From: Actinomycetes bacterium
Lineage (GTDB): Bacteria; Actinomycetota; Acidimicrobiia; Acidimicrobiales; RAAP-2
Reading direction: 5' to 3'
Length of the DNA: 33,588 nt
Assembly: GCA_021782915.1 (NCBI GenBank)
Contig: JAJXUK010000025.1
Location: 1-33,588, forward strand
Shown: piece by piece, positions 1 to 33,588 of the stretch
How positions within the stretch are numbered: the stretch's first letter is position 1
Layout of the letters: each line of letters opens with the position of its first letter
Position numbers and translations under genes: made by a program
Notes under the pieces: generated by a model
Seen by the model: only the letters and a program-made list of their open reading frames with translations
The model's database searches: none
What the model was told of the DNA's origin: nothing

Positions 1-640
1 CGGGGCGGAACCCCAGCGCGGTGGCGAGGTCCTTGCCCGCGAGCGAGGTGCGCCGGGTCGCCTCCATGGTGCGTATCGCGTGGGTGTCCTCGCACAGCAG
101 CCAGACGTCGTCGCCGAACCACCCGAAGCGCACCCACGTCGAGCCGTCCTCGATGCGTCGCAACAACTGTGGGCCCCGGTCGGCGGCGATGAGGGCCACG
201 CTCGGGCGCTCGCCCCGGAACTCCCAGTAGGGCGCGCTGGGTCCGCGGAAGCCGAAGAGCGGTCCGTCGGCCGGAGTGGCCAGCGCCTCGAGCCAGTGGC
301 GCACCCGGCGTCCACGGTACGTTCCCAGACGACGTGGCAGGTCGGCCAGCGTGACGGCCTCGGGTTGGGCTAGATCGGTGCGCTCGATGTCCTCGGCGAG
401 CTGGCCCTCGACGACGTCGAAGGCGGCCAGGTCGGTCTCCAGATCTTCGGGCCAGGGGACCCTCCAGCGCACGATGGTCTGGGAGGCGAGATCGACGACC
501 GTCGTGGTCTCCTTGGTGGAGCCCAGCACCAATCCGATCATCGTCGAGCCGGGTGTCAGGTCCACCGTGGGGTACTGGGGCGTGTGCTCGACGAGCTGGC
601 GGATGGCCCGGGCCGCCGGGTCGCGACCGAAGAGCGCCAT
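1..640 (-). CDS. Hypothetical protein, 3' end beyond window
   Basis: I do not recognise this protein. An open frame of 213 codons runs from an ATG at 638-640 to the window edge without a stop, so the C-terminus is missing. The ATG shares one base with the TGA stop of the upstream thioredoxin-fold gene (TGATG), which indicates translational coupling. It looks soluble, with no signal peptide or membrane segment. It contains an early MIGLVLGSTKETTTVVDLAS stretch and many Trp and acidic residues, for example WFGDDVWLLCEDTHAIRTME near the visible end. Codon use matches the neighbours. The reading frame is well supported; the function is unknown. Confidence 0.7.
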   Translation of the reverse strand, partial: MALFGRDPAARAIRQLVEHTPQYPTVDLTPGSTMIGLVLGSTKETTTVVDLASQTIVRWRVPWPEDLETDLAAFDVVEGQLAEDIERTDLAQPEAVTLADLPRRLGTYRGRRVRHWLEALATPADGPLFGFRGPSAPYWEFRGERPSVALIAADRGPQLLRRIEDGSTWVRFGWFGDDVWLLCEDTHAIRTMEATRRTSLAGKDLATALGFRP

Positions 641-2625
641 CAGATCCGCAGATCGTCCAGCTGGGCGTCGAGCTCCTCGCGCGTCCTCACGGGCACCTGG
701 CAGGTGCCGCCGCGGCACACGTAGGCCCACCCGGCACGTCGCTGGGCTAGCAACGGCGAGGAGTTCTCTCCGGTGATCAGAACGGCGTGGGGCACGGCTC
801 TCCATCGTACGTGCTGGCCGAGATCGCTCGGGGGGCCGGGCACCACGATCTCCACGCCCTCGAGGGCGAAGCCGGCCGCCTCGAGCAGGTCGGCGACTGC
901 GCGCGGGTGCTGGGCCAGGAGTGTCGCGGCCAGGGCGACCAGGCGTTGCGCGGCGGCCAGACTCTCAGTGTTCGCGTCGATGAGCCCGAGGCGCGCCAGG
1001 GCGCGAGTGGCGAGGGCGTGCCCCGAAGGCCCGACGCCGTCGAAGATCTCCTTGGGCCGCAGGAGCAGATCGGTCGCCAGGTCGCTGGCACTGAAGACGC
1101 CGCGGCCCAGATCGGGGTTCTTCGACGAGGGCCGAGGACCGTCCCAGAAGTGCTCGAGGAGGTAGGCGGCGCTGTGGCGGGCCCGCTCGAGCCACTCGTC
1201 GGAGCCGGTGAACTCGAAGGCGTCAAGTTCGGCGTCCAGGAGCGCCGCGAGGTCTCCCAGCGTCCCCAGGACGGGGCCGCTCTGGGTTCGTCGCCACGCA
1301 TTGTCGCGCCAGTGCGAGGAGTGAAGCCCGTCGAGCAGGTTGAGCGCTCGCTCGGCGAATTCCTCTCCGAGGGTTAGGCACGCCCCGGCGAATCTCGCGT
1401 TCCACTCCAGGATCACCTTGTCATCTCGCGCCGGCTGGACTCGCCGCGCACGCGCCGCGCGCAGCGCGGACTCGGCCGCGCGCAGCGCCTCCGGTGTGCT
1501 GAAGGGCTCCCCGTCGCCCAGGCGTGGCACACTGCGCCCGTCGAGGTCGCCCTCGCCGGTGATCGTCCAGCGCCGCAGGGCCGCCGTTGTGTGCTCAGCG
1601 TCACCGAGCGCGTCGGTGACCTCCTCGGGCGTCCAGGTCACGTGCGCGCCCTCGGAGCCGCCCGCGTCAGCGTCCAGCGACGAGGCCAGACCCCCCGTGA
1701 CGCTCAGCTCGTCCCACACGAAGGCGGCGGTGGCGCGTGCGACCTCGAGCCAGTCCTCTCGCTTTTCGGCCCGCCCGGCGCGCGCGTAGAGGCTCACGAG
1801 GTGGGCCTGGTCGATCAGCATCTTCTCGAAGTGGGGCACGTGCCACGCCCGGTCGACGCAGTATCGCGCGAAGCCTCCCCCTAGGTGGTCGTAGAGGCCC
1901 CGACGAGACATGGCGTCCAGGCACAGCGCGAGGACTTCTCGGGCGTCGGCATCGGCCCCGACGAGCGCGTGCAGCAGGCCCGGGTGCGGGAACTTGGGCG
2001 CCGAGGAGAAACCTCCATCCGGATCGACGGAGTCGACCAGCTCGCGGCGCAGGCGTGTTCGAATCTCCGCCAGGTCGACCGGCTCGTCGTGGGCCACCAG
2101 CTGATCCACGAAGGAGACCTCCTTCGCCAAAGCCTCAGCGATCTCGTCGGCCTGTTCGACCACCGCGGCACGCTGCACGCGCCAGGCGTTGGAGAGCGCC
2201 TGGAGCAGGCGGACAAAGCCCACCTGATTGGCACGATCGTGAGGTGGGAAGTACGTGCCCGTGAAGAAGGGCCGACCATCGGGCAGGGCGAAGATGGACA
2301 TCGGCCAGCCGCCGTGTCCGCTCGACATCTGGGTGGCCGTCATGTAGAGGCTGTCCACGTCGGGACGCTCCTCGCGATCGACCTTGATGGACACGAAGCC
2401 GTCATTGAGCAGCTGGGCGACCTCCGAGCTCTCGAAGGACTCGTGGGCCATGACGTGACACCAGTGACACGACGCGTAGCCCACGGAGATGAAGATCGGC
2501 ACGTCCCGGCGGCGGGCGTGCTCGAAGGCGTCCTCGCCCCAGGCCCACCACTCGACCGGGTTGTCGGCGTGGTCGCGAAGGTAGGGTGAGCCGAGGTCGT
2601 CTGTGACGTCGCGCAGTCGAGGCAC
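640..2625 (-). CDS. YyaL/SPATA20-family thioredoxin-domain protein (DUF255)
   Basis: This 661-residue protein matches the YyaL/SSP411 family: an N-terminal thioredoxin-like domain followed by an (alpha/alpha)6-barrel resembling N-acylglucosamine 2-epimerases. The N-terminus has the family signature SPYLRDHADNPVEWW, then SVGYASCHWCHVMAHESFE with a CxxC pair at C53 and C56. Further family blocks are GGWPMSIFALPDGRPFFTGTYFPP, PKFPHPGLL and GGGFARYCVDRAWHVPHFEKM. The length is normal for the family. The biochemical role of the family is not well settled; a redox or carbohydrate-related function has been suggested. The start is GTG at 2623-2625, directly after the conserved N-terminal motif begins to align. 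A TAAGGT box ends seven bases upstream, so the mRNA is probably leaderless. The gene is divergent from the oxidoreductase and coupled to the partial gene downstream. Confidence 0.92.
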   Translation of the reverse strand: MPRLRDVTDDLGSPYLRDHADNPVEWWAWGEDAFEHARRRDVPIFISVGYASCHWCHVMAHESFESSEVAQLLNDGFVSIKVDREERPDVDSLYMTATQMSSGHGGWPMSIFALPDGRPFFTGTYFPPHDRANQVGFVRLLQALSNAWRVQRAAVVEQADEIAEALAKEVSFVDQLVAHDEPVDLAEIRTRLRRELVDSVDPDGGFSSAPKFPHPGLLHALVGADADAREVLALCLDAMSRRGLYDHLGGGFARYCVDRAWHVPHFEKMLIDQAHLVSLYARAGRAEKREDWLEVARATAAFVWDELSVTGGLASSLDADAGGSEGAHVTWTPEEVTDALGDAEHTTAALRRWTITGEGDLDGRSVPRLGDGEPFSTPEALRAAESALRAARARRVQPARDDKVILEWNARFAGACLTLGEEFAERALNLLDGLHSSHWRDNAWRRTQSGPVLGTLGDLAALLDAELDAFEFTGSDEWLERARHSAAYLLEHFWDGPRPSSKNPDLGRGVFSASDLATDLLLRPKEIFDGVGPSGHALATRALARLGLIDANTESLAAAQRLVALAATLLAQHPRAVADLLEAAGFALEGVEIVVPGPPSDLGQHVRWRAVPHAVLITGENSSPLLAQRRAGWAYVCRGGTCQVPVRTREELDAQLDDLRI

Positions 2626-2631
2626 GAGATG

Positions 2632-2637
2632 ACCTTA
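2632..2637 (-). promoter_or_regulatory. -10 box (TAAGGT), leaderless promoter of the thioredoxin-domain gene
   Basis: TAAGGT on the minus strand ends seven bases before the GTG start at 2625, so transcription would begin at or next to the start codon. No clear -35 element is visible. Support comes from the same spacing at nine other genes in the window. Confidence 0.55.
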
Positions 2638-2682
2638 GAGGCGCGAGTCAGCGGCGCCGGTAGCCGCGGGATTGGAGTGAAC

Positions 2683-3642
2683 GTGGCCGGGGCACTTCGC
2701 TGGGGGGTCATCGGGACGGGGCGGATCGCCCAGACCTTCGCTCGCGACGTGGAGCACATCGATGATGGCGTGCTCGTTGCAGTGGGCTCGAGGACTCGCC
2801 ACGGTGCGGAACTCTTCGCCGAGAACTTCGGCGTGCCGAATCCACACGCCAGCTACGAGTCGCTGGTGAGCGATCCCCAGGTCGACGCGGTCTACGTGGC
2901 GACCCCCCATCCCATGCACTTCGAGGACGCGCAACTGGCTCTGCGGGCCGGCAAGCCCGTCCTCGTCGAGAAGGCCTTCACCATGACCGTGGGCCAAGCG
3001 CAGGATCTGGTCGCGTCGGCGCGATCACGGGACCTCTTCATGATGGAGGCCATGTGGTCACGTTTCTTGCCGCACATGGTCGCCGTGCGAAACCTCGTTG
3101 ATTCCGGTGAGCTCGGCGACATCATCGTGGTGGTCGCCGATCACGGAAAGTGGTTTGAACAGGACCCCACGTCCCGACTCTTTGCGCCCGAACTGGGTGG
3201 CAGCGCAATGTTGGATCTTGGGGTGTATCCCGTGTCCTTCGCCTCCATGATTCTGGGTACTCCGCTCGACGTGATCGGACGGGTGACCCCGGCGTTCACG
3301 GGTGTGGACGCGACCGCGTCAGCCGTGCTGAGCTATGAGAGCGGTGCGCACGCCGTCATCACCTGCACGTCTGGCGCGCGAAGCGCGACGCGCGCGAGCG
3401 TTGTCGGCACAAGGGCACGGATCGAGATCGAGGGCGACTTCTACGCGCCGAGTTCCTTCCAGGTGATCGATCGTGACGGCGCGGCGCGCAGTTTCCACTT
3501 TCCGGTGTCGGGCAGGGGCCTGCAGTACGAGGCGAGCCACGTCGCCGCGTGTCTCGCCCAGGGTCTTCGAGAAAGTCCGATCATGCCGCTCGACGAGAGC
3601 GTGGCGATCATGCGCACGATGCGTGAAATCATCGGCGACTGA
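2683..3642 (+). CDS. Gfo/Idh/MocA-family NAD(P)-dependent oxidoreductase
   Basis: A 319-residue dehydrogenase of the Gfo/Idh/MocA family. The Rossmann start is RWGVIGTGRIAQTFARDVE, followed by VYVATPHPMHFEDAQLALRAGKPVLVEKAFT (the EKP-type lysine position). MMEAMWSRFLPHMVAVRNLV and MLDLGVYPVSFASMILGTP resemble the dimeric dihydrodiol dehydrogenase/xylose dehydrogenase subgroup. The likely substrate is a sugar or sugar-like diol. I chose GTG 2683 because GGAG lies at 2674-2677 and the Rossmann strand begins five residues later. An in-frame ATG at 2629 would add 18 unconserved residues and leave three bases to the divergent gene; GTG 2677 is also possible. The XylF-like transporter lies just downstream on the same strand, so the enzyme may act on the imported sugar. 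That link is inference. Confidence 0.9.
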   Translation: MAGALRWGVIGTGRIAQTFARDVEHIDDGVLVAVGSRTRHGAELFAENFGVPNPHASYESLVSDPQVDAVYVATPHPMHFEDAQLALRAGKPVLVEKAFTMTVGQAQDLVASARSRDLFMMEAMWSRFLPHMVAVRNLVDSGELGDIIVVVADHGKWFEQDPTSRLFAPELGGSAMLDLGVYPVSFASMILGTPLDVIGRVTPAFTGVDATASAVLSYESGAHAVITCTSGARSATRASVVGTRARIEIEGDFYAPSSFQVIDRDGAARSFHFPVSGRGLQYEASHVAACLAQGLRESPIMPLDESVAIMRTMREIIGD

Positions 3643-3652
3643 GTAATACTCA
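3640..3652. repeat. 13-bp perfect palindrome TGAGTAATACTCA
   Basis: TGAGTA and TACTCA flank a single central A. The palindrome overlaps the stop codon of the oxidoreductase and begins the AT-rich stretch upstream of the sugar transporter genes. It has the form of a dimeric regulator site. It could also simply be chance around the stop codon. Confidence 0.4.
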
Positions 3653-3667
3653 ATTTTGGGGGTCGGT

Positions 3668-3680
3668 TCCACGTCGTGGA
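3668..3680. promoter_or_regulatory. Candidate operator: 13-bp palindrome TCCACGTCGTGGA
   Basis: TCCACG and CGTGGA flank one central T. The site ends 10 bases before the putative -10 box TACTTT at 3691, so it covers the expected -35 region. That is a typical position for a repressor of a sugar ABC operon. No regulator gene is present in the window, so the cognate protein is unknown. Confidence 0.4.
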
Positions 3681-3690
3681 TCACGAGTGC

Positions 3691-3696
3691 TACTTT
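3691..3696 (+). promoter_or_regulatory. Putative -10 box (TACTTT) for the sugar ABC operon
   Basis: TACTTT is preceded by TGC, resembling an extended -10 (TGN-TANNNT). It lies in the 141-base gap between the oxidoreductase and the binding-protein gene and would give a leader of roughly 80 bases. No strong -35 is visible. Confidence 0.35.
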
Positions 3697-3749
3697 CGCT
3701 CTGGAACAACTCGTTCACGGGGAGTTCATGAAGTGCCACGGATGAAACC

Positions 3750-3765
3750 GGTGCCGCGGGGCACC
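3750..3765 (+). repeat. Stem-loop GGTGCC-GCGG-GGCACC in the leader of the sugar ABC operon
   Basis: A six-base perfect inverted repeat with a GCGG loop lies immediately before the AAGAAGG ribosome-binding region of the binding-protein gene at 3784. It would form a hairpin next to the ribosome-binding site. It may affect translation or mRNA stability; it has no T tract, so it is not an intrinsic terminator. Confidence 0.4.
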
Positions 3766-3783
3766 AAAGAAGGGTTGGGGAGA

Positions 3784-5013
3784 ATGAAACTGAGAACAGC
3801 GAGGGCGGTCACGTCCGTGCTCTTGGTCGGAGGAATGGCAGCAACGGCGCTCACCACGGTGAGCGGCGCGGCGGCACCCACCGTATCGGCGAGCACGTTC
3901 AAGACCAATTTCTCGACGATGAATTATTTGAGGGCGCTATCGGCCAAGGGCAAGGGCATGATCGCGGTGATCCTTCCGGACACGGTGACGTCGGCTCGCT
4001 ACACGGAGTTTGACGCGCCGTACTTGAAGAAGGCGTTCAAGGCAGCGGGCCTCAAGCCCAACCAGTACATCGTGCAGAACGCCCAGGGGAGCCCCCAGAC
4101 GCAGTACACCATGGCCCAGGCCGATATCGCCAAGGGCGCCAAGGTGCTGTTGCTGGACCCGTTGGACTCGACGACCGGGGCTGTCATTGAGGCCTACGCG
4201 CGTGCGCGTGGGGTGAAGGTGATCGACTACGACCGTCTAACGCTTGGTGGTGCTCGTAGCTACTACGTGAGCTTCAACAACGTGTCCGTCGGGACTCTGA
4301 TCGGTAAGGGTCTGGTCAGTTGCCTCAGCGCCTGGAACGTGAAGAACCCAGTGGTCTACGTGATGAAGGGCGCACCCACTGACAACAACGCCACGCTCTT
4401 CGCACAGGGCTACGACGCGGTCCTGAACGCGAACGGCTTCAACGCCACCACGGGCTCGGCCAACACGATCCTGGAGAACACCGGCACGTGGACGCCCAAC
4501 ACGGCGTTGACGGACTTCCAAGGTGCCTACAGTGCGCACCCGAGCATCAACGCGGTCGTCACGCCCAACGATGAGAACGCGGCGCCGATCATCAGTTACC
4601 TGCAGTCCAAGGGTCTGGCTCCCAAGACGGTTCCCTTTACGGGTCAGGACGCCACGCTCGTGGGCTTCCAGAACATCATCTCGGGATACCAGTGTGGAAC
4701 GGTCTACAAGCCGATCTGGCTGGAGGCCCAGGCTGCGGCGGCGCTGGCTGTCTACCTGCGCGCCGGTGTGAAGCCACCGAGGGGTTTGGTCAACGCGACC
4801 TCTATTGACTCGGCGGCCACGATCACGTCGCTGAAGAAGGTGCCGTCGGTGCTCTTGACCGCGACGTGGGTGACGGCGAACAAGGTGCAGTCCACGGTGA
4901 TCAAGGATGGCGTCATCAAGGCGTCGGCCCTGTGCACCAACCAGGCCCCGAACGTTCAGGGCCAGACGGTGCCGACCTACGCCGCTGACTGCAAGACCTA
5001 CGGGATCAAGTAG
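3784..5013 (+). CDS. XylF-like periplasmic sugar-binding protein of an ABC transporter
   Basis: A 409-residue secreted substrate-binding protein (Peripla_BP_4 fold). The signal peptide begins MKLRTARAVTSVLLVGGMAA and ends near an AAAPTVSA stretch. There is no lipobox cysteine, so it is probably not lipid-anchored in the usual way. Several blocks resemble XylF: VLLLDPLDSTTGAVIEAYAR, GVKVIDYDRLTLGG, YYVSFNNVSVGTLIGKGLV, NDENAAPIISYLQSKGL and TGQDATLVGFQNIISGYQCG followed by TVYKPIWLEAQAAA. A pentose such as xylose is a reasonable but unproven ligand. I chose ATG 3784 because the signal peptide starts there and AAGAAGG/GGGGAG precede it; an upstream in-frame ATG at 3676 would add 36 non-signal residues. 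It is followed closely by the ATPase and permease genes. Confidence 0.92.
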   Translation: MKLRTARAVTSVLLVGGMAATALTTVSGAAAPTVSASTFKTNFSTMNYLRALSAKGKGMIAVILPDTVTSARYTEFDAPYLKKAFKAAGLKPNQYIVQNAQGSPQTQYTMAQADIAKGAKVLLLDPLDSTTGAVIEAYARARGVKVIDYDRLTLGGARSYYVSFNNVSVGTLIGKGLVSCLSAWNVKNPVVYVMKGAPTDNNATLFAQGYDAVLNANGFNATTGSANTILENTGTWTPNTALTDFQGAYSAHPSINAVVTPNDENAAPIISYLQSKGLAPKTVPFTGQDATLVGFQNIISGYQCGTVYKPIWLEAQAAAALAVYLRAGVKPPRGLVNATSIDSAATITSLKKVPSVLLTATWVTANKVQSTVIKDGVIKASALCTNQAPNVQGQTVPTYAADCKTYGIK

Positions 5014-5028
5014 GAAGTCGGATCACAC

Positions 5029-5862
5029 ATGACGAACGCCCCCGGGTCCCCATCGACCGGCACGCCCTCTGACGGGCGTGACGATCCAGGAGATCCGGGG
5101 GCGCCGTCAGCTCTGCTCGCGGTTCGCGGAGTCTCGAAGTACTTCGGCGCGGTGCAGGCCCTGGAGAACGTGGACCTCGACGTGCCGGCCGGACAGGTGA
5201 CGGCGCTGATCGGCGACAATGGCGCGGGCAAGTCGACCCTGATCAAGGCGATCGCCGGCATCTACGCACCCAGTGGCGGGCAGATCTTCTGGAAGGGCCA
5301 CGAGGTGCACATCCACACCCCTCACGACGCCGAGGCGCTCGGCATCGCGACGGTGTATCAGGATCTGGCCCTCTGCGACAACCTGGACATCGTCCAGAAC
5401 ATGTACCTCGGGCACGAGTCGACCAAGGCCGGCGTGCTCGATGAGATCTCGATGGAGTTGGCTACCAAGCAGACGTTGAGCGACCTGTCGGTGTCGACGG
5501 TCAAGTCAGTGCGTCAGGTGGTGGGATCCCTGTCGGGGGGCCAGCGCCAGGCGATCGCGGTCGCACGCGCCGTGATGCGAGAGTCCCAACTCGTCATCAT
5601 GGACGAGCCCACCGCCGCTTTGGGCGTCTCACAGACCGCCCAAGTCCTCCACCTCATCAGGACGCTCGCTCAGCGGGGGATGGGGGTCATCGTCATCTCG
5701 CACAACCTCAATGATGTGTTTCAGGTGGCTGATCGCATCGCAGTTCTCTATCTCGGCAATCTGGTGTCGAGCGGTCCCGTCGCAAACTACGACATGTCCA
5801 GCGCGGTGGAGCTCATCACCACGGGTGAGTCCGTTCGCGTGGCATCGTCCGTCGCGCCCTAG
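5029..5862 (+). CDS. Sugar ABC transporter ATP-binding protein, single ABC domain
   Basis: A 277-residue ATPase that energises the adjacent permease. After a Gly/Pro/Asp-rich N-terminal tail of about 25 residues come the Walker A motif GDNGAGKST, a Q-loop region VYQDLALCDNLDIVQNMYLG, the signature LSGGQRQ, Walker B LVIMDEPTAAL and a switch histidine in VIVISHNL. It has one ABC domain, whereas XylG, RbsA and MglA carry two fused domains of about 500 residues in total. It therefore probably works as a homodimer, like other single-domain sugar ATPases of actinobacteria and FrcA-type systems. It lies 15 bases after the binding-protein gene and 14 bases before the permease, so the three form one operon. 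Confidence 0.93.
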   Translation: MTNAPGSPSTGTPSDGRDDPGDPGAPSALLAVRGVSKYFGAVQALENVDLDVPAGQVTALIGDNGAGKSTLIKAIAGIYAPSGGQIFWKGHEVHIHTPHDAEALGIATVYQDLALCDNLDIVQNMYLGHESTKAGVLDEISMELATKQTLSDLSVSTVKSVRQVVGSLSGGQRQAIAVARAVMRESQLVIMDEPTAALGVSQTAQVLHLIRTLAQRGMGVIVISHNLNDVFQVADRIAVLYLGNLVSSGPVANYDMSSAVELITTGESVRVASSVAP

Positions 5863-5876
5863 GAGAAGGAAAACCC

Positions 5877-7121
5877 GTGACGTCAGTGCGCGAAAACGAC
5901 GAACTCGACCCCGACTCATTGAGCGAAGCACACTCGTGGTGGAGCCAACTGCGCCGGCTCTGGCAGGGCGACGTCGGCATGGTCCCGATCGTGATTGGCC
6001 TGGCCGCGCTCGTCGCCTACTTCCAGGTGCGCAGCCCGGTCTTTCTGTCGGCCGGCAACATCACCAACCTCTTCATGCAGGCGACGATCTTCGTCCTGCT
6101 CGGCATGGCTGAGATCTGGCTGCTCCTGCTCGGCGAGATTGACCTGTCGGTGGGATACGTCACGGGCATGGGTGCGGCCGTCGCGGTCATTCTGATGGAC
6201 GTGCAGTTTCACTGGCCGTGGTTCCTCGCGATGCCGGTGGCTCTCCTGGTCACAACGGGCATCACCACGCTGCAGGGGTTCATCATCATTCGGCTTCGCC
6301 TGCCGTCCTTCATTGTGACCTTGGCGGGCCTGCTGTTCTGGGAGGGAATGCTGATCTACCTGGTGGACGACCAGGGAACCGGCGGCACCATCCCGGCGAC
6401 CAATCGGGTGCTGTACAACCTGGTGAACGGCAACCTCTCCGTCTTTTTCACCTGGGTGTTCCTCGTGGCGATCGTGGTGCTGATGGCCCTTGGGATGTTC
6501 CGCGCAGACCAGCGCCGGCGCTCGAGTGGCTTGGCGACGCGCCCCCGCATTGTGCTCATCATGAAGGTGGCCGCACTCGCCATCTCGGGAGTGGCGCTGG
6601 CCATGATCTTCGATGCTGATCGGGGCACGTTCATTGTCTTGCGTGGCATGCCGTGGGCGATTCCGATTGACTTTGCGATCCTCGCCGCCGGGAGCTTCGT
6701 GCTCACGAAGACCAAGGCCGGTCGGTACATCTACGCAATCGGCGGGAACACCGAGGCCGCTCGACGGGCCGGAATCGCCGTGAACCGCTACCGGCTCCTG
6801 GCGTTCGCGTTGACCGGATTGACAACGGGTGTGGCGAGCCTTCTCTACGCTTCACGACTTGGCGGGATTTCTGACAACATCGACAGTTCTCTCGTCCTGT
6901 ACGCGGTCGCCTCGGCGGTCATTGGTGGCACCAGCCTCTTCGGGGGTCGAGGCAAGATGACCCACGCCGTCATCGGTGGCGTGGTGATTGCGACTATCTA
7001 CAACGGCATGGCCCTCATCGGCATGAGTGCTCCGACGCAGTACATGGCAACGGCGCTCGTTCTTCTGGCGGCGGTCACCATCGACTCGCTCGCGCGGCGC
7101 AGCACGGGAGAAGGTCGTTAG
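5877..7121 (+). CDS. Sugar ABC transporter permease (XylH/RbsC-like)
   Basis: A 414-residue integral membrane protein of the branched-chain/ribose permease fold (BPD_transp_2). It begins with a cytoplasmic tail of about 40 residues and then has around ten hydrophobic segments. The family region LRLPSFIVTLAGLLFWEGML and the cytoplasmic EAA-like loop AIGGNTEAARRAGIAVNRYR are clear, as are the late GGTSLFGGRGKMTHAVIGG and MATALVLLAAVTIDSLARR. A longer middle section with a charged RADQRRRSSGLATRPR loop is typical of XylH-type permeases. The start is GTG 5877 with a strong AGGAGAAGGA at 5861-5870. Its TAG stop directly abuts the stop of the convergent menE gene with no spacer. Confidence 0.93.
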   Translation: MTSVRENDELDPDSLSEAHSWWSQLRRLWQGDVGMVPIVIGLAALVAYFQVRSPVFLSAGNITNLFMQATIFVLLGMAEIWLLLLGEIDLSVGYVTGMGAAVAVILMDVQFHWPWFLAMPVALLVTTGITTLQGFIIIRLRLPSFIVTLAGLLFWEGMLIYLVDDQGTGGTIPATNRVLYNLVNGNLSVFFTWVFLVAIVVLMALGMFRADQRRRSSGLATRPRIVLIMKVAALAISGVALAMIFDADRGTFIVLRGMPWAIPIDFAILAAGSFVLTKTKAGRYIYAIGGNTEAARRAGIAVNRYRLLAFALTGLTTGVASLLYASRLGGISDNIDSSLVLYAVASAVIGGTSLFGGRGKMTHAVIGGVVIATIYNGMALIGMSAPTQYMATALVLLAAVTIDSLARRSTGEGR

Positions 7122-8228
7122 TCAGTGCAGGTGCCCGAGGAGTGATCGGACGATCTTGCCGTTGTCTGTGCGTGGGAGCGCCGTCACGTAGCGGATCTCC
7201 TTCGGCTTGGCCCACGGGCCGATCCTCTCCTCGGCGGCCGCGCGCAGCGCGTCGTCACAGCGACGCCCATCGGTGACCACCAAGGCGACGACGCGCTCGC
7301 CCCACTCGGGGTCGGCCGTGCCCGTGACGGCCACGTCACGCACTCCCGGCACGTTCGCGAGCGCCGCTTCGAGGTCGTCGGGCCACACCTTTTCACCGCC
7401 GGTGTTGATCACGTAGGCGATGCGCCCGCGCACGCGGACCCGTCCCTCGACGATCTCTCCCGCGTCACCCGTGGGAAACCAGTCGTCTCGGCCGTCCGGA
7501 CCGCGCCGGCGGGGACGAGGTGCGTCACGATAGGCGCTGAAGAGCGTGGGCGAGCGCACGAGGAGCTCGCCGTCCACCGACACGACCTCGACGCCGTCAA
7601 GGCGACGTCCGTCGTAGACGATGCCGGAGCCCGTCTCGGTCATGCCCCACGTGGTGACGACGTTGTCGTCGAGTCTCTGCGGGGCACGGGCTCCCCCGAG
7701 CAGGACTACCTCGTAGGCGCTCAGATCGTGTCGGGCCAGGTGGGCCCGGACGACGGCGATGTGTGTGGCGCCCTGGGCCAGCGCCTGGGCGGGGGTGTCG
7801 TCATCGGGCCACACCAGGGAGCCGTCGGCCAAGATCGCGCGTAACAGGACCGCCAGGCCTCCGATGTGCGAGGGCGGCAGGCACGCGAACCAGACCGGTG
7901 GCGCCGAGCGTCGCAGTGCGGCCTGGGTCATCGCGGCGCTCGCGCTCAAGGCGTCCCAGGAGAGCTCGGCGGCCTTGGGCGCGCCGGAGGAGCCCGAGGT
8001 GAGCATCACCAGTCCGACCTCGGGTGCAACGGCCCGGCCATCGACACGTCGAGCTCCGGTGCCATCGTCCACGTGCGTGGCCCCGAGGATCTCGAGCTGG
8101 GCTCGCTGACGTCGCGGCGAGAGTCGCCGGTCCAGGACGCAGACGGCGCGTCGGGCCTCCACGTAGCGTCGTAACGTGTTGGCGAACTCGGCGCCGAGCT
8201 CAAGGTCGAGGGCGGTCAGATCGGCCAC
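7122..8228 (-). CDS. menE: o-Succinylbenzoate-CoA ligase (MenE), acyl-adenylate-forming
   Basis: A 368-residue AMP-forming acyl-CoA ligase. The P-loop-like core LTSGSSGAPKAAELSWDAL, a central TTWGMTETGSGIVYDG block, GWFPTGDAGEI-like spacing (here DDWFPTGDAGEIVEGRVRVR), the hinge GRIAYVINTGGEKVWPDDLE and the catalytic lysine in RTDNGKIVRS are all present. The short length (about 370 instead of more than 500) and the position next to menB, menA, menH and menD fit MenE, which activates o-succinylbenzoate in menaquinone synthesis. The start is GTG at 8226-8228, with TAATCT ending eight bases upstream, so it is probably leaderless. It is divergent from the SRPBCC-sulfatase-menB-menA run. A different acyl-CoA ligase specificity is possible but less likely. 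Confidence 0.87.
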   Translation of the reverse strand: MADLTALDLELGAEFANTLRRYVEARRAVCVLDRRLSPRRQRAQLEILGATHVDDGTGARRVDGRAVAPEVGLVMLTSGSSGAPKAAELSWDALSASAAMTQAALRRSAPPVWFACLPPSHIGGLAVLLRAILADGSLVWPDDDTPAQALAQGATHIAVVRAHLARHDLSAYEVVLLGGARAPQRLDDNVVTTWGMTETGSGIVYDGRRLDGVEVVSVDGELLVRSPTLFSAYRDAPRPRRRGPDGRDDWFPTGDAGEIVEGRVRVRGRIAYVINTGGEKVWPDDLEAALANVPGVRDVAVTGTADPEWGERVVALVVTDGRRCDDALRAAAEERIGPWAKPKEIRYVTALPRTDNGKIVRSLLGHLH

Positions 8229-8235
8229 GTCTGCG

Positions 8236-8241
8236 AGATTA
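8236..8241 (-). promoter_or_regulatory. -10 box (TAATCT), leaderless promoter of menE
   Basis: TAATCT on the minus strand, with its last T eight bases before the GTG start at 8228. It lies back to back with TACTCT at 8255-8260, which serves the plus-strand genes. Confidence 0.55.
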
Positions 8242-8254
8242 GGTGCACCGGGGT

Positions 8255-8260
8255 TACTCT
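8255..8260 (+). promoter_or_regulatory. -10 box (TACTCT) for the SRPBCC-sulfatase genes
   Basis: TACTCT lies 17 bases upstream of the ATG at 8277. The expected start of transcription is near 8267, leaving a very short leader that consists mostly of the GAGGAGAGGAGGG ribosome-binding stretch. Confidence 0.45.
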
Positions 8261-8276
8261 GAGGAGAGGAGGGCCG

Positions 8277-8678
8277 ATGGCGTCACTGCGCTACGAGCGG
8301 CGCATCGCGGCGCCGGCTGAGGTGGTCTGGCGCGTCGTGCGTCGGCCCGAGGACATCGTCAACTGGTTTCCGGGCATCACCGCGGCCACGGTGACGGGTG
8401 ACCGGCGAACGATCACGACGGCGACGGGGATCAGCATGCCCGAGCGGATCCTGGCCAACGACGAGACCTTGCGGCACTTCGCGTACAGCATCACGGCCGA
8501 GGCGTACCGATTTCACCTGGGCACCATCGACGTCTTCGAGCTCGGCCCATCCGAGTGCTTGTGCGTCTACGGGACGACGGCCGAGCCGGACCTGCTGTGC
8601 CTGGTGGTGGCCGGCGCCACGGTGGCCGCCCTGGAGCGCATCGAGGCCCTCGCCCTCGCGGGAGAGCCGGCGCGCTGA
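8277..8678 (+). CDS. SRPBCC-family (START/polyketide cyclase-like) protein
   Basis: A 133-residue protein with the SRPBCC start pattern: YERRIAAPAEVVWRVVRRPEDIVNWFPGITAATV, then alternating strands and a C-terminal helix GATVAALERIEALAL. These small helix-grip proteins bind hydrophobic ligands or act as cyclases or dehydratases, but the sequence does not identify a ligand. The ATG follows an excellent purine-rich ribosome site. The stop TGA overlaps the ATG of the sulfatase (TGATG), so the two are translationally coupled and probably work together. It is not a recognised menaquinone enzyme even though it lies between menE and menB. Confidence 0.8.
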   Translation: MASLRYERRIAAPAEVVWRVVRRPEDIVNWFPGITAATVTGDRRTITTATGISMPERILANDETLRHFAYSITAEAYRFHLGTIDVFELGPSECLCVYGTTAEPDLLCLVVAGATVAALERIEALALAGEPAR

Positions 8679-10234
8679 TGGGGCGCAAGATCCTCTTCAT
8701 CACGACCGATCAGCAGCGCTACGACACCCTGGGCGTCAATGGGGGGCTCGCACGAACTCCCCACCTGGACGCGTTGGCTCGCGCGGGCATCCACTACGAG
8801 CGGTGCCATCCGGCATCGGTGGTCTGCATGCCCTCGCGCGCCTCGATGCTGACGGGCCAGTTTCCCTCACGCCACGGGGCCTGGATGAATGGCGTGCCCC
8901 TGGCGCTCGACGCGCCCTCGGTGGCCGAGGCGCTGCACGACGTGAACTACGCGACGGCCCTGATTGGCAAGGCGCACTTCGAGCCCTTCGTGGACCCCTT
9001 CGGCCGATTCGCGGAGAACGCGCTGGCCCAGCTGGGGGTGCCCACCATCGAGCAGCCCTGGTACGGCGGGCGGCGCGGTCCACATCGCGGCTTCGACCAC
9101 CTGGAGCTCGCGACCCACGGCGTGGCGGGCTCCCTGCACTACGCCACGTGGATGCGACGTGAGCACCCCGATGCGATGAGCGGCTTCTACCCCGTCCTGG
9201 ACCGTGACTTGAATGTGAACGGTGCCGGCGGAGGCGAGACCGGCGCGCCCCAGGTCGCCATCAACCCCGTGCCGCGCGAGTGGTACCACACGGACTGGGT
9301 GGCTGAGCGCACGATCGCCTGGCTGGACTCTCTGCCCGCCGAGGCGGACTGGTTCTGCTGGATGAGTTTCCCGGATCCGCACCATCCGTGGGACCCGCCG
9401 GCGTCCGAGCGCTCTCGGGTCAGTTGGCGCGATGTCGAGCTGCCGGTGAACTACCCGACGCGCGCTGCGGAGCGCGAGGCGATCCTGGACGCCAAGGCCC
9501 CGCACTGGCGAGCGTGGTACGACGGACGACTGGTGGCCAACTACGAGGCTCCCGCGCGCTGGGTTCCGGCCTCGCTCACCGCCGACCAGGTGCGTGAGGT
9601 CAATGCCCTGAACGCCGTGGAGGTTGAGCTCATCGACGACGCCGTGGGTCGTGTTCTCGGTGCGGTCGCCCAGCGCGGGTGGTCCGAGGATCTCGACGTC
9701 GTGTTCACCAGCGACCACGGTGAGTTCCAGGGTGACTACGGGCTGCTCTTCAAGGGCCCGTACCACGTGGACTCGCTCCTGCGCGTTCCACTGATCTGGC
9801 GCCCGGCGCCGTCGGCCGGGATAGGTCCGGCGCGAGTCAGCACGCCGGTGAGCCTCGTGTCGCTGGCCGCGACGTTTCTGTCCATCGCCGCGCACGCTGC
9901 GCCCGCCTGGGTCGAGGCGCCGGCGCTGCCCACGCAGGACCAGGGTGACCAGTTCATCGTGACGGAGTGGGACTCGGTGCTCTTCGGAGTGAGCGTGCAT
10001 GTGCGCACAGTGGCCTCGCGCGACGTGCTCTACACCGAGTACCGCCCGGGCACGCTGCACGACGGCAGCGAGGGCGAGCTCTACGTGCAGCGCGACGATC
10101 CCCTGCAGCGTGAGAATCGCTTCACCGACCCCAGCCTGGGTGCGCTGCGCCGAGAGATGGCCGAGCGGATCCGCGAGCACGAGTCGCGTCCCGGCGATCG
10201 CGCCGCTCCGGGGGCCTTGGTCGCGCCGGTCTGA
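8678..10234 (+). CDS. Type I sulfatase / arylsulfatase-like hydrolase
   Basis: A 518-residue member of the alkaline phosphatase-like sulfatase superfamily. The metal-binding start [18 protein letters not shown] and the activation motif CMPSR, with C50 as the formylglycine residue, are followed by [18 protein letters not shown]. Later come GKAHFEPF, a [10 protein letters not shown] block and [20 protein letters not shown], which holds the second metal-binding Asp-His pair. There is no signal peptide, so it is probably cytoplasmic. It resembles choline-sulfatase or phosphonate monoester hydrolase types more than secreted arylsulfatases; the substrate is unknown. The start ATG 8678 overlaps the SRPBCC stop; an in-frame GTG further upstream would lie inside the SRPBCC gene. 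A formylglycine-generating enzyme is not seen in this window. Confidence 0.9.
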
Positions 10235-10241
10235 GGCCCGG

Positions 10242-10247
10242 TAGCGT
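10242..10247 (+). promoter_or_regulatory. -10 box (TAGCGT), leaderless promoter of menB
   Basis: TAGCGT ends eight bases before the ATG at 10255, within the 20 bases after the sulfatase stop. This supports ATG 10255 over the upstream GTG at 10246, which overlaps the box. Confidence 0.5.
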
Positions 10248-10254
10248 GGAGCGC

Positions 10255-11148
10255 ATGCCAGACACCGTTATCCAGGGTTCGCCGCTCGATCCCGTCGACG
10301 CGTTTCGCCTGCAGCCACTGCCGGACTGGCGGGCGCTGGGCGAGTGGCGCGACATCCGCTACGAGGTCGCCGAGGGCATCGCGCGCATCACGATCAATCG
10401 TCCTGAGCGGCGCAACGCGTTTCGCCCCCAGACGCTCTTCGAGCTCTCGCGAGCCTTTGACATGGCCCGTGACGACATCAGCGTGGGCGCCATCGTGCTG
10501 ACGGGTGAGGGTCCGGATGCGTTCTGCTCCGGCGGGGATCAGAAGATCCGCGGCGACGACGGCTACCTGGGCGACGATGACGTCGCCCAGCAGGGCGTCG
10601 GGCGCCTCAACGTCCTGGACCTGCAGATCCAGATCCGGCGCCTGCCCAAGCCCGTCATCGCCTCGATTGCCGGCTACGCCATCGGTGGGGGCCACATCCT
10701 GCACCTGGTGTGCGACCTGTCCATCGCGGCCGACAACGCCCGCTTCGGCCAGACCGGGCCCAAGGTGGGCTCCTTTGACGGAGGGTACGGGTCCTCGCTG
10801 CTGGCGCGCACCATCGGTCTCAAGCGGGCCAAGGAGGTGTGGTTCCTCTGCCGTCAGTACGACGCGGCGACCGCCCTGGAGTGGGGCCTGGTCAACACCG
10901 TCGTTCCGCTCGCCGACCTCGAGCGCGAGACCGTCGCCTGGTGCCGACAGATCCTGACGCTCTCACCGATCGCTCTGCGCATGCTCAAGGCGGGCTTCAA
11001 CGCGGCCGATGACGGTCTGGCCGGCGTCCAGCAGCTGGCTGGAGACGCCACCATGCTCTTTTACATGTCCGAGGAGGGCCAGGAGGGTCGCAACGCCTAC
11101 GTGGAGAAGCGCGCCCCGGACTTTTCGAGGTTTCCCAAGCGTCCATGA
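10255..11148 (+). CDS. menB: 1,4-Dihydroxy-2-naphthoyl-CoA synthase (MenB)
   Basis: A 297-residue crotonase-fold enzyme that closes the second naphthoquinone ring from o-succinylbenzoyl-CoA. Diagnostic MenB features are present: [18 protein letters not shown], the oxyanion region [15 protein letters not shown], the second oxyanion block [20 protein letters not shown] and [20 protein letters not shown], which separates MenB from ordinary enoyl-CoA hydratases. The C-terminus has the MenB-type [20 protein letters not shown] ending. I chose ATG 10255, in agreement with the TAGCGT box; GTG 10246 would add three residues. The final ATGA overlaps the start of menA, so the two are coupled. Confidence 0.95.
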
Positions 11149-12011
11149 GTGAGCAGCCCGGACCATTGCGCCGGTGGGTCCTCGCGGCCCGTCCGCGCAC
11201 GTTGCCCGCCGCCCTCGTGCCGGTTGCTCTCGGTGCGGGTCAGGTTCGCCCGGCCAGCATCAACTGGGTGGCGTCGATCCTGTGCGTTGCGGTGGCCCTG
11301 CTGCTGCAGATCGGCACGAACTACGCGAACGACTACTCCGACGGGCGTCGTGGCACGGACGAGCAGCGAGTCGGCCCGTTCCGCCTCACCGCCTCCGGCC
11401 TGACCAGCCCGGGCGCGGTGCGTGCGGCGGCGTGGACCTGCTTCGGCGCGGCCGGGGTGGCGGGCCTGGCGCTGGCCGCGCTGAGCACGTGGTGGCTGCT
11501 TCCGATCGGCGCGTCGGCGGTGGCGGCGGGGTGGTTCTACACCGGTGGACCAAAGCCGTACGGGTACTACGGGTTCGGCGAGCTCTTCGTGATGATCTAC
11601 TTCGGTTTCGTGGCCACCGTGGGAACGAGCTACGTGCAACACGGCCAGATCAGCCCGAGCGCGTGGTGGTGGGGCGCGGGGGCCGGAGCGATGGCCTGCG
11701 CGCTTCTGGAGGCGAACAACCTGCGCGACGTGGACGGGGACCGTCTGGCGGGCAAGCACACCCTGGCCGCGCGACTCGGCCGCGAGCGCGGCGCGTGGCT
11801 GTACGCGGCCTGGGTCGCAGTGCTGGTCCTGGCCGTGGCGCTCGCCGGAGACTGGGTCGTGGCACTGGTGGGTCTGATTCTCTACGTGCCGGGGCTTCGG
11901 GTGGCTTTTTCGTCTCGGCGCGGTCGCGAGCTGCTCGTCCTGCTGGCCACGTCGGCGCGCGCCCAGCTCGTGCTTGGCGCGACGGCGCTCGCCGCCTTCG
12001 CCCTGCGCTAG
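11145..12011 (+). CDS. menA: 1,4-Dihydroxy-2-naphthoate polyprenyltransferase (MenA)
   Basis: A 288-residue UbiA-superfamily membrane prenyltransferase that attaches the polyprenyl tail to dihydroxynaphthoate. The first Asp-rich motif is [14 protein letters not shown] and the second is NNLRDVDGD; both bind the Mg-diphosphate of the prenyl donor. [16 protein letters not shown] is the usual N-terminal block of MenA. About eight or nine hydrophobic segments span the sequence. The ATG lies in an ATGA overlap with menB. Its TAG stop shares the tetramer CTAG with the stop of the convergent menH, so the two coding regions overlap by four bases. Confidence 0.95.
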
Positions 12012-12754
12012 GAGACGAGGAAGGATTCGACGGCCTCGGCGCAGGCCGCGGGCCGTTCGAGCTGCGCGGCGTGTCCGGCCTCTGGTATCAGCGCCCAGCT
12101 TCCGTGGGGCACGGCCTCGGCGATGGCGCGCGCTTCACGGGAGAACTTGTCATCGCGCGCTCCGGCCAGGGCCAACACGGGCATGCTCAACTCGCTGAGA
12201 CGAGGCCCGAGCCACTCTTGGCGGCCCGTCCCGCATAGACGCAGCGATGCTGCCAGGCCCCTCGCGTCGAGGCTCCGCGCGTCGACCTCGGCGCGATCGC
12301 CCAGGCCCGCAAAGAGGGGCTGGGCGAGCCAGTAGTCCAGGAACGAGCGAGCCCCCTCGGTCTCGAGGCGCTGGGCGAGGGCCTCGTCGCGCTCGCGGCG
12401 CTGGGCGCGTTCGAGGGGGTCCTCGATGCCCCGGCTGGCGCCCAGGAGGATCAGGCGACGCACCAGGTCCGGGCGGGTGAGTGCCACGTGCAGGGCGACG
12501 CGCCCACCCAACGAGTAGCCGCCCAGCACGACGGGCTCGGAGCCGATCGCTCGGGCGATCAGGTCAGCGGTCTCGCCCAGCGACGCGCGAAGTCCCGATG
12601 CCTCGCCGTGTCCGGGCAGATCGAGTGTCCAGAGTTCGTGGCGACCTGCCAGAATGGTTCGGAACTCGCGGGCGGAGTCTCGTGTTTGGGTGAATCCGTG
12701 TAGCCACAAGAGCGGCGCTCCCGCGCCCTGGCGCTCGACGGTGAGGAGTGACAT
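12008..12754 (-). CDS. menH: Alpha/beta hydrolase, likely SHCHC synthase (MenH)
   Basis: A 248-residue alpha/beta hydrolase. The oxyanion stretch LLWLHGFTQTRDS, the nucleophile elbow GYSLGGRVAL, the acid in LALAGARDDKF and the histidine in IPEAGHAAQLERP make a complete catalytic triad. GFTQT and GYSLGGRVAL resemble MenH, which eliminates pyruvate to form SHCHC in menaquinone synthesis. Its position between menA and menD supports this, although the family is broad and esterase-like members are hard to exclude. The start ATG at 12752-12754 shares one base with the proposed TTG start of the divergent menD. TACGCT ends nine bases upstream, so the transcript is probably leaderless or nearly so. 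Confidence 0.83.
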   Translation of the reverse strand: MSLLTVERQGAGAPLLWLHGFTQTRDSAREFRTILAGRHELWTLDLPGHGEASGLRASLGETADLIARAIGSEPVVLGGYSLGGRVALHVALTRPDLVRRLILLGASRGIEDPLERAQRRERDEALAQRLETEGARSFLDYWLAQPLFAGLGDRAEVDARSLDARGLAASLRLCGTGRQEWLGPRLSELSMPVLALAGARDDKFSREARAIAEAVPHGSWALIPEAGHAAQLERPAACAEAVESFLVS

Positions 12755-14400
12755 TGCAGCAGAGCGTACCGAGCCCCGCCGTGGTGCAGGCGACCTTTGC
12801 CGCGACCCTGGTGGACGAGTGGTGCCGGGCAGGCCTCACGGATGCCGTCGTGGCGCCCGGGTCACGTTCGACACCGCTGGCCCTGGCACTGGGACGCCGG
12901 GATGGCCTGCGCGTGCACGTGCGCGTGGATGAGCGCAGTGCGGCCTTCTTCGCCCTGGGACGGGCGCTCTCAACGCGCCGTCCGGTGCTGATGCTCGTCA
13001 CCAGCGGCACGGCCGGTGCCGAGCTGCACGCCGCGGTAGCCGAGGCTGACCAGGCCGGGGTGCCTCTGATAGTCGTGACGGCCGATCGACCACCGGAACT
13101 GCACCACGTGGGAGCGCCCCAGACCATGGAGCAGAGTCACCTCTACGGCCACCAGGTGCGTCACTATGAGGAGCCGGGTGTGGCGCGCTGGGAGGCGCGT
13201 GGGACGTGGCGGGATCTGGCCAGTCGGCTCTATCGGCTCGCGGGCGGCGTCGCCTCGTGGCCCGGACCCGTACATCTGAACGCCGCGTTCGTCGAGCCGT
13301 TGGTGGCGTCGCCGACCGGTCTGCCCGAGGCTCGAGAGGGCGCCTGGACCTCTCAGGAGACGTCTCAGGTGACGCGCTCGCCTCTCGAGGCGCCCGAGCG
13401 GGGCCTGTGCGTGGTGGGCGCGGGCGTGGACGCGCCCCTGATCGAGGAGTTGCGCCGCGGGGGCTGGGTGGTGTTAGGCGACGCCACAGCGCTCGGGACG
13501 ACGCCGCACTTCGACGCGCTGCTGCGCGATGAGGCCTTCGCCGTCGCGATGCGCCCGGACGTCGTTGTGCGCCTGGGGGGCCTGCCGGCGTCCAAGGTCC
13601 TCGGCCAGCGCCTGGTCCAGTGGGACGCGCCGGTCGTGGCCTACGAGGGGGCCGGACCCGTCGCGGACCCCGACCGACTCATCGCGCGGAGCCGGCCGGG
13701 GCTGCCCGCGCCGGTCGCGGCGCCTGAGTCGTCGTACGCGCGCTCGTGGCGACTCGCCGCGGACGGCCTCGAGCGCTGGTTGGCTGAGCACGTGGATCCC
13801 GGTGAGCTGGACGAGCCCTCGGTGGCGCGCGCCGTCGTGGCCGCCAGCACCCGGCACGGAGTCGCCCTGGTCGTGGGCTCTTCCATGCCCGTGCGGGACG
13901 TCGAGTGGTGGGCGCCCTCGCGCCGCGCGCCGACGTACGCCAATCGGGGCGTCAACGGCATCGACGGAGTGACGTCGACGATCTTGGGCGTCGGAGCGGG
14001 CGGTCGGGTCATCGGACTGGTGGGCGACGTCACCTTCCTGCACGACGTGTCGGGATTGGTCGACGGGCTCGGCGACGCCGCAGGAAGCGCCGTCATCGTC
14101 GTGAGTGACAACCGAGGCGGGGGCATCTTCAACTTCCTGGCCCAGGCCGAGGAGCCCGCCGAGCTCTTCGAGCGCTTCTTCGCGACGCCACGGGCCCACG
14201 ACCTGGTCGTGGTGGCCCAGGCATTCGGCCACGACGCCCAGCGCGTGTACTCGCGCGCAGAACTCGATCGGGCGATCGACACGGGTCTTGCACGCGTGGG
14301 GCTCAGTGTGGTCGTCGTCGCAGCGCCCAGTCGAGAGCGCAACGTCTCGCGTCACGCCGAGCTGAACGCGCAGGCCAGCCAGATCGCGAGGGGCGAGTGA
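12754..14400 (+). CDS. menD: SEPHCHC synthase (MenD), thiamine diphosphate-dependent
   Basis: A roughly 548-residue ThDP enzyme joining 2-oxoglutarate to isochorismate, the committed step of menaquinone synthesis. Visible motifs are VAPGSRSTPLALAL, the glutamate of VDERSAAFFALG that contacts the ThDP pyrimidine, TSGTAGAELHAAVAEA with VPLIVVTADRPPEL, ANRGVNGIDGVTST, and the ThDP/Mg block GDVTFLHDVSGL ending in SDNRGGGIFNFL. The length matches the family. I chose TTG 12754 because GAGGAG at 12743-12748 is five bases upstream; GTG 12748 overlaps that site, and GTG 12781/12784 lie closest to where the family alignment starts. The gene is divergent from menH with touching start codons. Its TGA overlaps the GTG of ccdA. 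Confidence 0.94.
   Translation: MQQSVPSPAVVQATFAATLVDEWCRAGLTDAVVAPGSRSTPLALALGRRDGLRVHVRVDERSAAFFALGRALSTRRPVLMLVTSGTAGAELHAAVAEADQAGVPLIVVTADRPPELHHVGAPQTMEQSHLYGHQVRHYEEPGVARWEARGTWRDLASRLYRLAGGVASWPGPVHLNAAFVEPLVASPTGLPEAREGAWTSQETSQVTRSPLEAPERGLCVVGAGVDAPLIEELRRGGWVVLGDATALGTTPHFDALLRDEAFAVAMRPDVVVRLGGLPASKVLGQRLVQWDAPVVAYEGAGPVADPDRLIARSRPGLPAPVAAPESSYARSWRLAADGLERWLAEHVDPGELDEPSVARAVVAASTRHGVALVVGSSMPVRDVEWWAPSRRAPTYANRGVNGIDGVTSTILGVGAGGRVIGLVGDVTFLHDVSGLVDGLGDAAGSAVIVVSDNRGGGIFNFLAQAEEPAELFERFFATPRAHDLVVVAQAFGHDAQRVYSRAELDRAIDTGLARVGLSVVVVAAPSRERNVSRHAELNAQASQIARGE
12763..12768 (-). promoter_or_regulatory. -10 box (TACGCT) of menH
   Basis: TACGCT on the minus strand, with its last T nine bases before the menH ATG. 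It lies inside the first codons of menD, so the promoter of one gene is within the coding region of the other. Confidence 0.42.
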
Positions 14401-15143
14401 TCGCGCTGGTGCTGCCGAGTTCGCTGATCGCGGCGTTCCCCCTGGCCTTCGCCGCTGGTCTGGTCTCCTTCATCTCGCCGTGCGTGCTTCCCCTGTTGCC
14501 GGGCTACCTCGCTTTTCTCGGCGGGGCGGCCGGGCACCTGGACGGTCGTTCGGGCCGAGGTCGCGCCCTCGTGGGCTCGCTCGCCTTCGTCGTCGGCTTC
14601 GCGCTGGTCTTCGTGAGCTTCGGTGCGCTCTTCGGGGGCCTGGGTGGGAGTCTGCGAACGCACCAGCGCGGCCTCGAGGTCGTCTTCGGTGTCGTGACGA
14701 TCGTGCTGGGCATGTTCTTTGCCGGGTGGTGGCCGTCATCGTGGCTGCAGCGAGAACGCCGCATCCACCACCTGCCGCGCGCCTCCGTGCTCGGCGCCGC
14801 ACTCCTGGGCTTCACGTTCGCCCTGGGCTGGACGCCGTGCATCGGACCAACCCTGGCGGCGATCCTCGGCCTGGCCGCCTCGAGCTCAGGGGCAACGGCG
14901 CTTCGCGGTTCCATCCTGGCCTTCGTCTACTGTCTCGGTCTCGGCGTGCCCTTCGTGGTGGCGGCGCTGGCCACCGAGTGGATGGCCGGCGCGTCTCGGT
15001 GGCTGCGACGTCACGCTCTGGCCGTGGGGCGCATCGGCGGGGTGATGCTCATGCTCATCGGACTCGCCGAGGTGAGCGGGATATGGCACAGCTTCGTGCT
15101 GTGGCTGCAGGTGCACTTCCCGAGCTCGACCACCTTTCTCTAG
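14397..15143 (+). CDS. ccdA: Cytochrome c biogenesis / thiol-transporter membrane protein CcdA
   Basis: A 248-residue membrane protein of the CcdA/DsbD-gamma family, with six predicted helices. It carries the two conserved cysteines of the transmembrane electron conduit: SPCVLPLLPGYLAFLGG in the first helix and GWTPCIGPTLAAILGLA in the fourth. CcdA passes reducing equivalents from cytoplasmic thioredoxin to extracytoplasmic thiol proteins used in cytochrome c maturation and related processes. The start is GTG 14397 in a GTGA overlap with menD, with GAGGGG just upstream, so the gene is translationally coupled to menaquinone synthesis. No ResA, ResB or ResC gene is visible nearby. Confidence 0.93.
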   Translation: MIALVLPSSLIAAFPLAFAAGLVSFISPCVLPLLPGYLAFLGGAAGHLDGRSGRGRALVGSLAFVVGFALVFVSFGALFGGLGGSLRTHQRGLEVVFGVVTIVLGMFFAGWWPSSWLQRERRIHHLPRASVLGAALLGFTFALGWTPCIGPTLAAILGLAASSSGATALRGSILAFVYCLGLGVPFVVAALATEWMAGASRWLRRHALAVGRIGGVMLMLIGLAEVSGIWHSFVLWLQVHFPSSTTFL

Positions 15144-15155
15144 AGGGGCCCCGCC

Positions 15156-15161
15156 TAGACT
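15156..15161 (+). promoter_or_regulatory. -10 box (TAGACT), leaderless promoter of tyrS
   Basis: TAGACT ends seven bases before the tyrS ATG. The 15 bases from TAGACT through GAGCC match the aroC promoter in both box and spacing. There is no room for a ribosome-binding site. Confidence 0.6.
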
Positions 15162-15167
15162 GAGCCC

Positions 15168-16445
15168 ATGAAACTGCGTGAAGACTTGCAGTTTCGTGGT
15201 CTGATCCACCAGGTCACGGACGCAGACGTGCTGGACCGTCTCTCGGCGGGCGGCGTGACGGCCTACGTGGGCTTCGACCCGACCGGACCCTCACTGCATC
15301 TGGGGCACCTGCTGCCGATCCTGATGTTGCGCCGTCTCCAGCTGGCCGGCAACCGGCCGATCGCCCTGGCCGGTGGGGGGACGGGACTCATCGGGGACCC
15401 GAGCTTCAAGGATGCCGAGAGGCCACTGCTGGACCAGGAGCAGATCGAGGCCAACCTGGTCACGATCCGTGAGCAGCTCGGACGTTTCCTGGACTTTGAA
15501 CCCGGGCCGGCCTCGGCCCTGCTGCTCAACAACGCCGACTGGCTCACCACGATCTCGCTGACGGACTTCCTGCGTGAGGTCGGCAAGCACTTCACGGTGA
15601 ACCAGATGATCGCCAAGGAGGCGGTGCGCAGTCGGCTTGACCGAGATGACGTGGGCCTCTCGTTCACCGAGTTCTCGTACATGCTCCTGCAGGCCTACGA
15701 CTACCTGCGCTTGAACGTCGATCGCGACTGCGCCCTGCAGATGGGCGGTTCGGACCAGTGGGGCAACATCACCATGGGCGCGGAACTCGTGCGCAAGGTC
15801 ACCGGCCGGACGGCCTTCGGCCTAACGATGCCGCTACTGCTGCGCGCCGACGGCAAGAAGTTCGGCAAGTCAGAGTCGGGCAACGAGAGCGTCTGGCTCG
15901 ACGCAGCGCGCACGAGCCCCTACGCGCTCTATCAGTTCCTGCTCAACAGCGACGACGTGATCACTCCCCAGTTGCTGCGCTTCTACACCTTCCTCACGCA
16001 CGAGGAGATTCTCGAGTTGGACACCGCGCTGGCTTCGGCGCCCCAGGATCGACGAGCCCAGCGTGCTCTGGCCCACGAGATCGTGACGATGGTGCATGAC
16101 GAGAGTGCCGCACGCGCCGCCGCACGCGCCGGTGCCGCGCTCTTCAGCGAGGAGATCCGGGAACTCGACGAGGCGACGCTGCTGCAGATCGTTGCCGACG
16201 CGCCGTCGTCGTCGCTCTCGCGCGCCGAGCTGATGGACGGCGTGGACGTCGCAGAGCTGCTCGCGCGCTGCGAGCTCGCGAGCTCGAAGGCGGAGGCTCG
16301 TCGATTCGTAGAGCAGGGCGGGGTCTACGTCAACAACGAGCGCGTGGCTGTCAGCGCGGCCCTGAACGTCTCGGCGCTCCTGCACGACCGGTATCTGGTG
16401 CTGCGTCGTGGGCGGCGCCAGATGCACCTCGTCGTCGTGGCATGA
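15168..16445 (+). CDS. tyrS: Tyrosyl-tRNA synthetase
   Basis: A 425-residue class I aminoacyl-tRNA synthetase that charges tRNA-Tyr. The N-terminal block YVGFDPTGPSLHLGHLLPI holds the HIGH-type motif (HLGH). QMGGSDQWGNITMG and the KMSKS-type KFGKSESGNESVWLD follow. The C-terminal 80 residues form an S4 RNA-binding domain (ASSKAEARRFVEQGGVYVNN). The length is that of the bacterial TyrRS of the TyrS group. The ATG at 15168 lies seven bases after a TAGACT box. The stop TGA overlaps the ATG of the following lipoprotein gene. Confidence 0.97.
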   Translation: MKLREDLQFRGLIHQVTDADVLDRLSAGGVTAYVGFDPTGPSLHLGHLLPILMLRRLQLAGNRPIALAGGGTGLIGDPSFKDAERPLLDQEQIEANLVTIREQLGRFLDFEPGPASALLLNNADWLTTISLTDFLREVGKHFTVNQMIAKEAVRSRLDRDDVGLSFTEFSYMLLQAYDYLRLNVDRDCALQMGGSDQWGNITMGAELVRKVTGRTAFGLTMPLLLRADGKKFGKSESGNESVWLDAARTSPYALYQFLLNSDDVITPQLLRFYTFLTHEEILELDTALASAPQDRRAQRALAHEIVTMVHDESAARAAARAGAALFSEEIRELDEATLLQIVADAPSSSLSRAELMDGVDVAELLARCELASSKAEARRFVEQGGVYVNNERVAVSAALNVSALLHDRYLVLRRGRRQMHLVVVA

Positions 16446-16861
16446 TGCGCCGGGCCCTGGCCCTGGCCCTGGCGGGCCTCGCCCTCGGCGCCTGTGGACA
16501 CGTGTCGAGCGCCTCGGCCCTTCATCAGTGGTCCCAGCAGAGCGCCTTCGACTCCGCGGTGCGGACACTGCGCGGCGACGCGCGTCACGCCGCCACCACG
16601 CTGCGCTCGAGCTCGACCCTGGCTCAGCTGCACACCGTGTGCGCGGTGCTGCTGGTGGACGTGCAGGCGGCCAACGCGGCGTTGCCTACGCCCGACGCCC
16701 AGACGACGCGGCTTCTGTCGCGCGCCTACGAGGATCTCGGCGCCGGGGCCAATCGCTGCTACGGCGCCACGTCTGGCTCGCGACGTCAGGCCGCCCTCGA
16801 GGCCCTGGGTCGCGGCGCCGGGGAGTTGTCCGAGGCTCAGGCCCGGGTGAGGTCCTTCTAG
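16442..16861 (+). CDS. Small putative lipoprotein, function unknown
   Basis: A 139-residue protein coupled to tyrS by an ATGA overlap. It starts with a short basic stretch and an Ala/Leu-rich signal sequence ending in a lipobox, LALGAC, with the lipid-attached cysteine at about residue 18. The mature part is Ala/Ser/Arg-rich and mostly helical, with cysteines in LHTVCAVLLVDV and GANRCYGATS that could form a disulfide. The signal region is encoded by three tandem GGCCCT hexamers. A second ATG lies three bases downstream and could be used. I recognise no family. Its stop shares a CTAG tetramer with the convergent gene. Confidence 0.72.
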   Translation: MMRRALALALAGLALGACGHVSSASALHQWSQQSAFDSAVRTLRGDARHAATTLRSSSTLAQLHTVCAVLLVDVQAANAALPTPDAQTTRLLSRAYEDLGAGANRCYGATSGSRRQAALEALGRGAGELSEAQARVRSF

Positions 16862-17088
16862 GCCCCTTCGCTCGGGGGGCGCAGATCGATCTCCAGGCGC
16901 AGGACGCCGTTCTCGAGGCTGGCCGTGGCGTCACCCAGCATGGCGAAATCCTGAAAGTCGATTCGAGCGGCCTCGAGAAACCGCTGGCGCTCCACGCCCT
17001 CGATCGGGGGCAAGCCCCGACGCTTAACCGCCTCGGCGCGCTCGCGGAAGCGCAAGATCATCTCGTTGGGGTCAAAGCCCTGGCTCAC
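16858..17088 (-). CDS. Small conserved hypothetical protein, about 76 residues
   Basis: A small soluble protein beginning SQGFDPNEMILRFRERAEAV, then LPPIEGVERQRFLEAARIDF and ending NGVLRLEIDLRPPSEGA. It reads as one or two helices followed by a beta-hairpin. I recall similar short proteins in acidimicrobial genomes but know no function. I chose GTG at 17086-17088 because TAACAT ends eight bases upstream, giving the leaderless arrangement seen at neighbouring genes. In-frame starts at 17130 (ATG) and 17145 (GTG) would extend it by 14 or 19 residues but have no ribosome site or -10 box. The stop shares CTAG with the lipoprotein gene. Confidence 0.7.
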   Translation of the reverse strand: MSQGFDPNEMILRFRERAEAVKRRGLPPIEGVERQRFLEAARIDFQDFAMLGDATASLENGVLRLEIDLRPPSEGA

Positions 17089-17095
17089 CAGGACG

Positions 17096-17101
17096 ATGTT
17101 A
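17096..17101 (-). promoter_or_regulatory. -10 box (TAACAT), leaderless promoter of the 76-residue protein
   Basis: TAACAT on the minus strand, eight bases before GTG 17088. It is the main reason for preferring that start. Confidence 0.45.
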
Positions 17102-17124
17102 GGTTCATTCCGGCCGCCGGTGGG

Positions 17125-17130
17125 TAACAT
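17125..17130 (+). promoter_or_regulatory. Possible -10 box (TAACAT) for the small CxxC protein
   Basis: TAACAT on the plus strand would start transcription near 17137 and leave a leader of about 65 bases before GTG 17202. It is the only TANNNT candidate I noted in this 113-base divergent gap. Confidence 0.3.
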
Positions 17131-17201
17131 GGAGTCTCGGCGCACGACAGCTGCGTCGTGGTCGTCGCCCTGGCTGGGGCCGCGGCCGGTGAGGAGTTGA
17201 C

Positions 17202-17414
17202 GTGAAAAAGGGTCGCCACCGTCGGTTTGTAGAAGCTCGTGAACTCAAGCGTTCGACTGGGCCCCGTGCGACCACGTGCCCGGAATGCGGCGCCGCTCCT
17301 GACGATGTGCACGCGGAGTGGTGCCTGGCCGAAGAAGATCGCTACGAAGAGATCCTGGGCTCGTTGCCACCGTCGCTGCAAAGCGAAGAGGACCCCCTCG
17401 CTGCGGAGGGCTAG
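17202..17414 (+). CDS. Small basic/acidic protein with a CxxC motif
   Basis: A 70-residue protein with a basic N-terminus (MKKGRHRRFVEARELKRS), a central CPECGAAPDDVHAEWC segment and an acidic tail. The CxxC plus a later His/Cys could bind one zinc in a treble-clef-like or incomplete ribbon, but only three cysteines are present. The start is GTG 17202 with an excellent GAGGAG at 17191-17196, five bases away, which strongly supports translation. I do not recognise a family. The TAG stop shares CTAG with the convergent cysteine-rich gene. Confidence 0.72.
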   Translation: MKKGRHRRFVEARELKRSTGPRATTCPECGAAPDDVHAEWCLAEEDRYEEILGSLPPSLQSEEDPLAAEG

Positions 17415-18148
17415 CGCCGTCGCAGCACGGGGTGCGCCAGACGCGTCGTCGTAGGCCGACGCGCACGCTGGTTGAGGTAGTGCAGCAGTGTGTCGTAGAC
17501 GTCTTGGCCCACCATGGTCACCAGCTCCTCGCGCATCGAGTCGATGACGCGGGTGCGCCCGCTGAAGGCCTCGGGGGCCTCGGTGCACCACCAGTGGAAC
17601 TCCTCGCCCCCGGCTCCCCAGTGTCGGCGGTCCCACTGGCTGATGCGCGTGATGACGTGCCCGTCGTCGAGGACCTCATCTTCCCGGCGCAGGGGGACTT
17701 GCCAGCACACGTCGGGCTTCAGCGGGATGTAGCTCTCGTCATTGTCCAGGGCCATCACGTGCAGGGCGCATCCCGGGCCCCGGTGGAAGTCGGGCCGGTT
17801 CAGGAAGATGCAGGCGCCCTTGACGAGGCGCGTGACGATCTCGCCGTTGCGCTTGACGCGTGTGGTGCCGTCTCGGCCACGAGAGCGAAACTGCCACTGG
17901 TCCTCGGTGAGGCGCTTAGCCGCTCGCTCCACTCGACGTCGATCCTGCTCGTCAGTGAAGTGCGCTCCGTAGCTGCAGCATCCCTGGACGAGCTCGGGGG
18001 AGGGGCCAGTGAGCACGCCCTGGCACCCATGGCCGAAGATGCATTGCCAGTTGCTTTCCAGGAACGTCACGTCGAAGAGCCAGGTCCGCTCGCGCTCGTC
18101 ATCATCGAAGCTGAACCACTCGTGGGCGTCACGTGGGACAGAAGTCAC
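17411..18148 (-). CDS. Conserved actinobacterial cysteine-rich protein, possible metal binder
   Basis: A 245-residue soluble protein with eight cysteines at residues 36, 42, 57, 58, 113, 127, 148 and 188. The first four lie in CIFGHGCQGVLTG and VQGCCSYGAHFTDEQD, an arrangement that recalls the YkgJ/DUF3109-type iron- or zinc-chelating pattern. Later blocks are ACIFLNRPDFHRGPGCALH, KPDVCWQVPL and EEFHWWCTEAPEAF. I recall close relatives across actinobacteria without an assigned function. The start GTG 18148 lies seven bases after TAAGTT, so the mRNA is probably leaderless. It is divergent from the NfuA-like Fe-S carrier, 53 bases away, which makes a role in Fe-S or metal handling plausible but unproven. 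Confidence 0.85.
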   Translation of the reverse strand: MTSVPRDAHEWFSFDDDERERTWLFDVTFLESNWQCIFGHGCQGVLTGPSPELVQGCCSYGAHFTDEQDRRRVERAAKRLTEDQWQFRSRGRDGTTRVKRNGEIVTRLVKGACIFLNRPDFHRGPGCALHVMALDNDESYIPLKPDVCWQVPLRREDEVLDDGHVITRISQWDRRHWGAGGEEFHWWCTEAPEAFSGRTRVIDSMREELVTMVGQDVYDTLLHYLNQRARRPTTTRLAHPVLRRR

Positions 18149-18154
18149 CTCGTG

Positions 18155-18160
18155 AACTTA
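18155..18160 (-). promoter_or_regulatory. -10 box (TAAGTT), leaderless promoter of the cysteine-rich gene
   Basis: TAAGTT on the minus strand, with its last T seven bases before GTG 18148. It forms a divergent promoter pair with TACACT at 18189-18194. Confidence 0.55.
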
Positions 18161-18188
18161 TCGCGGCTGTTCTCTCTGGGCGGACCCG

Positions 18189-18194
18189 TACACT
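18189..18194 (+). promoter_or_regulatory. -10 box (TACACT), leaderless promoter of the NfuA-like gene
   Basis: TACACT ends eight bases before ATG 18202. This supports that ATG over the upstream in-frame ATG at 18133, which would lie inside the divergent gene. Confidence 0.55.
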
Positions 18195-18201
18195 GGTCGC
18201 G

Positions 18202-18849
18202 ATGACGGTGGAGACATTCTCGATCCTGACCCTGACCGACGAGGCGCGCGCCGTCGTGATGGAGGCGCTGAGCGCGGAGGCGAACCATGAGGACCTCGCT
18301 CTCTACATCGAGGTGACCGGTACACGTGGGTCGGGCTACGCCTACGACCTGTACTTCTCGGACCGAGCCGACGCGCCACTGGACGCGGCCATCGGTCACG
18401 ACGGTGACGTCACCATCGTGGTGCCGTCCTCCAGCGTCAGCCGCCTGCGCGGCAGTCGCCTCGAGTTCGCCGAGGACGCCGTGGGCGGCGGACTGGTCTT
18501 AGTCAACCCGAACTCGCCCTCACCCGAGGAAGTCAACCCGGGCATCCCCGCCGAGATACTGGCCAAGGGGGTCGACGGCCCGCTGGGCCAGTACGCCGCC
18601 AGCGTCCTGGATGAGCAGGTCAATCCCGCGATCGCCAGCCACGGGGGCCGCGCGGACCTGGTCGCCCTGGATGAGGACGCCAAGGTGGCCTACATCAAGA
18701 TGTCGGGTGGCTGCCAGGGCTGTGCCATGAGCCGCATGACCCTGACCCAGGGGATCGAGACCGCACTGCGCGAGGCCCTGCCCGAACTGACCGACGTGAT
18801 CGACGTGACTGACCACGCCTCGGGCGTCAACCCCTTCTACTCGCACTAG
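18202..18849 (+). CDS. nfuA: NfuA-like Fe-S cluster carrier (degenerate A-type domain plus NifU domain)
   Basis: A 215-residue protein with two domains. Residues 1-100 resemble an A-type (IscA/HesB-like) fold without any cysteine, as in NfuA. The NifU C-terminal domain follows, with GGRADLVALDEDAKVAYIKM and the cluster-binding GGCQGCAMS (C171 and C174). NfuA assembles and delivers 4Fe-4S clusters to client enzymes. The order and length (NfuA is about 190 residues) fit well. The N-terminal part could act in target recognition. ATG 18202 was chosen from the TACACT spacing and the domain start. The cysteine-rich protein on the other strand is its nearest neighbour. Confidence 0.87.
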   Translation: MTVETFSILTLTDEARAVVMEALSAEANHEDLALYIEVTGTRGSGYAYDLYFSDRADAPLDAAIGHDGDVTIVVPSSSVSRLRGSRLEFAEDAVGGGLVLVNPNSPSPEEVNPGIPAEILAKGVDGPLGQYAASVLDEQVNPAIASHGGRADLVALDEDAKVAYIKMSGGCQGCAMSRMTLTQGIETALREALPELTDVIDVTDHASGVNPFYSH

Positions 18850-18866
18850 AGCACCGGGGCCGATCG

Positions 18867-18872
18867 TAGACT
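18867..18872 (+). promoter_or_regulatory. -10 box (TAGACT), leaderless promoter of the aro operon
   Basis: TAGACT ends seven bases before the aroC ATG and is followed by GAGCC exactly as at tyrS. Confidence 0.6.
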
Positions 18873-18878
18873 GAGCCG

Positions 18879-20066
18879 ATGCTGCGCTTCCTCACCGCGG
18901 GCGAGAGCCACGGCCCGTCCCTGACGGTCATCGTCGAGGGGCTGCCGTCGGGTCTGGCGCTCACCGTCGAGGAGCTGGGTGATGAGCTGGCCCGCCGGCG
19001 CCTCGGCTACGGCCGCGGCCCGCGCATGCGCTTCGAGCGCGACGTCGTGCGCCTGACCGGCGGGGTGCGCCACGGACGCACCCTGGGCTCGCCGGTGGCG
19101 GTGGAGATCCTCAACACGGAGTGGCCCAAGTGGGAGCTGGAGATGGCGGCGGCGCCGGGAGAGCCGACCAAGCGCCTGACGGCTCCTCGGCCCGGGCACG
19201 CTGATCTCGTCGGGATGCAGAAGTACGCCTTCGACGACGCGCGCGACGTCCTGGAGCGGGCCAGCGCCCGCGAGACGGCTGCGCGGGTGGTGGCCGGCGC
19301 GCTGGCCAAGGCCCTGTTGCAGAGCATCGGCGTGGTGATCGTGAGCCACGTGATCCGGATCGGGGCCGCGGCGAGCGACGGGGCGCGTCCCGGGCCGCGG
19401 GACCTCGAGCGGGTGGACGAGAGCGAGGTGCGCTGCCTGGACGAGGCCGCGGGCGCGGCCATGATCGACGAGATCAAGGCGGCGGCCAAGGTGGGCGACT
19501 CTCTCGGGGGCGTCGCGGAGGTGATCGCCTATGGCCTGCCCGTCGGGCTGGGTAGCTACGTGCACTGGGACCGCAAGCTCGACGGCCTCCTCGCCCAAGC
19601 CCTCATGAGCATCCAGGCGGTCAAGGCGGTGGAGATCGGCGACGGGATGTCCCAGGCCGCTCAACGTGGCTCGGTCGCCCACGACGCCATCTTCGTAGAG
19701 AACGAGAATCACTCCGGTGGCGGCTTCGGGCGCCGCAGCGACCACGCGGGTGGCCTGGAGGGTGGCGTGACGTCGGGCGCGCCGCTCATCGCCCGGGTCT
19801 CCATGAAGCCTCTCGCCACGTTGAACCGACCGGTGCTGGAGACCGTGGACGTGGCCACGGGTGAGGCGACGGTCTCCTTTCGCGAGCGAACGGACGTCAC
19901 CGCGGTGCCGGCCCTGGGCGTGGTCGCCGAGGCCATGATGGCGCTGGTGCTGGCCGGGGAGGCTCAGCGCAAGTTCGGGGGCGACAGCGTCGAGGAGTTC
20001 TCCCGCAACTACGCGTCCTACCTGGCCCACGTGACCAGTACCGCGTCGCGGGCCCGACCCGTCTGA
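18879..20066 (+). CDS. aroC: Chorismate synthase
   Basis: A 395-residue enzyme converting EPSP to chorismate using reduced FMN, the last step of the shikimate pathway. Family signatures are GESHGPSLTVIVEGLPSGL near the N-terminus, RLGYGRGPRM, HGRTLGSPVAVEILN, PRPGHADLVGMQKY, RASARETAARVVAGA and NENHSGGGFGRRSDHAGGLE. The length is typical of actinobacterial AroC. It heads the aroC-aroK-aroB-aroQ-efp-nusB run and is separated from aroK by two bases. Chorismate also feeds the menaquinone pathway encoded upstream. Confidence 0.97.
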   Translation: MLRFLTAGESHGPSLTVIVEGLPSGLALTVEELGDELARRRLGYGRGPRMRFERDVVRLTGGVRHGRTLGSPVAVEILNTEWPKWELEMAAAPGEPTKRLTAPRPGHADLVGMQKYAFDDARDVLERASARETAARVVAGALAKALLQSIGVVIVSHVIRIGAAASDGARPGPRDLERVDESEVRCLDEAAGAAMIDEIKAAAKVGDSLGGVAEVIAYGLPVGLGSYVHWDRKLDGLLAQALMSIQAVKAVEIGDGMSQAAQRGSVAHDAIFVENENHSGGGFGRRSDHAGGLEGGVTSGAPLIARVSMKPLATLNRPVLETVDVATGEATVSFRERTDVTAVPALGVVAEAMMALVLAGEAQRKFGGDSVEEFSRNYASYLAHVTSTASRARPV

Positions 20067-20068
20067 GC

Positions 20069-20560
20069 GTGGCGCGCTGCGTACTGGTGGGTCTGCCCGG
20101 CACGGGCAAGACCACCGTGGCCCGCGGTCTCGCTCAGCGCTGGGGCTGTGCCGCACTCGATACCGACGAACTACTGTCGGCCTCAATGGGCTGTAGCGCG
20201 CCGGAGTACCTGCGAACTCGCGGAGAGGACGAGTTCCGGCGTGCCGAGTTGGAGGCCCTGCGCCGGGCGGTTGACTCCGACGGAGTCGTCGCCACCGGGG
20301 GAGGGGTCGTGACAACGCCGGCGGCGCGTGAACTGCTGGGAAGAGAGTTCACCGTGTGGCTCGACTGTGAGGACGCGGTGATTCTGGGCCGGCTCTCGGA
20401 GGGGGATCGTCCGCTGCTCGGAGCGGATCCGGCGACGTCGCTGGCTCGCCTGCGTCGAGGGCGCAGCGGTTTCTATCGCGAGGTGTCCCGCGCGCGCGTG
20501 GACGCCAACGGTTTGCTCGACGTCGTCATCGAGCGCGTCCTACAGGTGCTTCAGGCATGA
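20069..20560 (+). CDS. aroK: Shikimate kinase
   Basis: A 163-residue P-loop kinase that phosphorylates shikimate. It shows Walker A GLPGTGKTT, the shikimate-binding DTDELL, the block RGEDEFRRAELEAL, the GGG motif in VATGGGVVTTP and the lid arginine in GDRPLLGADP. The start is GTG 20069, two bases after the aroC stop. The C-terminal ATGA overlaps the start of aroB, so the two are translationally coupled. Confidence 0.95.
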   Translation: MARCVLVGLPGTGKTTVARGLAQRWGCAALDTDELLSASMGCSAPEYLRTRGEDEFRRAELEALRRAVDSDGVVATGGGVVTTPAARELLGREFTVWLDCEDAVILGRLSEGDRPLLGADPATSLARLRRGRSGFYREVSRARVDANGLLDVVIERVLQVLQA

Positions 20561-21606
20561 GGATCCCCGTGGATCTCGGACGTCGGTCCTACGACGTGGT
20601 CCTCGGGCCGGGCGCGCGGCACGAGTTGGCCGAGTTGATCCAGACGCGCCTCCCACGCGCGCGCGAAGCCGCGATCATCACGTCGGCCCCGCTGCGCGCG
20701 CAGCCGTGGTTCGATCTGCAGAGCGGTCTCGAGCAGCACGTCATTGAGGTGCCCGACGGTGAGGACGCGAAGAGTCTGACGACGCTCGAGCGCGTCAGCG
20801 AGAGCCTGGCTCGACTGGGTCTGTCGCGCTACGACGTCGTGATCGGTGCGGGTGGAGGGGCGATCACCGACCTGGCCGGCTTCGCGGCGGCGGTGTACTT
20901 GCGAGGCGTGCCCGTCGTGCACGTGGCGACATCCCTGGTCGGTCAGGTCGACGCCGCGATCGGGGGCAAGACGGCGGTGAACCTGTCGGCGGGCAAGAAC
21001 CTCATCGGCGCGTTCCACCAACCGGCCGGGGTGCTCTGCGACAGTGAGGTGCTGGCGACGCTGTCCGAACGGGATCGCTTGGGCGGACTGGGCGAGGTGG
21101 CCAAGTGCTGGCTCCTCGAGGACCGGCGGGCCGCGTCGTTGTCGGGCACGTCGCTCGCGGAGCTCGTGAAGCTCTGCGTTCAGTTAAAGGCTGGCGTGGT
21201 CATGATGGACGAGACGGAAGCCGGTCGGCGGGCGCTGTTGAACTACGGGCACACGCTGGGCCACGCGCTCGAGAAGCTGGCGTTGGAGCGCGCTCGCGAC
21301 GAGATGCGCCACGGCGAGGCCGTGGCGGTGGGCCTGGCCTTCGCGGTGCGCCTGGCTCACGCGATGGGTCGGGTGGGCAGTCTCGAGGTCGTCAACCACG
21401 ACCAGGTGCTCTCGGCGCTGGGGCTCAGTGGGCGACTTCCGGCCTTCGCGAGCCCCGACGCGCTGATTGCCGCGATGGGCCGTGACAAGAAGGCCCACCA
21501 CGACTTGACATTCGTGCTGGCGGGCGCGGAGGGCTTCGACGTGGTGCATCATGTGTCCGAGACCCTCGTGCGTGGGGTGATTGAGCGATTTCGGAGCGAG
21601 GCGTGA
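20557..21606 (+). CDS. aroB: 3-Dehydroquinate synthase
   Basis: A 349-residue NAD- and metal-dependent enzyme that makes 3-dehydroquinate from DAHP. The nucleotide-binding GAGGGAITDLAGFAAAVYLR, VATSLVGQVDAAIGGKTAVN with GKNLIGAFHQP, GGLGEVAKCWLLED, the metal ligands in LLNYGHTLGHALEKL and HGEAVAVGLAFAVRL are all visible. The length is normal. It overlaps aroK at ATGA and aroQ at GTGA. Confidence 0.96.
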   Translation: MRIPVDLGRRSYDVVLGPGARHELAELIQTRLPRAREAAIITSAPLRAQPWFDLQSGLEQHVIEVPDGEDAKSLTTLERVSESLARLGLSRYDVVIGAGGGAITDLAGFAAAVYLRGVPVVHVATSLVGQVDAAIGGKTAVNLSAGKNLIGAFHQPAGVLCDSEVLATLSERDRLGGLGEVAKCWLLEDRRAASLSGTSLAELVKLCVQLKAGVVMMDETEAGRRALLNYGHTLGHALEKLALERARDEMRHGEAVAVGLAFAVRLAHAMGRVGSLEVVNHDQVLSALGLSGRLPAFASPDALIAAMGRDKKAHHDLTFVLAGAEGFDVVHHVSETLVRGVIERFRSEA

Positions 21607-22049
21607 CGACGATTCTCCTACTCTCGGGGCCCAACCTGGACCAACTCGGCGTGCGTAGTCCGGAGGTCTACGGCGCCCAGACCCTGGATGAGCACGTGTC
21701 GCGTGTGCGCGCATTGGCCGAGGGCCTCGGCTACACACTGCGTCACCGTCAGTCGAACCACGAGGGTGACCTGATCGAGGAGGTGAACGCGGCACGCGAG
21801 GCCGCCGTGGGCATCATCATCAACGCCGGGGCCCTGACGCACACCTCGTGGGCGCTGGCCGACGCCCTCGCGAGCTTTCCGGGCGTGGTCGTGGAAGTGC
21901 ACCTGTCGAATCCGGCTGCGCGCGAGCCCTTCCGTCACACCAGCACGGTGGCCGGCGTGGTCGACGGGACCATCGCGGGCTTCGGTGGGCTCGGCTACGA
22001 CCTGGCCGTCGAGGCGCTGCACCGGCTTCTTCAGCGCCGCGGCGACTGA
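21603..22049 (+). CDS. aroQ: 3-Dehydroquinate dehydratase, type II
   Basis: A 148-residue type II dehydroquinase of the dodecameric flavodoxin-like class. It begins LLLSGPNLDQLGVRSPEVYG, retaining the Asn, Arg and catalytic Tyr of the family, where the usual first residue of NGPN is Ser here. SNHEGDLIEEV, INAGALTHTSWALADAL and the histidine-bearing VEVHLSNPAAREPFRHTS follow. The start is GTG 21603 in a GTGA overlap with aroB. It is translationally coupled to the rest of the shikimate genes. Confidence 0.94.
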   Translation: MTTILLLSGPNLDQLGVRSPEVYGAQTLDEHVSRVRALAEGLGYTLRHRQSNHEGDLIEEVNAAREAAVGIIINAGALTHTSWALADALASFPGVVVEVHLSNPAAREPFRHTSTVAGVVDGTIAGFGGLGYDLAVEALHRLLQRRGD

Positions 22050-22056
22050 GCTCGCC

Positions 22057-22062
22057 TAGACT
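22057..22062 (+). promoter_or_regulatory. -10 box (TAGACT) upstream of efp
   Basis: TAGACT lies 34 bases before the efp start. Transcription would begin near 22069, leaving a short leader that contains GAAAGG at 22080-22085. This one is a leadered promoter. Confidence 0.45.
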
Positions 22063-22095
22063 GGCCCGCGCACTCTTTTCGAAAGGCAGCCGTAC

Positions 22096-22659
22096 GTGGC
22101 CTCCATCTCCACCAGTGACATCAAGAACGGCATCACCCTGCAGGTCGAGGATGGCCTCTTCACGGTGATCGAGTTTCAGCACGTCAAGCCGGGCAAGGGC
22201 GGAGCGTTTGTGCGCACCAAGCTGCGCAACGCTCGTACGGGAGCCGTGATCGAGCGCACCTACCGTGCCAGCGAGAGTCTCGAGCAGGCCATCATGGACA
22301 AGCGCGATACGCAGTACCTGTACCGCGACGGCGACGACTATGTCTTCATGGATCAGACCACCTTCGATCAGGTGTCCGTGCCCTCAAAGAGCCTGGGCGA
22401 GGCCGCCAACTTCCTCAAGGAGACGGGCAAGGCGATGCTGATCCTGCACGATGAGGAGATCATCGGCATCGAGTTGCCAGCCTCAGTGGAACTGACCATC
22501 CTCGACACGGAGCCGGGCCTGCAGGGCGACCGCGTCTCGGGGGCTCGCAAGCCAGCCACGCTGGAGACGGGCTTCGTGGTGCAGGTGCCGCTGTTCGTCG
22601 GCCCGGGAGAGCTCATCAAGGTCGACACCCGCACCGGCGAATACATCACGCGGGCCTAG
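22096..22659 (+). CDS. efp: Translation elongation factor P
   Basis: A 187-residue three-domain tRNA-like factor that relieves ribosome stalling at polyproline. The KOW-like domain I has HVKPGKGGAFVRTKLRN, with lysine 34 at the position modified in other bacteria. YMDQTTF-type sequence (VFMDQTTFDQV) and the C-terminal GPGELIKVDTRTGEYITRA match the family. The start is GTG 22096, with GAAAGG ten bases upstream. No modification enzyme (EpmA, EarP or YmfI type) is seen in the window. The stop overlaps the GTG of nusB. Confidence 0.97.
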   Translation: MASISTSDIKNGITLQVEDGLFTVIEFQHVKPGKGGAFVRTKLRNARTGAVIERTYRASESLEQAIMDKRDTQYLYRDGDDYVFMDQTTFDQVSVPSKSLGEAANFLKETGKAMLILHDEEIIGIELPASVELTILDTEPGLQGDRVSGARKPATLETGFVVQVPLFVGPGELIKVDTRTGEYITRA

Positions 22660-23060
22660 TGGAACTCGGCGCCAGTCGCCACCTGGCCCGCCAGCGAGCT
22701 CTCGAGCTGCTCTACGAGGCCGACGCCAAGGCGCGCCCGGTCACGCGTGTGTTGGACGAGCAGGCGATATCTCCTGATCCGTACGCCCGGCTGCTGCTGG
22801 AGTCAGCGGAGCGACACCGCGGGCGGGCCGAGGACCTGATCTCTCGGCACGCTCATGACTGGCCGCTCGAACGTCTCGCGGTCATTGACCGGCTCGTGAT
22901 GGTTCTGGCGATCGGGGAGATGCTGAGCGAGGATCCCCCGCCCATGCCCGTCATCCTCAACGAGGCCGTTGAGCTGGCCGGGGCCTACTCGACCGAGGGC
23001 TCCGCGGCCTTCGTCAATGGGGTGCTGGCGGCGGTGGCGCGCGAGATCACCGGGACCTGA
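22659..23060 (+). CDS. nusB: Transcription antitermination factor NusB
   Basis: A 133-residue all-helical RNA-binding protein that works with NusE (S10) at boxA during rRNA transcription. It has the typical start SRHLARQRALELLYEADAK, the central RHAHDWPLERLAVIDRLVMVLAIGEM (split as two helices) and the ending VILNEAVELAGAYSTEGSAA with FVNGVLAAVA. The GTG start is in a TAGTG overlap with efp. It ends the aro-efp-nusB operon; the oxidase block follows where pyr genes would often be found. Confidence 0.93.
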   Translation: MELGASRHLARQRALELLYEADAKARPVTRVLDEQAISPDPYARLLLESAERHRGRAEDLISRHAHDWPLERLAVIDRLVMVLAIGEMLSEDPPPMPVILNEAVELAGAYSTEGSAAFVNGVLAAVAREITGT

Positions 23061-23145
23061 GCTACCTGTGAGCCTTCTCAGTGATTAAGTGCTCTCGGGG
23101 GCCGGTTACTTGAGAGAAATCTCGGATAATAACTAAATACATATA

Positions 23146-23460
23146 CTAGGAATTCTCGTCTGATTTGTGGTCGCGATCATGAATCTGGCGCAGATACTCG
23201 TTGTACTCGGCCCGTGCGGCGTCCTCGCGCTCGTCCTCGCGGCGGCCTCGAGTGGGCGTCGCGCGGTCGTCATGTAGCAGGCGATGCCAAACAAATACGG
23301 CGTAACCAGCGAGGATGGGCCACAGCACGACGTAGGCCCACGAGAGCGTGTTGCCGGATCGCGCGCGCGCGAGCTCGATGAGGAAGGCCGAGACGCAGAT
23401 GAGTTCCGCCATCGCCAGGCCGGCGTGGATTCCAAGAATCCTCTTAGCGGATCGCTGCAT
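23146..23460 (-). CDS. Two-TM membrane protein, paralogue of the protein at 30482-30868
   Basis: A 104-residue protein of unknown function. Two hydrophobic segments (about residues 8-31 and 42-60) are followed by a hydrophilic tail rich in Arg, Asp and Glu. The core FLIELARARSGNTLSWAYVV, LWPILAGYAVFVWHRLLHDD shares ELxRAxxGNxLSWAYV, WPxLA and AVxxW with the second protein near ctaG. It is divergent from the cupredoxin-ctaC operon with a 78-base shared promoter gap. ATG at 23458-23460 is preceded by GAGG and by TATTGT, so it is nearly leaderless. I recall proteins with this motif in other actinobacteria but no assigned role. Confidence 0.8.
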   Translation of the reverse strand: MQRSAKRILGIHAGLAMAELICVSAFLIELARARSGNTLSWAYVVLWPILAGYAVFVWHRLLHDDRATPTRGRREDEREDAARAEYNEYLRQIHDRDHKSDENS

Positions 23461-23468
23461 TAATCCTC

Positions 23469-23474
23469 ACAATA
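23469..23474 (-). promoter_or_regulatory. -10 box (TATTGT) of the two-TM gene
   Basis: TATTGT on the minus strand, with its last T nine bases before the ATG at 23460. Confidence 0.4.
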
Positions 23475-23488
23475 CGCACGCCAGACGT

Positions 23489-23494
23489 TACTCT
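23489..23494 (+). promoter_or_regulatory. -10 box (TACTCT) of the oxidase operon
   Basis: TACTCT would start transcription near 23501 and give a leader of about 38 bases ending in AGGAGAGG before ATG 23539. The arms TTTCTT (23494-23499) and AAGAAA (23510-23515) form an inverted repeat around the start point. Confidence 0.45.
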
Positions 23495-23538
23495 TTCTTC
23501 GAGTTTCACAAGAAACGGGTAAACGCGAGGAGAGGTGT

Positions 23539-24225
23539 ATGTCAAAGGGAGGGAGACTGGTCGTCAGTCTCGGACTCTTCCTGGTCGCCGCCGCGCTTGT
23601 GGTATGGGCAGTCGCCGTGTACCTCACGCCGGGCACGCCAGGGGGAGAACTGAACTTCACGAACACCCAGGCCGCGGGCCAGCCGGTGAACCTGACCGTG
23701 CAGACGGTCGGCTCGATCGGCTTCGGGCCGCACCCCACCTGGGTGTCGTACATGACGAAGGACCCCGCGTCCGGCCAATGGGTGCAGGACAACACCTGGG
23801 TGCTTCCGGCGCACACCGAGGTCCACATGACGATCTACCAGTTTGACTCTGGTAGCCCGCTGCGCAACCAGGTGTGGGGCCAGGTCGAGGGCACCCAGGG
23901 CAACTCCGCCACGATCAACGGCAAGACGGTGTCGGTGGTGAACTCCAACGTCGGAGCGGGCGTGGGGCACACCTTCGCGATTCCGTCGCTGAACCTCATC
24001 GTGCCCCTGCCGGGAGTCACCGGCAACAACATCTGCGGCGCGGGGCCGTGCCTGGCCAACAAGTGGCCCCACAACACGGTGAGCTTCAGCTTCAAGACGC
24101 CGGGGGCGGGCAACTACAACTGGCAGTGCTTCGTCCCGTGCGGTCTGGGCTACCTGTTTGGCAACGGAGGCGGAATGTCAACTGAGAACTACATGGGCGG
24201 CTTCTTGGACGTGGTGGCTCGATAA
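23539..24225 (+). CDS. Membrane-anchored cupredoxin-like protein with partial CuA-type ligands
   Basis: A 228-residue protein with an N-terminal membrane anchor (about residues 7-28) and an extracytoplasmic beta-rich domain. It ends GNYNWQCFVPCGLGYLFGNG followed by GGMSTENYMGGFLDV. H144 (GHTFAIP), C197, C201 and M213 resemble copper ligands of CuA or type 1 cupredoxins. The second CuA histidine is missing: Y205 stands where C+4 His is expected. Another pair, C166 and C171, could make a disulfide. It lies directly before ctaC with a TAATG overlap, so it is expressed with the oxidase. It may be an electron-donor or accessory subunit; subunit II is encoded separately. The start has a good AGGAGAGG site. 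Confidence 0.82.
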   Translation: MSKGGRLVVSLGLFLVAAALVVWAVAVYLTPGTPGGELNFTNTQAAGQPVNLTVQTVGSIGFGPHPTWVSYMTKDPASGQWVQDNTWVLPAHTEVHMTIYQFDSGSPLRNQVWGQVEGTQGNSATINGKTVSVVNSNVGAGVGHTFAIPSLNLIVPLPGVTGNNICGAGPCLANKWPHNTVSFSFKTPGAGNYNWQCFVPCGLGYLFGNGGGMSTENYMGGFLDVVAR

Positions 24226-25199
24226 TGGCGAAGAACAACAGCAACTACGGCAGCGACCTGCGCAAGATCCTCTGGATCTGGGCCGTCATCTCCATCATCG
24301 TCGACGTCCTGTTCTGGTTCCTCGTCGGCCCGCACATGGCACCGGGCCGACTCACGGAGACGGCCAAGAACGACCAGATGGACCTCAACATCCTGATGAT
24401 CTGCGCGCTGCCGGTGATCGTGGGCGTGTGGACGTACTGGGGATGGTCCCTGACCCACTGGGGCGCCAAGCAGAACGGCCCCGAGCCCATAGGTGGTCCG
24501 GCCGCGCGTAGCAACCTGAAGGTGCAGACGTGGTGGATCGCGTCGTCCTCGGTGCTCGTGCTCGCACTGGCCATCTTCGGCACCCTGGCCCTCATCATGG
24601 ACCACGGCTCCGGCGGCGGCGAGGGCCCGAACCCGGTGTGGATGCCCGATGGGCCCGTCACCCAGGTCGAGACGGCCGCGCTCAACGGCACGGCCACCTG
24701 GTCGCCGGGCAAGATTCTGCCGGTCCAGGTGATCGGTCAGCAGTGGAAGTTCACCTACCGCTACCCGACCTTCGGCGGCTTCGAGACCCAGCAGTTGATT
24801 CTGCCGGCCAACACCACCATCGTGTTCAACGTCACCTCGCTGGACGTCATTCACAGTTTCTGGGCGTACCAGCTGGGCGTGAAGGCGGACGCCAACCCCG
24901 GTGTGAACGACGTGGCCTTCACCGAGACCAAGGGCACCGGCAACTTCGAGGTTCGGTGCTCCGAGCTCTGCGGCATCTGGCACGGCGCGATGTACAACTC
25001 GGGTGCGGTGGTCTCCCAGAGCACCTTCCAGCAGTGGGCCACGAGCACGCAGGCGGCCACGGCGGCCAACACCGCGCTGCTGCCGAAGTTCGCCTGGACG
25101 TACACGCCGGACGCCAACGGCGCCGCGGGCGGCTACTACCCGGACGGCAACCTCACCCCCTACAGCTCCGTGCAGGTCTACGGGGCCAAGCAGTCGTGA
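24225..25199 (+). CDS. ctaC: Cytochrome c oxidase subunit II
   Basis: A 324-residue subunit with three hydrophobic segments (about residues 15-35, 54-74 and 103-125; canonical subunit II has two) and a C-terminal cupredoxin domain. The CuA ligands are complete: H210 in SLDVIHSFW, and C245, E247, C249, H253 and M256 in CSELCGIWHGAM. GQQWKFTYRYP holds the electron-entry aromatic region. There is no fused cytochrome c domain (no CxxCH). The long C-terminal tail after the CuA site is Ala/Gly/Tyr-rich. The start overlaps the cupredoxin-like gene; ctaD follows after a short spacer that contains a 17-codon frame. Confidence 0.95.
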   Translation: MAKNNSNYGSDLRKILWIWAVISIIVDVLFWFLVGPHMAPGRLTETAKNDQMDLNILMICALPVIVGVWTYWGWSLTHWGAKQNGPEPIGGPAARSNLKVQTWWIASSSVLVLALAIFGTLALIMDHGSGGGEGPNPVWMPDGPVTQVETAALNGTATWSPGKILPVQVIGQQWKFTYRYPTFGGFETQQLILPANTTIVFNVTSLDVIHSFWAYQLGVKADANPGVNDVAFTETKGTGNFEVRCSELCGIWHGAMYNSGAVVSQSTFQQWATSTQAATAANTALLPKFAWTYTPDANGAAGGYYPDGNLTPYSSVQVYGAKQS

Positions 25200-25204
25200 G
25201 AGCG

Positions 25205-25258
25205 ATGAGCGTCTCTGAGATGAACGAACTGATGAAAGAAACGGAGAACGGGCGATGA
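25205..25258 (+). CDS. Possible 17-residue micro-ORF between ctaC and ctaD
   Basis: ATG at 25205 opens a frame of 17 codons (MSVSEMNELMKETENGR) whose TGA overlaps the ctaD ATG as ATGA, the same coupling used by proven gene pairs here. A weak GAGAG precedes it. It could be a leader peptide coupling ctaD translation, a tiny protein, or a chance frame. Confidence 0.3.
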   Translation: MSVSEMNELMKETENGR

Positions 25259-27213
25259 CAATTAGCGCCGAACGACCGACGGAAGTCGCCGCCAGCGTGG
25301 CGCCGCCTGCGTCGAAGACTCCCTGGACTCAGCGTCCTGGGTGGATGAGTCAGCACCTGGGAACGGCCATGGTGGCCGCTCTGCTGGGCTACTTGCTGGG
25401 CCACTGGTTCGGCAACTACGTGTCCGCCAACTACCCCTACATCGCCAACAGTGGCCAGAACAACATTGCGAACACTCTGGGCCTGACGGGGATGGTGCTG
25501 GGCTGGCTGCTGGGCATCGGGGCGCTGAACTACCCGCTGGCCAAGCTGGTGGGCAAGGACGCCCCCGCCGAGTCCGAGGTGGAGGGCTGGAGCAAGTACT
25601 TCCGCTACAGCACGAACCACAAGGTGGTCGGCCTGCAGTACGTGGTGGGCGTGATCCTGTTCATGTTCACCGGCGGCCTGCTGGCCATGGCCATCCGCAC
25701 CGAGCTGCTGAACCCGACCACTCACGTGTTCGGGCCGGGCACCTACGCCGAGATCGTCTCCGAACACGGAACGGTCATGATGATGATGGCGACATCGATC
25801 ATCGTGGGTCCGCTGGGCAACTACCTGGTGCCGCTGATGATCGGCTCGCGCCGCATGGCGTTCCCGCGCATCGAGGCCTTCAGCTTCTGGGTCTTCGTCG
25901 CGGGCTACATGGTCATCTTCTCGGCCCTGCCCTACGGTGGCTTCACCACGGGATGGACGGGCTACGCGCCGCTGCAGACCCAGAACGGCCCGGGGATGAT
26001 CTCCTACCTGCTGGGCTTCGCCGTGATCGGCCTGGGCATGATGGCGGCGGGCTTTAACATCGCGGTCACCATCATCAACTATCGAGCCCCGGGAATGACC
26101 TGGAGCCGTGTGCCGATCTTCGTATGGTCGATGCTGGCGACGGCCTCGCTGCTGACCCTGGCCACTCCCGTGCTGTTCTCAGCGGGTCTGTTCGGCTTGC
26201 TGGACAAGACGGTGCAGACGGCGTTCTACGTCGGAGAGCACGGTGGCAGCTCGTATCTATGGGAGAACCTGTTCTGGTTCTTCGGACACCCCGAGGTGTA
26301 CATCATGGCCCTGCCGGGCTTCGGCATCGCCGCAGAGCTTCTCCCGGTCTTCACCCGCAAACCGCTGTTCGCCTACAAGGTGGCGGCCTCGGGCATGATT
26401 GGCGTCGCGCTGCTGTCGTTCTTCGTCTGGCAGCACCACCTCTTCCAGAGCGGCATCAACCCGGACATGCGCCCGCTGTTCATGTTGACCACGGAGATGA
26501 TCTCGCTGCCGACGGGCTTTATCTATCTGGTGGGCCTGGGCACGATGTACCGCGCCAAGATCCGCTGGGAGCTGCCGATGCTCTTCGTGATGGCGCTGTT
26601 CTTCAACTTCCTGATCGGAGGCGTGACGGGCGTGTTCCTCTCGGACGTGCCGGTGAACGTGACGGTGCACGGCGGCTTCTTCGTGCTCTCGCACTTCCAC
26701 TACACGATCATGGGCGGCTTGCTCTTCGCCTTCATGGCCGGCCTGTACTACTGGCTGCCGAAGATGACCGGGCGCATGATGAACAAGTCCATCGGCAAGG
26801 TCCACTTCTGGATGATGTTCGTGTTCTTCAACCTGACCTTCTTCCCGATGTTCATCATCGGCCTGCTCGGTCAGCCGCGCCGCGTGTTCACCTACGCGTC
26901 GAACCTGCAGGGCCTGAACGACTTCGCGTCGATCTCGGCCTTCCTGCTGGGCACGTCGTTCCTCGTCTTTGCCTGGAACCTGGTCTACTCACTGTGGATC
27001 AACCCGGTGAAGGCCCCGGCGAACCCGTGGGACTCGCTGGGCCTGGAGTGGCAGACGGCCTCGCCCGTGCCGGCTCACAACTTCGACCGGATCCCGGTGA
27101 TCCTGACCGACCCGTACCACTACAGCGAGCCCGGTGCACCCGCGCTGGCCGACTTCGGTGGTGGCGCGGGAGCCAGCACCAGCGCAGCCTCAACCGAGAG
27201 CAACCCGGCGTAG
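25255..27213 (+). CDS. ctaD: Cytochrome c oxidase subunit I (heme-copper oxidase, A-type-like)
   Basis: A 652-residue catalytic subunit. The core begins at about residue 117 (RYSTNHKVVGLQY), after an N-terminal extension with two extra hydrophobic segments. Ligands are H171 and H482 for the low-spin heme, H480 for the high-spin heme, and H345, H394 and H395 for CuB, with Y349 as the cross-linking tyrosine. E347 of GHPEVY is present. By eye, the usual Asp of the D-channel entrance (PDMAFPR) is R200, the K-channel lysine (IPTGVK) is I423 and the Mg-site Asp after H472 is G473. The ATG follows a GGAG. The C-terminal tail is Gly/Ala/Ser-rich. Confidence 0.95.
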   Translation: MTISAERPTEVAASVAPPASKTPWTQRPGWMSQHLGTAMVAALLGYLLGHWFGNYVSANYPYIANSGQNNIANTLGLTGMVLGWLLGIGALNYPLAKLVGKDAPAESEVEGWSKYFRYSTNHKVVGLQYVVGVILFMFTGGLLAMAIRTELLNPTTHVFGPGTYAEIVSEHGTVMMMMATSIIVGPLGNYLVPLMIGSRRMAFPRIEAFSFWVFVAGYMVIFSALPYGGFTTGWTGYAPLQTQNGPGMISYLLGFAVIGLGMMAAGFNIAVTIINYRAPGMTWSRVPIFVWSMLATASLLTLATPVLFSAGLFGLLDKTVQTAFYVGEHGGSSYLWENLFWFFGHPEVYIMALPGFGIAAELLPVFTRKPLFAYKVAASGMIGVALLSFFVWQHHLFQSGINPDMRPLFMLTTEMISLPTGFIYLVGLGTMYRAKIRWELPMLFVMALFFNFLIGGVTGVFLSDVPVNVTVHGGFFVLSHFHYTIMGGLLFAFMAGLYYWLPKMTGRMMNKSIGKVHFWMMFVFFNLTFFPMFIIGLLGQPRRVFTYASNLQGLNDFASISAFLLGTSFLVFAWNLVYSLWINPVKAPANPWDSLGLEWQTASPVPAHNFDRIPVILTDPYHYSEPGAPALADFGGGAGASTSAASTESNPA

Positions 27214-27228
27214 GCGAGGAGAGGACTA

Positions 27229-27882
27229 ATGACAGACATCTTCAAGGGATCAAAGGTTCCCAACGCGACACCGGAGGAGCGCGAGTTCGAGTTGCGCGCT
27301 CACCTGGGATCCATCTGGACGGGAGGTCGCCTCTTCATCGGCATGTACACGTTCATGCTGGCGTCGCTGGCGTTCGCCTACTTCTACCTGCGCTCGTCGA
27401 ACAACGCCCAGCTGTGGCGGCCGAACCACGTGACCGCCCCGACGTACTACGGCTTCTTCATCTACGGCTTCATGGTCTTGACGGCAATCCTGGCCGTGTA
27501 CGGCCAGTGGCGCCTGCGCAAAGGAGAGGTTGCGGACTGGCAGGTGGCCGGCTGGACGGGCGTGGTCTCGGGCCTGCTCGCGCTGTTCCTGCAGATCTGG
27601 GAGTTCACGCGGGTGCCGTTCTACCCGGGCTCTAGCGGCTACGCCTCGACGTTCATCGGTTTCGCGGTGATGAACATCGCAACAATCGTCGTGGGGACCT
27701 ACTGGCTGGAGACCACGTTGGCTCGCGGGATGCGCCTGCGCAGGGAGTACGGCCCCGGTGCGGAGCTGTCCTCGCACCCAGCGGCGCAGTCCTTCCGTGC
27801 CAACGTCTCCTCGATGACGTACAACTGGGGCTTCATCGCCCTGGGCGCCACGCTGTTCCTGGTGCTGTTCTACCTGATGTAG
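27229..27882 (+). CDS. ctaE: Cytochrome c oxidase subunit III
   Basis: A 217-residue membrane protein with about five helices, the usual number for bacterial subunit III of this length. Typical features are LGSIWTGGRLFIGMYTFMLA with AYFYLRSS near the N-terminus, LLALFLQIWEFTRVPF in the middle, and a final YNWGFIALGATLFLVLFYLM. It stabilises subunit I and is not catalytic. The ATG has a very good GAGGAGAGG site 15 bases after ctaD. A 24-base perfect palindrome lies seven bases after its stop. Confidence 0.9.
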   Translation: MTDIFKGSKVPNATPEEREFELRAHLGSIWTGGRLFIGMYTFMLASLAFAYFYLRSSNNAQLWRPNHVTAPTYYGFFIYGFMVLTAILAVYGQWRLRKGEVADWQVAGWTGVVSGLLALFLQIWEFTRVPFYPGSSGYASTFIGFAVMNIATIVVGTYWLETTLARGMRLRREYGPGAELSSHPAAQSFRANVSSMTYNWGFIALGATLFLVLFYLM

Positions 27883-27888
27883 GCGAGC

Positions 27889-27912
27889 GGCCGCCGGGTG
27901 CACCCGGCGGCC
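27889..27912. repeat. 24-bp perfect palindrome after ctaE
   Basis: Arms GGCCGCCGGG and CCCGGCGGCC flank TGCA, and the TG/CA continue the symmetry, so all 24 bases are palindromic. In RNA it would make a 10-bp GC-rich hairpin with a four-base loop. There is no T tract, so it is more likely an mRNA processing or stability element, a partial terminator, or a protein site, separating ctaCDE from the downstream assembly genes. Confidence 0.7.
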
Positions 27913-27955
27913 CGCGCACCACCCATAGAGTTCGAGAGACAAGGATGAGGTCAAG

Positions 27956-28069
27956 ATGCTAGGAGCAGACGGGTACATCGGCGCGCAGGTCCAGACAATG
28001 GTGGTCCTGCTCGGCGTATTGTTCGGCGTCATTATCTGGGGGTTCTTCCAGCGTCGTCCGTCGAAGTGA
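27956..28069 (+). CDS. 37-residue single-TM peptide in the oxidase operon
   Basis: The frame encodes MLGADGYIGAQVQTMVVLLG followed by VLFGVIIWGFFQRRPSK: one transmembrane helix of about 18 residues and a basic tail, giving a likely N-out/C-in topology. GAGG at 27946-27949 is six bases before the ATG, and the TGA overlaps the GTG of the CtaG-like gene (GTGA). The coupling, composition and position argue for a real gene. It could be a small structural subunit of the oxidase, comparable in size to CcoQ-, CtaF- or CydX-type peptides, but I see no sequence match to those. Confidence 0.72.
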   Translation: MLGADGYIGAQVQTMVVLLGVLFGVIIWGFFQRRPSK

Positions 28070-28881
28070 CGGCGACCGGGGGCCCGCGTGACTCCGCTCG
28101 TGCGGAGAGGACGCGTCAGGTCCTGAGCGTGGTGGGCCTCGCGCTGTTGGTGGGGGTGCTGGTGCCGCCGCTGGGCAGCTGGGCCCGTCGCTACGAGTTC
28201 GTCCAGTCCATTCAGTTCTGTGTTCTGGCGTACGCCGTGCCGGCGCTGCTGGCTACGGGAGCGCCGTGGAAGTGGCTCAGGCTCGCTTCGGGCGAGCCCC
28301 TGGGCATTGGTGAGGACGGGGCTGTCTCATGGAGCTCGCCGGCGCGCTTCATGGACCGCTACGCACTGCGCGCGAGTCGGCGCGCCGGTCACACGCATAT
28401 CTTCACCTGGGGTCTGGTGTCTCTCGCGGTCGTGATCTTCTGGCGCGCCAGCCCCGTCGTTGACGCGCTCGTGCGTCACGGGTGGCTGGTGCTGATCGAG
28501 GCGTTGACCCTGGTGGCCAGTGCGACACCGGTGTGGCTGGCGATTGTCGAGTCGCCCCCGGTGCGCCCGTCGACGACGAGGCCCTTTCGCATCGGCGTGG
28601 CCGCGGTGAGCATGTGGACGATCTGGATCGTGGCGTATCTGAACGGGATGTCGCAGGTGTCCTGGTACAGCGCGTTCCACCACGTGCCTGGTGGGCTGTC
28701 GCACGTTGCGGACCAGGAGTTCTCCGCGGGCGTGATGTGGGCGATCTCCGCCGCGGTCTTCTTGCCGGTGGTCTTTTGGAACCTGATCCACTGGCTGCAG
28801 TCAGAAGAGGACCCGAACGACGAACTCGGTCGGCTGCTGCGCGAGAGCCGTATTCGCGGCACCCACGACGCGTCCGCCTAG
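28066..28881 (+). CDS. CtaG-like membrane protein lacking the conserved histidines
   Basis: A 271-residue membrane protein paralogous to the canonical CtaG at 30865-31788. Shared blocks include PLGSWARRYEFVQSIQFCVL with AVPALLATGAPW, against PIDFWASEYFYIHMLEHILL with ATPISIVVGAPW. Others are VESPPVRP against LDSPPIRP, and VSWYSAFHHVPGG followed by ADQEFSAGVMW against VSWYPVYSHIPGV followed by ADQQIGAAILW. Where CtaG has H76 and H80, this protein has Q47 and F51, and the later WHVP and LMH histidines are also replaced. CtaG helps deliver copper to the CuB site; this copy probably cannot bind copper the same way. Expression is coupled to the 37-residue peptide. Confidence 0.82.
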   Translation: MTATGGPRDSARAERTRQVLSVVGLALLVGVLVPPLGSWARRYEFVQSIQFCVLAYAVPALLATGAPWKWLRLASGEPLGIGEDGAVSWSSPARFMDRYALRASRRAGHTHIFTWGLVSLAVVIFWRASPVVDALVRHGWLVLIEALTLVASATPVWLAIVESPPVRPSTTRPFRIGVAAVSMWTIWIVAYLNGMSQVSWYSAFHHVPGGLSHVADQEFSAGVMWAISAAVFLPVVFWNLIHWLQSEEDPNDELGRLLRESRIRGTHDASA

Positions 28882-28914
28882 GCGGCGCTCGCACTCGGCC
28901 AGGGGGCCTAGGCG
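28875..28914. terminator. Paired GCCTAGGC palindromes, possible bidirectional terminator
   Basis: Two copies of GCCTAGGC (28876-28883 and 28906-28913), each holding the stop codon of one of the two convergent genes, can pair as a nine-base stem with a loop of about 22 bases. The first also lies in a 12-base palindrome, CCGCCTAGGCGG. There is no T tract, so termination is only a possibility. Confidence 0.35.
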
Positions 28915-29576
28915 ACGTTGGGCAGTATGGCGAGCTTGGGGTGCTTGAGCTTGCCGCCCAGCAGCGAGTTCGCGCGGGACCAATCCGCCAAGGCGCTGAG
29001 GCGTTCTGAGTTGAGTGCGTTCGTGCGCTCGTGCAAGACCTTTAGCTTCGCGGCGTCCCCCGGGTGCTGGAAGAGATACATGATCGCCTGAATCGCCGCG
29101 AGCGCGTCGGAGGTCACCCAGGTGACGATGACGGTGTGCATGTCGTCGATGTACTTGCCGGCCTTGGTGTCCAGAGCCTGGAAGTTGTTCGTCAGGTCGT
29201 AGATGGATCCGCTCGTGAAGGAGCAGGCCGTCTGGTCATCGTTGAGCTGCTTGGGCAGAAGAGCCCGATCGGCGGCGGTGATCTGTCCCTTGAGCTGCAT
29301 CTGGTAGAAGCTGTACACCTCTTTTACGGCGTAGTTGCACGGTGCGAGATCGGTGTTGATCTGGTCGATTGAGGCGTTCTGGGCCGAAACGTCTTCAGCG
29401 GGTGTGATGTGGTGTGGCAGATCGCTCAGCACCGACACGCCGATCATGACGGCAACGACCACCGTGACCAGGAGCCACGGGCGGCGGTACCACACGGCCT
29501 TGTTGGCGACGAGGGACGAGGCCGGCATGGCGCCCGGCGCGTAGTCCACTGAGTGCTCCTCAGGCTGCTCTGTCAC
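28908..29576 (-). CDS. Membrane-anchored extracytoplasmic protein of unknown function, coupled to SCO
   Basis: A 222-residue protein with a cytoplasmic tail of about 32 residues, one transmembrane helix (about residues 33-50) and a mostly helical outer domain. Two cysteines (in LAPCNYAVKEVY and DQTACSFTSGS) could form a disulfide. A DxxP-like HHITPAED region follows the membrane. I recognise no family. The start is GTG 29576 in a GTGA overlap with the SCO gene, so the two are co-translated and probably function together in oxidase copper loading or in a related extracytoplasmic process. It converges with the CtaG-like gene. Confidence 0.75.
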   Translation of the reverse strand: MTEQPEEHSVDYAPGAMPASSLVANKAVWYRRPWLLVTVVVAVMIGVSVLSDLPHHITPAEDVSAQNASIDQINTDLAPCNYAVKEVYSFYQMQLKGQITAADRALLPKQLNDDQTACSFTSGSIYDLTNNFQALDTKAGKYIDDMHTVIVTWVTSDALAAIQAIMYLFQHPGDAAKLKVLHERTNALNSERLSALADWSRANSLLGGKLKHPKLAILPNVA

Positions 29577-30409
29577 CGGCTCAGACTAATGGTCACGCGC
29601 GCCAGGGCGGAGGCGAAATGGGCCATCTCTGCCTGATCGAGGCGGAAGCGCCCATCGGAGGTCTGATTGGCGAAGGGGGTCACCCTCATGACCAGGTGTC
29701 CGGTCGTGTCGATGAGGTACAGCGCGTTGGTGTGTGTGACCAGCGACGACGTGCGTGCCGCGCTCACCGTAATGCCGTAGTGCGTCCAGATGGGGATCAG
29801 CCGCCCCAGGGGTCCGTTCAGAAACACGACGTTGCGATACCCGCTGAGCCCGGGATCGGCCAGCGCTCTTTGGGACGCGCTCGGAGCGGTGAGGTGAGGG
29901 TTGGTGTTGATGATCGCAACCTGAACCGGTGCGGCTCGTGATCCTAAGTCGGCGATCGTCTGGCGCAGCTCGGCGCCGAGGACGGGACAGATGTCCTGGC
30001 AGGCGGCGTCGTAGAAGGTGAGGATGATCACGTGTCCACGCTGGGACGTGAGCGACCAGGCCGCTCCGGTGCTGGTGGTCAGGGACACCGCGGGAGCGAG
30101 CGTCCGGCGCAGCGACTTGATCCCCAGGATCGAGTTGGGCCTGGCTGAGGGCAGCGTTCCGGCGACCACCGGCGTCGTGATCGGTGGCGAGCTCGTTGTG
30201 CTGACGGGGGCTGGCGTGTGGCGTCCAGCCAGGATCTCGACGATGGACCCACTGATGCCGATCAGGAATAAGGCGATGAGAAAGCGCGTGACCGTTCTCT
30301 TGGAGTAGGTGGCCCGCCCGCCCACCATCGTTCCCGCGAAGGCGCGAGCTCGCTCGTCGTCACTGAGTGCGCCCGCGGGGGCCTGGTCGTTCTCCTGGGG
30401 GGTGCTCAC
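29573..30409 (-). CDS. SCO1/SenC-family copper chaperone
   Basis: A 278-residue membrane-anchored thioredoxin-fold protein that helps load copper into CuA of oxidase subunit II. After a cytoplasmic tail come a transmembrane helix (about residues 42-62), a Pro/Thr/Ser-rich linker and the SCO domain. The metal ligands are C137 and C141 in YDAACQDICPVLGAEL (CxxxCP) and H226 in LVTHTNALYLIDTTG. I chose GTG at 30407-30409 because the frame upstream covers the divergent gene's coding region and lacks SCO-like content, and because TAGAGT lies just upstream. It overlaps the anchored unknown gene downstream at GTGA. Confidence 0.9.
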   Translation of the reverse strand: MSTPQENDQAPAGALSDDERARAFAGTMVGGRATYSKRTVTRFLIALFLIGISGSIVEILAGRHTPAPVSTTSSPPITTPVVAGTLPSARPNSILGIKSLRRTLAPAVSLTTSTGAAWSLTSQRGHVIILTFYDAACQDICPVLGAELRQTIADLGSRAAPVQVAIINTNPHLTAPSASQRALADPGLSGYRNVVFLNGPLGRLIPIWTHYGITVSAARTSSLVTHTNALYLIDTTGHLVMRVTPFANQTSDGRFRLDQAEMAHFASALARVTISLSR

Positions 30410-30419
30410 GGGTACGACA

Positions 30420-30425
30420 ACTCTA
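30420..30425 (-). promoter_or_regulatory. -10 box (TAGAGT) of the SCO gene
   Basis: TAGAGT on the minus strand ends 11 bases before GTG 30409, leaving a leader of only about four bases. It lies back to back with TAGGGT at 30470-30475. Confidence 0.42.
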
Positions 30426-30469
30426 CTGAGCCCGGCGGGCGAGACCGGGTCACGCCGAGGCCGAGCCGG

Positions 30470-30475
30470 TAGGGT
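30470..30475 (+). promoter_or_regulatory. -10 box (TAGGGT), leaderless promoter of the second two-TM gene
   Basis: TAGGGT ends seven bases before GTG 30482. Confidence 0.55.
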
Positions 30476-30481
30476 TGACGC

Positions 30482-30868
30482 GTGGAGGGCCCTGGAGAGG
30501 CAACGCGCGAGGTGCGCGAGCGCCTGCGGGGTTCGGCGGCCGTGAAGGCTCACGTCACCCTGGCCCTCGGCGTGGCCCTGTGTGCGGTGGCCTTCTGGTT
30601 CGAGCTGGGTCGAGCTCTGGGCGGCAATGCCCTGAGTTGGGCCTACGTGTTCGAGTGGCCGCTGCTCGCGGTCTTTGCCGTGTACATGTGGTGGAAGGTG
30701 ATCCACCCCGGTGCCGCGGTGAAGTCAGCGAGACCTCGCGCCCAGAAGCCTGCGGTGGCGCCGGAGTTCGCCGGCATGCTCGCAGCCTGGCAGCAGCACC
30801 AGACCGAGCTCGCGGCTGAGCGCGAGCGAGAGGAGCGCGACGCGGAGGAGGAGGAGGAGGAGTCGTGA
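30482..30868 (+). CDS. Two-TM membrane protein, paralogue of the protein at 23146-23460
   Basis: A 128-residue protein with two hydrophobic segments (about residues 24-44 and 52-72) and a long charged tail rich in Glu and Arg. Its core FWFELGRALGGNALSWAYVF and EWPLLAVFAVYMWWKVIH aligns with the upstream paralogue. The C-terminal run of glutamates is encoded by GAG repeats that also act as the ribosome-binding region of ctaG. Start GTG 30482 follows TAGGGT by seven bases. The TGA stop overlaps the ctaG GTG, so it is co-translated with that assembly factor. Function unknown; a role around the oxidase is inferred from position. Confidence 0.82.
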   Translation: MEGPGEATREVRERLRGSAAVKAHVTLALGVALCAVAFWFELGRALGGNALSWAYVFEWPLLAVFAVYMWWKVIHPGAAVKSARPRAQKPAVAPEFAGMLAAWQQHQTELAAEREREERDAEEEEEES

Positions 30869-31788
30869 ACCTGTTGGTGGAGCACTGGAAGTTCGATCCC
30901 ATGCTCGTGGTGATCGCGGCCACGGTGGTGGCCCACGAGATCGGGCTCTCCCGTCTGGCGCAGCACTCGCGTCCCGAGCGCACGCGCATGCGCCGTCGGC
31001 GCTCCTACGTCTTCTACGTCGGGCTGGGCACGCTCGTGCTCGCGATCGCCTCGCCGATCGACTTTTGGGCGTCGGAGTACTTCTACATCCACATGCTCGA
31101 GCACATCCTGCTCTCCTTCGCGACGCCGATCTCCATCGTCGTCGGTGCTCCCTGGCTGCCGTTGATGTTCTTCCTTCCGGTGAAGGCGCGCCGGCGAGTC
31201 GGACGATTCTTCTACCTCAGTGCGGGCGCTCGCGGAATTCGTGCGCTCGGGCGCTTCATCCGAAGTCCCTGGGTCGCCGTGGTGCTGTTCAACATGGCCA
31301 TGCTCGCCTGGCACGTGCCCGCGTTGTTTGACCTCGCGGAGCGTAACGAGTTCGTGCACGTCTGGCTGATGCACGGCAGTTTCGTTCTCACGGGTGTTCT
31401 CTTCTGGCTCCAGATCCTCGACTCGCCGCCCATTCGCCCCGCTCACGGTGCGGTCTGGAAGGCCGCCACGATTCTGGGCACGAATGCGGTCATGACGATT
31501 CTGGCCATGTCGATGAGCGTGCTCACCGCGGTCAGCTGGTACCCGGTGTACAGCCACATCCCGGGCGTGACCCTCTCGCCCTTTGCCGATCAGCAGATCG
31601 GTGCGGCGATCCTGTGGATCTGCGGCGACTTCTGGGCGGTGCCGGTACTGCTGCGAGTTCTGCGCCAAGCGGCGGCCAACGAGGGCTCGCTCTCCAACGT
31701 CTTCGACCGGCTCATCAAGCGCTCGATCCACGTTCGACCGGAGGCCCTGCGACGCCTCGGTGTAGACGGAGAGGCGGTCGCCGACTAG
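30865..31788 (+). CDS. ctaG: Cytochrome c oxidase assembly factor CtaG (Caa3_CtaG)
   Basis: A 307-residue membrane protein with about seven helices. It carries the family's conserved region ASPIDFWASEYFYIHMLEHI with H76 and H80, then SFATPISIVVGAPWLPL, MLAWHVPALFD, HVWLMHGSFVLTGVLFWLQI, and the final YPVYSHIPGVTLSPFADQQI. CtaG helps metallate or assemble the oxidase, with histidines as likely copper ligands. The start is GTG 30865 in a GTGA overlap with the two-TM gene and after several GAG/GGA repeats. The C-terminal 50 residues are hydrophilic. Confidence 0.92.
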   Translation: MNLLVEHWKFDPMLVVIAATVVAHEIGLSRLAQHSRPERTRMRRRRSYVFYVGLGTLVLAIASPIDFWASEYFYIHMLEHILLSFATPISIVVGAPWLPLMFFLPVKARRRVGRFFYLSAGARGIRALGRFIRSPWVAVVLFNMAMLAWHVPALFDLAERNEFVHVWLMHGSFVLTGVLFWLQILDSPPIRPAHGAVWKAATILGTNAVMTILAMSMSVLTAVSWYPVYSHIPGVTLSPFADQQIGAAILWICGDFWAVPVLLRVLRQAAANEGSLSNVFDRLIKRSIHVRPEALRRLGVDGEAVAD

Positions 31789-31796
31789 GCGTCTGC

Positions 31797-31802
31797 TAGG
31801 GT
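31797..31802 (+). promoter_or_regulatory. -10 box (TAGGGT) of the pyr operon
   Basis: TAGGGT lies ten bases after the ctaG stop. Transcription would start near 31809, giving a leader of about 45 bases that contains the PyrR-binding loop. Confidence 0.5.
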
Positions 31803-31809
31803 GTCGTGA

Positions 31810-31850
31810 CGCCGTGAAGCGAGTCCCGTGAGGCCCGTACGGTGGGAGGA
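31810..31850 (+). promoter_or_regulatory. PyrR-binding RNA stem-loop next to the pyrR ribosome-binding site
   Basis: The leader contains AGTCCCGTGAGGCC at 31822-31835, which matches the PyrR-binding loop consensus ARUCCNGNGAGGYU except at the last base. The flanking bases extend the stem (G31821-C31836, C31820-G31837), and 31810-31815 can pair with 31839-31844. The GGGAGGA ribosome site at 31844-31850 overlaps the base of the hairpin. In mycobacteria PyrR represses translation by binding such a loop near the ribosome site. Here UMP-bound PyrR would likewise be expected to block its own operon; this is inferred from the motif and position. Confidence 0.78.
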
Positions 31851-31853
31851 AGA

Positions 31854-32420
31854 GTGGCACACAGCACGGGTTCTGAGCCCTCCGCAGTGCGCGGTTTCGT
31901 TGCCAGTTCCCAAGTTCTGGATGCTGATGACGTCACGCGGAGTCTGCGGCGCATCGCCCATGAAGTCCTGGAGCGTCACGGAGACGGAGCCGATCTGGTC
32001 GTCATCGGGCTCCAGAGCGGCGGCGTGGATATCGCGGACGTGCTGGCCGAGGACCTGGGTGGCCTCGGGGCTCTGCACGTCGCGCGTGGACGCCTGGACG
32101 TTGGATACTGGCGCGACGACCTGCACGCGAGGCCCCTGCGCGACGCGCGGAGCACGGAGATTCCGGGCGACCTGACCAACCGGGTCGTCATCCTGGTTGA
32201 CGACGTGCTCTTCACCGGTCGCACCATCCGCGCGGCGCTCAACGCGCTGTCCGAGTGGGGCCGCCCGCGGGTGATCGAGCTGGCCGTCCTGGTCGATCGG
32301 GGTCACCGGGAGCTGCCGATTCGGCCCGACTACGTCGGCAAGAACCTGCCAACCGCCCCGCACGAGGCGGTGCGCGCGGGCCTGGCGGGCGTCTGGATCG
32401 GTGAGGAGGTGGGAGCGTGA
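31854..32420 (+). CDS. pyrR: Bifunctional pyr operon regulator / uracil phosphoribosyltransferase PyrR
   Basis: A 188-residue type I phosphoribosyltransferase that binds pyr mRNA and has weak UPRTase activity. It has the PRPP loop VVILVDDVLFTGRTIRAALN and the PyrR ending LAVLVDRGHRELPIRPDYVG followed by KNLPT. Start GTG 31854 is preceded by GGGAGGA; GTG 31842 would add four residues but overlaps the ribosome site. It overlaps pyrB at GTGA. A PyrR-binding loop in its own leader argues for autoregulation by translation control. Confidence 0.94.
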   Translation: MAHSTGSEPSAVRGFVASSQVLDADDVTRSLRRIAHEVLERHGDGADLVVIGLQSGGVDIADVLAEDLGGLGALHVARGRLDVGYWRDDLHARPLRDARSTEIPGDLTNRVVILVDDVLFTGRTIRAALNALSEWGRPRVIELAVLVDRGHRELPIRPDYVGKNLPTAPHEAVRAGLAGVWIGEEVGA

Positions 32421-33397
32421 TCGACACGTTGCGCGGCCAGAACCTGGTCGACCTGGGCGAGCTGAGCCGTGAGGCCATCGTTGAGGTGCTGGATGTGGCC
32501 GAGTCCTTCGTCGAGGTCAACCAGCGGGTGATCAAGAAGGTTCCGGCGCTCAAGGGCCGGGTCGTGGCCTCGCTGTTCTTCGAGGAGTCCACGCGTACTC
32601 GCCTGAGCTTCGAGACCGCCGCCAAGCGTCTGAGCGCCGACGTCCTCTCGCTGGCCATCGCTTCTTCGAGCGTCAAGAAGGGCGAGAGCCTGCGCGACAC
32701 GATCGCCACGATCGACGCCCTGGGCATCGATGCGGTCGTGATGCGGCACCGTTCCAGCGGTGCGGCGGTCCAGGTGGCCCGCTACGTGCCGCACGTGCGC
32801 GTGATCAACGCGGGTGACGGGCTCCACCAGCACCCCACACAGGGCCTGCTCGACGCCTTCACGTTGCGCCAGGTCCTGGCCGATCGGGCCGGGGTTCGCG
32901 GACGTGAGACGGGCGCGGGCCTCTTTGAGGGTCTGGAGATCTTGATCGTGGGTGACGTGCGCCACTCGCGCGTGGCCCGCAGTGACGTGGACGCGTACGT
33001 CGCGCTGGGCGCCCGGGTGCGTCTCGCCGCGCCCGGTACGCTCCTGCCCGACGGCGTGGCGCAGTGGCCGGTCGAGGTGGTCGGGGACTACGAAGAGGCT
33101 CTCGCCTCGGCCGACGTGGTCTGCCTGTTGCGCTTGCAGAACGAGCGCGGAAGCGGCGACTTCGTGCCGAGCCTCACCGAGTTCACGTCGGCCTACGGGC
33201 TGACGGAGGAGCGCGCGCGGCGCCTGGCGCCCACGACGTTGGTCATGCACCCCGGCCCAATCAACCGGGGTGTCGAGATCGACGCGCGCGTCGCGGACTC
33301 GCCCGCGTCGCTGATCACGCGTCAGGTCGCCAGCGGGGTGCCCGTGCGCATGGCGGTGCTGTACCTGAGCGTGGCGGGCCGAGAGGGGGAGCGGTGA
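32417..33397 (+). CDS. pyrB: Aspartate carbamoyltransferase catalytic subunit
   Basis: A 326-residue transcarbamylase that forms carbamoyl aspartate in pyrimidine synthesis. The carbamoyl phosphate motif is FFEESTRTRLSFETAAKRL, where E replaces the more common P before STRTR. KKGESLRDTI, MRHRSSGAA, HQHPTQGLLDAFTLRQ, the aspartate-domain LIVGDVRHSRVARSD and HPGPINRGVEID follow. The GTG start overlaps pyrR and the stop overlaps pyrC, both as GTGA. No pyrI regulatory subunit is seen. Confidence 0.96.
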   Translation: MIDTLRGQNLVDLGELSREAIVEVLDVAESFVEVNQRVIKKVPALKGRVVASLFFEESTRTRLSFETAAKRLSADVLSLAIASSSVKKGESLRDTIATIDALGIDAVVMRHRSSGAAVQVARYVPHVRVINAGDGLHQHPTQGLLDAFTLRQVLADRAGVRGRETGAGLFEGLEILIVGDVRHSRVARSDVDAYVALGARVRLAAPGTLLPDGVAQWPVEVVGDYEEALASADVVCLLRLQNERGSGDFVPSLTEFTSAYGLTEERARRLAPTTLVMHPGPINRGVEIDARVADSPASLITRQVASGVPVRMAVLYLSVAGREGER

Positions 33398-33588
33398 GCG
33401 CGCTGGCGATACGGGGTGGCTACGTCGTGGGTGTGGACTCTGTCGAGCTTGCCGACGTATTGATCGTCGACGGACGCATCGCGCAGGTCGGCACGATCGA
33501 CGCCCCGCCCGGCGTCGAGGAGATCGACGCGTCGGACTGCTGGGTTGGGCCGGGCTTCGTGGACCGGCGGACGCACCTGCGCGAGCCG
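33394..33588 (+). CDS. pyrC: Dihydroorotase, 5' part only (PyrC)
   Basis: The first 65 codons of an amidohydrolase-type dihydroorotase are present before the window ends. The frame starts at GTG 33394 in a GTGA overlap with pyrB and shows the beta-sandwich start LAIRGGYVVGVDSVELADVL and the metal-site approach WVGPGFVDRRTHLREP. The family normally reads VDLHxHLREP, so the first histidine of the HxH pair appears to be Arg here. If this is not a sequencing error, the enzyme might be inactive or use an unusual metal site. The remaining residues are beyond the window. Confidence 0.85.
   Translation, partial: MSALAIRGGYVVGVDSVELADVLIVDGRIAQVGTIDAPPGVEEIDASDCWVGPGFVDRRTHLREP

Follow-up and report, generated by a model that had tools for sequence, protein, structure and literature searches.

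The window, a stretch of 33,588 nucleotides of actinobacterial DNA, carries directly 5' of the oxidase gene ctaC a gene, cup, that we read with moderate confidence as encoding a CuA-derived, membrane-tethered cupredoxin with a Met-for-His copper site, which would serve as a dedicated redox partner feeding the CuA site of CtaC. The host is related to acid-loving iron oxidizers whose electron path from iron to oxygen is not known, hence the interest of Cup: a conserved redox-type protein encoded with one of two oxidases, in Acidimicrobium ferrooxidans, is a concrete candidate. A natural CuA-like site with Met for His, if true, would moreover give copper-site chemistry a natural case it has so far lacked. 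No paper on the cup gene was found in the open-licence literature, searched as listings and abstract openings; membrane-bound cupredoxins ('Cup') appear in an oxidase scheme of iron oxidizers that cites a 2020 paper (PMC8239418, in excerpt), so an earlier notice of Cup in the cited 2020 paper is possible.

The cup gene and its setting

The oxidase cluster of the window comprises the following features, given with the evidence for each.

23539-24225, + strand: cup, predicted membrane-anchored CuA-like cupredoxin, 228 amino acids (open reading frame, model, family alignments, profile match to CtaC)
23545-23625, + strand: N-terminal membrane helix of Cup, residues 3-29 (helix in the AF2 model)
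24225-25199, + strand: ctaC, oxidase subunit II with a complete CuA motif (Pfam COX2, E 3e-16; C-x3-C-x3-H-x2-M)
25255-27213, + strand: ctaD, oxidase subunit I (Pfam COX1, E 2.6e-127)
27229-27882, + strand: divergent ctaE-like subunit III (position and sequence; weak NCBIfam match, E 0.25)
28066-28881, + strand: ctaG-like assembly factor (Pfam Caa3_CtaG, E 4e-22)
29573-30706, - strand: Sco-like copper assembly protein (Pfam SCO1-SenC, E 4.6e-8)
30865-31788, + strand: second ctaG-like assembly factor (Pfam Caa3_CtaG, E 1.7e-41)

The cup gene starts with ATG, with a purine-rich tract 5' of it, and its TAA overlaps the ATG of ctaC, the final base of the stop codon being the first base of the start codon (24225). 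Basic residues N-terminal of the helix suggest that the domain lies outside. Shikimate-pathway genes, elongation factor P and nusB are found 5' of cup in the window, and its own genome holds one copy (one profile match). Pfam and NCBIfam searches with the Cup protein of the window gave no family at E up to 1, and a Pfam search of the subunit III gene (27229-27882) gave no COX3 match. Relatives of cup at E 0.001 are present in at least 53 of 395 genomes of the class, the window's genome included (the locus counts below leave out the places on G289:C50, G326:C20, G394:C11, G064 and G292); together with dN/dS values of 0.13-0.14 against the three nearest named relatives, and of 0.06-0.27 across all 15 pairs compared, this rules out a chance open reading frame. 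An earlier note on this DNA, made from the sequence alone, had correctly placed the reading frame and residues H144, C197, C201, Y205 and M213 (codons starting at 23968, 24127, 24139, 24151 and 24175), as well as a standard CuA site in the next gene, where the complete motif of CtaC reads CSELCGIWHGAM.

A conserved candidate copper site

The residues of interest in Cup lie at these positions.

23968-23970, + strand: H144, candidate copper ligand in strand 142-148 (invariant in 70/70; aligned with the CuA His of CtaC)
24034-24072, + strand: C166, C171 and H178, an extra conserved set (28/28 of the group most like the window protein, 0/6 of the others aligned)
24127-24141, + strand: C197-x3-C201, a CuA-spaced Cys pair (invariant in 70/70; aligned with the CuA cysteines)
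24175-24195, + strand: M213-x5-M219 (invariant in 70/70; short-loop comparison with CtaC)

H144, C197, C201, M213 and M219 are invariant in the window protein and 33 relatives (34/34), and the same five are invariant in all 70 sequences after the addition of 36 remote paralogues, which were picked by profile and are thereby biased towards keepers of conserved columns. Seven columns are invariant in the 70 sequences in all, the other two being P200 and G221, and the motif is kept in all 38 cup open reading frames from the wider stretches around the paralogues, many of which also belong to the 70. Conservation of H144, C197, C201 and M213 among homologues, which the earlier note had named as a check on its reading, is thus borne out. 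The spacings C-x3-C and M-x5-M are fixed (70/70), the His-Cys distance is 34-59 residues (exactly 34 in two sequences), and between the second Cys and the first Met there are 3 residues in one sequence, 4 in five and 10-12 in 64. Random decay of a CuA site is ruled out by the five residues invariant in 70/70. The full CuA motif is kept in 52 of 53 ctaC open reading frames, with some loci counted twice and the single miss cut by a contig end.

The loop of the window protein is C-x3-C-x11-M-x5-M and holds no His. Four residues past the second Cys, where CuA has its second His, none of the 70 sequences has His (column 205 is Y, F, R, W, T, Q, G or a gap), and Y205 of the window protein is not conserved. 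The short-loop paralogues read H-x34/39-C-x3-C-x3/4-M-x5-M; set against the CuA motif Hx34Cx3Cx3Hx2M (PMC6189053, in excerpt), this spacing puts the first Met at, or one residue after, the lost His, and the second Met in the place of the CuA Met. With M219 at the CuA Met place and M213 at or next to the missing His, the site is not simply an incomplete CuA. That description, with a displaced Met, was the one offered in the earlier note: the CuA His is indeed absent, but the CuA-like Met is M219, which the note did not list, and the site is better read as a conserved set of five residues with M213 at or near the position of the lost His.

The extra set C166, C171 and H178, found in 28/28 of the group most like the window protein, could form a disulphide or a second metal site, or supply a further ligand. 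H178 may be such a ligand in the group of 28, because in the strand order of the model it stands directly before the strand preceding the one that leads into C197.

Fold and kinship

Cup is a cupredoxin by prediction and by profile. The AF2 model, built with 70 sequences including that of the window (mean pLDDT 90.4, pTM 0.83), has one helix (3-29) followed by a beta sandwich, with loop 202-207 alone below pLDDT 50. Foldseek returned rusticyanin as its top match (E 1.2e-5), and ba3 oxidase subunit II came eighth (E 1e-4), with low TM-scores of 0.32-0.37 by query length in the rows quoted (0.33-0.35 for rusticyanin and ba3 subunit II); the structure of a His143Met rusticyanin mutant (2cal) is among the rows. 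VIA-align placed the N-terminal domain of a three-domain nitrite reductase best (Z 10.6, 110 residues, rmsd 2.2), and also matched nitrosocyanin (Z 9.6, 96 residues, rmsd 2.0), rusticyanin (Z 9.1, 116 residues, rmsd 3.0), the copper chaperone CupA (Z 8.7, 98 residues), nitrous oxide reductases (Z 8.5-8.7) and CyoA with an engineered CuA (Z 8.6). For a short-loop paralogue the first structural match was nitrosocyanin (Z 14.1 over 97 residues at rmsd 1.8), level with a Cupredoxin_1 entry of Z 13.6. AcoP is not among the rows listed by Foldseek or VIA-align for Cup, an absence that carries no weight. A profile search of the PDB gave auracyanin A (E 2.1e-4), nitrite reductases and CuA subunits (E 0.02). 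The cupredoxin fold that the earlier note had proposed, to be checked by structure prediction and Foldseek, is therefore the one predicted. The best structural matches include the one-copper proteins rusticyanin and nitrosocyanin, and on the modelled structure alone one-copper cupredoxins rank as high as CuA domains.

At the level of sequence, the comparisons point to a CuA ancestry of Cup. In a profile-profile comparison with 30 CtaC CuA domains of the same loci (E 6.5e-6, probability 84.8), H144, C197 and C201 align on the CuA His, Cys and Cys, and a six-sequence short-loop subset (E 7.1e-7, probability 91.9) also places the equivalent of M219 on the CuA Met. In separate scans of each of the 70 members, with E up to 1, CoxB was matched by 25 (best 1.8e-7) and three nitrous oxide reductase (NosZ) models by 12, 9 and 8; rusticyanin, nitrosocyanin, plastocyanin and copper nitrite reductase were matched by five members each, more weakly (best 0.0019). 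Pfam Cupredoxin_1 was matched by 14/70 and COX2 by 10/70. Cup shares with the CuA domains of subunit II and nitrous oxide reductase the cupredoxin fold and the order His, C-x3-C, Met, but lacks the His four residues after the second Cys (Y205 in the window) and has M213 and a longer loop instead; unlike subunit II, it is a separate protein with one helix.

Comparison with other copper proteins

Sco copper chaperones have a thioredoxin fold with C-x3-C and a distant His. Membership of Cup in this family is ruled out by its cupredoxin model and by the lack of a SCO1-SenC match. Nitrosocyanin is similar in fold, with Z 9.6 to the window protein and 14.1 to the short-loop paralogue. It is a red copper protein that has a Glu ligand and a single Cys, and it is not known to be tied to oxidases. 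Rusticyanin, the top Foldseek match, has one Cys and a C-terminal His ligand (PMC10654088, in excerpt) and is soluble. Membership there is ruled out, the curated cut-off of TIGR03095 not being reached and 5/70 members matching at E up to 1 (best 0.0019). PmoD resembles Cup in being a membrane-anchored cupredoxin with a CuA-like site of non-standard ligands that include Met, but its site, with motif Cx7MxHxnC, arises in a homodimer and uses a different region of the fold (PMC6189053, in excerpt), and PmoD is tied to methane and ammonia monooxygenases.

The likeness is to AcoP of Acidithiobacillus ferrooxidans in the membrane helix and in the placing of the gene with oxidase genes: AcoP is a single cupredoxin domain with an N-terminal membrane helix, encoded with an oxidase in an acidophile, and it is purified together with that oxidase, whose optimal activity is attributed to it, and receives electrons via cytochrome c4 (PMC4059628 and PMC5982212, both in excerpt). 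The AcoP ligands are H85 and C159-x6-H166-x4-M171, with one Cys (PMC4059628, in excerpt), while the Cup loop has no His. AcoP membership is ruled out on this ligand pattern, H85 with C-x6-H-x4-M, which Cup does not have. The profile of Cup matches AcoP chains in the PDB at E 0.07-0.11 over a short stretch. As the sites differ, Cup would work like AcoP without being AcoP.

Linkage of cup to one CtaC lineage

In 34 of 34 loci, the window's included and drawn from part of the 53 genomes, cup is followed by ctaC, and in 33 of these by ctaD, locus L027 ending within ctaC. A CtaC search of 390 genomes of the class, compared by eye with the places of cup, shows that the best 24 matches listed (E 5e-54 or better) all adjoin cup on the same strand, as do 16 of the next 18 listed (E 1.2e-30 to 5.4e-22), the exceptions being G018 and, broken by a contig end, a case in G165. 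A tree of 54 CtaC domains, 42 cup-linked and 12 not, requires one label change, with support 94/96; the tree program warned that long branches meet. No cup was found in 14 further stretches, 12 of them with ctaC, which were chosen since an earlier search had shown no cup there. Eleven of the 12 cup-less CtaC are second oxidases in genomes that also have a cup-linked one. A factor needed by every CuA in the cell is ruled out, as these 12 CtaC have a normal CuA and no cup nearby. The survey of acidimicrobial ctaC loci that the earlier note had suggested therefore ties cup strictly to one ctaC lineage (the 24 closest matches listed; tree support 94/96), and this strict linkage supports well the part of its proposal that made Cup a partner or subunit of the oxidase.

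A search of the phylum found cup in 14 of 396 genomes; three of these lie outside the class and carry cup-ctaC-ctaD, one of them twice. A single contig scan gave four loci, one labelled Acidobacteria, and an alignment search of viral contigs gave no conserved stretch. The cluster of L034, in a metagenome-assembled genome labelled Acidobacteria, has a cup of 65% identity, and in the CtaC tree it groups within the actinobacterial part; it is mislabelled, misbinned or transferred. Three genomes, G344 (L013, L045), G334 (L015, L040) and G303 (L011, L036), have two cup-linked oxidases each, one per CtaC subgroup and each with its own cup.

Two oxidases and cytochrome c

Cytochrome c domains, counted by families PF00034 and PF13442, and COX2 proteins were compared in 30 genomes with cup-linked oxidases, the window's included. 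Two PF00034 domains are present in 29 of the 30, in one open reading frame in 27 genomes and in two in G352 and G184, with none in G307; PF13442 agrees with PF00034 in 29/30. Two or more COX2 proteins are found in 29/30 genomes and one in G376. A cup-less COX2 lies 3-12 kb from the cytochrome c gene in 13/30 genomes, a cup-linked COX2 in 0/30, and in the remaining genomes cytochrome c and COX2 are on different contigs. In the family to which the window belongs, cytochrome c and the second ctaC are mostly on separate contigs, so that gene placement there gives no sign of separate donors. By gene placement, in Acidimicrobium ferrooxidans the oxidase away from cytochrome c has its own cupredoxin. 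The curated cut-off for rusticyanin (TIGR03095) was passed in none of the 30 genomes, with weaker matches in four. Cupredoxin_1 (PF13473) gave matches in 19/30, 14 of them above cut-off, so Cup is not always the sole candidate carrier; the window genome and G014 (Acidimicrobium ferrooxidans) have neither a rusticyanin nor a Cupredoxin_1 match. For Ferrimicrobium, a published note mentions several c-type cytochromes, each with at most two haem motifs, and names WP_052566320.1 as the oxidase that iron reduces (PMC8350767, in excerpt).

Paralogues beside iron-sulphur/NrfD modules

Of 16 loci fetched in which cup paralogues, often as tandem copies, occur apart from ctaC, 13 have a gene for an NrfD membrane protein next to them on the same strand (L097-L105, L108, L110, L111 and L043; in L110 NrfD is one open reading frame away), in nearly all with a 4Fe-4S dicluster protein between them. 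NrfD was confirmed by Pfam in 11 loci; in L100 and L101 it was found by BLAST, with Fer4 by Pfam, and in L097 no Fer4 open reading frame was picked up. Of the other three loci, L107 is cut off by its place at a contig end, and L106 and L109 have no Fer4 or NrfD neighbour. Subunits of the NrfD type work with quinones (PMC8076601, in excerpt), and the word copper is absent from the excerpt of that paper. By analogy, cupredoxins may have the place in the Fer4/NrfD quinone module that c-type cytochromes have in alternative complex III. This setting favours electron carriage over copper delivery, since an electron-carrier role explains both the ctaC and the NrfD contexts, and copper delivery fails for the latter.

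Proposed role and alternatives

In the mechanism we favour, Cup would sit in the membrane beside CtaC with its domain outside, and H144, C197, C201, M213 and M219 would form the candidate copper site, with a Met at or near the place of the second His. It would take electrons from a high-potential donor, for which ferrous iron, directly or via another carrier, and the bcc complex are candidates, and would pass them to the normal CuA of CtaC in the downstream aa3 oxidase, the second of the cell, in a role like that of cytochrome c, or of AcoP in Acidithiobacillus, elsewhere. The Met ligands would escape the protonation that an exposed His may undergo at low pH. Cup thus probably carries electrons into the oxidase; copper binding, the number of copper ions (one or two), the direction of electron flow and the donor are points that we infer. 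More tentatively, and with some doubt, the site may be a natural two-copper CuA-type centre with Met for the second His, and Cup a copper stand-in for cytochrome c in acidophilic actinobacteria. One copy would then feed the second aa3 oxidase, perhaps closing the gap between ferrous iron and oxygen in Acidimicrobium and related bacteria, and tandem copies would serve iron-sulphur/NrfD quinone complexes where others use c-type cytochromes.

Cup could also be an electron carrier with a single-copper, type 1-like site made of H144, C197 and one or both Met, a possibility of real weight, short of an even chance, that is a functional sub-case of the favoured mechanism and overlaps with it in probability. 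Rusticyanin as the top Foldseek match and the nitrosocyanin matches (Z 9.6, and first for the short-loop paralogue at Z 14.1) fit such a site, and other ligand loops in a CuA scaffold give one-copper sites (PMC7480511, in excerpt), but both cysteines are invariant at CuA spacing (70/70) and the profiles link mainly to CuA proteins. It is rather unlikely that Cup is a Cu(I)-binding cupredoxin chaperone that delivers or stores copper for the CuA of the same CtaC through soft Cys, Met and His ligands. The ligand set is conserved, linkage to ctaC is strict with ctaG and Sco nearby in the window, and CupA is among the structural matches (Z 8.7, 98 residues); yet Sco and two ctaG genes are already present in the window, the 12 other CtaC with a normal CuA have no cup nearby, and the paralogues at iron-sulphur/NrfD modules (13/16 loci) have no oxidase copper to load. 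A metal-free structural subunit, with a C197-C201 disulphide and methionines packing the core, is harder still to credit: the case for copper in Cup is one of sequence and model, and the oxidase-like group already has another conserved Cys pair in C166 and C171, but His, Cys, Cys, Met and Met in CuA order are nearly the only invariants of a divergent family, and a disulphide would not require H144, M213 and M219 to be invariant.

Other genes near cup

Two small membrane proteins, alike by eye, flank the oxidase cluster of the window (23146-23460, - strand, and 30482-30868, + strand); neither matched a Pfam family above its cut-off, and relatives of either adjoin cup-linked oxidases in several loci. 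In several NrfD clusters, the gene 3' of NrfD encodes a protein of about 200 residues that has a membrane helix at its C terminus and no Pfam family, with examples in the five loci below.

L101:7466-8068, L108:8268-8864, L110:1099-1725, L111:3130-3663 and L104:11514-12161: protein of about 200 residues following NrfD

Membrane proteins that are DoxX-like by eye, one of which was searched against Pfam without a match, are also found near NrfD clusters (L108:8890-9924, L097:4259-5806 and L102:9501-11156), and that of L102 continues in frame into a cup domain, for a total of 552 residues.
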